Made by a program: the position numbers and the translations under genes
The notes under the pieces: model-generated
What the model saw: only the letters and a program-made list of their open reading frames with translations
Told to the model about the DNA's origin: nothing
The model's database searches: none
Shown here: positions 1 to 64,000 of the stretch, piece by piece
Layout: each line of letters opens with the position of its first letter
Position numbering within the stretch: the first letter of the stretch is position 1
Source: Ancylostoma caninum
Lineage: Eukaryota > Nematoda > Chromadorea > Rhabditida > Ancylostomatidae
Reading direction: 5' to 3'
DNA: 64,000 nucleotides
Assembly: GCA_037903475.1 (NCBI GenBank)
Contig: JBAJFG010000591.1
Span: forward strand, 1-64,000

Positions 1-168
1 TGAGGATTGATGCCAACGTTTTTAAAATGAGGAGGGAGGGGCACTCAGACATTGTTTTGGCGATGAACACTACCATGCTCAGCAATGCACACATCTGCGC
101 ATTTTTGTTTCCCTCCATTCGTAATGAATGAGAAATGACCACGGCAGAAGCAGCCACTACTCAGACGA

Positions 169-349
169 GGTTGCACGAGATACGTTCCCCAATCACGGCC
201 AGAGCCTGCCGCGCACCGTCAATCCTCTCGCTCTCTGCGTCTCCGATTACTAACGGGTCCCTGTACTGCCTCCACCCACCACCCCCCTGTCTGTGCTCTA
301 GCCCCTCGCGGGCGCAGCGATGAAGGTGGGGAACGTATCTCATGCAATC
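169..349 (-). mobile_element. MULE-like MITE with 9-bp target duplication (left arm)
   Basis: This short element of about 180 bp has terminal inverted repeats of about 23 bp (GRTTGCAYGAGATACG core). It is flanked by CTCAGACGA (160-168) and CTCAGGCGA (350-358), a 9-bp duplication with one mismatch. Direct-repeat copy 2 has the empty site: a single TCGTCTGAG at 29560-29568. A 9-bp duplication is typical of Mutator-like elements. There is no coding capacity. Confidence 0.8.
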
Positions 350-1343
350 CTCAGGCGACTCTTCAAAATGTGGGGAAGGGAAGGGGTCAAAAATTCCGTA
401 TTAACTCGGATATGCCAGGTTCCTGGCAGTTCGCACATACATAATTAGCTTAGCTTGGAGCACTCACAAATGAGATGCTTGTCTTCATAGCAAGGGAGCT
501 TGGAAGCTCACGTTTCTTCATTGAGCCCTGTCTGGTGAAACGCACTACAGAGAGGGGCCAGATGAAAACTATTTCAAGGTTTATTAAGGAACAGTGGGAG
601 CGAAAGCTATTGCACCACAGGAAGATGGAGCCGCATCAAGTTTGCAGCGCGGCTGGAGGGGCGCTCTGATACTCGGACGAGAGCAGGTCTCCCCCTCTGC
701 TTATTTCTCTCACCTTTAGTTGCATGCAAATCCATAAAGGAAGTTGTGATGGAAGGAATAAAGCCGTAGTCCCGATCACAGCTGAGGACTAAAGCACCGA
801 GCTGATCTGTCGCGCGAAGAAGGTAGCGCGGCGCTGTTTCCATTTTCTACAGTGTAGCAACGATTGACCTTCCCTGTATTTTGTAGTAGATCCAGAGGAT
901 TGATATGTAGTTGAGCGTACCTTTAAATTTTATCAGTTGTTCAATAGAATTGAATTTTTTTCAAGCTGTTCGTCAATAAGGCAGTTTATCAACCACTGAA
1001 GAAGGAATCCATGGATTTCAGCGATCCCTTTTGACACGTCCGATACTGCAGTCATAGTGTGAATCGAGCGAAGCGGCAACGTCCCACATTTCTAGCCACC
1101 AACGTGACCAGTTCTGTTGATAAGATCGTACTGTTGCATGACATGCGCGCCATGTGGGTTCTTAGGATGACGGCTGTGATGAGTCAAACTATGCCGCCTG
1201 ATTCATCTTTGATACGATGGCGATCATGGCGTCGACAGAGAGATCTTCGGGACCATGACCAGGAATCTGGCACACCTATTGTCGGAGTCGGCTCAGAACC
1301 ACTTCAAGCTGTGAATGGAAACGAATTTGTTCGTAGTGAAATA

Positions 1344-1650
1344 TAAAGTGTGCAAAATCCGTTATGGTCAAGGGAATGCATGAAACACATTATGTTCATT
1401 ATTGGCACCTCTGCAACACGAATCTTGATGATTATGAAATGGCGCTCACTTCAACCGACAGAGGCAATAAGTTCAATCCGGACAAAAAACTCCACAGTGG
1501 AGCTGTTTACCAGAATTTAGTCAGGAATGGAATTCTGCCGGTTGGAGGGGGCGACATTTCATAATCATCAAGAATCGGGTTCCAGAGGTGCCAATAATAC
1601 ACATCATGTGTTTCATACACTCTTGACCATAATGGATTTCATACACTTTA
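1344..1650. repeat. Foldback element, about 307 bp (left arm)
   Basis: The two halves (about 1344-1463 and 1533-1650) are inverted copies of each other over about 118 bp with a short central loop. The termini read TAAAGTG and CACTTTA. No transposase is encoded. This is consistent with a MITE or foldback element. A mirror copy lies at 10182-10488 and a half copy at 28497-28680. Confidence 0.75.
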
Positions 1651-2083
1651 ACAATCAGGGTACAGCACTATGTGGTCAGTGTCGGTTGAGGAGTACTAAG
1701 TCCAGTCGGATTCCCGATAAGGGCTACTAAGTACCTACATACTAGGGTTCTTTCAGGAAAAGCATGTAGCGCTGAAAAAATGACTTAAATGACCGTTAAT
1801 GAGGCGACGAATGATGTTTCAGCAAGAAGTGCGTACCATTTAGCGAAGGCAGCCTAAATCATTTCAAATTCAAGCTAAAATCTTCGGAAAATCGATCTCA
1901 GTACGGAACTGTTTGATCTCGCTAGAATTCGTTGCAACTTGTTATAGGACCTGTCAGGTACAAGAAATTGTCACTGGAGCGTGTTTTCTTCTCAGACCCA
2001 GAATTTTTCCAGGAAAATTCTCTCGTTTGGAGAATTGTTCCGATACGCTGTCAACTGCAAGAAATGCGCCTAGGTGGCATCAC

Positions 2084-2255
2084 TCTCCCCCAAAGTGGGA
2101 TCTTTCGCTTTTGAGAAACCCTCTTCGTTTTTGAAAGAAAAAACGTCATCAATGGTCAAAAATGGTCAAAAATCACTTTTTGAGCGTTTTTGACGGCTTT
2201 TTTTTTCAAAAACGAAGACGGTTTCTCAAAAACAAAGTGTGCCACTTTGGGAGGA
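2084..2255. repeat. AT-rich foldback MITE, about 172 bp (left arm)
   Basis: The termini read CCCCCAAAGTGG and, inverted, CCTCCCAAAGTGG. Each is followed by similar inverted runs (GAGAAACC, TCTTCGTTTTTGAA). The centre has short direct repeats of TGGTCAAAAA. Non-coding. Confidence 0.7.
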
Positions 2256-2556
2256 TACTTGTTGGTATAGTGTGCATCAACAGTCAAAATTCCAACATGA
2301 TATGTATCCTACAGGTTGAGCAACACTTGATTATCACTGGAACGCACCAGAATGCAGGGTAGGGATGGAGTAAAACAACAGTGATCTTCAGGCACGATTT
2401 TGATGATCCTCCAGACGTGCCTCTCTGAAATCTGCTTGTGACTAACATCAGTAGACGGTTAGCGGTTGACTACGCTCCGGACATTGGTGCAAAGTCCCCG
2501 AATCTGCAGGAGTCTACTGAGTCCTGGTGGTCAATGACCACCTAGTGCTGTGCCCT

Positions 2557-3029
2557 GATCACAATGGTATACGTGATTCCATGTAGAACTGCCGAAAAAC
2601 GTCCTGATTTTTGAGGAACCTGTGGGCGGAGCCAGGTAGATTTCCAATTAATTCATTCCAGGAAGCGCACTTCTGGGGAAGTTTCCCCGTAAGAGTTCCC
2701 CATCAACTTGCTGACAGTGGAATCTGGGATCCATCTATGACTAACAAAGAGGTTCACGATGCGGAAGAACCCACCAATGCACAGGAACCAATGCGGGATT
2801 GCAGGCTTTCCGCATTTTATACTCCCTTGCTCGCCGCATGGAGCGCAGTTTCTATTCTGTTGGGGAGTGGATGAGGAACTCTCAAATACAAATTTTCTCA
2901 GAAGGTGCACTTCCTGGAGTGAATTATCGGGAAAGCTGCTTGGCTCCGCCCACAGGATCCTTGAAAATTTTGGCTCGGAAGTGGAGTTTTCCAGAAGTTT
3001 TGCAGGGAATGACGTATACCGGTGTGATC
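2557..3029. repeat. Foldback element with arms of about 165 bp (left arm)
   Basis: 2557-2717 is inverted at 2857-3029, including the shared block CTGTGGGCGGAGCCA and the outer GATCACA-GGTATACGT ends. The 140-bp centre is unrelated. The size and arm length fit a foldback or MITE-type element. Sequence like its right outer edge and flank (3022-3085) reappears at 28216-28285, directly after the Gypsy LTR. Confidence 0.75.
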
Positions 3030-3971
3030 GTCAGCTCTTGTAGATTCTTTTCATCCAGAAATCTCAAGAACGAATTCGAGGTGGGATGGTGCCTCTGAGG
3101 CCACCGTTACCAGCTGTGTGGCAGCGATCTATCATTGGCAATGACGGCAGAACATCAGATGAACATCAATCGTGAAGTTGTGAGAAAAGATTTCGATAAG
3201 AAGGAGCTTGATTTCTTCAGAAATGACGTCAAATGGACATTACAGATTGGGCTGTGCATCTGTTGTGACTGTGTCATACTTTGGTTTATTACTTAACCAA
3301 CACTTATCACAACAGAATACCCTAGGAAAACAAAAAGCAAGGTAAATTCGAAGTTTTTCATCGTCTCTGTCCCCTCGTACCTCTTCGGACCATGGCAGTC
3401 TCGAGCAATCCTACCTCTGACCTACTGAGTCGAAGTTGAGTGACTGTGTGTCCGCTGTTCTCTCCACTCGGCCATCTGTGCTGATTTCTCCAATTTTTCG
3501 ACCTCGATCATTTTTATAGTCATGCAGTAGTAGCCTTGATATCCTTGGCGTGCAAAAAGAGTTTACTGTTTGGAATGAATACAAACAGTTGCATCCGTTG
3601 AGAAGTATTGCCTTAATAGTCTACAAGTGATGGAAGGTGGTGCTCAAGGATTCCTATCAAGAAAAGACTGCGAAATTGTCGTGTGCGGCTATTGCATTCG
3701 TTCAATTCGTTGGCGAATTTTGTTGGATTTCTGTTGCTGTGGAATATTCTTAGATCCAATAGATGTATCCTATCCTGGCTTTATTTCAGGAGTGAGCGAC
3801 AATGTTAAGCAATTGCTCAGCTCTCTCCACAATTGTGGACTTGTGAACTAGGATTTATAAGCGCACTCTTGCGCTAGTTCACTTTTCAAAATATCATCTC
3901 CGATAAATGTTGTATATGCTGCTCTATGTCTGCTCTCCTCTGCTCTATGTCATCAGCATACTTGCGATATG

Positions 3972-4186
3972 CATCCTTAGCTATGAATATCACCGTGGAT
4001 GGAGGTAGACCGAGGGGCAGACCGAAAACTCGATAGATAGGACAGAGGAAGACATGCGGATACTGAAGCTCACAGATGGAGATGCTTTTGATAGAAGAAA
4101 ATGGCGCAACAACACGAGAAACGCCAACCCCTGCTCTTGGGAACATGGCTACGAAGAAGAAGAAGCACCTGAATCTACCACTACTG
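3972..4186 (+). pseudogene. RTE-type LINE reverse transcriptase, 3-prime end fragment
   Basis: The plus-strand translation shows the C-terminal tail typical of RTE-like LINE polyproteins: GGRPRGRPKTR, then, after a frame break and a stop where tryptophan is usual, EDMRILKLTDGDAFDRRKW and TRNANP. In this family the segment follows the reverse transcriptase domain and ends the ORF. Only the last 60-70 codons remain; the endonuclease and RT domains are absent. LINEs commonly leave 5-prime-truncated copies, so this is a dead insertion. It begins within about 50 bp of the inner end of the left palindrome arm, so the arm junction may have formed at or near it. Confidence 0.65.
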
Positions 4187-4555
4187 ATTGGCAGCCTATG
4201 CGAGAAATCGGCCGCAGAGTTGACAGGGGTTGGGATCCTGGAGCCTTTGGAAGATTTTGCACGCGCTGGGATCACTTCGCAATTGAATTTGAAGTAAAGA
4301 GGGTGCAAGTATTTGGAAATGAAATGTTGGAAACGGAATTGGTCATTTGCACATGCGAGAATTCACCCGTAGGGCCCGTCAGTTCGCAAAAAAATAGGTT
4401 GAATTAGACCCCGAATTGAGACTGAGCGGCAGCGTCGTTGTAAAGTATGCTGTAGGCCTTATGCTTCCACAATCGCCGTTAACACTTCATTTTGTGTCAT
4501 ACAGGTTTCATGAAAAACATTGTTGCTTGTCGTTGAAATCTAATGACAGACCCTA

Positions 4556-4733
4556 CAGTCTTTGTCGAAAAGATAGACGGATTGCGCGTGCGGTTTCATA
4601 GCGTTGCGGCTGCAGAATCGCGGCGGGACCTACTGGACCCTCTCACTTGGAGCATGCTCTCTCCGCATCCGTCGTACAGGTCCCAACGCGTTTCTGCAGT
4701 CACGGAATCCGTCTATCTTTTCGACAAGGACTG
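4556..4733. mobile_element. TA-flanked MITE (Tc1/mariner type), 178 bp
   Basis: The ends are inverted repeats of about 28 bp (CAGTCYTTGTCGAAAAGATA). They are flanked by TA at 4554-4555 and 4734-4735. The related unit B copy at about 35332-35345 has a single TA and no insertion, giving an empty site. The interior is non-coding and GC-richer than its surroundings. Confidence 0.8.
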
Positions 4734-5015
4734 TAAATACCAGTAAAACACCACAATGAGGTGTATCAAACATAAGTGAGAAGGGACCCGAATCAAGGGA
4801 GGGAACACTCTTCTGCATGCATCTTGTTACGCTATCTCTCAACAATCTTGGGCCTAGGTTTGACTCAAAGGAAATCTGTGATACAGTTCTAAAGCAACTC
4901 ACTGGAGTGTTTATTGCTGAGCTTCGCCTTCATTATAACGGAGGTTTTGGGGCAATTCGCGAATGGAGGCGGAAGATAAGAGGCACGAGAGGCGTAACAA
5001 CAACACACTGCCAAG

Positions 5016-5096
5016 ATGAAAACCAAAGCCTTCATTTTAGTACACTCACTCTTCTCTGCAGGAGTACAACCTGGAATATCTGAGTATTCAAAGTGA
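5016..5096 (+). CDS. 26-codon signal-peptide-like ORF (unit B copy 0)
   Basis: This short ORF starts MKTKAFILVHS and ends GISEYSK followed by TGA. The same 26-codon ORF, with no frameshift or stop, is found at 19400 and 35623. The N-terminal lysines and hydrophobic stretch resemble a secretion signal, although in this copy the core is weaker (VHSLFSAGVQ) than in the others. It could be the first exon of a small secreted-protein gene, but no clear splice donor or second exon is visible. Function unknown. Confidence 0.3.
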   Translation: MKTKAFILVHSLFSAGVQPGISEYSK

Positions 5097-5843
5097 TGTT
5101 GACGAATTATGGAAAGAAGTTGATTTTAGCTTTAAACATAACCAATGCATGTAAAATCCCAAGAGCTAGGGCTCGGAATTCGATCGTAGGGAGCACCACT
5201 TCCAGTGCTCCAGTGATACGACACCCCCTCCAACAGCAATCTTGGTCCCAACACACAGTAGGTCCAACTCTGCAGTAGTGATTTAAAATAACACTTTCAC
5301 ATTAGTGCGACTGAAGCGCTATTGATGTACATCAGGGCCATCCTTGCGGTGCATACGCTGCTAACGTGCATTCATGTAGGAAGCGCTCAACAAGTTGCGA
5401 ACTATGTTTAATGGTGATAATGTGTCTAATTGTGTTTTCTTCTCATTTTCGTCTACAACAAATATCTTCAGCTTCCTATGGTAACCCTTATTCTTTAATG
5501 CATCATTCTATTTGTCAAAGTAAGTTGGAGGCGTTGAGCTCACTCAAATTCCATGATAGCCCAGGCAAGTATTTCAAGGAGACAAGACTCTCGTAGATTT
5601 TTACTGTTCTTTCTTCCAACAAGTTGAAGTTTTTCTGGCGGATGATAGCTTACACAACGGGGCAGGCCTTTCGTGAATGTTTACTATTCTTTCTTCCAAC
5701 AGTTCTGGCCGAGGTTTGGGATCTGTTAGATTGTGGCCAATGCTAGATAGCGAAGAAGATTACAGGAGCAGAGCCTTTCGCTCGGAAGGAGAGATACAGG
5801 AAAGAAAACTATAGGCGAAGGAGGTAGTGTGTTCACATACATA

Positions 5844-7436
5844 CACTGCGTTTCATAACTATACGACCACCTTATTTTTTGCAGTTGTGCGCGATGCAGC
5901 AACGTTGCAATTTTTATATGGTTGACAGTAGATTCAGCGGACAAAATAACCACGGAGCACACATTTCTACACCGCTCACTTATTTCTGAGTTTCAAAATG
6001 CGGTGTTACCGCTTGTCCCATGTTTCATATCTATACGTCTACTAACGAATAATGAAAATTGATGAAAGTTTGTCACCCCAGCTTGGGTGTGCAAGGTTGG
6101 CAAATGGTGGGTTTCACAATTTTCTCAGTACCCCTCGCGGTACATCCCTAAGTACAGGAGAGAAAGGTCAGTTCCGGCCTCCAAACAATGCAGTACTAAG
6201 TGGTTGAACCATCGGGATGAAGACTGGCCATACTCACTGCTCCGCTCTCACTTATTTGTAAAATTCTGATGAATACCACAAGAAGAAGGATACCAGAAGC
6301 CGAAAATTTCCACAGCTTATGACGAGAGGAAGATCTGCAGGCAATTCTCCTACACTTGCTTGTCGCTCAACCAGAACCGAGCAGAATTGAAACTCCTTGT
6401 CTCGACGAACAGCAAGGTGTGAAGAGCGCTCCACCGCAGCGGAAATGATGTAGAAGAAGTTACGAAGAGCGCTCCATGTCCAATTTTTCTTTGAAGGACG
6501 ACTGAGCAAGAATTCGTTCGATGGAACATGACAACAGATTGGAGTAAACCAGTGATAACTTTCTAGGTAAGATTAGTACAAATGTGCTTTGAGAAATGCT
6601 TTCAGATCATCTCCACAGATGAGCAGAAGTTCAATTTGGATGGGCTTGACGAGAGGAGAAGCTACTGGAACGGTTTGCGAAAGAACCCCACTTTCTTCAG
6701 TCGCCGCAACTTTGGAGGCAGATCATTCATGGCTTGGAATGACTTTTCTGCCGGGAACAGACTAGAGATAGTCATCGTTTCGGGTCCGATGGACTCGATG
6801 GAGTACTACGACTCTCTACATAGGCAGTGATTGTTATTTGTGAGGGATATCGTGGACAGAAGTAGACCTTCCTGTAAGTTAACGCCGGAGTGCATGCCAG
6901 CCAGGCAACCTAAAGCTGGCTTCGAGAGAGCGGAGCGAACGCCATGGATTGGCTCAAGTGTAGCCCGGACCTGAACTCAATGGAGAATTAATCGAGCATC
7001 CTAGTACGAAGGGTGTACTGCAATCATCGTCAATTTCAAACAATTGATTAGCTGAAAACAAAAATCATCGACGCCTAGGAAGATGTAGAAAGCGATTTCT
7101 TGAAGAATCTGATGAACAGTATGCTGAATCGCCTCTTTGAAGTGCTTTCCAAGCCAAAGGGCCAATTGCCCACTACGATTGCTGTAAATGGTGTTGTTTC
7201 ATCGCTAGATTATTTTGAAAAATTGAACTGTCCACGAGTGGTCGTATAGTTATGAAACGTTGAGGGAACTGATAAGTTCAAAACTAAAAGGTGAACGAAA
7301 AACTAGCGCAATGAAAACTGGTGCTCAGAGTTATTCTTATCTCTGAATCTGATGGATAGAACAGAAAAAGCCTTTCTCGGCTGCATCTTCTAGTACTGCA
7401 AAAAATAGGGTGGTCGTATAGTTATGAAACGCAGTG
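5844..7436 (+). mobile_element. Tc1-family DNA transposon with IR/DR termini, inactive
   Basis: The ends are inverted repeats beginning CACTGCGTTTCATAACTATA, flanked by TA (5842-5843 and 7437-7438). A second, inner copy of the repeat core (GTTTCATAnCTATACG) lies about 180 bp inside each end (about 6023-6044 and 7236-7256). This is the double IR/DR layout known from Tc3- and Sleeping-Beauty-type elements. Unit B copies at about 20160 and 36390 lack the insertion. The transposase inside is broken. Confidence 0.9.
6087..7180 (+). pseudogene. Tc1-type transposase pseudogene
   Basis: The best-preserved stretch (about 6600-6830) reads TDEQKFNLDG, then YWNGLRK and FFSRRNFGGRSFMAWNDFS, the region around the first catalytic aspartate of Tc1 DD34E transposases. 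Further on, the usual DNA..H motif appears with the second aspartate codon changed to GTT (valine, about 6878). SPDLN..MEN with the catalytic glutamate follows at about 6970-6990 and is then cut by a stop. Stops and frameshifts break the N-terminal HTH region (6090-6560). The enzyme would cut and join TA-flanked DNA, but this copy cannot be functional. Confidence 0.85.
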
Positions 7437-8802
7437 TATGGCATTCGAGTAAGGGAATGTACTGCTGACTGTGCCAATGGAGCATGAATGATGTAATTGC
7501 GAATAGTGATAGCGCATTGGTAGACTCCTTCTGTGCAATATCTGTGGTGCCCATTGAAAGTCTCGAAACTTACTGTACATTGACGCCCAAATAACGAATG
7601 ATAATCAATATCCTCCTTCGTTATTTGAGATTTCTCAGTTGTGCTCGATGATCCACGAAGATTAGGAGAATTTCTGCCTGATTGTCAACACACCACTTTC
7701 TCATCTTTTCATGTAGCTTTTCTCTTGCCTACTTTCCGTTTCCTGCCAAAGTCTTGTTCTCTCTAATCTTTCGCGTTATTTACAATTGGAAGCAGCGAAA
7801 TTACATACATCCACCAGATCTCAAACCTCCGACACAACCGTTGAAGATAAGATTCGCAAAAATCCTATATATGTAATCGCATGCATGTGTTGAGTTTAGT
7901 ACAGTAGAGCAGCATATACAACATTTATCGGAGATGATATTTTGAAAAGTGAACTAGCGCAAGAGTGCGCTTATAAATCCTAGTTCACAAGTCCACAATT
8001 GTGGAGAGAGCTGAGCAATTGCTTAACATTGTCGCTCACTCCTGAAATAAAGCCAGGATAGGATACATCTATTGGATCTAAGAATATTCCACAGCAACAG
8101 AAATCCAACAAAATTCGCCAACGAATTGAACGAATGCAATAGCCGCACACGACAATTTCGCAGTCTTTTCTTGATAGGAATCCTTGAGCACCACCTTCCA
8201 TCACTTGTAGACTATTAAGGCAATACTTCTCAACGGATGCAACTGTTTGTATTCATTCCAAACAGTAAACTCTTTTTGCACGCCAAGGATATCAAGGCTA
8301 CTACTGCATGACTATAAAAATGATCGAGGTCGAAAAATTGGAGAAATCAGCACAGATGGCCGAGTGGAGAGAACAGCGGACACACAGTCACTCAACTTCG
8401 ACTCAGTAGGTCAGAGGTAGGATTGCTCGAGACTGCCATGGTACCGAAGAGGTACGAGGGGACAGAGACGATGAAAAACTTCGAATTTACCTTGCTTTTT
8501 GTTTTCCTAGGGTATTCTGTTGTGATAAGTGTTGGTTAAGTAATAAACCAAAGTATGACACAGTCACAACAGATGCACAGCCCAATCTGTAATGTCCATT
8601 TGACGTCATTTCTGAAGAAATCAAGCTCCTTCTTATCGAAATCTTTTCTCACAACTTCACGATTGATGTTCATCTGATGTTCTGCCGTCATTGCCAATGA
8701 TAGATCGCTGCCACACAGCTGGTAACGGTGGCCTCAGAGGCACCATCCCACCTCGAATTCGTTCTTGAGATTTCTGGATGAAAAGAATCTACAAGAGCTG
8801 AC

Positions 8803-9275
8803 GATCACACCGGTATACGTCATTCCCTGCAAAACTTCTGGAAAACTCCACTTCCGAGCCAAAATTTTCAAGGATCCTGTGGGCGGAGCCAAGCAGCTTT
8901 CCCGATAATTCACTCCAGGAAGTGCACCTTCTGAGAAAATTTGTATTTGAGAGTTCCTCATCCACTCCCCAACAGAATAGAAACTGCGCTCCATGCGGCG
9001 AGCAAGGGAGTATAAAATGCGGAAAGCCTGCAATCCCGCATTGGTTCCTGTGCATTGGTGGGTTCTTCCGCATCGTGAACCTCTTTGTTAGTCATAGATG
9101 GATCCCAGATTCCACTGTCAGCAAGTTGATGGGGAACTCTTACGGGGAAACTTCCCCAGAAGTGCGCTTCCTGGAATGAATTAATTGGAAATCTACCTGG
9201 CTCCGCCCACAGGTTCCTCAAAAATCAGGACGTTTTTCGGCAGTTCTACATGGAATCACGTATACCATTGTGATC
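8803..9275. repeat. Foldback element with arms of about 165 bp (right arm)
   Basis: This is the mirror copy of 2557-3029. The overlapping ORFs seen here on both strands come from the inverted structure and are not genes. Confidence 0.75.
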
Positions 9276-9576
9276 AGGGCACAGCACTAGGTGGTCATTG
9301 ACCACCAGGACTCAGTAGACTCCTGCAGATTCGGGGACTTTGCACCAATGTCCGGAGCGTAGTCAACCGCTAACCGTCTACTGATGTTAGTCACAAGCAG
9401 ATTTCAGAGAGGCACGTCTGGAGGATCATCAAAATCGTGCCTGAAGATCACTGTTGTTTTACTCCATCCCTACCCTGCATTCTGGTGCGTTCCAGTGATA
9501 ATCAAGTGTTGCTCAACCTGTAGGATACATATCATGTTGGAATTTTGACTGTTGATGCACACTATACCAACAAGTA

Positions 9577-9748
9577 TCCTCCCAAAGTGGCACACTTTGT
9601 TTTTGAGAAACCGTCTTCGTTTTTGAAAAAAAAAGCCGTCAAAAACGCTCAAAAAGTGATTTTTGACCATTTTTGACCATTGATGACGTTTTTTCTTTCA
9701 AAAACGAAGAGGGTTTCTCAAAAGCGAAAGATCCCACTTTGGGGGAGA
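9577..9748. repeat. AT-rich foldback MITE, about 172 bp (right arm)
   Basis: This is the mirror copy of 2084-2255 in the right palindrome arm, with the same AAAGTGG-bearing inverted ends. Confidence 0.7.
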
Positions 9749-10181
9749 GTGATGCCACCTAGGCGCATTTCTTGCAGTTGACAGCGTATCGGAACAATTC
9801 TCCAAACGAGAGAATTTTCCTGGAAAAATTCTGGGTCTGAGAAGAAAACACGCTCCAGTGACAATTTCTTGTACCTGACAGGTCCTATAACAAGTTGCAA
9901 CGAATTCTAGCGAGATCAAACAGTTCCGTACTGAGATCGATTTTCCGAAGATTTTAGCTTGAATTTGAAATGATTTAGGCTGCCTTCGCTAAATGGTACG
10001 CACTTCTTGCTGAAACATCATTCGTCGCCTCATTAACGGTCATTTAAGTCATTTTTTCAGCGCTACATGCTTTTCCTGAAAGAACCCTAGTATGTAGGTA
10101 CTTAGTAGCCCTTATCGGGAATCCGACTGGACTTAGTACTCCTCAACCGACACTGACCACATAGTGCTGTACCCTGATTGT

Positions 10182-10488
10182 TAAAGTGTATGAAATCCAT
10201 TATGGTCAAGAGTGTATGAAACACATGATGTGTATTATTGGCACCTCTGGTATCCGATTCTTGATGATTATGAAATGTCGCCGCCTCCAACCGGCAGAAT
10301 TCCATTCCTGACTAAATTCTGGTAAACAGCTCCACTGTGGAGTTTTTTGTCCGGATTGAACTTATTGCCTCTGTCGGTTGAAGTGAGCGCCATTTCATAA
10401 TCATCAAGATTCGTGTTGCAGAGGTGCCGATAATGAACATAATGTGTTTCATGCATTCCCTTGACCATAACGGATTTTGTACACTTTA
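10182..10488. repeat. Foldback element, about 307 bp (right arm)
   Basis: This is the mirror of 1344-1650, with the same TAAAGTG/CACTTTA termini and a long internal inverted repeat. Its centre is where homology with direct-repeat copy 2 begins. Confidence 0.75.
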
Positions 10489-11475
10489 TATTTCACTACG
10501 AACAAATTCGTTTCCATTCACAGGTTGAAGTGGTTCTGAGCCGACTCCGACAATAGGTGTGCCAGATTCCTGGTCATGGTCCCGAAGATCTCTCTGTCGA
10601 CGCCGTGATCGCCATCGTATCAAAGATGAATCAGGCGGCATAGTTTGACTCATCACAGCCGTCATCCTAAGAACCCACATGGCGCGCATGTCATGCAACA
10701 GTACGATCTTATCAACAGAACTGGTCACGTTGGTGGCCAGAAATGTGGGACCTTGCCGCTTCGCTCGATTCACACTATGACTGCAGTATCGGACGTGTCA
10801 AAAGGGATCGCTGAAATCCATGGATTCCTTCTTCAGTGGTTGATAAACTGCCTTATTGACGAACAGCTTGAAAAAAATTCAATCTACTAACAACTGTATA
10901 AACTTCTCAGACGCTCAAACTACATATTAACTCCTATCTACTACAAAATACAGGGAAGGTCAATCGTTGCTACACTGTAGAAAATGGAAACAGCGCCGCG
11001 CTACCTTCTTCGCGCGACGGATCAGCTCGGTGCTTTAGTCCTCAGCTGTGATCGGGACTACGGCTTTATTCCTTCCATCACAACTTCCTTTATGGATTTG
11101 CATGCAACTAAAGGTGAGAGAAATAAGCAGAGGGGGAGACCTGCTCTCGCCCGAGTATCAGAGCGCCCCTCCAGCCGCGCTGCAAAGTTGATGCGGCTCC
11201 ATCTTCCTGTGGTGCAATAGCTTTCGCTCCCACTGTTCCTTAATTAACCTTGAAATAGTTTTCGAGCTTGAACTAAATCATCAGCATAACCAAGACAGGG
11301 CTCAATGAAGACGCTTAGCTTCCAAGCTCCCTTGCTATGAAGACAAGCATCTCATTTGTGAGTGCTCCAAGCTAAGCTAATTATGTATGTGCGGACTGCC
11401 AGGAACCTGGCATATCCGAGTTAATACGGAATTTTTGACCCCTTTCCTTCCCCACATTTTGAAGACTCGCCTGAG

Positions 11476-11655
11476 GATTGCATGAGATACGTTCCCCACC
11501 TTCATCGCTGCGCCCGCGAGGGGCTAGAGCACAGACAGGGGGTGGTGGGTGGAGGCAGTACAGGGACCCGTTAGTAATCGGAGACGCAGAGAGCGAGAGG
11601 ATTGACGGTGCGCCGCAGGCTCTGGCCGTGATTGGGGAACGTATCTCGTGCAACC
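11476..11655 (+). mobile_element. MULE-like MITE with 9-bp target duplication (right arm)
   Basis: This is the mirror copy of the element at 169-349. It is flanked by TCGCCTGAG (11467-11475) and TCGTCTGAG (11656-11664). Its presence in both arms and absence at 29560-29568 means it inserted after the direct duplication split but before, or spread by conversion with, the palindrome arms. Confidence 0.8.
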
Positions 11656-12112
11656 TCGTCTGAGTAGTGGCTGCTTCTGCCGTGGTCATTTCTCATTCAT
11701 TACGAATGGAGGGAAATAAAAATGCGCAGATGTGTGCATTGCTGAGCATGGTAGTGTTGTAGTGTTCATCGCCAAAACAATGTCTGAGTGCCCCTCCCTC
11801 CTCATTTTAAAAACATTGGCATGAATCCTCAGACTATTTGGATCAGAGATTTTGCCGACGTTGAAGAAACTTTACTGGAATCACTATTTGTTTTGAGATT
11901 TTTTCACCTTGGTTGCGGACACGGTGGAAGAATAGCGAACCACTAGTACCAAACCCGTGCTCCCGAGGATTTGTAAGGTGCCCTAAAAGGTTTTGATCTA
12001 TGTGAGCAAGCCCGTTCGTGATGGCGATGCACTCATCTTTCCTATTCACTCTTTGATTTTTCCGTGATCCAAACCGCCTCGTAAGCCCTGCGTGCTATAA
12101 ATTTGGGCTCAC

Positions 12113-12391
12113 ATGAATTTCACTCTCATATATACAGATTTCGCTCGGGAAAATCATCAACTCTGTATGTGCGTGGGAAGCCCGAGACCTTTACGTAAAA
12201 ATAAAAATATAAAAATATGGTCAGCAATGAGGATTTTATCGAAAACTCAAGCTAGTAGTCACTTTACCTGCATAGAAGCCTGGCTAGATTTTAAGAACGA
12301 TAACGACGACTTTCGTGAAGATTTTTGGAATTTTTCCCATTGGTCTGGAACTTACAGGTGCCGGTTCCGCCCCTGGGATACTAAACTATAA
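12113..12391 (+). CDS. Exon-like ORF in unit A, copy 1 (unrecognised)
   Basis: This open frame of 92 codons has a C-terminal half (WSAMRILSKTQASSHFTC, then EAWLDFKNDNDDFRED, GTYRCRFRPWDT) kept open in the second copy at 30005-30292. Substitutions between the copies include conservative and non-conservative changes, so selection is not proven. Two cysteines and aromatic residues suggest an extracellular segment, but I do not recognise a family. No signal peptide or clear splice sites could be assigned. Confidence 0.3.
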   Translation: MNFTLIYTDFARENHQLCMCVGSPRPLRKNKNIKIWSAMRILSKTQASSHFTCIEAWLDFKNDNDDFREDFWNFSHWSGTYRCRFRPWDTKL

Positions 12392-12752
12392 CCACTGCTG
12401 CTGGTATAGGAGGATATCAACCACGCACAGTACCCATGAAGAGCGAGTAGCTTTTGCCCCCCTTGAGCAGCAGCTGTTCTCTCATCATCAGCGAACTCCC
12501 TGTGAAGGTCACAAACTGGAGACCCTTATTCCATGTTGTGCTAAACTATGCTTCTTCGATAATTATCTAGAGAGGAAAATGTAGTAACTAACAAGCGTCT
12601 ACATAAAACATCTGATTTTACTACCCCTGATGTGGCTCGTGTGCCCGGACTGAATCCATAATCAGACCTGTAACGATTTTAACAACGCATCGTACAGTCT
12701 TCTTGGACACGAAGGCTTTCTTGGACAATTTTCATTACATGTGTGTATCACT

Positions 12753-13029
12753 GCCGCTATAGTCCTCGAGGACTGTAGCACCTTGCGTCGCCGCCGCTGT
12801 CGACTGTGACACCAACGCGCATCGATTGTGGGCTGCGCGTCGCGGCGGCGGCCGAAGTTGGCTACTGGCGATCGCCAACATCGGCCCGTCGTAGCCGACG
12901 ACGGCGGCCGCCCGATATTAGCGACTGTGGCTCCGGTGCAAATCGATTGTGAGCGGTCGCCAACATTGGCGGCCGCCGTCGCCAACGACGGTGACGCAAG
13001 GTGCTATACTCCTCGAGGAGTATACCGGC
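12753..13029 (+). mobile_element. GC-rich MITE capped by TCCTCGAGGA palindromes, copy 1a
   Basis: The ends are inverted repeats of about 35 bp running from GCCG through a self-complementary block (ATAGTCCTCGAGGACTGT at the left, TATACTCCTCGAGGAGTATA at the right) to TAGCACCTTGCG. The interior is strikingly GC-rich, with repeated short palindromes of the form GTCGCCAACATTGGCGGCC. A second copy (14525-14800) sits 1.5 kb away in opposite orientation. There is no coding capacity and no clear target duplication. I do not recognise the family. Confidence 0.75.
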
Positions 13030-13385
13030 TACCTATGCCTGTGCCTCAATAGCACTGTGATCAAGGCTTCTTCTGGCGGTTGTCCTTTCTTCCTCTGCAC
13101 AATATGCGTTTGCCCTCGAAACACACTTGGTTTTGGTCCTACGGATTCTTGGCGTTTCCTTGTTCGGATCCACCAGTAGTATCATTATTTACATCCCTAA
13201 TACATATCTGACTCGAGTCGAGGACCAGGACGGCAACAGTCTAAATGATTACGAGTCCTTGTATTTCCGAGATTTTCCGGACTTTCCTTCAGACATTGAA
13301 ATAAAATACCATCCAAGTACAAATCAGGAAAAATGCGAGAACCATTCATTCTTTCGTGAAAACAAATGAATCATCATCAGCAGGT

Positions 13386-13658
13386 TTAGTCGTCGAATTT
13401 TCGTGGAGCATATGACAAGTTTCTCAGCCATAATAGCTCATCCCTTGTTAGATCATCGTATCTTTGCACAATGTCGTACACGCCCTTGGAACCTGAACAG
13501 AACATTGGTGAAAGCCCTGCTGATTTCGATTTCGGCAGTGTAATGCACCTACCCACTACAATGTAGTCTTCATCCATATCAAGGGTAACATCACAGTAAG
13601 TATCACCGCGTCTACTAAAGATGTTTATTGTCCTAGGATTGTGATGATGAGAGAGAAA
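13386..13658 (-). CDS. TIMP/NTR-like last exon, copy 1 (partial gene)
   Basis: This is an open exon of 90 codons plus stop, entered by a good 3-prime splice site (TTTCTTATTCAG, ending at 13659 on the minus strand). The order of residues resembles the second half of the N-terminal netrin-like domain of tissue inhibitors of metalloproteinases: TINIFSRRGDTYC, then a strand DEDYIVVGR, then MFCSG, then YDDLTRDELLWLRNL. In TIMPs the corresponding order is C..L..YLL.G, C, W..L...L. Copy 2 keeps the full frame with mostly conservative changes. Such inhibitors are secreted; upstream exons should lie at higher coordinates. A stretch near 15224-15300 (KCSYQIRSLIAVFVTRTNIS) could be one, but this is weak. 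Family assignment is from pattern only. Confidence 0.5.
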   Translation of the reverse strand, partial: FLSHHHNPRTINIFSRRGDTYCDVTLDMDEDYIVVGRCITLPKSKSAGLSPMFCSGSKGVYDIVQRYDDLTRDELLWLRNLSYAPRKFDD

Positions 13659-14524
13659 CTGAATAAGAAATTGTTATGTGGAATGAACAGTTCCGAAATG
13701 TAGGTTGTTACATAAGTTTCCGCTGTTGAAATTTTTCACAAAAAAAAGTTTTATAAAAAATCAAATAACCACAGGTAGCAATCGAAGTATGAACAACAGC
13801 AGTCGCTGGGCCTCTGCTATTCCTATAGCAAGAGCTCGACTCCGCTGGTCCACTGGTCCGTGGACTACGAGGCAAAGAATTGAGTTAGGCAGTGCTGGAG
13901 GTCACTGAATTTGGCAAATCGACTCTCGCAGAATAGACATTTTTGTGATCTGATAACCAGCGCTCTGTTAGAGCCAGATTTGTGCTAAATAATGCATGGA
14001 TAAAAATTCCTCTGAAAGCCCTTCGCCTTTCCAGAGAGTCCGATCAAAACAATTAAGGTGCCCTCCACAGTGTGACAAAACTTGCCATAAAATACTATCG
14101 ATTAGTGCTCTCAAACAGTTGATATTCCTTGTCACAGTGAAAAGTGTCACGCTTCAATTCGCTTCAATTCGAGAGAGAAAAACGGCATAATTAAAATTTT
14201 GGGCTACCAATTTTGCTGTCTGTGCTTGAGACTGCTCGACAGTGAAATGGAGAGGGGAAGTAGCCGGAGAATGAGAATGGCCTCGAGATTATTAGACCCA
14301 AATCTGGGCAGCCTCATGCAATGTCATGGTCCATTTATTATCCGTGCAAGTGCTGTTACCAAATTTGAATTCCTGGAGAGTTCACTTAGAAGTTATTACA
14401 TTTTCAAATAAAGACATAAAAACATGGTTCACACTCCGGAATGTGATCAAGCGCCTTGAAATGGTGTGTAGAAATAAGCAAAATCTAATCGGCTATGCGA
14501 AAACAACGGAAGCTTGTGAAAGTA

Positions 14525-14800
14525 GCCGTTATACTCCTAGAGGAGCATAGCACCTTGCGCCGCCGTCGCCGGCGGCCGCCGATGTTGGCGACCGCTCACA
14601 ATCGACCTGCACCGAAGCCACAGTCGCCAACATTGGCGGCCGCCGATCGCCAGTGTTGGCGACCAATCGATAGGCGCCGACGTCGCAGTCGCTATTGTCG
14701 GCAGCCACCGCGACGCCCCACCTACAATCGATGCGCACTGGTCTCACAGTCGCCAGCGACGGCGATGCAGGGTGCTACAGTCCTCGAGGACTATAGCGGC
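14525..14800 (-). mobile_element. GC-rich palindrome-capped MITE, copy 1b (inverted)
   Basis: This is homologous end to end with 12753-13029 in reverse complement. The shared flanking tetranucleotide CACT on one side and TAC on the other suggest the true ends lie a few bases outside the GCCG termini. It overlaps spurious ORFs on both strands. Confidence 0.75.
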
Positions 14801-17054
14801 AGTGTAATAAACTAATAAAACAGGGATCATACTAGACAAAAAATCAGTGGTATACTATGCATGGAGGAGAAGGTATAAGTTATTGTACAACGTTTGCTCA
14901 TGTATTTCTCCGCTAGAAAACTTACGTTTTGATGTGCTATCTTGGGTGTCAAACAGAAAAAGCTTTGAAATATTATACTTCGAATAAAGAGTGCGCTTTG
15001 CCAGAGGGCATAGGAATACATCTGTGGAAGATATCACTATGATGATTTTAATCACAAAAGAAAGCACAGAGCACAAAGCACCATTTCCAAAGCGAGCTTC
15101 ACTCTTCCGGTTTGGAAAGTGCAAGAAGGGCACGTTCCAAGGGTTCCCACGATTCTTCACAAAAACGATCAGATGGGAGGGGAAATTAAGACTACTTCTA
15201 AACCACATGGGAGCCAATCTTCATCACACTTGCTTTCGAGAAATGTTTGTTCTAGTCACGAAGACAGCAATTAGCGATCTGATTTGATAGGAGCACTTGA
15301 CCAAAAATGCTGCAGAGTAGCTGTAGGATAAATCGGCTAGGATATGCACTGATAGTGTATCTCTAACTATAGACCTCGGTCTTCTCATCCAAGTAAGTTT
15401 CGCAACAGTCTTATTTGGTGATCTTGCAAACAGCGGTTCCCCCTGATTTTGTTCAATCATTTAGTAATAGTGATCAAGAAAACGAGATGCTGCTCATTTC
15501 CACCTGGAAACCTTCTACGACACTGTTCTATTCGTTGTGCTACTCAGGAACTGTGCAATCAGTACCGGCACAATTAAAGCTACGTGCCGAAATTTTCCGC
15601 CATTTTGCAAGTTCCCAGGGCGAATTTTCGATCAGAAATAGTTTAAGTCCAACATTTTCGAATGAGCTAAAAAGCATGTTAGCATTACAGAGAAATATGT
15701 GAGCAAGCTGGCTATGTGTTATAACTTGTGTTGCTCTATACGACCGTAATCAAATGAAAAAAATGAGCTTACTTTCTTGCGATTAAGGTAGGGACGGTGG
15801 TAAAATTGCTCAAGATCCACTGTGTATCTGAGATGAACTTCATTGTCGAAATATCGCTTTTGCCTCCCAACCACTTTCACTTTCGCTACTGAAAAAGGCT
15901 ATTCGTCTAGCACATTGTGAACCGAGATAGGGGATTACCTAGGTCTTAAGCCCGTTTTGGATTTTTGCTTTTTCCCTGCAAGGAGAATTTTCCCTCAGCT
16001 TCGCTGGATATTTTATTGCAATTGCGGGTGGGACAGGTCATGGAAAATTTCTTATCGCAGTTTCGAAAGGATGTCTGTCTGTGTAAGTGCTGCCTATGTA
16101 GCGTAATCGCAGTGGAAAAACAGCCGCCATACTCGCCTTGCGGAAGTTTTGCACCTCCAGTCAGGTTATTCTTCCCATATTTTGCCGCAAAGACGGCATG
16201 AAGTTCTGTACGAGTGTATCGATGCAGTGTTGGATTTCAAGGATAGGCTCCCAATAACACATGTAAAACGATGAAAAAGGCAGCGCGCATTCATAGTCAC
16301 CCTGACGGACTTTTCCGGGAGCATTACGATCGCCACCACTACAGCCTCACAAGAGAACTCAAACTAAAGCGAATGGACGGCGACAGTTCACTAGTTGCTA
16401 GCCAAAAGTGAGCAATAACATGTCCCACATCATTTATTAAATCAGCATCTGCCATATTTCTCATTTACCACATTTTAAATTCTTCAGAACTTGTACAATG
16501 GTCCCAATAATTCTAGGAAAGGCGGAAGCAAAATTGGTGATTGCCTTTGCTTTTGCAGCTGTGCAAACCTCATAATTACAGGGGAATCTGAGAAATCAAG
16601 GCTACTGCGGGTGCTGCCTATGACAAATAGCACACTTCCCAGCGATTTAGAGGTCGCTACTATACACTTAAAGCGGTTTTCACACCTTTTCCGATTCACG
16701 GCGCGGCGCTAGAAGTGCGAGAATTGCTCTGAAAATTGCCTTGGATTTGCCGCATGGCGACGCATATCCCAGACTACTCTGCAACTCACAGAACGATCTC
16801 GCGAAATGCCGCGGGGGCCTCGTGCGTGACAAACTCTCTGCAAGCCCCCTGCTCGCGGCAGTTGTCGCGCGAGCTCGCTCGGCGTTGCCGCGTTCTATCC
16901 TTCATCATATGGCGTAGCGCGGCGAAACTCTGAAACCCACTTTAACCGTTTCCATGTTCTTATGCCAGCAGGAAATTCAATGCAAATTCTATGGAGACCC
17001 GCAGCATATTGTTTCAACATGCACACTATCGATGCTCAAGCTGAAAAGTCTATA
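14801..17054. other. Unit A remainder, copy 1, no firm gene
   Basis: This is collinear with 32393-35012. It contains a possible upstream exon of the TIMP-like gene on the minus strand (about 15224-15300). It also has a GC-rich block at about 16690-16930 that is repeated at 34650-34880 and is unlike its AT-rich surroundings; its origin is unknown. Confidence 0.4.
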
Positions 17055-17399
17055 TCATACTTCTTCTTAATTGGCAGTTCATGTGTGTGTGTGTGTGCAC
17101 GAGAACCAGCCATCGAAAACGGAAAATACCTACACCATTGCGTTCAGCGCATCGAGCTATGTACGAAAATGTGGTAAATTTCGATTTTTATTTTGAATTA
17201 GAGGTGTTTCGGGCCACGCCAGTCATGTTCAGACATGTTAATGTCCGACTGTTGTTTTCATCACAGTCGGAATGAAGATAGGCCTGTGATCACAGAACCG
17301 TATAAAAGGAGAGAGACGGATAGGTTGCCTTTATAACGAAGAGGAGGAACGAGGCGGACGAGCAACGACGAGGATGAGGATTAGGCCTTAGTGTAGTCT

Positions 17400-18690
17400 T
17401 GGAGGTGGGCTGGGGGTGTGATAAGGATGCTCCGGCGTCCATAAGTGAGGAAACGTCTGAAGTCAAGTCCAACGGCGTGATAAGGGAGCGCCGCCATCCA
17501 AAAGCGGGAAGACACCTGGAGTCGGGTCCAACGGTGTGATAAGGGTGCGCCGGCGTCCAAAAGTGGGGAAACGCTTGGAGTCGGGTCCAACGGTGTGATA
17601 AGGGTGTGCCGGCGTCGAAAAGTGGGAAACGCCTGGAGTCGGGTCCAAACGGTGTGATAAGGGTGCGCCGGCGTCGAAAAGTGGGAAACGCCTGGAGTCG
17701 GGTCCAACGTGTGATAAGGGTGCGCCGGCGTCGAAAAGTGGGGAAACGGAGTCGGGTCCAACGGTGTGATAAGGGTGCGCCGGCGTCGAAAAGTGGAGAA
17801 ACGCCTGGAGTCGGGTCCAACGGTGTGATAAGGGTGTGCCGGCGTCGAAAAGTGGGAAAACGCCCAGAGTCGGGTCCAACGGTGTGATAAGGGTGCGCCG
17901 GCGTCCAAAGTGGGGAAACGCTTGGAGTCGGGTCCAACGGTGTGATAAGGGTGCGCCGGCGTCGAAAAGTGGAGAAACGCCTGGAGTCGGGTCCAACGGT
18001 GTGATAAGGGTGTGCCGGCGTCGAAAAGTGGGAAAACGCCTGGAGTCGGGTCCAACGGTGTGATAAGGGTGCGCCGGCGTCGAAAGTGGGGAAACGCAGG
18101 AGTGGGTCCAACGGCGTGATAAGGGTGTGCCGGCGTCTAAAAGTGGGGAAACGCGTGGAGTCGGGTCCAACGGTGTGATAAGGGTGCGCGGCGTCCAAAA
18201 GTGGGAAACGCCTGGAGTCGGGTCCAACGGTGTGATAAGGGTGCGCCGGCGACCAAAAGTGAAACGCCTGGAGTCGGGTCCAACGGTGTGATAAGGGTGC
18301 GCCGGTTTCCGAAAGTGGGGAAACGCGTGGAGTTGGGTCCAACGGCGTGACGCCTGGAGTCGGGTCCAACGGTGTGATAAGGGTGCGCTGGCGTCCAAAA
18401 GTGGTGAAACGCCTGGAGTCGGGTCCAACGGTGTGATAAGGGTGTGCCGGTTTCCGAAAGTGGGGAAACGCGTGGAGTTGGGTCCAACGGCGTGATAAGG
18501 GTGCGTCGGCGTCCAAAAGCGGGGAAACGCGTGGAGTCCAAAGGTGTGATAAGGGTGCGCCTGCTTCCGAAAGTGGGAAAACGCCTGGAGTCGGGTCCAA
18601 CGGCGTGACAAGTGTGCGCCGGCGTCCAAAACGGGAAGAACCTTTGGAGGCAGGTTCCAACGGTGAGATAAGGGTGCAGCGGTGTTCAGG
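17400..18690. repeat. 59-bp minisatellite inside the Helitron, about 22 units
   Basis: This is a tandem array of a unit of about 59 bp containing GTCCAACGGTGTGATAAGGG, then GCGCCGGCGTC, then GTGGGGAAACGC. Units vary from about 54 to 60 bp, with one short unit near 18340. Because the unit lacks stops in the minus frames, long repetitive ORFs appear; these are by-products and not genes. Internal tandem arrays are known in several non-autonomous Helitron families. Confidence 0.95.
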
Positions 18691-18915
18691 TCCAATCCCA
18701 GTTTGCACTCATTCGGTCAATTTTTACTATTGACTTCAACCGAAATGCGGCACCACAAATTGTTGGAAAGGAGCTGTCCATAGTGGGTCAATGGTTCCAT
18801 GAACCGCGGTAAAGAATGCTTCTCTGTGGATGGTGTCTGTTCATCCATCTGCATTAATCTTATCTGAGGACAATGAAAATATGCGAGCGAAGCGAGCACG
18901 AAAAGAAGCCTGAGA

Positions 18916-18933
18916 GTCCGGCGTTAGCCGGAC
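18916..18933 (+). other. Helitron 3-prime hairpin
   Basis: A 7-bp GC stem (GTCCGGC/GCCGGAC) with a GTTA loop is followed by GATCAGG and the terminal CTGG at 18941-18944. A longer outer pairing (AGCCTGA/TCAGGCT) surrounds it. In Helitrons this hairpin is thought to act as the stop signal for rolling-circle replication. Confidence 0.85.
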
Positions 18934-19399
18934 GATCAGGCTGGTCATATCATAATTTGTAAAAAATCAAGTGTTGCTCTAGGAGTAGTTGTACCAGAAC
19001 GATTAAAGCTGGGTGTCGCTGTGAACAAAATGAATGAAAATGATGAGAACAAGCTGTCACAAGTTCTCAAAGCTTATCACGTCATTCGAGTAAAATAACG
19101 TGCTGGCAGAGGATCAGTTGTACGCCGAAAGCTCTTGGGACTGAGGTCGCGGCGGCAGCATCGCTATAAAGTACGTGGTAGGCCTTGTGCTTCCACGATC
19201 AATGCTTTATTTGGTGTCATCATACAGGTTTCATGAAGAACATTGTTTCTAAATCGTAGAACCTGTTCCTCTACTTTAAAACAACTCACCGAAGTGTAAA
19301 TTGGTGATTTTCGCGTTCATTATACCGGAGGTTTTGGGACAATTCGCAAATGGAGGCGGAATACCAGCAAGATGGCCAACAGCACAACATACTGCCAAA

Positions 19400-19480
19400 A
19401 TGAAAACGAAAGCGTTCATTTTAATACTCTTGTCCTTCTGCGCAGGAGTACTACCTGGAATATCTGCATATTCAAAGTGA
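19400..19480 (+). CDS. 26-codon signal-peptide-like ORF (unit B copy 1)
   Basis: The ORF begins MKTKAFILILLSFCAG and ends GISAYSK, then TGA. A basic start, about 12 hydrophobic residues and a small-residue G-x-S-A end make a good secretion signal with a likely cut after GISA. A TATA-like GCTATAAAGTAC lies about 240 bp upstream (about 19162). Copies at 5016 and 35623 keep the same 81-nt frame. Either it is exon 1 of a secreted protein, with a weak GTGATG donor directly after the lysine codon, or it is a very short secreted peptide. Family unknown. Confidence 0.4.
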   Translation: MKTKAFILILLSFCAGVLPGISAYSK

Positions 19481-20310
19481 TGTTGACGAGTTATGGAAAG
19501 AAGTTGGTTTCAGCTTTAAACGTAACCAATGCATGTAAAATCCCAAAAGCTAGGGCTCGGAATTCGATCGTAGGGAGCACCACTTACAGTGCTCCAGTGA
19601 TACGACACCCCGCCAACAGCAATCTTGGTCCAAACCCACGCTAGGTCTAACTGTGCAGTAGTGGTTTAAAATAACACCTTCACATTAGTGTGACTGAAGA
19701 GCTATTGATGTACAATTCAGAGCCATAATTGCGGTGCATACGCTGCTAACGTGCATTCATGTAGGAAGCGCTCAACAAGCTGCGATCTATGTCTAATGAT
19801 GATAATGTGTCTAGTTGCGTTTTCTTCTCATTTTCGTCTACAACAAATCTTATCAGCTTCCTATGGTAACCCTTATTCTTTGATGCATCATTCTATTTGT
19901 CAAAGTGAGCATGGAGGCGTTGAGCTCACTCAATTTCCATGACAGCCCAGGCAAGTATTTCAAGGAGACAAGACTCTCGTTGATTTTAACTGTTCTTTCT
20001 TCCAACAAGTGGAAGTTTTTTTTTGGCGGAGGTTTGGTATTTGCTAGACTGCTGCCAATGCTAGGTAACGAGGATGATTACAGGAGCAGATCCCTTTGCA
20101 GGGAAGAAGAGACACGAGGCAGAACGAATAAAGGTGAAGAACGGGAGGTGGTGTATTCAGATATGACATTCGAGTGAGGGAATGTACTGCTAACTGTGCC
20201 AGTGGAGCATGAAAGAATGCTGTAATTGCGAATGGTGGTAGTGCGTTGGTAGGCTCCTTTTATGGAATATTTGTGGCGCCCATTAAAAGTCTCGAAAAAA
20301 AATTTGCTTT

Positions 20311-20560
20311 GCTGTACATAAAGCCCACATAACAATTCAGTATGGACTAGTGGAAATCCCTCCTCGTTATGTGGGAACTGTCAGTTGTGCTCGATGATCC
20401 ATGAAGGTTAGGAAAAAATTTGCCAGATTGTCAATTGCTGTACATTAACGCCCAGATAACAATTCAATATGGACTAACGAATTTCCCACCTCGTTATTTG
20501 AGAATTGCCTGTTGTGCTCCATGATCTACGAAGATTAGGAGAATTTCTGCCTGATTGTCA
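20311..20560 (+). repeat. 125-bp tandem duplication, copy 1
   Basis: Unit 1 (20311-20436) and unit 2 (20437-20560) share GCTGTACAT..A.GCCCA at the start and CTG.TTGTGCTC in the middle, with noticeable divergence. The spacer copy has one unit only (7572-7688). Confidence 0.8.
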
Positions 20561-20980
20561 ACACACCACTTTCTCTTCCTTTCATGTACCTTTTCTTTGG
20601 CCCACCTTCCGTTTCCTGCCAAAGTCTTGTTCTTTCTAATCTTTCGCGTTATTTACTATTGGAAGCAGCGAAATTACCAGATCCTAAATCTTCATCGTCG
20701 TCGTTGACGGCATCGTCGTTGACGGATTCAAGGGGTGGTGGGGGGCGCCCCCCCCCCCGCCCTCCCGAGGATGGGTCGCCGAATTTCCGAATTACTTCAC
20801 AATACAAATGAAAATCTTGCATTTGTTTATTTTTTGCTGTTTATTTTTGTCCTTATTTTTAAAATAATTTCTAAAAAAGCCGGAATAGGATACATCTATT
20901 GAACTTAAAAATGTTCTAGAGGTATTGCTCGCAACAGAAATCTGGAGAAATTCGTCAACAGGAGATACAACTACTGCACG

Positions 20981-21740
20981 TAATAATTTTGCATCCTTCC
21001 TCGATAGGGGTCATTTTGTTCATCTTATGTGTTTTAAGCACCATTTCTGATCACCTATATGTAAGCTATCGAGGTCATACTTGTCAACAGATGCAATGAC
21101 TACAACTATAACTGTTTGAACTCATTTGCTAAATATTCTCTAACAATCTAGTGAGAATGGTATGAATTTAATATGGAAACTGAAATCGCAAAAATCTACA
21201 AACTTTTGGAAGGCAATCTCGGTATGTTCTCTAGGATTCGGGAAAAGTGATTCTCACTAAGAGAAAGCCCGAGGAATGAGGAGAATGAATGAGTACCTTG
21301 ATGCTATAGTGCGCCAATTTTTTCCGGGTGGGTTTTTATGGGAGAGGCTTGGTGCTACCCTTGAGCAGGGGAAAACCTGATTCTGCTCACTACTGCCAAA
21401 CACATCTACAGCGGATTTTCGGACATCTACTCGAAATTACAGTACTAGGACTCCGCTGTCAACGCTTGCCTACGCTCGAGAAGGCTGCAGTTAATCAAAC
21501 GCTTAAAACACCATCAAACTCCCGAAAAACCTCCCTATAGAGAAGATCTGGTTTAGGAGAACTCAAAAGCGGGAAAACATCTCTACCCATACCCATTAGC
21601 AGTTCTTGTTATCGTACAGAAACCGAGAATTATCTACTGTTTGGAAATTCGTCGGTTTCGGACGAAAATTAGGTTAGAAAAGATATCATACCAGGTAAGA
21701 AGCTGGTCATCAGTCAGATCGTGTGGTGTTCACGTCCGCA
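20981..21740 (+). repeat. 760-bp tract apparently identical to 37189-37948 (copy 1)
   Basis: Read base by base, I see no difference or indel against 37189-37948, although the flanks on both sides show substitutions and large indels. It contains no convincing gene; the 70-codon ORF at 21328-21540 matches nothing I know and has ordinary composition. Confidence 0.8.
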
Positions 21741-22517
21741 TCTTCTTTATCCTGTCGATTGAAGTTAGATGTTTCGAAGCTGTAGTATAATGAGCGTCCA
21801 TCCCTGCTCTCGTCTTCCGAATGGCAGGATTCTTTTTACAGGTTCCACTGCTGTCCTCAACGTCTGATGGTCTAGCACATCCCGCGACCACAGTCATGGT
21901 TGTATTTCAGTTTAAAGTCGTAGGAAGAAAACCACGCGAACCCGGAACCACTGCCGATTGAGAAGGCGATGCCAAAATAAAACAGATACTAATTTAACGG
22001 ACATCTCCGGTCCGGAGTGATCGAATTTGAAGTCATTAACTACGATCATCCGACAATCGCATCGGCTCATCATTTCTCATGAGTTTACAAAAAGGTACTG
22101 AGAAGAGCTAGCCAGAATACTCAGATTCTTTCGTAAGAGGAAAGAAAGCCCTTACATAAGATCAAAAAAAATAAATTAAATTGAAATCCATTAAGATTGC
22201 TCAAATTCCTCAGCTTATTTGTGCATAACCCAAAACGGCAATTGATTTCGCACCAACCTATTATAATACAATGCGACATATGAAATTAAACAATAGGTAA
22301 CATCGAGTTACAAGCAAAAATAATCCAGGAAAGGATCAACAGGAGTAAACAGGACTAAATTTCTAGTTTTCTTTAGAAACATGTAGAACTTCTCTATTCT
22401 TGTTCTGGAAATTGTCTTTCGATGTGTCTTTATCTGCGAGATTTCGCTGTCTGTCCGTAGAGCCCTCTGCTTCTAAAACTGGCAAAATAAAAACTTTTGT
22501 AGCTGCTTCAAATGAAA

Positions 22518-22680
22518 TCAGGATTGGAATCTATGAAGCTTCCCCTTCAAAGGGTATATTTGTCCCGTAGTTGATTTGGTGAATGTCAAAAATAGGTGAA
22601 CCTTGAAGATAATCGCTATTATCAGAGCAAATCCAATGAATACGACTCCAACTCTGTCAGCGACTCTCCAATGAGGCTCC
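22518..22680 (-). pseudogene. Truncated membrane-anchor ORF, copy 1
   Basis: This corresponds to 38914-39123, with the hydrophobic segment FIGFALIIAIIFKVHLF followed by LTFTKSTTGQIYPLKGK. One isoleucine codon is missing, and the upstream part with the ATG and basic tail is gone in a deletion of about 270 bp relative to copy 2. It is therefore probably non-functional. Confidence 0.5.
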
Positions 22681-22979
22681 CAGACTCCACTGCTCATTTT
22701 CTTCTGCCCTTATTTGTGATTATTACAGAAGAGGGACAGGTGCTAGGAAGTCCAATATTTATAAAATTCCCTTGGCACGGAAATGATCGATGTTCATCGT
22801 GCCCTTACTAATAGACGTTTTGAAACATCAGCACTGTAATTTCAATGCTAGAAAATGAGGAATTTTCAAACCTAGAAATCGAAAAATGAGAGCCGGATTG
22901 CGCTTCGGTGCATCATTGAAGCAAACTAGTTTTATGATTTCCAGTAAACACTAAACATGTGGCAGGGATTAAACAGCAC

Positions 22980-23525
22980 GCTGCGAGTCAAAGAAGCTTG
23001 AAATCTAATTTTCGGTTTGGTCCGATCATCAAATTTCTTTTCTCGTAGATACAGCGTCAGGGCTCCGAACAAGTGGTATTCAGATGGAGGCTATTTAGGA
23101 AATAAGCATGGTGTGGTAGAATTTCTCGACCTAGTTCGGCAATTTTTTGGCGCGTAAGCTTTGACAAGTGAGTTCGGGCGTTGTCATGAAGTGAAGCAGC
23201 ATGGTCAATTTTTCCCAGCTCCCCAACTCTCATCTCCGGTAATGAGTTGGCGGAGAACGTTTCTCGTGTGTTAATGCAGCAGCTAAAACTGGCACACACT
23301 CAGTCTTGCAGGGCACTCATGTCGTGGGGGACTCAACCCGTCATCAATTTTCTGTAACCCAGCGCTTCGAGATGTCTGTCGATTATTGTACGGCCGCCGC
23401 TAAGTGTAGAAGTGAAAAACAACAATAACAAATAACACTCCACATCTAGTGGCATTTTGATTTAAAGTCTATGGAATTCTAGATCCTAAAAGATATCTTG
23501 GTGCAAAACTTTCGGACCAACCTAA
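22980..23525 (-). pseudogene. mariner transposase remnant, copy 1 (doubly deleted)
   Basis: The minus strand shows ITGDESW-like sequence and then, after a deletion, LHDNARTHLSKLTRQKIAEL, the second catalytic aspartate region of mariner (DD34D) transposases. One terminal repeat (GACCAACCTAA, then TA) remains at 23515-23527. The other end and about 205 bp of the interior are missing compared with 39948-40851. Confidence 0.85.
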
Positions 23526-24414
23526 TACTCACAATTTCAGATCGGTGCGCTGCTACTCGGACGACGGCTGCCATATAGCCCACACATTGTGAAGGTAGAA
23601 CAAGAAGTGAAAAACAACAGTAACAAATACCACATGTCATTGCGGCATTAGTCCGGAATTCAAGACCAAACGGTTATCAACTACCAAAGATAATCCTCTT
23701 TTAGTTCCCTAGAGCATCTGCGCACTGTAAATATTATAGTACTATACGGAGTACGGAAACCTTCAGAATAATTAGGAGCAGATCAAACTGAACTTCGAAC
23801 CAAGCTGTCGGTAGATCTCATTCTCCTAACTTCGAATCTCTATAAGAAATTTGTTTTTGTGTAAATGGACTACGCAAATTGCATACGATGAAGCGTTTCC
23901 GGAGAATAAATTTGTTATTTACAGCACAAATACCATTCTTTTATAGATATTCAGACCAGGTGGTCGAAAGCTTTTTAGCAAAAAGCTTTTTACTGTCGTT
24001 TCAAAACTTAATTCTGTCAGTTCATAAATATTCTGACAGTTTCCAGTGGATTTTAGGAGAACAATTAGGACCGATATTAAACACTAATAGGAGCTTTTTC
24101 TCCAGATTTCCTACCTCCACAACCATTTCCAGACGGCACGTTAGTACCGAATTTCAACAAAAAAAAAATTACCTCCAAAACTCTGGTATTCCTGCTTCGT
24201 TTGCGGTGAGAATCCACTATTCTTTCTGCGACGCCACCTTCTACTCTCCCTCTCTTCCCAGTCTCCGTGACCATTGTTTCATAGCCTACTCTGGAAGATA
24301 ACTCTGAAAATCGAGGATGATTGCGGTTTGTATGAGACCCGCACAGGAGCTCTGTGAGGTTGAGTTCTCCAGTCCTCCTCACATCCTTGCGCTCCATTTA
24401 GCTGACCTTTTGGA

Positions 24415-24417
<3 letters not shown>

Positions 24418-24457
<40 letters not shown>
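24418..24457. repeat. (TA)n microsatellite
   Basis: About 20 TA units lie here in copy 1. The orthologous site at about 44357 has only CATATAT, so the run expanded after duplication. It creates a spurious isoleucine-tyrosine ORF on both strands. Confidence 0.95.
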
Positions 24458-24458
<1 letters not shown>

Positions 24459-24577
24459 CACACATGAATAATGAGCGGGCACCTGCTAACATTACAATTG
24501 TTCACACGAGTGTGAACTCATCCACATGGGGAATCCACAAAAAAGGCACTTCCGCTTACCCCGCTATCGATATTGTC

Positions 24578-24831
24578 CGCAGGGGGGGGGGCGGGCTGAG
24601 AATGGGTCGCCAAATTTTCGAAATTACTTTACAATACAAATAAAAATCTTGTGTTAGTTTATTTTTAATTGTTTATTTTTATTATTATTTTTAATATATT
24701 TTTTATTTATTGTTTATTATTATAATTAATATTATTATTAATTTTATTTTCCGTCTGGGTCCCCAAAACGGCGGAGACCCCACTTTTCTTCCCACGCCCC
24801 CCCTCCCGCCCACTTTCTGCGTCCGCCACTG
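24578..24831 (-). mobile_element. 254-bp insertion related to the hAT family, copy 1 only
   Basis: The right end (minus strand CAGTGGCGGACGCAGAAAG) matches the terminus of the hAT element at 45836. The left end is a run of ten G residues. It is flanked by an 18-bp direct repeat, CCCGCTATCGATATTGTC (24560-24577 and 24832-24849), which is present once in copy 2 (about 44475). That duplication is longer than the 8 bp expected for hAT, so the mechanism is unclear. Confidence 0.65.
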
Positions 24832-25420
24832 CCCGCTATCGATATTGTCGTAAAGCGGGAAGAGAACTTCACGTAAATGTATGCCAGTATAAGACATAGG
24901 GAAACGTGATCTACCCACAAAGATTAGCCATTATTTCGAATCATCTTTCAGGGGAGCAACAGGAGAGAAAAAAGACTGAAGCTAAGAAAGCATTCACCGA
25001 TCACGTGGACATCTTCTGCGTTACCACGTGGAATAGCAGTGTTGCATCTCATTTGTTGTCAGAGCATTAGAAATCAATCAACGTGCTTCCTCAGATTAAA
25101 AGAAAACAATCATGTTTAACTCAATGCTCCTCCTGAAGTGTGTTCAAAAGTCTAAAGTCCATTATCGTCGATTTTTTTGAAATCTTCACAAGTTTTTTTA
25201 AACCTTGTGTAAACCACCCACACAGCACTGTGCGTATGTAAATTGTCTTTGATAGCCTTATGTAATATCACTTGAGTAGCAATTTTAACTTTCAATTTTC
25301 ATTCTGAACGTCCTTGGGAAAATAAATTTTGAAGGTTAGGTTCGAACGTGCTGCACAAACGGAGAGCAGCAGCAAGCTGTCATAGTCGGAAATTAAATCC
25401 ATGCTATTATACATATCAGT

Positions 25421-25968
25421 CAGTGGCCGAAGCAGAAGGTGGACGGGAGAGCGAGGGGGCTGTGGGAAAAAGTGGGGTCTCCGCTGCCTTGGGGACCCAT
25501 ATGGAAAATAAGGCTGATAAAAATATTAGCTGCGATTGTGAATAACTAATAGAAATTATTTAAAAAATAATATCAAGAGTGAACAACTGAAAATAAACTA
25601 ACGAAAGGTTTTAATTTGTCCTGCACTTTCAAAGATTTGGAGGCTCATTCTCGGGGGGGGGGGCTCCTTAAAGGCAGCACCCACGGAAAATTCCCTTTCC
25701 CTTCTTACAATTAGATCTTGACCCAATCGTGATCCAATTGATCGCGGGGTCAAATTGCAATAAGAGTACTAGTTAGAACTTTCCCCATCACAAGTAATAG
25801 CAGATAATAACTGGATCGCAGGATCACTAGACAGTAAGTTTTACCAGTTTTCATGCCATTATCGAGCACCAAAATCATCCTTGGGGCGTAAAAAATAGCA
25901 GACACCAGCTGATTGTGCAATGATTGCGAGTGGAAGTCCTTCACTTCCCCGGAAAACCTCTTTCTGAC
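25421..25968 (+). mobile_element. hAT-type element, 3-prime half deleted (copy 1)
   Basis: This is orthologous to 45836-46895: it begins CAGTGGCCGAAGCAG after ATATCAGT (25413-25420). A deletion of about 1 kb, with the junction near 25948-25968, removed the right terminus and flank compared with copy 2. Confidence 0.75.
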
Positions 25969-26111
25969 TCGCTTTTGTGAGTTCGGTGTGCCCGTTGTGA
26001 CAGCTACCACAAGTAGTTGCATTCCCCACATATCACGCACCAGCGATCGATGTCATCGCTGTCATGCTGTGCTGCTACTCCGCAACTCTAAATGACAGTT
26101 GTCGCAACGGA

Positions 26112-26315
26112 AACCATTAACTTTGCGAAAAGAAAGGGTTCAAAACGGATTTTGTCACTTTTGCAAGGTAAAAAATTACACAGTCTGCATGAATGGTTGT
26201 AAGACCGACTGGGTCCACTACGTTATAAGAAGGTTTTCCATTGGTGGATGGCTCGTTTATGGGGTAAATCCACAGAAAAAGCACGTGCTCAAGAGGGTGA
26301 AACACCTCAGCACAT
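26112..26315 (-). pseudogene. Partial exon-like ORF, copy 1 (cut by Gypsy fragment)
   Basis: This matches the start of 47606-48013 over FHPLEHVLFLWIYP, NEPSTNGKPSYNVVDPVGLT and TIHADC. It then diverges, because copy 2 has an extra block of about 240 bp. The upstream part is replaced by the retrotransposon fragment at 26316, so the gene, if it was one, is broken here. Confidence 0.4.
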
Positions 26316-28030
26316 AGCTACGGTCAGATCGAGAAAGAGGGACTCGCTCCGATATTCGCTGTAAGGAAGTACCATCGTTACATATATGGACGTCGATTCA
26401 AGCTCCTTACAGATTACAAACCGTTGCTGCACTTTTTCGGACCGAAGATGGTGCCCGTGTACACGGCGAATCGACTGCAACGATGGAAGCTCATACTCCT
26501 CGGATATGATTTTGATCTTGAATATCAGAAGACGACCGAATTCGGACAAGCCGACGTCTTGTCACGTCTGATCCTTCCAAGACCAACTCAGACGGAAGAT
26601 ATTGTGATAGCCAAAATTGAACAGGACATTCTAGCCATTCAAGCTGCTGCAATGAATGCATTGCCCGTGACCAGGAGTGCGATTGAAGAAGAGTCCAGGA
26701 AAGACAAGAAGATATCGCAGGTCATACAGATGCTCCAAACAGGAGCATGTCCTAGCAAGCCTAAGGAAGAAATCGGCAGCTGGAATGCTCTGAGCCAAGC
26801 ACTGTCAGTGGAAGACGGATCTCTTCCACTGACATATTATCTGTATTTTGTTCACAGAATCGTCATTCCCATATCACTCCGAGAAGCAGTTTTGAAACAA
26901 CTGCACGAAGGACATCCCGGAAAGACAAGAATGAAGATGCTCGCCAGAGGATACGTGTACTGGACGAACATCAACCGAGACATCGAAGAAAACGTGCGCC
27001 ACTGTCGCAACTGTCAAGAGGCTGCCAAGATGCCAAGGAAAACAGTTCTGAATTCATGGACCACAGAGAAGAAACCGTGGGACCGAATTCATATCGACTA
27101 TGCTGGACCACTACATGGGAAAATGTACCTTGTGGTGATACCGATGCATATTCTAAGTGGCCGGAAGTGTTCGAGATGTCGTCGTCGTCGTCAACCACAG
27201 CAACGTTAAGAGAACTCAGAATGTTGTTCGCACGATTCGGAAATCCAAGAGCGATCGTGTCAGACAATGGAACGCAGTTCACAGCGAAGGAGTTCCAGGA
27301 ATTCTGTGACAAGCAAGGAATCGAGCATGTTCGCTCGCCGCCGTTCCATCCACAATCCAATGGGCAAGCAGAACGCTTTGTGGATACCCTGAAAAGAACC
27401 TTTCAGGAGATTAAGAAGGGAGGGACGTCGGAGAAGCTTGCCGAACTTCTGCAGTGCTATTGACGAACGCCATGTGCGTCCACACCAGGACATCTCTCTC
27501 CAGCAGAGTTGTTCCTAGGGCGTCAGATGAGAACGCCGTTGATGCTGCTGAAGGAATCAGCGAAAGAAGGAGGAGCACGCAATGTCAGAATGGAAGAACA
27601 GTTCAATCGTCATCAAGGGGCACAGGAAAGATCATATCAGAGGGAAGACCGCGTATACGTTCGTGACTACCGCCACGGACGCGAGAAGTGGCTTCCAGCT
27701 CGTGTGAAGAAACGCTACGGATGAGCCGTGTACGATGTGCTGACGGAAGAAGGCGATTTGTGGAGAAGACACGCAAATCAGATGCGTGGAGAAGAGCAGC
27801 ACTGGGTAATCTGCGAGAACACTGACGCTTTCGACTTGCCGTTCCATCAAAGAGACCGACGGTACAAGGACGTGGGAGAGACGATCACCGACGTCAAGGA
27901 CAACGCCGAGGATCGAGAAACAGCCAACGCGCAGCCGCCGACAACGACCCGATCAGCTCGACAACGCCGTCCACCGAGCCGATTGCTAGTCGACCCGAAG
28001 ATGAAGACGTACGCTACGCGTTCATGTTAG
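26316..28030 (+). pseudogene. Ty3/Gypsy retrotransposon pol fragment (RNase H and integrase)
   Basis: The reading frame opens at the first base with the C-terminal part of RNase H (SYGQIEKEGLAPIFAV, LLTDYKPLLHFFG, then ADVLSRL). A linker and the integrase zinc-binding motif follow (HEGHPGK at about 26904, CRNC at about 27007). The integrase core comes next: IHIDYAGPL with the first Asp, IVSDNGTQF with the second, and PQSNGQAERF with the Glu. Frame changes occur at about 27135 and 27463, and an in-frame TGA lies at 27722. The C-terminal tail ends with TAG at 28030. Gag, protease, reverse transcriptase and the 5-prime LTR are absent. It is a 5-prime-truncated, inactive copy. Confidence 0.93.
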
Positions 28031-28038
28031 GAGGGAGG

Positions 28039-28215
28039 TGTTGGAGCAGTGGAGATCAACATTGATCTAACATGTTACACGTGATGATCGTATTGTTCCT
28101 TGTTACACCCGTCTTATGTACGTAGCATCGTTTTAGGACGTGTGTAGTCTGGTTTAGTTATCAAGTTTCGTGGTTCAATAAACCATCTTCAACGACCGTC
28201 TCTTCGGACACAACA
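28039..28215 (+). mobile_element. 3-prime LTR of the Gypsy fragment, 177 bp
   Basis: A purine tract GGAGGGAGG (28030-28038) leads into TGTTGGAGCAG and the element ends at CAACA (28211-28215), giving TGTTG/CAACA ends. It contains AATAAA at about 28179. No second LTR is present in the window, so the boundary rests on the PPT and TG...CA ends. Confidence 0.8.
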
Positions 28216-28496
28216 GGTGTAATCAACAGCTCCTGGACATTCTTTTCGCTTAGAGATCTAGAAAACGATTTCGAGGTGGGACGTTGTCGTTAATCTGCAA
28301 AAGTAGTAGAAGCTGAGTCTACCAGCCCCACTGTAGGATCGTTCCCAAGTCGCAGTAACTTCTTGGTCACACACCGCCAGTAGCGTAGCATTGTGTATAC
28401 GGCAATATCACCAAACAAATGTTTCGACTACTTGCGAAGAGAGCACCTTCTGGCGAAGAAATTATGAGGATCACTTTGCGATTGGAAATCGCTGAT
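28216..28496 (+). other. Junction segment between LTR and copy 2
   Basis: The first 70 bp resembles 3022-3090 (GGTGTAATC..CAGCTC, GATCTAGAAA, TTCGAGGTGGGA). The rest is unassigned DNA with no ORF of note. Confidence 0.5.
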
Positions 28497-28680
28497 TCCA
28501 TTCCCGACTAAATTCTGGTAAACAGCTCCACTGTGGAGTTTTTTGTCCGGATATTATTACCTCTGCCGGTTGAAGTGGGCGCCATTTCATAATCATCAAG
28601 ATTCGTGTTGCAGAGGTGCCAATAATGAACACAATGTGTTTCATGCATTCCCTTGACCATAATGGATTTCATGCACTTTA
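28497..28680. repeat. Half copy of the 307-bp foldback element
   Basis: This matches 10302-10488 (the loop and one arm of the foldback) but lacks the other arm. It marks the first base of direct-repeat copy 2, so the duplication breakpoint lies close to the centre of the hairpin. Confidence 0.7.
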
Positions 28681-30004
28681 TATTTCACTACGAACAAATT
28701 CGTTTCCATTCACAGGTTGAAGGGATTCTGGGCCGACTCCGACAATAGCTGTCCCAGATCCCTGGTCATGGTCCCGGAGATCTCTCCGTCGACGCCGTGA
28801 TCGCCATCGTATCAAAGATGAATCAGGCGGCATAGTTTGACTCATTACAGCTGTCATCCTAAGAACCCACATGGCGCGCATGTCATGCAACAGTACGATC
28901 TTATCAACAGAACTGGTCACCTTGCTGGCCAGAAGTGTGGGACGTTGCTGCTTCGCTCGATTCACACTATGACTGCAGTATCGAACGTGTCAAAAGGAAG
29001 CGCTGAGACTACATATTAATTTCTATCTACTACAAAATACAGGAAAGGTCAATCGTTGCAACACTGTAGAAAATGGAAACAGCGCCGCTTTACCTTCTTC
29101 GCGCGACGGATCAGCTCGGTGCTTTAATCCTCAGCTGTGATCGGGACTACGGCTTTATTCCTTCCATCACAACTTCCTTTGTGGATTTGCATGCAACTAA
29201 AGGTAAGAGAAATAAGCAGAGGAGGAGACCTGCTCTCGTCCGAGTATCAGAGCGCCCCTCTCTTCAGCCGGGCTGCAAAGTTGATGCGGCTCCAATTTCC
29301 TGTGGTGCAATAGCTTTTGCCCCCACTGTTCCTTAATTAACCTTGAAATAGTTTTCGAGTTTGAACTAAATCATCAGCATAACCAAGACAGAGCTCAATG
29401 AAGACGCTTAGCTTCCAAGCTCCCTTGCTATGAAGACAAGCATCTCATTTCTGAGTGCTCCAAGCTAAGCTAATCATGTATGTGCGAACTGCCAGGGACC
29501 TGGCATATCCGAGTTCCTACGGAATTTTTGACCCCTTTCCTCCCCCACATTTTGAAGAGTCGTCTGAGTAGTGGCTTCTTCTGCCGTGGTCATTTCTCAT
29601 TCATTACGAATGAAGGGAAATAAAAATGCGCAGATGTGTGCATTGCTGAGCATGGTAGTGTTAATCGCCAAAACCATGTCTGAGTGCCCCTCCCTCCTCA
29701 TTTTAAAAACGTTGGCATCAATCCTCAGATTATTTGGATCAGAGATTTTGCTGAATTTGTAGAAAATTTATTGGAATCACTTTTGATTTTGAGATTTTTT
29801 CACTTTAGTTGCGGATACGGTGGTAGAATAGCGAACCACTGGTACCAAACCCGTGCTCCCGAGGATTTGTAAGGTAAGGATGCCCTAAAAAGTTTTGATC
29901 TACGTGAGCAAGCTCGTTCGCGATGGCGATGCACTCATCTTTCCTATTCATTCTTAGATTTTTCCGTGATCCAAACCGCTTCGTAAGTCCTGCGTGCTAT
30001 AATT

Positions 30005-30292
30005 TTGGGTTCATGTGAACTTCACTCTCATATATACAGATTTCGCTCGAGAAAATCATCAACCCTGTATGTGCTTGGAAGCCCGAGACCTTTACGAAAA
30101 TACAAAAATACAAAAATATGGTCGGCAATGAGGATTTTATCGAAAGCTCAAGCCAGTAGTCACTTTACCTGCACAGAAGCCTGGCTAGATTTTAAGAACG
30201 ATAACAACGACTTTCGTGAAGATTTTTGGAGTTTTTCCCAGTTATCTGGAACTTACAAGTGCCGGTTCCGCCCCTGGGATACTCAATACTAA
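30005..30292 (+). CDS. Exon-like ORF in unit A, copy 2 (unrecognised)
   Basis: This is the copy 2 partner of 12113-12391. The shared part from SPRPLRK to PWDT is open in both, but the N-terminal frame differs because of small indels. Changes include N/Y, I/T, D/N, H/Q and W/L. It may be an exon fragment of a duplicated host gene or neutral sequence that happens to be open. Confidence 0.25.
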   Translation: MGSCELHSHIYRFRSRKSSTLYVLGSPRPLRKYKNTKIWSAMRILSKAQASSHFTCTEAWLDFKNDNNDFREDFWSFSQLSGTYKCRFRPWDTQY

Positions 30293-30429
30293 ACTATAAC
30301 CTTTGCTGCTGCTATAGGAGGATATCAACCACGCACAGTATCGATGAAGAGCTAGTAGCTTTTGCCTCCCTTGAGCAGCAGCTGTTCTACCATCATCAGC
30401 GAACTCCCTGTGAATATCACATCACAAGA

Positions 30430-30633
30430 TTGTGGGCTGCGCGTCGCGGCGGCCGCCGAAGTTGACTACTGGCGATCGCCAACATCGGCGACCGCCGTAG
30501 CCGACGGCGGCGGCTACGATAATAGCGACTGCGGCTTCGGTGCAAATCGATTGCGAGCGGTCGCCAACATTGGCGGGGGCCGTCGCCGACGACGGTAACG
30601 CAAGGTGCTATACTCCTCGAGGAGTATACCTGC
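30430..30633 (+). mobile_element. GC-rich palindrome-capped MITE, copy 2a (left end deleted)
   Basis: This is orthologous to 12753-13029, but the left end is lost in a deletion of about 320 bp that also removed upstream DNA. About 15 bp of filler remains at 30415-30430. The right end with TCCTCGAGGA is intact. Confidence 0.7.
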
Positions 30634-30982
30634 TGCCTATGATGTGCCTCAATAGCATTGTGATCAAGGCTTTTTCTGGCAGTTATCCTTTCTTCTTCTG
30701 CACAATATGCGTTTGCCCTCAAAACACACTTGATTTTGGTCCTACGGATTCTTAGCGCTTCCTTGTTCGGATCCAATAGTGGTATCATTATTTACATGCC
30801 TAATACATATCTGCCTCGAGTCAAGGATCAAGTCGGCAACAGTCTAAATGATTATGAGTCCCTGTATTTCTGATCCGGACTTTCCTTCAGTTATTGAAAT
30901 AAAATTCCATCCAAGTACAAATCAGGAAAAATGCGAGAACCATTCATTCTTTCGTGAAGACAAATGAAACATATCAGCAGGT

Positions 30983-31255
30983 TTAGTCGTCGAATTTTCG
31001 TGGAGCATATGCCAACTTTCTCAGCCATAATAGCTCCTCCCTTGTCAGATCATCGTATCTTTGCACAATGTCGTACACGCCCATGGAACCTGAACAGTAC
31101 ATTGGAGAAAGCCCTGTTGATTTCGATTTCGGCAATGTAATGCACCTACCCACTACAAGGTAACTCTCATCCATATCAAGTCTAAGATCACAGTGAGTAT
31201 CACTGCGTCTACTAAAGATGTTGATTGTCCTAGGATTGTAGTGATGAGAGAGAAA
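30983..31255 (-). CDS. TIMP/NTR-like last exon, copy 2 (partial gene)
   Basis: This is the same length (273 nt), the same splice acceptor and the same stop as 13386-13658. Differences are mostly conservative (Ile/Val, Phe/Tyr, Asp/Glu, Ala/Thr), and both cysteines in the shared core stay. The DESYLVVGR strand is closer to the usual TIMP pattern than the copy 1 version. Preserved frame and conservative change argue that the exon was coding when the segment duplicated and perhaps still is. Confidence 0.5.
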   Translation of the reverse strand, partial: FLSHHYNPRTINIFSRRSDTHCDLRLDMDESYLVVGRCITLPKSKSTGLSPMYCSGSMGVYDIVQRYDDLTREELLWLRKLAYAPRKFDD

Positions 31256-32119
31256 CTGAATAAGAAATTGTTATGTGGAATGAACACATCCGAAATATAA
31301 GTTGTTACATTAGTTTCCGCTGTTTTGAAATTTTTGACAAAAAAAGTTTTATAAAAAATTGAATAACCACAGGTAACAATCGAAGTATGAAAAAACAACA
31401 GTCGCTGGACCTCTGCTGTTCCTACAGCAACAGCTCGACTCCGCTGGTCCGTGGACTACGAGGCAAAGAATTGAGTCAGGCAGTGCTGGATGTCACTGAT
31501 TTTGGCAAATTGGCTCTCCCAGAATAGACATCTTTGTGTTCTGATAACCAGCTCCGTTAGAGCCAGATTTGTGCTACATAATGCATGATTAAAAATTCCT
31601 CTGAAAGCCCTTCGCCTTTCCAGAGAGTCCGGCCAACACAATTAAGGCGCCCTCCACAGTGTGACAAAACTTGCCATAAAATACTATCGATTAGTGCTCT
31701 CGAATGGTTGATGTTCCTTCTCATAGTGAAAAGTGTCACGCTTCAATTCGCTTCAATTCCAGAGAGAAAAACGGCATAATTAAAATTTTGGGCTACCAAA
31801 TTTGGTGTCTGTGCTTGAGACTGCTCCACAGTGAAATGGAGAGGGGAAGTAGCCCGAGAATGAGAATGGCTCTGAGATTATTACACCCAAATCTGGTCAG
31901 CCTCATGCAATGTCATGGTCCATTTATTATCCGTGCAAGGGCTGTTACCAAATTTGAATTCCTGAAGAGTTCACTTGAAAGTTATTACATTTTCAAAAGA
32001 GGACATGAAAACATGGTTCACACTCCGGAAAGTTAGCGAGATCAAGCGCTTTAAAATGGTGTGTAGAAATAAGCAAAATCTAATCGGCTATGCGAAAACA
32101 ATGGAAGCTTATGAAAGTA

Positions 32120-32392
32120 GCCGTTATACTCCTAGAGGAGCATAGCACCTTGCGCCGCCGTCGCCGGCGGCCGCCAATGTTGGCGACCGCTCACAATCGA
32201 TTTGCACCAAAGCCGCAGTCGCCAACATTGGCGGCCGCTGATCGCCAGTGTTGGCGACCAATCGATAGGCACCGACGTCGCAGTCGCTATTATTGGCGGC
32301 CGCGACGCCCCGCCCACAAACGATGCGCACCGGTCTCACAGTCGCCAGCGACGGCGATGCAGGGTGCTACAGTCCTCGAGGACTATAGCGGC
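32120..32392 (-). mobile_element. GC-rich palindrome-capped MITE, copy 2b
   Basis: This is orthologous to 14525-14800, with both TCCTMGAGGA-capped ends present. The insertion predates the direct duplication. Confidence 0.75.
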
Positions 32393-35012
32393 AGTGTAGC
32401 AAACTAATAAAACAGGGATCATACTAGACGCAAAATCAGTGGTATACTATGCATGGAGGAGAAGGTATAAGTTATTGTACAACGCTTGCTCATGTATTTC
32501 TCCGCTAAAAAACTTACGTTTTGATGTGCTATCTTGGGTGTCAAACAGAAAAAGCTTTGAAATATTATACTTCGAATAAAGAGTGGGTTTTTTCAGAGGG
32601 CATACATTTTTGGAAGATTCGGGTCACAATGATGATTTTAACCACAGAATCAAAACAATTTTCGAAGCGAGCTTCACTGTTCGGTTTGGAAAGTGCAAGA
32701 AGGTCACGTTCCAAGGGTTCCCACGATTCTTCACAAAGACGATCAGATGGGAGGGGAATTTGAGACTACTTCTAAACCACATGGTAGCCAATCTTCATCA
32801 CACTTGCTTTCGAGAAATGTTTGTTCTAGTCATCAAGACAGCAATTAGCGATCTGATTTGATAGGATCACTTGACCAAAAATGCTACATAATAGCTTTAG
32901 ATTAAATCGGCTAGGATATGCGCTGATAGTGTATCTCTAACTATAGGGCTCGGTCTTCTCATCCAAGCAAGTTTCGCAACAGTCTTATTTGGTGATCTTG
33001 CAAACAGCGGTTCCCCCGGATTTTGTTCAATCATTTAGTAATAGTGATCAAGAAAACGAGCTGATGCTCATTTGCACCTGGAAACGTTTCAAGACACTTT
33101 TGACACTGTTCCATTCGTTGTGTTACTCAGGAACTGTGCAATCAGTGCCGGCACAACAAATCTGCATTAAAGCTACGTGCCGAAATTTTCCGCCTTTTTG
33201 CAAGTTTCCAGGGCGAATTTTCGATCAGAAATAGTTTAACTCCGACATTTTAGAATGAGCTAAAAAGCATGTTAGCATTACAGAGAAATATGTGAGCAAG
33301 CTGACTATGTGTTATAACTTGTGTTGCTCTATACGACCGTAATCAAATGGAAAAAATGAGCTTACTTTCTTGCGATTAAGGTAGGGATGGTGGTAAAATG
33401 TCTCAAGATCCACTGTGTATCTGAGATGATCTTCATTGTCGAAATGTCGCTCTTGTTCCCCAACTACTTTCACTTTCGCTACTGAAAAAGGCCATTCTTC
33501 TAGCTGTATAATACACCACAACTATGTGCTCATCGTTGTACAAAACAAGAAACTGAAAATAGCAGCACAACCAGAAATATAACCCTATTTGTCTTACCAT
33601 CACATATCTTTTACGAAATGAACGAGGGTTTTTCTCAGAGAAATCACGACATTGTGAACCGAAATAGTGGATTACCTTCGCCTTAAGCACGTTGTGGATT
33701 TTTGCATTTTTCTCTGCAAGGAGAATTTCCCCTGTGACAAAGCTTCTCATCTCATTACCTTAGCTTTGCTGGATATTTTATTGCAGTTGTGGTTGGGACA
33801 GGTCGTGGAAAATTTCTTGTCGTAGTTTCGGAAGGATGTCTGTGCAAGGGCTGCTTATGTAGCGTGATCGCACATTAAAAACTACCGCCATACTCGCATT
33901 GCGGATGTTTGGCACCTCCAGTTAAATTATTCTTTCCACATTTCGCCGCAAAGACGGCATGAAACTCTGTACGAGTATATCGATGCAGTGTTGTTTGTAT
34001 ACCTCCGCCCAGTCACAACTGTTTTTTTTTCTGTTGTTGGAGTACGCTGGTTTCTCATTCGGTATCAAAGCCATCATAAAAGAAGTTGTCATTCCGTGGT
34101 ACAGAGAAATTTAGTCGATGCAAGATTTTTCATAATCCATAACTTCTCCACTCTTCTTAATTTTTTTTTGAAAATGAAAAATTGAACACTAACTGCTTAA
34201 TATTAAAGGCACTGATGAACGCTATACTGTTGCTCTTTCAGCTAACACAAACAATCAAGGATAGGTTCCCAATAACACGTGCAAAATGATGAAAAAGACA
34301 GCGTGCATTTATCTCAGACAATGGAGCGGGCTGAACTCAAAGTAAAGCGAATAGACGGAGCCATTCTCCACCTGCTAGCCAAATGTGAGCAGTAACATGT
34401 CCCATATCACTTATTAACTCAGCACCTGCCGTAATTCTCATTTTACGCATTTTAAACTCGTCAGAGCCTGTAAAATAGTCCCAATAATTCAAGGAAAGGC
34501 GGAAGCGAAATTGGTGATTGCCTTTGCTTTCACAACTGTGCAAACCTCATAATTACAGGGGAATCTGAGAGAGCAAGACTATAGCACACTTCACAGCGAT
34601 TTAGAGGTAGCGACCATACATCTAAAGCGGCTTCCATACATTTTCCGATTCGCGGCGCAGCGCTAGGAGTGAGCCGCGGGAATCGCTCTGAAAGTTGCCT
34701 TGGATTTGCCGCGCGGCGACGCATACCCCAGACCTTTCTGCTCTGCGATTCGCGAGCCAGCTCGCAAAATGCCGCGGAGGCCTCGTGCGTGACAAGATCT
34801 CTGGAGGCCCCCTGCTCGCGGCACTTGTCGCGCAAGCTCGCTCGGCGTTGTCGCGTTCTATCCTTCACCATAGCGCGGTAAAACTCTGAGACCCACTTTA
34901 ACCATTTTCGTGTTCCTATGCCAGCACGATATTCAATGCAAATTCTATGATAAGACCTGCAGCATTTTGTTTCAACAAGCACATTGTCGATGCTCAAGAT
35001 GAAAAGCCTATA
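32393..35012. other. Unit A remainder, copy 2, no firm gene
   Basis: This is collinear with 14801-17054 but with two extra blocks (about 33507-33650 and 34000-34250) absent from copy 1. The second block is bounded by TTGTTTGT and ACAAACAA, possibly an element with short inverted ends. Base 35012/35013 is the empty Helitron target. Confidence 0.5.
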
Positions 35013-35622
35013 TCATATCATAATTTGTAAAAAATCAGGTCTTGGTATAGGAGTAGTTGCACCAGAACGATTGAAGCTGGGTGTCGCTGTGAACAAAATG
35101 AATGAAAATGATGAGAACAAGCTGTCACAAGTTCTCAAAGCTTATCAAGTCATTCGAGTAAAATAACGTGCTGGCAGAGGATCAGTTGTACGCCGAAAGC
35201 ACTTGGAACTGAGGTCGCAGCGGCAGCATCGCTATAAAGTACGCTGTAGGCTTTGTGCTTCCACGATCAATGCTTCATTTGGTGTCATACAGGTTTCATG
35301 AAGAACAATGTTTCTAAATCGTTGACTGTTGATGACAGACGATAAATTGCAGTAGAACACCACAATGAAATGTCTACATATTCTCTTCAACATAATTGGG
35401 ATCCGAACCAAGGGGCACACCTCTTTACATATTTTGTGACACAATCTCACAGCAATCTTGGAACTAGGTTCGACTCTGTATGAACCTTTTGCACTACCTT
35501 AAAGCCACTCACCGAAGTGTAAATTTGTGATTTTCGCCTTCATTATACCGGAGGTTTTGGGACAATTCGCAAATGGAGGCGGAATACCAGCAAGATGGCC
35601 AACACCACAACATGCTGCCAAA

Positions 35623-35703
35623 ATGAGGACCAATGCGTTCATTTTAATACTCTTGTTCTTCTGCGCAGGAGTACTACCTGGAATATCTGCATATTCAAAG
35701 TGA
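35623..35703 (+). CDS. 26-codon signal-peptide-like ORF (unit B copy 2)
   Basis: This is the same length and frame as the copy at 19400. It begins MRTNAFILILLFFCAG and ends GISAYSK then TGA. The two early changes (Lys to Arg, Lys to Asn) and Ser to Phe in the core keep the signal-peptide character. The following 180 bp is also well conserved but not open in this frame. Confidence 0.4.
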   Translation: MRTNAFILILLFFCAGVLPGISAYSK

Positions 35704-36531
35704 TTTTGACGAATTATGGAAAGAAGTTGGTTTCAGCTTCAAACATAACCAATGCATGTAAAATCCCAAGGGCTAGGGCTCGGAATTCGATCGTAGGGAG
35801 CACCACTTTCAGTGCTCCAGTGACACGACACCCCCGCCAACAGCAATCTTGGTCCAAACCCACAGTAGGTCCAACTGTGCAGTAGTGGTTTAAAATAACA
35901 CCTTCACATTAGTGCGACTGAAGAGCTATTGATGTGCAAATCAGGTTTATCCTTGCGTAGCTACTCGTGCATTCAAGTAGGAAGCGAAGTTCGTTCACTT
36001 CTCAACAAGTTGCGAACTATGTCTAATGATGATAATGTACCAAATTGCGTGTTCTCCTCATTTTCGTCTACAACAAATCTCTTCAGCATCCTATGGTAAT
36101 CTTTATTCTTTGATGCATCATTCTATTTGTCAAAGTGAGCATGGAGGCGTTGAGCTCGCTCAATTTTCATGATAGCCCAGGCAAGTATTTCAAGGAGGCA
36201 AGACTCTCGTAGATTTTAACTGTTCTTTCTCCCAACAAGTGGATGTTTTTTGGCGGAGGTTTGGGGTTTGTTAGACTGCTGCCAGTGCTAGGTAACGAGG
36301 AAGATTAGAGGAGCAGATCCTTTTGCAGAAAAGGAGGGACACGAGGCAGAACGAATAAAGGTGAAGAACGGGAAGTGGTGTGTTCAGATATGACATTCGA
36401 GTGAGGGAATGTACTGCTAACTGTGCCAATGGAGCATGCAAGAATGATGTAGTTGCAAATGGTGGTAGCGCCTTGATAGGCTCCCTTTATGCAATATTTG
36501 TGGCGCCCATTAAAAATCTCGAAATTTGCCT

Positions 36532-36780
36532 TGCACTACCTAAAACCCACATAACAATTCATATGGACTAGTGGAAATCCCTCCTCGTTATGTGAGAACT
36601 GTCAGTTGTGCTCGATTATCCATGAAGGTTAGGAAAAAATTTGCCAGACTGTCAATTGCTGTACATTAACGCCCAGATAACAATTCAATATGGACTTATG
36701 AATATCCCACCTCGTTATTTGAGAATTGTCTGTTGTGCTCGAGGATCTACGAAGATTAGGAGAATTTCTGCCTGATTGTC
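36532..36780 (+). repeat. 125-bp tandem duplication, copy 2
   Basis: This is the same two-unit arrangement as 20311-20560 (units 36532-36657 and 36658-36780), so the doubling predates the split of copies 1 and 2. Confidence 0.8.
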
Positions 36781-37188
36781 AACACACCACTTTCTCTTCC
36801 TTTCATGTAGCTTTTCTCTGGCCTACCTTCCGTTTCCTACCGAAGTCTTGTTCTCTCTAATCTTTTGTGTTATTTACTATTGGAAGCAGCAAAATTACGT
36901 CCACCAGATCCCAAATCTACAGCATCGTCGTTGACGGTGGCGGGTTCAAGGGTTGGTGGGGGGCGCCCCCCCCCGAGGATGGGTCGCCAAATTTCCGAAT
37001 TACTTCACAATACAAATAAAAATCTTGCATTTGTTTATTTTTTGCTGTTTATTTTTGTCCTTATTTTTGAAATAATTTTTAAAAAAGCCGGAATAGGATA
37101 CATCTATTGAACTTAAAAATGTTCTAGAGGTATTGCTCGCAACAGAAATCTGGAGAAATTCGTCAACAAGAGATACAACTACTGTACA

Positions 37189-37948
37189 TAATAATTTTGC
37201 ATCCTTCCTCGATAGGGGTCATTTTGTTCATCTTATGTGTTTTAAGCACCATTTCTGATCACCTATATGTAAGCTATCGAGGTCATACTTGTCAACAGAT
37301 GCAATGACTACAACTATAACTGTTTGAACTCATTTGCTAAATATTCTCTAACAATCTAGTGAGAATGGTATGAATTTAATATGGAAACTGAAATCGCAAA
37401 AATCTACAAACTTTTGGAAGGCAATCTCGGTATGTTCTCTAGGATTCGGGAAAAGTGATTCTCACTAAGAGAAAGCCCGAGGAATGAGGAGAATGAATGA
37501 GTACCTTGATGCTATAGTGCGCCAATTTTTTCCGGGTGGGTTTTTATGGGAGAGGCTTGGTGCTACCCTTGAGCAGGGGAAAACCTGATTCTGCTCACTA
37601 CTGCCAAACACATCTACAGCGGATTTTCGGACATCTACTCGAAATTACAGTACTAGGACTCCGCTGTCAACGCTTGCCTACGCTCGAGAAGGCTGCAGTT
37701 AATCAAACGCTTAAAACACCATCAAACTCCCGAAAAACCTCCCTATAGAGAAGATCTGGTTTAGGAGAACTCAAAAGCGGGAAAACATCTCTACCCATAC
37801 CCATTAGCAGTTCTTGTTATCGTACAGAAACCGAGAATTATCTACTGTTTGGAAATTCGTCGGTTTCGGACGAAAATTAGGTTAGAAAAGATATCATACC
37901 AGGTAAGAAGCTGGTCATCAGTCAGATCGTGTGGTGTTCACGTCCGCA
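37189..37948 (+). repeat. 760-bp tract apparently identical to 20981-21740 (copy 2)
   Basis: This is the partner of 20981-21740 with the same length. On the left it begins after a cluster of substitutions (about 37168-37187). On the right, divergence restarts with an indel directly after GTCCGCA. Confidence 0.8.
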
Positions 37949-38076
37949 CCTTCGGTTGAAGTCAGATATTTCGAAGCTGTAGTATAATGAGCGTCCATCC
38001 CTGCTCTCATCTTCCGAATGGCAGGATCCAGTACACGTAGGTTTAACTGCAGGATTTGGTGAGATTCGTTTTGCAG

Positions 38077-38283
38077 TTACAGTCCAATTGTTGGCACCTT
38101 TGAAATGAGCATGGAATCGAGGAAACTTTTTTCAGCCTGAGTGCTGCCTTTAAACTGAAATACAACCATGTAGGTAATTGCAGGATTCGGAGAGATTCCT
38201 TTTGCAGTTACAGTCCAACTGTAGTAGGTTCCACGGCTGTCCTCAACGCCTGATGGTCTAGCACATCCCGCAACCACGGCCAT
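38077..38283 (-). CDS. Exon-like ORF present only in copy 2 (unrecognised)
   Basis: This open frame of 68 codons starts MAVVAGCARPSGVEDSRGTY and continues SWTVTAKGISPNPAITYMVV. The stretch TGGACTGTAACTGCAAAA occurs twice as a direct repeat (about 38080 and 38210). GGTTGTATTTCAGTTTAAAG occurs in both orientations. Copy 1 has lost about 195 bp here. It lies downstream of the membrane-anchor ORF on the same strand and might belong to the same gene. Function unknown. Confidence 0.3.
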   Translation of the reverse strand: MAVVAGCARPSGVEDSRGTYYSWTVTAKGISPNPAITYMVVFQFKGSTQAEKSFLDSMLISKVPTIGL

Positions 38284-38913
38284 GGTTGTATTTCAGTTTA
38301 AAGTCGTAGGAAGAAAACCACGCAAACCCGGAACCACTGCCCATTGAGAAGGCGATGCCAAAATAAAACAAATACTAATTTAACGGACATCTCATGTCCG
38401 GAGTGATCGAATTTGAAGTCATTAACTACGATCACCCGAGAATCGCATTGGCTCATCATTTCTCGCGAGTTTACAAAAAGGTACTGAGAAGAGCTCGCCA
38501 GAATACTCAGATTCTTTTGTAAGAGGAGGGAATGCCCTTACATAAGATCAAAAAAATTAAATTAAATTGAAATCCATTAAGATTGCTCAAATTCCACAGC
38601 GGAGAGAAGCTTATTTGTGCATAACCCAAAACGGCAATTGATTTCGCACCAACCTATTATAATACAATGCGACACATGAAATTAAACAATAGGTAACATC
38701 GAGCAACAAGCAAAAATAATCCAGGAAAGGATCAACAGGAGTAAACAGGACTAAATCTCTAGTTCTGTTTAGAAACATGTATAACTTCTCTATTCTTGTT
38801 CTGGAAATCGTCTCTCGATGTGTCTTTATCTGCGAGATTTCGCTGTCTGTCCGTAGAGCCCTCTGCTTCTAAAACTGGCAAAATAAAAACTTTTGTAGCT
38901 GCTTCAAATGAAA

Positions 38914-39123
38914 TCAGGATTGGAATCTATGAAGCTTCCCCTTCAAAGGGTATATTTGTCCCGTAGTTGATTTGGTGAATGTCAAAAAAGGGTGAACCTT
39001 GAAGATAATCGCTATTATCAGAGCAAATCCAATGATGAATACGACTCCAACTCCGTCAGCGACTCTCCAATGAGGCTCCGGGACGGTAACCTTTGAAGGT
39101 CGTCGCTTTTTTTGAGAAATCAT
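38914..39123 (-). CDS. Small membrane-anchored protein or first exon, copy 2
   Basis: This ORF of 69 codons starts MISQKKRRPSKVTVPEPHWR, followed by one strong hydrophobic span (GVGVVFIIGFALIIAIIF, residues about 25-42) and a polar tail ending LHRFQS. The basic tail before the membrane span suggests a type II anchor, as in many Golgi enzymes or short membrane proteins. A following open stretch with the acceptor-like TTTTGCCAG (about 38775-38885, LEAEGSTDRQRNLADKD) could be a second exon, but the phases do not join cleanly. No family recognised. Confidence 0.4.
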   Translation of the reverse strand: MISQKKRRPSKVTVPEPHWRVADGVGVVFIIGFALIIAIIFKVHPFLTFTKSTTGQIYPLKGKLHRFQS

Positions 39124-39947
39124 TGTTGATTGACTGATTCACTTCAAATTACCAGATGGAAGACGTACTGGCTCGCGTTTTATACCTAAGACAGCTGCAA
39201 ATAACATCCGAAGGAAGCAGTCGTTCCTATGCCGGCGATTTCCGCCTTCGAAGAACAAACTCGCTGAACACAACACATCCACAAATGTCACAGAACATTC
39301 ATCCCAAAGGTGTAATGCTTGCGATAATGAAGCTGAGTCACGCCATGACTCCACTGCGCATTTTCTTGTGCCCTTATTTGTGACTATTACAGAAGAGGAA
39401 CAGGTGCTAGGAAGTCCAATATTTATAAAATTCCCTTGGCACGGAAATGATCGATGTTCATCGTGCCCTTACTAATAGACGTTTTGAAACATCAGCACTG
39501 TAATTTCAATGCCAGAAAATCAGGAATATTCAAACTTGGAAATCGAATAATGAGAACCGGATTGCGCTCCTGTGAATCATTGAAGCAAACCAGTTTTATG
39601 ATTTCCAATAAACGCTGAACATGTGGCAGGGATTGAACAGCACGTGACGGAGCCCAAGTCGGAAGAACTTCCGAGTAATTCCAAAAATTCCTGTGTTTTC
39701 CGGGGTTGTCTACGTCCAAAAATTCTATTTTCCTGTGTTTCCTAGGCCTATCATCTCCAATACTGCGGACTTTCCACTACCAACACCCTAGGTTTCCCTT
39801 GTTTCCTTTATTTTCGCAATCTCATCTTCTGAGACAGAATTTCGTGGGCGGCATAGACATACATAATGTGGTCACAGCAAAAAACGTGACCCATTGTCGC
39901 CTTCGTTGAGTGTCAGTGAGCAAGGATGTGCCTATCCAGCACGTCTA

Positions 39948-40851
39948 TTGGGTTGGTCTGAAAGTCTTGCACCTAATTTCACACTTTTTTCAAACAATGC
40001 TAAGTTCATTGTGAATAGATATCAATCAACAAAATAATTACCTTCGTGATCCACGAGGTATGGCCAACGCATAACTAGTGCATCAGCTTCAGAAGTCAAG
40101 AACTCTGGTAGCTGCGAGTCCAAGAATCTTGAAATCTAATTTTCGGTTTGGTCCGATCATCAAATTTCTTTTCTCGTAGATACAGCGTCAAGGCTCCGAA
40201 CGAGTGGTATTCAGACGGAGGCTAGTCAGGAGAATAAGCATGGTGTGGTAGAATTTCTCAACCTAGTTCGGCAATTTTTTGGCGCGTAAGCTTTGACACG
40301 TGAGTTCGGGCGTTGTCATGAAGTGAAGCAGCATGGTCAATTTTTCCCAGCTCCGGGCGAGTTTCGTCTGCGATTCTCTGTAGTTAAGAAGAGTAAAACT
40401 AGATAGTCACTGCCGCCTAGGTGTCACCACTTCTAAGTACAGTATTCCCTCGGAATTCCACCAACAACATAGAAAAGCCTTCTTTCGTGCCCTTCTCCTT
40501 GTTTTGAAGATGGTTCGCCACGCAGGAATCAACTTTTCTCTAGTTTATGGTTAGCATACCGCACCCAACTCTCATCTCCGGTAATGAGTTGGCGGAGAAC
40601 GTTTCTCGTGTGTGAACGCAGCAGCTAAGACTGGCACACACTCAGTCTTGCAAGACACTCATGTCGTGGGGGACTCAACCCGTCATCAGTTTTCTGTAAC
40701 CCAGCGCTTCGAGATGTATGGCGATTATTGTACGGCCGCCGCCAGGTGTATCCTACACTTCACATCTAGTTGCATTTTGATTTAAAGTCTATGGAATTCT
40801 AGATCCTAAATTCTAGATCCTACTTCGTGCAAAACTTTCGGACCAACCCAA
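39948..40851 (-). mobile_element. mariner element, 904 bp, inactive (copy 2)
   Basis: The terminal inverted repeats begin TTGGGTTGGTCTGAAAGTC and are flanked by TA (39946-39947 and 40852-40853). The minus strand encodes broken mariner transposase: ITGDESWVRYANHKLEKS with the first aspartate (about 40560), GEPS and LFYVVGGIPREY in the middle, and HDNARTHLSKLTRQK with the second (about 40290). The third-aspartate region is mutated (HAYFLNSLHL in the copy 1 reading). Stops and frameshifts are frequent and the N-terminal half is short, so it is dead. Confidence 0.9.
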
Positions 40852-41052
40852 TACTCACAATTTCAGATCGGTGCACTGCTACTCGGACGACGGCTGCCAT
40901 ATAGCCCACACATTGTGAAGGTAGAACAAGTAGTGAAAAACAACAATAACAAATACAATATGTCGTTGCGGCATTAATTCGGAATTCGAGACCAAACGGT
41001 TATCTACTACCAAAGATAATACTCTTTCAGTTCCCTACAGCACCTGCCAACT

Positions 41053-43710
41053 GGAAGTAGTACTAGCCTTGTCAGCTCGGGGTGGTTTGTGCTTAGCGGG
41101 GTGTATTTGTAAAAAATTTCCCCTGTTCTTAAGTGCCATTTGGTGGAGTAATCGTGCTCATCTTTTAATTTTATCAACTAAATTTTGATATTTACCGAGA
41201 TACTTATAGCGTACACTTCCCTATGCCTACTTACGAGCACGTATTAGCTGTTGTATTGAGATGCACCAATTATGGTGTATTGTACATATAAGCAAACAAA
41301 TAAAGAAATCAAAGACAATTTTCGCTTTGCTTTTGCTTACACTACACGCGCATCTGAGGGTCCAAGTAGGAGTACTTTTAAAAATTGTTGGTTAGAAGGT
41401 TACCTACATAAGTAATGCTTATGGTTAGCAGATAGTCCACCAGATGCATGACACGACATGTTCCCAAGCGGTGCACCACCCTGAAGTTGTCCCAGAAGTC
41501 AGAATTTTCACGGTCACCAGTTTATCAGTCTGCTCATTCATTCTTTCAAATACGCTCAGCAGTGGGCTAAATGAGCGCAGCAGGAAAATTACTCTTATAT
41601 TTAGTCTTCTCATAGTTCATACACGTAGCGAAAAATGAACAACCGAGAAGAATATTTATTTATTTATTTACTCATGCAGTCAAAGTGCACCAAACAAAAC
41701 AAAAAAACATTGAAATATAATATATCTAGATGGAATTTTTCATCAGCACTGACTCGATGTGGATACCAGTGGCCTGAATTCAAAATTTGTCACTAAAATC
41801 TTCCGTGGAATCCACGTTGATCGTCTATTTCTAATTTACATGATTAGTGGGATCATGTCATCTCAGATTTGGAAGCAGATCATCGCCAGCTAATAACCCT
41901 TGCACAAGACAAGGAGTCAGTTTGAGAATAAAATACTTCTTGCATTTCCCCACATTTTTTGCATGTCTCAGCTTGTCTAGAAACACGACACTAAGAAGTT
42001 TCTTCACCTCAACACTGCTTTGTGTGAGAATCCTCACAGAAGTGATGGCTCGAAGAAAGCTTGTAACTGCAATCGAGCCACCAAACGAGTTGGGTCTGGG
42101 TGGAATCCAGGAAATGGTGGCCATAAATCAACTAAAGCGGGCCGCGGTGCAGACATACTTCGCGTAAAAACTGGGCGTGTCCAGCCTTAGGATTTACAGT
42201 CGCATCCCGTCTATTACAACACACTATAAAACAAACGAAAGATCAAGGAAAAACATGAGAAAATCATGATGCTCAGTGCTTTTATTATGTATAAGTTCCA
42301 CCATAGAACTGCAAACTCAACTCTAGGAAAACAATCATCCCCACCAGAAAAATGCAAATTAATTTCACAAATTAGGCAAAAATTCTTGTTTTTCGATACC
42401 GCTCCTATTATTGAAGCGCCTTTATTGGTACTCTGAAACAACACAGAGCCTGTGTTACTTGCTAGTGAAAAAAGCTTAGATTCGTATGAAATCTTCTGTT
42501 TAACGATACCCGAGATTGATAAAGTTCCTTATTCCTTTGCTGCCAACGTTTCGGCGCGATTCGCCTTCTTAAGGGCCTGAAAGGGCCACACAATTCGTGG
42601 TCTCTACCAGACCAAGTGCATCAGCAGACCAAGCCAGAAGCCCAATACGTTATATTTAAATCAGCAAAAAGTCCGCAAAGCTAGCACAAACCTTCGGTCG
42701 TTCCACTCCTAGCTAGTCACAATTTGCAAGTAGCGAATATATGTGGCAAGTGAGAACTAACCGGTTCAATCACTACCTTAGATTCTTGCCAACCACATGA
42801 TAATCTCCACTAATTGGCTTTTACACTCCCTGTAATGTAAGCTAGTGGCATCGCTTTATTTTCGCGCTTAATTCTCCGTCTTTCCCTTACTCCTGTCACT
42901 TCCTCCAGGAGTTCTATCCCTCGGTTCAAACTTTGCCACATTTCCCGGTCTTTCCGCTCCTTAATTGTTAAAAAAGATTTTGTATCTTTATTCACTTCTT
43001 TTATTTATTCAAGAGGGAGAAAACAAAAAGTTCATGCGGTAAACACATTCTCAACAACTTCAATAATAATTCAAATTGTAGCGCTTTCCTAATTACATAG
43101 CTGTAACTGGTTGTAGCAACATCAAACTATAGGAACGAAAAAAAACTGTCAGACAGAGGATACAAAAAAAACCCGAAAAAGGAAGTCGGTGAGCAAGCCC
43201 TCAAGGAAGCTAATTTTTCGAAAGAGCGAAGGCACATACGCATAACATCATGACTGAGAAATTTGTTGACTTGCATAATTTTATTGAGAAAACTCCTAGA
43301 GCTAATTTGCGTCTTATAAGAGTAACTGAAGTCATGAGCTTTATGCTCCCACCCCTGGTTCTGTAGTCAACCAAAGTGAAAAATTCAGAAATGTTTATTT
43401 TCGCTCTTCCAGTAACTATTTTGAAAAACCCTACAATGTAAGCTAGGAAGACTACACTGCTTTCTTCCCTACTCCCTATTTGGGATTCCTCCGAAGGTAT
43501 GTAAGTCCACCGCTACACATGGCGAGCTTTCGTGTGAAGATCTACTATAATAAAGCGCAGTAGATAATATTCCTCATGATCAGCTGCTTCTATTCCATGC
43601 GAAGATCATCAAAGCCTCTCTTCTCTGAACAAATATTAATGCTAGTGAGCGTTTCATTCTCTATTGTATTGATTACTTCTGAAAAGAAAATAAAATTATT
43701 GCCCGAAATC
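41053..43710. other. 2.65-kb block present only in copy 2
   Basis: In copy 1 only about 26 bp lies between the flanking homologies (about 23723-23755). The left 260 bp, ending in AATAAAG-type sequence near 41300, looks like a LINE 3-prime tail, but no coding part was found. A hammerhead-like motif sits at 42541-42590. ORFs at 41425-42444 resemble nothing I know. There is no clear target duplication, so it may be several nested insertions or a deletion in copy 1. Confidence 0.5.
42541..42590 (-). ncRNA. Hammerhead-ribozyme-like motif (Penelope-type), probably degenerate
   Basis: On the minus strand, CTTAAGA is followed by a GGCG/CGCC stem with an AATCG loop, then GAAAC and GTTGGC. This matches the order core box 1, stem II, GAAA of hammerhead ribozymes. 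Minimal hammerheads with this layout are known in the terminal repeats of Penelope-like retroelements. Box 1 would be CUGANGA in an active ribozyme; the third position here is U, so cleavage is doubtful. An additional GGCCCTTTCAGGGCC-like pairing lies just upstream. No Penelope reverse transcriptase was seen nearby. Confidence 0.5.
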
Positions 43711-45063
43711 TAGCGGAAACCTCCAGAATAATTAGGAGCAGATCAAACTGAACTACGAACGAAACTGTCGGGAGATCTCATTCTCCTAACTGCGAATCTC
43801 TATCAGAAATTTGTTTTTGACTAAATGGACTATGCAAATTACATGCGATGTAGCATCTCCGGAGTATAATTTTGTTATTTCCAACTCAAACACCATTCTT
43901 ACATAGATATTCAGAGCCGGTGGTCGAAAGCTTTTTACTGTCGTTTCAAAATTTAATTATGTCAACTCGTAAGGAATCTCGCGGATCCTAGTGGATTTTA
44001 GAAGAACAATGATTACCGATATTTCACTCTGCCAGCAGCTTTTTTTTTCAGAATTCTTTTCTCTACAATCATTTCCTAGGCAATAATTTCATACTGAATT
44101 TCAACAAAAAAAAATTACTTCCAAAACTTTGGTATTCCGGGTTTGTTTGCGGTGAGAATCCGCTTTTTTCTGCGACGCCACCTCCTCTCCCTATCTTCCC
44201 CCGCCTCTGCCTTGTATGCTAGTCTAGTGGCCAATAGCTCTGACAATCGAGGATGATTGTAAGATTTGTATAAGTCTCGCCGAGGAGCTCTGTGAGGTTG
44301 AGTTCTCCAGTCCTCCTCACATCCTTGTACTCCACTTAGCTGACCTTTTGGAATCATACATATATCAGCACACATGAATAATGAGCGGACACCTGCTAAC
44401 ATTACAATTATTCACACGAGTGTGAACTCATCCACATGGGGGTGGGAATCCACAGAAGCAAACTTCCGCCTACCCCGCTGTCGATATTGTCGTAAAGCGG
44501 GAAGAGAAGTTCACGTGAATGTATGCCGGTAGAAGACATAGAGAAACGTGTTCTATCCACAAAGATTAGCCATTATTTGACTCATCTTCCAGGGGAACAA
44601 CAGGAGAGAAAAAGGACTGGAGCTAAGAAAGCATTCACCGATCACGTGGACATCTCCTGCGTTACCACGTGGAATAGCAGTGTTCCATCTCATTTGTTGC
44701 CAGACAGAGCATTAGAAATCAATCAACGTGCTTCCTCAGATTAAAAGAAAACAATTATGTTTAACTCAATGCTCCTCCTGAAGTGTGTTCAAAAGTCTGA
44801 AGTCCATTATCGTCGATTTTTTTTTGAAATCTTTACTAGTTTTTTTAAACCTTGTGTAAATCACCCACACAGCACTGTGCTTATGTAAATTGTCTTTGAT
44901 AGCCTTATGTAATATCACTTGAGTAGCAAAATGGAGCAATTTTAACTTTCAATTTTCATTCTGAACGTCCTTGGGAAAATAAATTTTGAAGGTTAAGTTT
45001 GAACGTGCTGTACAAACGGAGAGCAGCAGCAAGCTGTCATAGTCGGAAATTAAATCCATGCTA
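43711..45063. other. Unit C non-coding stretch, copy 2
   Basis: This is collinear with 23755-25403 and without a supported gene. It includes the unexpanded TA site near 44357 and the empty site for the 254-bp insertion near 44475. Confidence 0.6.
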
Positions 45064-45821
45064 TCTTACTCTATATAAAGCGCAGACCCCCCCATCGCCG
45101 CGCGAGGGATGACAGGTCACGCTGTCATTGATCCACTCGCCTCGCCCCACCTCTTTTGCCCGCCGCCACGGGCTCAATTGCGAAAATTGACACGCCCAAT
45201 GACACGCCCATGTATATGTATGTGTACAACATGGAAATCTTCAATTAGGACGTCCAATTTGCAACGAAAACGGAATATCTTTGATCTTTAAAGCAGAATA
45301 GGAGAACCAATGATGAAGCGAGTGTGATTTCGCAATCAGAAACGTGAATCATCCAAATACAGCAGAGTTGTACGGAAATTTTCACCGCACTCCTTCTAAA
45401 GCATTAAGTAGTAATAGCAATTAGAAATTAACGGTCAGGGGAACAAATGGTGCACTCTATGAGCTTAATATTTTGCTTACAAAGTAGGAATAGAACGTTT
45501 ACGCACTTTTTTCCTGTTACAACCTGATTGGGCCCGAACCATAACGATTTGGACTTCCAGCGCTATCACAAATGAAAAAGACTTGACCACGTGAGGATCT
45601 GTGTTTCCACTCATAAAACGCACCATGTAGGAGCTCCTTATATTGAACATAGTAAGAGTTAACCTCCAAACCGTTTAGGAGCTATGCAGTTTCGCAGAAA
45701 ATCACTGTCATCCGCGAAGCGCGGCGAAGCTGCGCTTCGTGTGTCTTGAGTTTACCTAGCCCTGAGGTAACGTGGCACACGGGTCCGAGTCAGAGCGCCG
45801 CGAAGCGGCGCTCTGGCTCGG
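45064..45821 (+). mobile_element. Helitron-like insertion, 758 bp, atypical 3-prime end
   Basis: Present only in copy 2. It starts TCTTACTCTATATAAAGCGC after A (45063) and ends ...GGCTCGG before T (45822). Copy 1 at about 25404-25410 shows the uninterrupted target with no duplication. A 17-nt hairpin, GCGCCG-CGAAG-CGGCGC, lies 10 nt before the end, as in Helitrons. The terminal bases are CTCGG and not the usual CTRR. A second hairpin (CGAAGCGC/GCGCTTCG) lies at 45713-45739. No coding capacity. Confidence 0.65.
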
Positions 45822-45835
45822 TTATACATATCAGT

Positions 45836-46895
45836 CAGTGGCCGAAGCAGGAGGTGGACGGGAGAGCGAGGGGGCCGTGGGAAAAAGTGGGGTCTCCGCT
45901 GCCTTGGGGACCCATATGGAAAATAAGGCTGGTAATATTGACTGCGATAGTGAATAACTAATAGAAATTATTTAAAAAATAATATCAAGAATGAACAACT
46001 GAAAATAAACTAACACAAGGTTTTAATTTGTCCTGCACTTTCACAGATTTGGAGGCTCATTCTCGGGGGGGGGGGGCTCCCTAAGGGCAGCACCCACGGA
46101 AAATTTCCCCTCTTAGATCTTGATCCAATCGTGATCCAGTTGATTGCGGGGTCAATTTTGCAATAAGAGTACTATTTAGAACTTTCCCCATCACAAGTAA
46201 TAGCAGATAATAACTGGATCAGCAGGATCACTAGACAGTAAGTTTTACGAGTTTTCATGCCATCATCGAGCACCAAAATCATCCTTGGGGCGTGAAAAAT
46301 AGCAGCCATCAGCTGATTGTGCAATGATTGCGAGTGGAAGTCCTTCACTTCAACGTTCTCATAACTAATATCGACCAAAATTACATTATTATCCTCAGCT
46401 TCCCTTCATTCACTTCCTATTCATTTGTTAATAATCTCTATAAACCCTTTTTCTCGTTCAGAACATCCAATTTTTCAAATATTGCGTGTGTCTGAATAAT
46501 TTAGTTTCTAGAACTACCATATGACTTTGTTCTTCTCCCGAGTTATGTCTTTATAGTAGACATCCCATTTCCTTTCTCTCTATGCTCTTTCCTTTCTGTT
46601 TCAAGAAACTTGCTTTACTAGCCAAATATCCTATGGTGCAACGAAAATTGCCGGTGATGTTGGCAGCGTTATCGACTTTTTTGTTCAACCCCATACATGT
46701 AACTCGACCGCCCCGCTCTAACCTTCCAAGATAGAAGCATGCAAAGACCATTTCTGTAGAAGTTTTTGCGGAATCGCACTCTTCACTCATACTACTCAAG
46801 GTCGAAAACTTAGTATTTCACTGCAATCTCGGAAATGGAATTTTCCGTGGGTGCTGCCTTTAAATCCGGCCTTCCCCCCTTTGCGTCCGCCACTG
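45836..46895 (+). mobile_element. Non-autonomous hAT element, 1,060 bp (copy 2)
   Basis: The ends are CAGTGGCCGAAGCAG and, inverted, CAGTGGCGGACGCAA, flanked by a perfect 8-bp duplication ATATCAGT (45828-45835 and 46896-46903). An 8-bp duplication and CAGTGGCGG-like ends are typical of hAT transposons. Inside are a G-run (about 46064-46077), AT-rich DNA and ORFs without recognisable transposase, so mobility would need enzyme from elsewhere. Confidence 0.85.
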
Positions 46896-47605
46896 ATATC
46901 AGTGTATTATCTTATGGGGGAACATCCTGACGGATAAGCCGGTGTGAATTTGATAACAAAATAAAATCAAAACTGAGAATAATTTTTTAAAGCATAAATT
47001 AGAAATAATTACGACCAGGAATCCAGAAATCTGGCATAATTTGCTTGTTGATGGATGCTTCTTGATTATGCTGGCGAATGCATACAAGCAGCGCTGGATA
47101 GCATTATCCAACAGAAATCTACTATCAACTCCATCAGCAACGCGTGTTGTCTCTGACCAAAGCACCTCCTATGCGACAGAAATTGAACAACAACAACGAC
47201 GGGTTATACAGGATAACAGTCTAGCAAAAAGAAAAAAATGGTTATGAAGTTCCGAAATTTTTCTTCCAGGGTTAAATCTGGACCCGACGAATTTTTCGGA
47301 GCCATGTGAGGGTTTGCATTCTATTGATGAGTGTCGATTGAATTTAAGATGATCATTGTGCTGTTGATGCGTTACTGCACGTGACCCGCTTTTTTGAGTT
47401 CGTTGTGCCCGTTGTGACAGCTACCACAAGGAGTTGCATTCCCCACATATCACGCACCAGCGATCGATATCATCGCTGTCATGCCGTGCTGCAACTCCGC
47501 AACTCTAAATGACAGTTGTCGCAACGGAAACCCTTAACTCTGCGAAAAGAAAGGGTTCAAAACGGATTTTGTCACTTTTGCAAGGTAATACGTACACCAC
47601 AGTGA

Positions 47606-48013
47606 TCAACGGCCACTGAAGATTTTTCTGATGTCAAAACCCCAAAATCGATCTTGAGGTGAGACACAGACACAGTCAAAATCGATTCTGAGGAGAAGCA
47701 AACTTACGTGAAATGATTGCTGTTGCTGTGCATGACCTAGAAAAGGGCGCCCATCAAGGCTTTTGAACAAAACAACAAGTTTGCTCAGCGAAACCGACAT
47801 AGGAGTGTACGTGACGTCAAAAACTTCACAGTCTGCATGAATGGTTGTAAGACCGACTGGGTCCACTACGTTATATGAAGGTTTTCCATTGGTGGATGGC
47901 TCGTTTCTGGGGTAAATCCACAGAAAAAGCACGTGCTCAAGAGGGTGAAACACCTTAGCACATCGATCACTCCATGGAACTCGTCCAGCGAAGACGCCGT
48001 GGTTGGTTGACAA
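47606..48013 (-). CDS. Exon-like ORF, copy 2 (unrecognised)
   Basis: This open frame of 135 codons has a best part (VFAGRVPWSDRCAKVFHPLE, then HVLFLWIYPRNEPSTNGK) that is also seen in copy 1. An acceptor-like TGGACTTCAG stands just upstream on the minus strand (about 48028). The preceding ORF (48047-48241, VNGSLNVWFVSLPNPG) ends at a GTATGT donor-like site, but the phases do not match, so either the intron is different or a frameshift is present. The second half, after HADC, lies in a block missing from copy 1. Function unknown. Confidence 0.35.
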   Translation of the reverse strand: MSTNHGVFAGRVPWSDRCAKVFHPLEHVLFLWIYPRNEPSTNGKPSYNVVDPVGLTTIHADCEVFDVTYTPMSVSLSKLVVLFKSLDGRPFLGHAQQQQSFHVSLLLLRIDFDCVCVSPQDRFWGFDIRKIFSGR

Positions 48014-48119
48014 ACCCGCGAATGGAACCTGAAGTCCAGCTTCTAATTATTGATTGATCGGAACATACTTGTGTGTTGAATTTGCCGTTATCCTTTCGTT
48101 TTTTTGTACTTCTGGTGTT

Positions 48120-48640
48120 TTACAAGATTTGAAGGTTCCTTTCCTTGATGCACAGCCATTTTTAGGAGGATTTCCTGGATTCGGCAGAGAAACAAACCAC
48201 ACATTCAAGGATCCATTAACCACTCTGCTGTAGTGCAACAATGGTACTCTTCCACTGTGCTGCCCTACTATTACTCGTCAACTTTTTCATCACAATGGAT
48301 CCACACAATTACCACATCTAGCGCACTGTCGTCAGGAGCGTCAATCGCTACACATACGGTACAGGTTCAGATGGCGTAAAAAGGCGCAAAGGACAACAGT
48401 ATTGTTACGAGTACCGTGAATCCAATTGCATTGGATTTACCCAAAAACAAACCGAAGAGTATGAAAAAAAAACTTCGTGGATTTCACAGTTATTTGTGTG
48501 TGTATGTGTGTGTATCTAAGCATATAGAATAGAAATTCACGTTCCTGATGCACACATATTCCTAGGAGACTTTCCTGGATTCGGTAGAGGAACAAACGTG
48601 ACATCTAGAATGTCCACTTGAATAAATCTAACCACATGTC
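48120..48640. repeat. Two diverged direct copies of a 95-bp segment
   Basis: About 48140-48235 and 48540-48630 share GATGCACA, TTTCCTGGATTCGG, AGAG.AACAAAC and similar spacing. On the minus strand both read LPNPGKSPRN-like residues, so they may be duplicated exon fragments. A (TG)n-type run lies at 48492-48516. Confidence 0.5.
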
Positions 48641-49303
48641 CAGATATTTTCATGAATTGGTCAGCGTGGTTGGTTTTCGTAGTGATTACATATTAAGTGT
48701 TAGTAAATGTATCTGAGCATTGAGGTGTTTCTGCTTGGTTACTTGACTTAGTCCCTCCTTGTGCTGCTGAAACTTTTACATCTGGTTATGTTCTTTTGCG
48801 TGTATATATGTGATGCGGATGGGAAGCCATATAATGAGCAATATAAAGATTAATTTAAAGAAGATTATAAATAATATCTGATAAGTCAGCTGCACCACAA
48901 CTTTTTATATGAGAAAATGAGATGTCATGGTTAATCTCCCATTTTCCAATGCATCCTCTATAAGGAAGCTTGAATAAATGGGAATTGCTGTCTCCTAGTC
49001 TGAGATCAATAGGTGGGGGAAAGCCGTAAGCTCAGAAGCCAGCATAAAAAAATTCTTGTTCATCCACCACCACTGAAAGCAAAAAAGTATGGCATTCCAA
49101 AAAGTGCGTTAAAAAGGCCACTCTCCCCCCTCCCCCCACTATACCAGCGCATTGTGTCCAACTTAATTGCTTGGGCTTATTAATCACTCACAACAATTAG
49201 ATCCTACCAATTTTGAACATTAACCTCAAAAACTTCAGACTGTAGGCGTTTTTCGTCTGCATCTTATTCGGGCTAATTGGATGAAACTTTCTAGTGATTT
49301 CAG
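48641..49303. other. No feature recognised
   Basis: AT-rich sequence with no ORF or repeat that I can support. Confidence 0.5.
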
Positions 49304-49472
49304 GGCAGTTCACGGTCTACCAGTGGAGCGTATCTTCACATATAATTGGAATTCTCGACGTAAGGAATCCTGGAGATAGATGCCCTATACGTTGCGTACC
49401 TGAAAACCATCCTGAGAAAATTCGAACCACACAGGAACAAGCAGTGGAATCCAAGCATGTGGTTCCGAATAG
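49304..49472 (+). CDS. Exon-like ORF flanked by splice sites (unrecognised)
   Basis: An open stretch of 169 nt lies between GTGATTTCAG and GTAATGAA, both acceptable nematode splice signals. It encodes QFTVYQWSVSSHIIGILDV, then GDRCPIRCVPENHPEKIR and EQAVESKHVVPNR. Two cysteines lie four residues apart. Further ORFs at 49600-49797 and 49813-50040 are on the same strand, but I could not connect them in phase. Family not recognised. Confidence 0.35.
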
Positions 49473-50040
49473 GTAATGAATAATTAATGGTATTAGTAGG
49501 GCAGGGCAGTTTGAGCTAGCAACAATAACGAGTTGAGGAAAGGATTACCCTTATCTCTGAACGGTTCTTGTCAGTTGTTCGATTACTGATGATAAAAAGT
49601 TGGTATTCACAAAACGCTGTGAACATTTTACTACGGCGGAGAAAAATCATCAGAAATGTCAGGCGTACTTCCCATCAAGGATTTTTCCACCATTTACTCA
49701 TAATTTTCAATGTCTTGAAATAATGATTGCTGATCTAAATTTCGACTCTGGGAAACTTTGCCATGTCATTGCTTATTTATGTCAGGCCAAATATTAGGGC
49801 GTCAATTATGAAATGTCGGATTTTATGAGCGGTCAGTTTGACAGTATCTATCTTCGAAGATTTACTAGATCTCTTCTCATCTTTATTTTCATTATGAAGG
49901 CAGATCCTCTTCTTTTCAAAACCACTTCCCGGGTTTTTGATCAGTTTCCGAATTTTTGTTTGAAAGCATTTTTTGTAGAACTACTCAAGGACGAAAAATC
50001 GTGTCGTTTTGGAACATGGGTTCCATTTCCCAGCCATTAA

Positions 50041-51475
50041 AGCTGAGAAAGCTTTGAACATCAGGATAGTGTTAAGGGACATTTGGCTAGTAAAAGCACT
50101 GAACAGCGTTTGTTTGGGAAGTTCCGCTCAGGTGACATGAAGCTCCAAAGTGAGCCTTATGATGAACCTGGATATCGATGAGATGGAAGCCCTAGCCGAA
50201 GCGGATAGGAGTCAAACTAGGTCAGCGTAAGCAGCAAGGTGTGACCTTTATAATCCAGTGATATATAGGTACTCAAGGCAATATGACCATTAAATATGGT
50301 TAGGTAAACGAATTTTTCCCAGTTTGACCCTCAAAAATGGGTGCCAATTTTTGACTATTTTTCACAAATCCACGCTGCTTAAGCCAGAGGAGCAGGGGTG
50401 AGGACCAACCTGCCACTCACTGTACCGGGCAACCCTTGCTCTATTTGATCACAACTCCTTTCAGGGATTAGCTCACTTCTTGCTGGAGAAAATGTTCAAT
50501 TTTCAACATGATGTTGAAAACGCTCTTCGCCACTTGATTGCTACCAGCTTTCCACGTTTCCAAGCTGTTGACGCAGTCAAGCTTAAGATGGGAAGGCTGT
50601 GGGGATAGTATAGGAGCATACTCGGATATTCCTTTAGAAACGTCTTGCTTTAGAAACAAAACTCAAAATCTTCTCCTCCAAAATCGGACATCTCATACTT
50701 GACGCCCTAATAGTTCCGAAATCACCGCAACATAGAAATTCCCTGCATCAATATACAGTGGCAATCACATTTTTAGCACACCCACGATTCCAGGCAACAG
50801 TCTTTTTTCGCAATTTTTAAGGTCTGTTGACGATTTCTGCTCTTCACTGAGGTGGATAATTGGGTGTTAACAGTAACATGGCAAAATTCGCAAATAGATA
50901 GAGGACATAAACAGATTTTTCCTCGATCTAATAAATTTATATTAGAGGGGAAATGAAATATTTGAATTTTAAGGTGTGAATGCACTAATTCAGTTTAGAA
51001 GCATGTTCCCGTGTAGCAGAGTTGAGTGAAGAAGGGACATTTCATTCCTGACCAGTTCCCCCGAACCTCGTCCGGATAGCTCATTCCATGCCTGAAATAT
51101 GGATTATATACTTAACTCCATCAATTGATCACAATTTTCGAACAAGGTCCGACAATTTTCAAGGGGCGGGGGGGAATCATGGAACAACTTTATTTGCGTA
51201 TAGAAAATACGTTCGAGAAAAATTCAACGTTTCTTTACGAGTTATTAAATGCAATATATCACAGAAATTTCTTCACTAGTCGAATTTATGAAAACGTAGT
51301 GGTTTGCATGGGGATCACATGTGATGTGCGCAATAATAATCGTGGCGAAAAATTATGCCTGTATCGGAAGAAGGGAGCATGCATGGTGCTAAACTCACTC
51401 ATATCATATACTACCCTGCCCACGCACGTCGTTAAATTCACACAACCATAGAATAATACGGTCGTGTTGCTTTAG
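50041..51475. other. No gene recognised
   Basis: This is single-copy-looking DNA with scattered short ORFs of ordinary composition. The plus-strand ORF at 51125-51451 (108 codons) has no motif I know. Confidence 0.5.
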
Positions 51476-51530
51476 CTGTTGTTGCTATCATTGCTGTTGC
51501 TGTCGTTTTCTGTTGCTGTTGTTGTCATGC
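51476..51530 (+). repeat. Impure (TTG/CTG)n trinucleotide-like tract
   Basis: Repeated GTTGCTGTTGTTG-type sequence with interruptions. Confidence 0.8.
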
Positions 51531-51689
51531 ACCTCCCATACAAAAACAGTGCATATTTCATGCAAAATAAATGTTAACGTCGTTTAAGGTTGCATAGAGT
51601 TTGCAAGATATGTGTGCGAATTCACGTGAAAAACCTTGTTGTGGATTTAGCCCTCCCTCAGGAAACCCAGAAATTGTGCTTTGCATCGT

Positions 51690-51830
51690 TGTGCATGGTT
51701 TGTGCATGAGATTGAGGAATCGTGGGTTTTGCATCGGGTTTGCAACGGATTTCGAGACGCATGGGTTTTGTATGGATGCGCATGGGTTTTGCATGATATG
51801 CATGAGTTTTGGATGGATTCGACCATTGCT
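51690..51830 (+). repeat. Degenerate minisatellite with GCATGGGTTTTG core
   Basis: Six or more imperfect copies of GCATGGGTTTTG, spaced about 15-25 bp, lie here. The tract is responsible for the overlapping ORFs on both strands. Confidence 0.75.
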
Positions 51831-53685
51831 GGTGTAGTAGTATTGATTTTTAAAAAAAACTGTGCTGTGTACGAGCACTTATGTATCAATCATAGAATTT
51901 CCATCTCTCAAGCTCATGCAAAAAAAAATCCCTAGGTTTGCTCGGGCTCCCCTAGCATGAAGATGCGATTTTCTAGATCTCCATAGCCTTGAGGAAATTG
52001 CAGACTGGCATCAATTACATAAATCATGGATGTTAAATGCACATCGACGTATGACATCAATGCTGCTTTCTCCATTGTGTTGCCGTCTTGCAGAAATCCC
52101 CATTCGATTACTGAATCCGCTGGATATGGCTCCTGTCGCCCACCTCATCTTTTATACGTCGCCAACGTCCGCACGTGCCGGACAGCTATACATTGAGTTG
52201 CTTTTTAGGTTATTTCTCATGGACACATATCGCTCGTGGTCACCATCGTCGTTTGCAATGAAACATTCGAAGAAAAACGTCTCGTAAATGGAACAGGAAT
52301 GGCAAAAATGTGTGAAATGGAATAAATTTCATGGACAAATCAAATAAATAAGTAGTGTGTAAGTATAAACAAGAACATAATATACGATTTAAGATAAATA
52401 AGAAACTACGGAAATTAATCAAATGAATACATAAGCAAATGAACACAGAAAAAATAAGTAAATAACTATCTATCCTCCCTACATTCCATCAGGAGCTTCT
52501 CGCTCTTGCAGGGATTTTTCCCAGCCACAGCGCGTATTTGTAAGATTTAGAAGGTCAATCATTTATTTACTCATTGTGTTATAAGTAGAGTTTCCCGACT
52601 CACAGTTGCTCGCACCTTCCAACAGAATGGCGAATTCGGGACGGCCATCTTCCTACCTTATCCAAGGTTTCGATATTACGGTCAGTGTACCTGTAGGAAT
52701 CTTTTGATACAATGTACCGGAGGATTATTGCATGCACTAACAACAATATGACAAACACTTTGTATCATAGCTGTTTTTGTAAGGTTATTATGGAAGGATT
52801 GGTGCACAGTAGTACCATACCATGTACTTGTCATTGTTTATTGTCAGGGAGGGACTTCCAGAATATTTCCAGATTCTACGACCCCAGCTGTCCCTGACAG
52901 AAACAACATGGACTGCAGCGGAACAATTCCGAACAGTAACACCTGCTCGAGATTTCCTATCAGTGGAAGAATGTCAGCAGCGAATTCCTAAACTGAGCCA
53001 GTACACGAATCCTAACCCATTGACGTGGAGAAGGGTGAAACGGAAGTGGTGGAGAAAAACCGGAAGTTGAAAGCCGGATGCCACGGGAACTCTGAAATGT
53101 AGCGGATTCGCAGTGGCGGAAATGGCAAATATGGCTTCGTATCCTGTAGTTGGTAGAGAATCTGGGAATTCGCGTTCAGAAAATGACAAAATTCATAAAC
53201 ATACGTGAACCTCGGGATTTTCTTCATAAATGAGAGAAATTCGATGAAGAAAACTCTGGACAGAACCATCCCGTCGACATAATACCTGCGGAACTGTGAG
53301 CTTTGTTACTGAATTGGTGGCGGTCACCTTTTTAAAATACCACTGGATGTCCATCAGCTCAAAAACGACGCTAGCTGAGCAATGGCGGGTAAAGTTGCAA
53401 TATCTACACTGAGCAGCGAGCATCCAAGATGCTCTCTGTCCCATGGTTGGGCATCGCATGCATCGACACGATTTTTCCTTATTTCGTCGTCAGCTACCAC
53501 CTTGATAAAGCGCATTCTGTGTGTGTATGTATGTGTCATGTGAGATGCACAATCGATAAGCATCACTTACACTATAACTAATCAACATCCACAATGAATT
53601 GTTGAATCCTAGGACTTGACGTTATCTGGAACCTGCTCGAGGATCTCGATCCCCAATAGTCCTTGAAATTTACCTCTTTTAGGTT
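51831..53685. other. No gene assigned
   Basis: ORFs on both strands between 52700 and 53570 (for example TPARDFLSVEECQQRIPKLS on plus, and ADDEIRKNRVDACDAQPW on minus) look somewhat protein-like. I cannot choose a strand or splice them. Confidence 0.4.
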
Positions 53686-54053
53686 ATGTTCAGATCATCT
53701 GCTTCGACCTAGCTGTAGCATTCACTTCCCCAGAGGTAGTACTCAGGGAAATTTTCATTCCTGAAGTAGGTGGTTTGGCGTACACTCGATTGCTAGAAAA
53801 TCAAGTCAGTAAGTGCAATAGAATGCAAGGAATTGTCGTATACTGCGAAGATATTCCCGTGGACGACAATGTCAATGCGGCCTTTTTGTTTACGCCCACG
53901 CCAGCTTACGCAAGCTCGGTAACTTGCACATGCGTGCCTAATCTTCGCGTGGCGAGACCCACGGACGTCAAAGTGGAATCAAAAGCGTCGAAAACATCTG
54001 CTCGTTTTCTTGGATTTTCTCCACGTTTCGCGCTATTTCATCATTACGTATGA
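53686..54053 (+). CDS. Exon-like ORF, about 120 codons (unrecognised)
   Basis: The frame opens after CTCTTTTAG and runs YVQIICFDLAVAFTSPEVV, IFIPEVGGLAYTRLLENQ, IVVYCEDIPVDDNVNAAF and on to FALFHHYV before TGA. An internal GTAAGT (53807) could be a donor that shortens it. A GTATGA donor at the 3-prime end and a CCAG acceptor at about 54098 would define a 49-nt intron, but the phases do not match the next ORF. Function unknown. Confidence 0.35.
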
Positions 54054-54097
54054 GTTCCACGTCAATGAAAACCCCAGAATGTGGCGGAATGTCCAGA

Positions 54098-54232
54098 TCG
54101 AACATCCCCGTGGATGCTGCTTTCAAAAGTTACCGTCCTTACATGCTTAACATATACATAGCTTTGATCCCCTTTGTTGCTTTGTTGTGGTTTACCTGTA
54201 TGATGCGAATAAACAAATCTAGAGTGAAATAA
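54098..54232 (+). CDS. Possible terminal exon with one membrane span
   Basis: Open on the plus strand: SNIPVDAAFKSYRPYMLN, then the hydrophobic IYIALIPFVALLWFTCM, then RINKSRVK and TAA. A hydrophobic span followed by a short basic tail suits the C-terminus of a type I membrane protein. It lies 45 bp after 53686-54053, but the join is not phase-consistent. A 138-codon minus-strand ORF (54139-54555) overlaps and cannot be excluded. Confidence 0.3.
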   Translation, partial: SNIPVDAAFKSYRPYMLNIYIALIPFVALLWFTCMMRINKSRVK

Positions 54233-54595
54233 ATCGAAGTGGGTAGATAAATTTCTACAACGTGTAGAATGTAACCTATAACTTTGACTGGTTGTACTGT
54301 GCGGTTGTCTTCATCTGTGAATTTAAACCACAACCGGGTAATTTCTCGATTGGGGTCAAATCTCAAACGTTTTTGTTGATCCTTTACTGAAGATGACCCG
54401 TCACTACGTATTCGTACAGTCCGAGTCACGTAGCCGACTAATCGTCGTAAATCGCACCCCAGCAATTTACTTGCACCAAACCGCGCCACGATTTTGTATC
54501 CGCTCAGAGATCGACGTCTTTTTTCCTCGGCGACCCAGACGCGTCGCTCTCTCAAGGATTGTATAGTACGACATTTACCTCATGAGTGAGAGGCC

Positions 54596-54631
54596 TTGAC
54601 CGAGCGAGCGATGCGATCGCGGTCGGTCAGG
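54596..54631. other. GC-rich imperfect hairpin
   Basis: GACCGAGCGA pairs with TCGCGGTCGGTC, with a 2-nt bulge, inside a locally GC-rich stretch. Role unknown. Confidence 0.5.
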
Positions 54632-57600
54632 CGCGAGGAGGTGATGACGACCGGCAGAACAACCTGCTCGGACGCGGCCGCTGCTCCTATTGATCCTCGA
54701 ATATTTGCATCATTGAATTTAACGGCAACTCTTTGACGCCGTTAACCCACGACGACAACGCTACGATGCCAGGCAATTAGCATCTGGGTTAGCGTGGGAG
54801 TGTGGAACGATAAGAAACGACGGCAAGTGCACAGAACCGCATTCGCCCACGTCGCGTCGTTCCCATCCATCATACGGGGACATTGATCTCAGCAGCGAAA
54901 ACTACTGCGGAAACGGCCCTTACATGCATGCAAAAAGTAAACTTGCACACTGGAATGAAGGCGAATGGTGCAGGGAAGATGATTGATTCCGCCTAAGAAC
55001 ACATTTGAAATATGAAAGGGGTTTAACATGTAGAAGTAAAAGTGTTAAACGATGCTGCGGAAGTACAAAACCCAATACATCAAAGATCGCGAGACATACG
55101 CTAACCAGAAAACGCGCTCCGATGCCGTACAGTATGCCTAGATGCCCTTGAGTGTCCGGATTGCGCGCGTATTTCTAGTTCGCAGGACAATTTTTCGAAC
55201 GACTACTACCGATTTTGAACTTTTCACGTATTAGAGTAGTTCCACTTCTATAGACTGGTTTCTAGACGTTGTTTTAAATAATCATCGACGAATATTTGTG
55301 TGAATGTGCCACTTCCTAGCACGTTCACGTCTCACTCGTATCCAGTGTGTTTTTGGACCATTCACGGAAGTTCGTCACATGCTTTGGTAGCGTAAGGTTT
55401 TTTGTCTTTTCGAATTTTGCGGAAGAACAGCTATGGTTCTCTAGGTGTTCAAAGAAATGCAGCGCCTTGCTGATTAACTTTAACTACAGCTGAACTATCC
55501 GCCATACGCGCGCGGATGATGGGTATGCAATGCGGTCGTCGTCGATCGATATCATGTGCCGCTCGCCGCGCCGCCTACGTCTGAGAATATACCACAGATC
55601 GAGAAATTCCACTGAATTACCAACACCCTTCCTCGGGGCTATTGTTCATTTTTACCATTTCAAATTCGTTTCAAAAATAGAATAATGGCCGTCATGAGTC
55701 CGTGGTTTAGTCCATGGCTTAACCACAGAATCGGACTTCTATCGCTAACCCTTCTTATCATTGATTTTAAACGCTGAACCCTGATCCCAATCCAGCACTG
55801 ATGCCCCTCACAGCATCTTCCCCCATAATTCCACGTATTACCAGCTGGAGAACGGGTGGATCGTGTCGCAGTAGAAAAAGATCGAACGCGTATGGCATGC
55901 AAGAACGCTCCCATGATACGTGATGATGCGTAGCAAAATTCCAATAAGGGAAACTGGCTAGGAATAACAAGGACTGTACTTTCGAGGAAGATTAATGCCT
56001 GGGTGAAATTTGGTTCGGGCTTTGGTGCGTTTTGCCAGCGTTGGAAGTTGGGGAGAAAGAAGAGTACTGAAGAAGTTGTGGGAACGTTGAACTAGGCAAA
56101 AACAAGGCAGAACTTGAATGCTTACTGTTTGGTGTTCAAACTGCAAATTTTGCGCAGACTCAACTCTCGTTGTTGTTGAAACAAACTTTAGCAGCAACAG
56201 ACTTTATACTGACTCGCGTGCCTGTGACTGAGAGTTCAGCGCTTTACCTGAGGCACCTACGGCATACATCATAAGGAGATTCTCATACATCCTTAACAAA
56301 ACAGAATCAACTTGCACACACAACGAATAGCGAAGCATCACCACCTAAACTGTGGTGCAGGAAACGTCAAACACTACTGCACTTCTCCGTGGCATAGAGC
56401 GCCGCAGCACCTATAGGAAACTCCAAACGTACTTAGACAAGAGTGGGGAGGATGGCAGTAAGTGGGAACCGTTGCTGCTAGGGTTTCTGCTCGAACCATT
56501 TCTCCGTTCGTGCTGCGTTCGTGCTGTACAGTTATCGGAGCTGGTTGTCTGCACATCCTCATATTTCATTGACATTACCGTTCTCATTCTCTTCCGATCC
56601 TTATGCCCCCTGTTCTGACCTGTCCAGACATGTGGTTCTTGTGCGAGCGAGTTCAGTCGTGCAGGGAACAGTTCCTTCCTTGATGGCCATCGATTACGAC
56701 TTTGTTCCACAAGATGGTTGCATTCATGCATTAGCTGTTTTCTTTCATGTTTATCATATTTTTCGGTGATTTCGTGAGCTGCACACTGTTATACAATTGT
56801 GGTTACGAGTAGGGATAATTTTAGGTCATTTCGCTGTTATGGGTTCGTAACCATTCCAAAGCAAGAACGCGACGCGGTTCCGTTGCGGCGACGAGATATC
56901 TCTGACATGGTCTCACAGGTACTGAATATGTATATTTTGACTAATCTTGACGGGTCTAGTCCATACCAACTAGCTAAGATTGATGTTACCTTGTGTCAAG
57001 AAATGGTACATAGTACCAGCTATCTAGCGTTGAAACCTTACCATACTCCAACTGAACTATAACAGCACCCGTTGTAGTCGCATTTTTAACAGTGTTCTTG
57101 AACTCTCTTGATCTTGAAGCTATTCTTTTTTGCCCGTTCAGTGCTTATTTTCTGTGAAATAGCAAGCACTGGGCAGTGTTTGAAGAAATGAAATTGGGGG
57201 AGAGAGCAAAAAGTGGTCGCAAGTCTCTCTCTGGAAGCCTAGGCCAGGACGCCCTCACCCAATTCGCTTTCTCTCCAAATCTTTTCACTCTAATCCTACT
57301 TTATCTTTGTATTCATTAATCGATTTCGGGTAGAGCACCACTGGATTCGCTACGACTCGAGTCATCGGTAATCAATACACATCAAACCAATATCGCCTGA
57401 GCAACCACATGTAAGGTGCTACACTTCACGTGCATTTTCACTGGAAGCTTCCCAAGAAATGGATATACTCTGAGCTATCTGCTACTCTTTATAATCTGAT
57501 ATGTTCATGAATTCATGGAATGACTCAAGACTCAAGCCTGAGTCGACCAAGTCGAGGGTTAAGTACGGCGAAGCGCATTGGGTCACTTCACTGCACAATT

Positions 57601-59300
57601 AGGAAACCACTTGACAGTGTTTGAGCCAGCCGACGATGCGAAGATTGTGCAATTCCATGGGTTTTGCGCTACGGCAAGAAGTGTTGTTAGAGGAGTGGTT
57701 TAAAATTAATCACTTAACGACTGAGTTTAGTGGTGTTCGAGTGCTCCAGGAAAAACACGGGTGGCAGGATTTCTAACCATGCGTTTTCAGCCGTGAAGAT
57801 GAAAGAACAGGTGGAGGTTCAAGTGACTGGAACGAAAGGAAGCTAAGAACGGTAGATTATCTCTCTTTTGCTTAGTCATAAGACCTTTGAGACATTCCCA
57901 TCTGTCAGCATTTTATCTGTGCAAGTATGTATGTTATGTCACACTTATGACTAATTATGGAATAATTTCAGCGCTGATGGGTGGGGATTGTGCTAAGCGA
58001 GCGACGATGATACAGTGTTATCATGCGGAATACTGTCTAAACAGATGCGCTGTGATTGATTAGTGTTATTTATTAGATAGAGATAAGGTTGCGCACAGGA
58101 CGACCGAAGCGCACTCCACAAATGAGGCCGAAACACGCCAGCGATCCATTAGTGAGTAATCCTACTTTTACTTTCGTTAGTGGTGCCAAAGTCAACATTG
58201 GATTCCATCTCTGATGTTTACTTATCACTTCTACCACTTGAAATTGCAGTTTGGGTGGATCGGTCATACGTAATGTGAGCATTAGGCAATGTGAAAAAGC
58301 TACAATGCCTCTTTTATGGTTCATTTCACCATGCACGAGAGTTCGAGAAAGATTAGAGGAGAAGAGACGTGTGAAACTATGCGAAACTAGGTGCGAAACA
58401 AAGCAAAGCTTGTTTGCTTGCTGTTCATTTCGAAGATTGCAATTTAACGCACAACTATGTACCCATCTCTGGTAATTTCTGGGATTGGATATATCATTAA
58501 ACTGCGTTGATAAATTGGGCTATCATTTCGTCTTTAATGAGCAAGGCTTTTAGTGCTTACTTTATTTACTTGTTTATCTACTTTTTTAATATATCTCAAG
58601 GGTATGCACACTGGAAAGCAACTACATGCGATATTAATTATCTATTAAAAATTATATTGGAAAAACTCGCGCATGTGCACGAACATTCACTGCCCTGCCT
58701 CAGTGTTAGAGAGCCACGTATATGCTCTCAGAAGCGGAGAGTCGCTAGAGTGAGCTTATATTAATCAGCAGAAACTCATTACAAAACGCAGGCGAACTCT
58801 GAAGCCGTCCCATTACGGCTCTGCAGCAGAACAGAAACAACTAGCGAACAGGATAGAATAGTGAAATGCAGAATGACACGCTGTTACGCTCATGTTTGAC
58901 AAAAGCTCAGTAATGACACTAGTATACGTGGCAACATGCTAAGGTCGAGCACTTTACACTCGTCATAGAGCTTTGTTCTTCCTTTTGGCAAAGTCAATCC
59001 ATCCGGTTTTGAAGAACTGTCACCTTAAAGTTTGCTTCATTGGTAGGATTTTAGCGCTAAGAATAGTAAGAAGGTGGTCCGCTCAATTTAACCTACACAT
59101 TTAGTTATCAGGAGAAGAATCTCAATGATTTGCATGTGATGATTACGTTTGATTCCAGCCATAAGCACTGAGAGACGAAATTAACGAGCGAAATACTCTG
59201 TTCAGCTCATTCCTAAGAAAATTATGCGAAGATTGGTATGAAGAAGATTGTTGCGAAGGAAACCCCACACATTAGCGCTTTCCCACTTAGAAAGCAGTGT
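54632..59300. other. Upstream region of the RNA-binding protein gene; no firm gene
   Basis: The region contains GC-rich patches (about 54600-54900 and 55500-55580) and short exon-like stretches with splice-like edges. One, ending at GTAAGT (about 56454), reads RRSTYRKLQTYLDKSGEDG. Another, between ATTTTAG and GTACTG (about 56825-56920), reads FVTIPKQERDAVPLRRRD. They do not join in phase and may be chance. Confidence 0.4.
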
Positions 59301-59371
59301 TTCGCGACATTTGGAGGCAAAATTCATGCAGATCTAGAACTGACCACCTTGCTTACCTACCTCATGCCTCC

Positions 59372-59382
59372 CAACCTTCAGC
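59372..59382 (+). promoter_or_regulatory. Possible splice or trans-splice acceptor upstream of mec-8-like ORF
   Basis: CCAACCTTCAG precedes CGGCCATG. If used for spliced-leader addition it would expose an upstream ATG (59388) in a different frame that overlaps the main ORF. This is only suggestive. Confidence 0.25.
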
Positions 59383-59534
59383 GGCCATGACGTCACCTGT
59401 CGGCGAAGGGACCATCATCCGCGGGCAGGTTGCCGGGCAACGGTGCCCCGTGGCGAAAGGGGCGGGCTGGACGCGCCGCGTGCCTCATGCGCGGCGGCGC
59501 AGAGCGAGGGCCAGTTACCTGCCGGCCTGCCGAG

Positions 59535-60425
59535 ATGGATGGCGGCAAGCTAGCGTCCGCTATTTCCATGGAATCGCTCAATTCCGTCAGTACCGAGTCC
59601 TGCTCGCAGGTACGCACTCTGTTCGTGTCTGGTCTGCCGATGGATGCGAAGCCTCGGGAGCTTTACCTGTTATTCCGTGCCTACCGCGGCTACGAGAGCT
59701 CTCTGTTGAAAATGACGGCGAAGAACGGAAAACCGACGTCACCGGTGGGTTTCGTGACGTTTCAAACCAGTAAGGATGCAGACGACGCTCGCAAAGCACT
59801 GCAAGGAGTGCGTTTCGATCCGGACTGCGCGCAGGTACTTCGTCTTGAGCTCGCCAAGTCGAATACGAAGGTCAGTCGGCCGAAACAGTCACCTCCGCCC
59901 GTTATTCCTATTGCGGCCCCCTCCCTGCAGACGATGCCACAGTTTCTGGCCCCCCTGCAGCCTGCCGAAGCGATCGTTCTCGACCAACACCCCCTACTTC
60001 TGGACCAACATCAGCTGCTCTCCCTTAGTCTTCCTCGATTCCCTACTGCTCAATCTCTTCCTCTTGCTGGTATTCTGCCTTCTGATGCCGCCGCCTATCA
60101 CCAGAATGCTGCTATATTCCAGGCCGCTTTGGGGCTCGGGGCGCAGAACCCCGCGCTCCAGGGCTGCTCCACGTTGTTTGTTGCTAATTTGAGTCCCGGT
60201 GTCACCGAAGACGAGTTGCGGTCTGTATTCAAGGCATTTGCTGGCTTCACGCGACTCCGAATGCACACCAAGAACGGCTCTTCAGTTGCTTTCATCGAGT
60301 ACTCGTCGCTGGCATCAGCAACGAGTGCGATGATGGCCTTGCAGGGCTTCCAGCTCGGCTCATCAGAACGTGGTGGTTTACGGATCGAGTACGCTCGCAA
60401 TAAGATGGCTGACGTGAACGGCTGA
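59535..60425 (+). CDS. mec-8: MEC-8/couch-potato-type double-RRM RNA-binding protein, intronless
   Basis: The 296-residue protein has two RNA recognition motifs. RRM1 is about residues 26-106 (RNP2 LFVSGL at 29-34, RNP1 PVGFVTF at 70-76). RRM2 is about 213-290 (RNP2 LFVANL at 214-219, RNP1 SVAFIEY at 250-256). A linker rich in Leu, Pro and Gln lies between them. The arrangement and length match C. elegans MEC-8 (about 312 residues), a nuclear regulator of alternative splicing needed for touch neurons and muscle attachment. The start is placed at the ATG after CCGAG because MDGGKLAS begins a family-like N-terminus; an in-frame ATG at 59484 is possible. The coding region is GC-rich and uninterrupted, whereas the worm gene has several introns, so this is either a retrogene or a gene that lost its introns. 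The frame is intact, which suggests function. Confidence 0.85.
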
Positions 60426-63400
60426 GTAATTTGACTTATTTCTTATATATTTCTTTGTTTTTACTAGTTTATGCCATACCTTTCCCTTTGATTACACCAC
60501 TTTTGCTGCATCTCTTAGCATTTCGTGTAGCATTTGCATCGCATCATACCCTATCGATTCGTTTTACCTGCTTTTCGGCAATCGATCGACGAGTCAGTCA
60601 GTGGTGGAGCGGAGTCCGATTCGATCGGTTGTCGTCGTCCTTGTGTATGTGTGTACTTTCTCTCATACCTTGTACGAGATGCCCACTTTGTTCCTAAGTT
60701 TAATTTCTCCTGTTACAAATGGATGTCCTTCCTCACACTGCAGTCGGTCCAATGCACACCTTTTTCATAGAAGAAGGAAATCACCCCCACACTTCCCTTT
60801 TGTACCTCATTTCTCCTCATTTTGCTAGAAAAAAATATTGAAGCTTTACCAGTGAACGATCTCAGCGATCTGTAATAATAGCAGTATGGCACCGGATGAG
60901 CTGCTACGATTGTTAGTAGCTGATCTGGGCGCCTACTCGTTCCTGATCACCAAAATCGGATCAATTTTCTTTCCACATATTTCCTTATCTCTCGTGTACT
61001 TGCAGTCTGTGATGACCGTTTTTCGAAAGGTTGTTATAGGGTCCAAATGCCGCCTCACTTGTTATTTTGGTCACCTTCCACATATTGTTTTTGTCCTGCG
61101 GGTGTGGTGGTGCAGCATCATCAAGCACGTCTTCCCCTGATTTTTGTCTCTTTACGTTCAGGAGCTCCCATGATCACCGCTCTATCACGTACATCGTCTT
61201 CACCACCACACTCACAATCAAACCAAGCATCATATTGCAGCATTCCAAAGTTCCCAGTAGTGACAGAGAAGAGCATATTTCATTGCATTCACGGTATTGT
61301 CTGTGTGTTATGCGCTTGTACATGTACATTCAATGGCAATATTCCTCCTTTTGAATGGTTTTTTCTGTTTATTTCGAATATATGATTGTTTATTTGTCTG
61401 AATCTATCTCATCAGAGCACAGAAGCACAGTACACACACATAAGCACAAGTCAACCAACGGTGCACAGCAAAGCACAGCAGCAGATGACCAAATGCACTA
61501 TGTCGCTTGGAGCTAGCAGCTTTGAGTCATGTCCGTCGTCAAAGATAGAAACTGTCGAAAAGTCAGCTGAGGTGATATTTGGGGAATGTGCGGAAAGTGA
61601 CTTGTTGGATGCGCGGGTGGTGGTGGTGCGGGCAAGTGATCTTCAAGGACAACCGGGATAGCATGGCTAATGATCAGCTGATGAACTTGGCAAGGCTTCT
61701 TCCATTTCGGCAAGCGTTTTCTGTAGATATTCGATACGTTCGTCCTTCCATGAGATTTCGTAGCGAAGGCTTTCCATGTCTTTCTGAAATAAGTTCATTT
61801 ATATGCAATTCTTTGCACTGGTATTATGCACTAGAAGCGCTCATGACTCAAAATAGGTCTCCACTGGGGTTGTGCGTCTTCCTTACATTTGTTATTGAAC
61901 ATTATATTCGAAGTTTCATATAGAGGTATTATTTGATGAAAATATTGCAAGAAGGGGATCAAAATATTTCCTTCCGATGCATGCTTATTTGATTTTTTCT
62001 AGTCTTTTTTTCTTTCATAAGAGATTGTTATAGAGTGCATATACGCATACGTTTTGACGTAATGAGGGAGCTTTAGCGTTTTTCATAACCTTTGGGAGTT
62101 TATGAATCTTTTAAAGTATTGAACTACACCAATAAGTATTGGACAAAGTAATGAGTGGTCACGAAAAGGGAGTGGTATTTAGCGTGATGTGCCTGGAAAA
62201 GTTATAAATCACTCGGTGGCTGGAAACATTACCATTTTGGGATAATTATATTGTCTACGGTTGCCAGGTTTTTGATATCGCTCGGTTCATTGCCTGTTAT
62301 TGATGTGGAGCATTAGTTGTAAAGTCGGAAATCGAATTACAAGATGTTTGTGTTTTCTGCATGGAAGCGGTGCTTTTGTCAAGTGATCCTAGGGATCTAT
62401 GTCTTGCAATCAATCTAGCTGTATCACGGACACTACTATAGAGTTTCCTTTTCACTAACTTTACCTTTCGGTGTTAGTCAACGTTTTCATTCATCAATTT
62501 GAACGGTCAAACAAGTTAGGTCAACGTTTCCTGCGGATCGGTACTATTTCTAAGAACTGAGGAAGGGCCACAGGACTTTTCAGGGATTTGTTGTACTCCA
62601 AAGTGTTTTGTGCTGTGGAGCCGTTACAAAATTCTTTCTGACACTGGATTTTTAACCTGGCGCACAAATACGCGTAGACACCAATTAGATAATGCGCAAA
62701 CATCCACGTGTGTATGTGTGGTACGTAGTGCAAATACACTCAATACACACGACGAGCAAGTGATCAGCCGGAAAGTAAGGGTGCGCGCGCGAATAACATC
62801 TTGTTCGTCGCCGCCGCGCCGCCGTTTCCGACTGGAACAGAGTGAACGGTCCGAGCTGCAGCTCAGGTGTCCCTTGCATTGATGTTGAACAAACGCTTGC
62901 ACGTCGTGGCTCCATGGGGGTTCCACCGCTGATTTTTGGTCGCCAACTAGTGCATCCTTAGTTCGATCATTATTTCCGTATTAGAGTGCGATCTTGCAAA
63001 TCCGCATCGAAGCGAGTGGCCTTCTGTTTTGTACCATTCAATCGAAATCGGTCTCATTTAATCCGTTCATTTTTGTGCGGTAAAATTGGTGCTTTATAGG
63101 CGAGTTTAATCCACAGTAAATCTGTCCGCATGTACAGTGCCTAACCAGAATCCAGTTTAAATGAGCATTTCTGTCAACTTCGAACGATCCATGCAGAACG
63201 AGTTTCTGTCTAGGGCAATTATATAAGGCTGTATTCGCTTTTTAGGGGAAGTAATTGTGGCGAATACCACAAAGTAAAGGGCAAAGTTTGCGCGAATCCA
63301 TAGTGATGTGGGGACACTTCACACTTGTTCTTGATGATATGTATTTTGGGCAAATTGACGGCAATTCACTGGAACTAGCTCCAAAATCGATCTCTTGAGT

Positions 63401-64000
63401 GTTTTTGTGAACTCGTCTCTCAGCATACGGAACAATATAGTGGCAACATGAGAACTGCGCACATTTCCCTGCAACTGGGGACCTTAAGAGAATCTAGTTT
63501 TTTTTAAACACTGGGATATAATCCTGGAAGACTTCCCCTTTTGTCAAGCAGGAATAGCAAGGGTATCCCAGACCTCGCCGCCGCACGCTGCAATAGCTAT
63601 GATCACTACGATCGGAAGCGATCCAAACGTGGCAGTCAATACGCATCTTCTTCATTATCCTTACCACCTTCATCGCCGATTCATTTTGATTCACTTTAAA
63701 GTGGCGAAGTTTAGGATGTCCGGAGTACTATGGAATGTATAAAAGAAAAGTACCCTAGATAACAATTGTGCAGTCCTGATACAATATCTAGTCTACAGCA
63801 CTCGATGGTATCTTCCTGACTACAAAAGAAATTAACGTGAAATGCTGGGAACGGCTCAAGAAAACTACTTCATTTAGGACTGAATAAAAATCTATCAATT
63901 TCATTAGTTGCTAGTTCATTACTTGTCATTTCCATTACTTGCCGGTTTAGAAATTTATTCGCAAGTTCGAAAGAAAAGTAGACCTCTACGACAATGTTTA
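60426..64000. other. 3-prime side of the RNA-binding protein gene; no gene recognised
   Basis: The T-rich DNA directly after the stop may be 3-prime UTR. No AATAAA is seen close to the stop. A short A run (60828-60836) and an ORF starting MAPDELLRLLVADLGAYSF (60886) follow. A CG-rich patch at 62780-62860, with GTGCGCGCGCGAA and CGCCGCCGCGCCGCC, could be a promoter. No tRNA, rRNA or transposon was recognised. Confidence 0.4.

Follow-up and report, generated by a model that had tools for sequence, protein, structure and literature searches.

A Helitron-borne 59-bp minisatellite of variable length in the hookworm Ancylostoma caninum and a candidate autonomous partner

The 64,000-nucleotide stretch of Ancylostoma caninum DNA that we analysed as a whole (the window, C231:1–64000) contains at positions 17055–18944 of the forward strand an insertion of 1,890 bp. 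This insertion is almost certainly a non-autonomous hookworm Helitron that lies between A and T and has a candidate autonomous RepHel partner elsewhere in the genome. The delimitation of the whole element is based on an empty site in a paralogous copy and on 47 complete genomic copies (this one counted) with the same two ends.

Results

Organization of the element and its empty site

The element starts with TCATACTTC and ends with CTGG (18941–18944), with an A before it and a T after it. Its 5′ terminal sequence (TCATACTTCTTCTTAATTGGCAGTT, 17055–17079) includes the TC start and is closely followed by a (TG)n microsatellite (17082–17097). Both belong to a left module of near-constant length (17055–17414), which also contains a TATA-like sequence (GTATAAAAGG, 17300–17309). 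A similar stretch is found in the autonomous partner, and a promoter role is conceivable from the sequence. The left module is followed by a 59-bp minisatellite array of ∼21.6 units (17415–18688) that comprises 1,274 bp, or 67% of the element, close to the ∼70% given in a preliminary description of this DNA. The right module (18689–18944) accounts for the final 256 bp. All of these features are on the plus strand.

The window harbors a tandem segmental duplication (∼12.8–26.3 kb and 30.4–48.0 kb) with 79–96% identity, depending on the block. The 1,890 bp are present in the first paralogous segment and absent from the second, in which an empty A|T target site is found at 35012/35013. The paralogous blocks adjoining the insertion site share 82% identity upstream and 93% downstream. 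The preliminary description had placed the element to the base by its TC start, its CTGG end, a hairpin 11 nt before the end, and this empty site, and we confirmed all four. It had also stated that the insertion produced no duplication. Because the alignments of the empty site to the left and right flanks of the insertion share 5 bp (TCATA), the window by itself is just as compatible with a 5-bp duplication and does not allow this statement. The genomic copies show that TCATA is part of the element.

The same TCATA repeats would also allow the empty site to have arisen by deletion of an older insertion, in which case the element would still be a Helitron. Loss between the 5-bp repeats yields the identical sequence, and with only two copies of the site in the window, the direction of the event is not fixed. 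We nevertheless regard a deletion as unlikely, because A|T would have to be restored exactly, a precise loss that to our knowledge is not expected of Helitrons, and because the ends of the family are established independently of the empty site in the window.

Genomic copies and target site

We searched the genome assembly (347.9 Mb, 638 contigs) using the last 105 bp of the element plus 5 bp of flank as the query, and 40 matches among 1,480 candidates were scored. In the 30 loci that were excised, including the one in the window, the 3′ end is always followed by T (30/30), and wherever the 5′ end is visible, it is preceded by A (15/15). The exact 25-base 5′ end occurs at 145 places in the genome, the window included (reversed-pattern control, 0). 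For the exact 3′ end with TA or TT after it, we counted 414 places (control, 0), indicating that the shared 3′ end is commoner than the exact 5′ end. A search for the exact 3′ end in viral contigs gave no match.

For a comparison over the full length, we started from 79 stretches, one of them the window piece and the others 78 loci. Twenty were removed manually, being either repeats or superseded by a longer stretch, leaving 59, of which 47 are complete and 12 do not show the whole 3′ end. The 47 complete copies were selected either by how well their 3′ end matched or by an exact 5′ end and are not a random sample. All of them start with TC and end with an invariant CTGG, followed by T, and the third base of the element is A in 43. 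They carry arrays of 3.9–42.3 units, as anticipated in the preliminary description, which had predicted copies with a CTGG|T end and arrays of differing length. Its expectation that all copies sit between A and T was nearly borne out: T follows every complete copy, and A is the preceding base in 45 of them and G in two, with G also preceding three of the 145 exact 5′ ends and A all others. Base composition is asymmetric around the insertions, as positions +2 to +8 past the 3′ end are richer in A and T (261/329, summed over the 47 copies) than positions −8 to −2 before the 5′ end (216/329). The host flanks of a complete copy have 0 bp in common in 35 cases, 2 bp in 10, and 3 bp in two, which bears out the absence of a duplication.

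These flanks decide against an element of another class that would begin with CTTCTT, end with CTGG, and be flanked by a 5-bp target duplication of TCATA. Such an element would have TCATA at both ends, as seen in the window, and would be compatible with the empty site. However, copies at unrelated sites retain the 5′ TCATA whatever follows their 3′ end (15/15 visible 5′ ends), four of its five bases are invariant in the 47 copies (the third being the A found in 43), and the common host flank never exceeds 3 bp. Moreover, no terminal inverted repeat is seen by eye in the two ends. The probability of a target-duplicating element is thus close to nil. A terminal-inverted-repeat transposon with a 5-bp duplication, considered as a candidate, is refuted by the same copies, in which no target duplication is found.

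The left module measures at most 400 bp and the right module at most 300 bp in 40 of the 47 copies (356–387 and 195–289 bp, respectively). The other seven hold extra DNA, which in five of them adjoins the (TG)n tract. The stretches C269:375464–375572 and 400792–400900 (L005 and L006) have opposite orientations and the same host flanks, and probably represent a duplicated or inverted-repeat segment and not two insertions. In another copy (L033), an internal stretch at element positions 1113–1175 is 75% like the element's own 3′ end and is perhaps a nested related Helitron.

The 3′ hairpin

The 3′ end features a two-part hairpin (18907–18942, plus strand). The inner hairpin, GTCCGGC-GTTA-GCCGGAC (18916–18933), consists of a 7-bp stem and a 4-nt loop and stops 11 nt before the last base, and the outer 7-bp stem (18907–18913/18936–18942) includes the CT of CTGG. 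The predicted folding energy is −18.5 kcal/mol (z −5.3), with one of 200 shuffled sequences folding equally well. When the whole 64 kb were scanned for perfect stems no shorter than 7 bp that lie 8–15 nt upstream of CTRR|T, the hairpin of the element was the sole one found, and 20 simulated windows contained three in total (0.15 per window). Each of the last 40 bases is identical in at least 45 of the 47 complete copies. Among RNA families, none reached its gathering score in the window.

With its TC start, CTRR end, hairpin ∼11 nt upstream, A|T insertion, lack of a target duplication, and a RepHel partner with matching ends, the element has the characteristics of a Helitron. Helentrons deserve mention, as their non-autonomous forms (HINEs) are likewise described with an array in the center, flanking modules that contain microsatellites, and a palindrome at the 3′ end (PMC7492417). 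The hookworm element, however, targets A|T and not the TT of Helentrons, ends in CTGG, and carries its hairpin 11 nt upstream of the end, and its partner has no endonuclease domain among 10 Pfam matches. An assignment to the Helentrons is therefore extremely unlikely.

Other features of the window

The other paralog contains a second insertion of the TC…A|T type without duplication (45064–45821), with an empty site at 25406/25407. This insertion ends in GGCTCGG and not in CTRR, and its 17-bp hairpin reaches the last base. A genome search gave 145 matches (best 40 of 583 candidates scored). Among the 39 other leading matches listed, 35 stop within 1 base of the same end, and four run ∼10 bases further. 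In many copies of this family, the last 74–90 bp are repeated in tandem, 11 times at C75:2221562–2222574. Besides the two insertions, ten more length differences (144–2,651 bp) are listed for the tandem duplication. The window further contains a 3.9-kb inverted repeat with 98.2% identity (1–3926 and 7905–11831), a retroelement pol fragment with RNase H, integrase zinc-binding, and integrase core domains (26301–27463), and an RRM gene (59475–60422) that shares 99% identity over 99% with ANCCEY_12224 of Ancylostoma ceylanicum.

The candidate autonomous RepHel partner

Searching the genome for the Helitron Rep domain PF14214 gave 96 matches, 19 of which are listed with an open frame of 1,025–2,359 amino acids. 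On contig C39, the strongest match is followed 3.6 kb downstream by an exact 3′ end. When the 12 PF14214 matches on contigs C1–C53 were compared by eye with 100 of the 414 exact 3′ ends, C39 was the only one with an end closer than 10 kb. There, a complete element of 8,405 bp (C39:462739–471143, minus strand) combines a RepHel frame, matching ends, and a 59-bp array. An autonomous Rep/helicase Helitron with the same 3′ end had been predicted in the preliminary description, and the C39 element answers to it.

The partner starts with A|TCTTACTTCTTC, which has one mismatch to the 25-base 5′ end of the window element, and its flanks read …ACA|TCTTAC at the 5′ end and CTGG|TAAATT at the 3′ end. Its left module is 87.5% identical to that of the window element over 368 bp, with a (TG)n tract that is 4 bp longer, and is followed by an array of 27.3 units (1,611 bp). 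The RepHel frame begins ∼0.9 kb past the array and spans 1,554 amino acids from stop to stop without internal stops. It matches PF14214 (Helitron_like_N, 3.6e-65) and PIF1 (8e-55), and contains HAH at residues 631–633 and a KYLYKYVYKG stretch near residue 766, both of which we take to be Helitron Rep motifs. For the right module of the window element, the match to the partner is confined to the final 62 bp up to the CTGG|T boundary (88.7% identity), and the first 194 bp are unmatched in the C39 copy. With a single genomic occurrence of its exact 3′ variant and no more than 87–89% identity in the shared parts, the C39 partner may not be the actual mover.

Because the autonomous partner also carries the array, the autonomous lineage is the source of the minisatellite, which the copy in the window did not capture itself. 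The preliminary description had presented the array as the element's own cargo. This holds in that the array spreads with a mobile element, but not in the sense of an acquisition by this copy. One could still imagine a dispersed satellite that was captured by the Helitron and, separately, by the partner, considering that array-like stretches occur in protein models of A. ceylanicum, at three genes. Two separate captures are very unlikely, however, as the partner and the short form agree in the left module, in its junction with the array, and in the order of the two, and as degenerate array relics are also found downstream of the RepHel gene (score 110, compared with at most 30 in 60 shuffles).

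The most likely course of events is as follows. The 59-bp array predates the split of autonomous and non-autonomous forms and spreads with the element. The gene, flanked by array-like stretches, was probably lost from between them to give the short form; as the first 194 bp of the right module are unmatched in the C39 copy, this form may go back to a different source copy. A RepHel protein such as that of the C39 partner would mobilize the window element by cutting at TC and CTGG, after which the element would be copied as a rolling circle and inserted at A|T. This scheme of cutting, copying, and insertion follows the one described for Helraiser.

Variation of the array

In the 40 ordinary copies, the standard deviation of length is 503 bp for the total, 503 bp for the array, and 15 bp for the non-array part (r 0.9996). 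The arrays fall into two classes, set by their first and last units, with 10 of the 40 copies unclassed. First-unit and last-unit classes are concordant in 29 of the 30 classable copies (Fisher 1.5e-7, with related copies being non-independent), and module similarity is 0.963 within the same first-unit class (321 pairs) compared with 0.900 otherwise (459 pairs). Together, these two observations indicate that the edges of the array move along with the element.

The interior of the array is not fixed and keeps gaining and losing units while the edges persist. The modules of L013 and L032 are 99.8% identical, and their arrays measure 495 and 2,255 bp, respectively. In L032, blocks of 3–4 consecutive units recur 13, 14, and 24 units away, and L038 contains one repeated unit block, 3 units away; no repeated blocks were found in the arrays of L035 and L040. 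Among the 84 pairs with modules at least 98% identical, the first unit is the same in 29, the last in 47, and the middle unit in nine. When all pairs among the 40 are considered, however, copies differ more in their first two units (0.167 and 0.135) than in interior units (0.103), which reflects the existence of two edge classes. For the second-last and third-last units, the values are 0.095 and 0.111.

The separate insertions L005 and L013 have identical arrays, as do L017 and L045, showing that movement can copy the array faithfully. Where module identity reaches 99% or more (24 pairs), the median difference is 17 units, and in bands of falling identity the medians are 17, 8, 3, 8, and 10 (24, 60, 207, 236, and 253 pairs). 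The median does not rise with divergence, so the array difference does not simply grow with age. Closer copies have closer arrays, but this tendency is weak (rho −0.20 between module identity and unit difference, reached by four of 500 permutations). Assembly error within the arrays may be another source of length differences.

The large median difference of 17 units in the 24 near-identical pairs, with the interior changing and the edges persisting, would be in line with the movement cycle itself, by rolling-circle copying of the array or by single-strand slippage, being the main source of length change. If so, Helitrons would be makers of satellites and not merely their carriers. Two of the 24 pairs have identical arrays, so length change is not obligatory in movement, and with no rise of the difference with divergence, there is no clear clock to separate change during movement from change in place. 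A still bolder and weaker reading would see in the array a putative bank of binding sites for a GATA-type factor, as the array of the partner lies upstream of the RepHel gene and contains 20 TGATAAG sites, which we take to be the motif of such a factor. We consider these two readings, taken jointly, rather doubtful. Constraint on the GATA sites was rejected, since TGATAAG ranks seventh of 59 seven-mers in the array by conservation and is conserved no better than its neighbors. Protein coding across the array was likewise rejected, as the 471-amino acid frame has no Pfam match. This frame has at least four protein matches (7,998 candidates scored), which are A. ceylanicum gene models at three genes and lie in array-like parts.

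Comparison with known Helitron systems

Helitron-borne satellites as a kind are known from other nematodes, whereas the hookworm family looks new, as our search of titles and opening abstracts in one collection of the literature found none on such a hookworm Helitron family. In Caenorhabditis elegans, 345 satellites in six families are reported to be propagated by Helitrons, and 94.7% of large families with repeats longer than 22 bases are given as species-specific (PMC4595182). The hookworm family, which has a 59-bp unit, is comparable to these satellites at the level of description. Clustered heat-shock elements are described for Caenorhabditis Helitrons, those of C. elegans included (PMC6927752), and here as there, a short sequence is repeated in both autonomous and non-autonomous forms, although a regulatory role of the hookworm array is only putative.

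The architecture can be set beside that of Cg_HINE of Crassostrea gigas, which according to the account in PMC7492417 likewise has two modules around an array, microsatellites, a 3′ palindrome, and uninterrupted sites. In contrast to the hookworm element, Cg_HINE is of the Helentron type, with a TT target and subterminal inverted repeats, and that account relates it to no autonomous partner, whereas one was found for the hookworm family. As described for Helibat and Helraiser (PMC4778049), the hookworm element has a TC start, a CTRR end, a palindrome 11 nt from the end, and a non-absolute A|T target, and it shares with Helraiser the AT-rich bias on the 3′ side. It differs from them by CTGG in place of CTAG, by an additional outer stem involving the CT of CTGG, and by its array.

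The rolling-circle replication of Helitrons can, as stated in a review (PMC9071541), create long tandem tracts. For the hookworm family, one genome offers the full set of ends, target rule, candidate autonomous partner, and dozens of copies with ∼4 to 42 units, which makes the timing and mode of growth of Helitron-borne satellites, in the course of transposition or afterward, directly testable.
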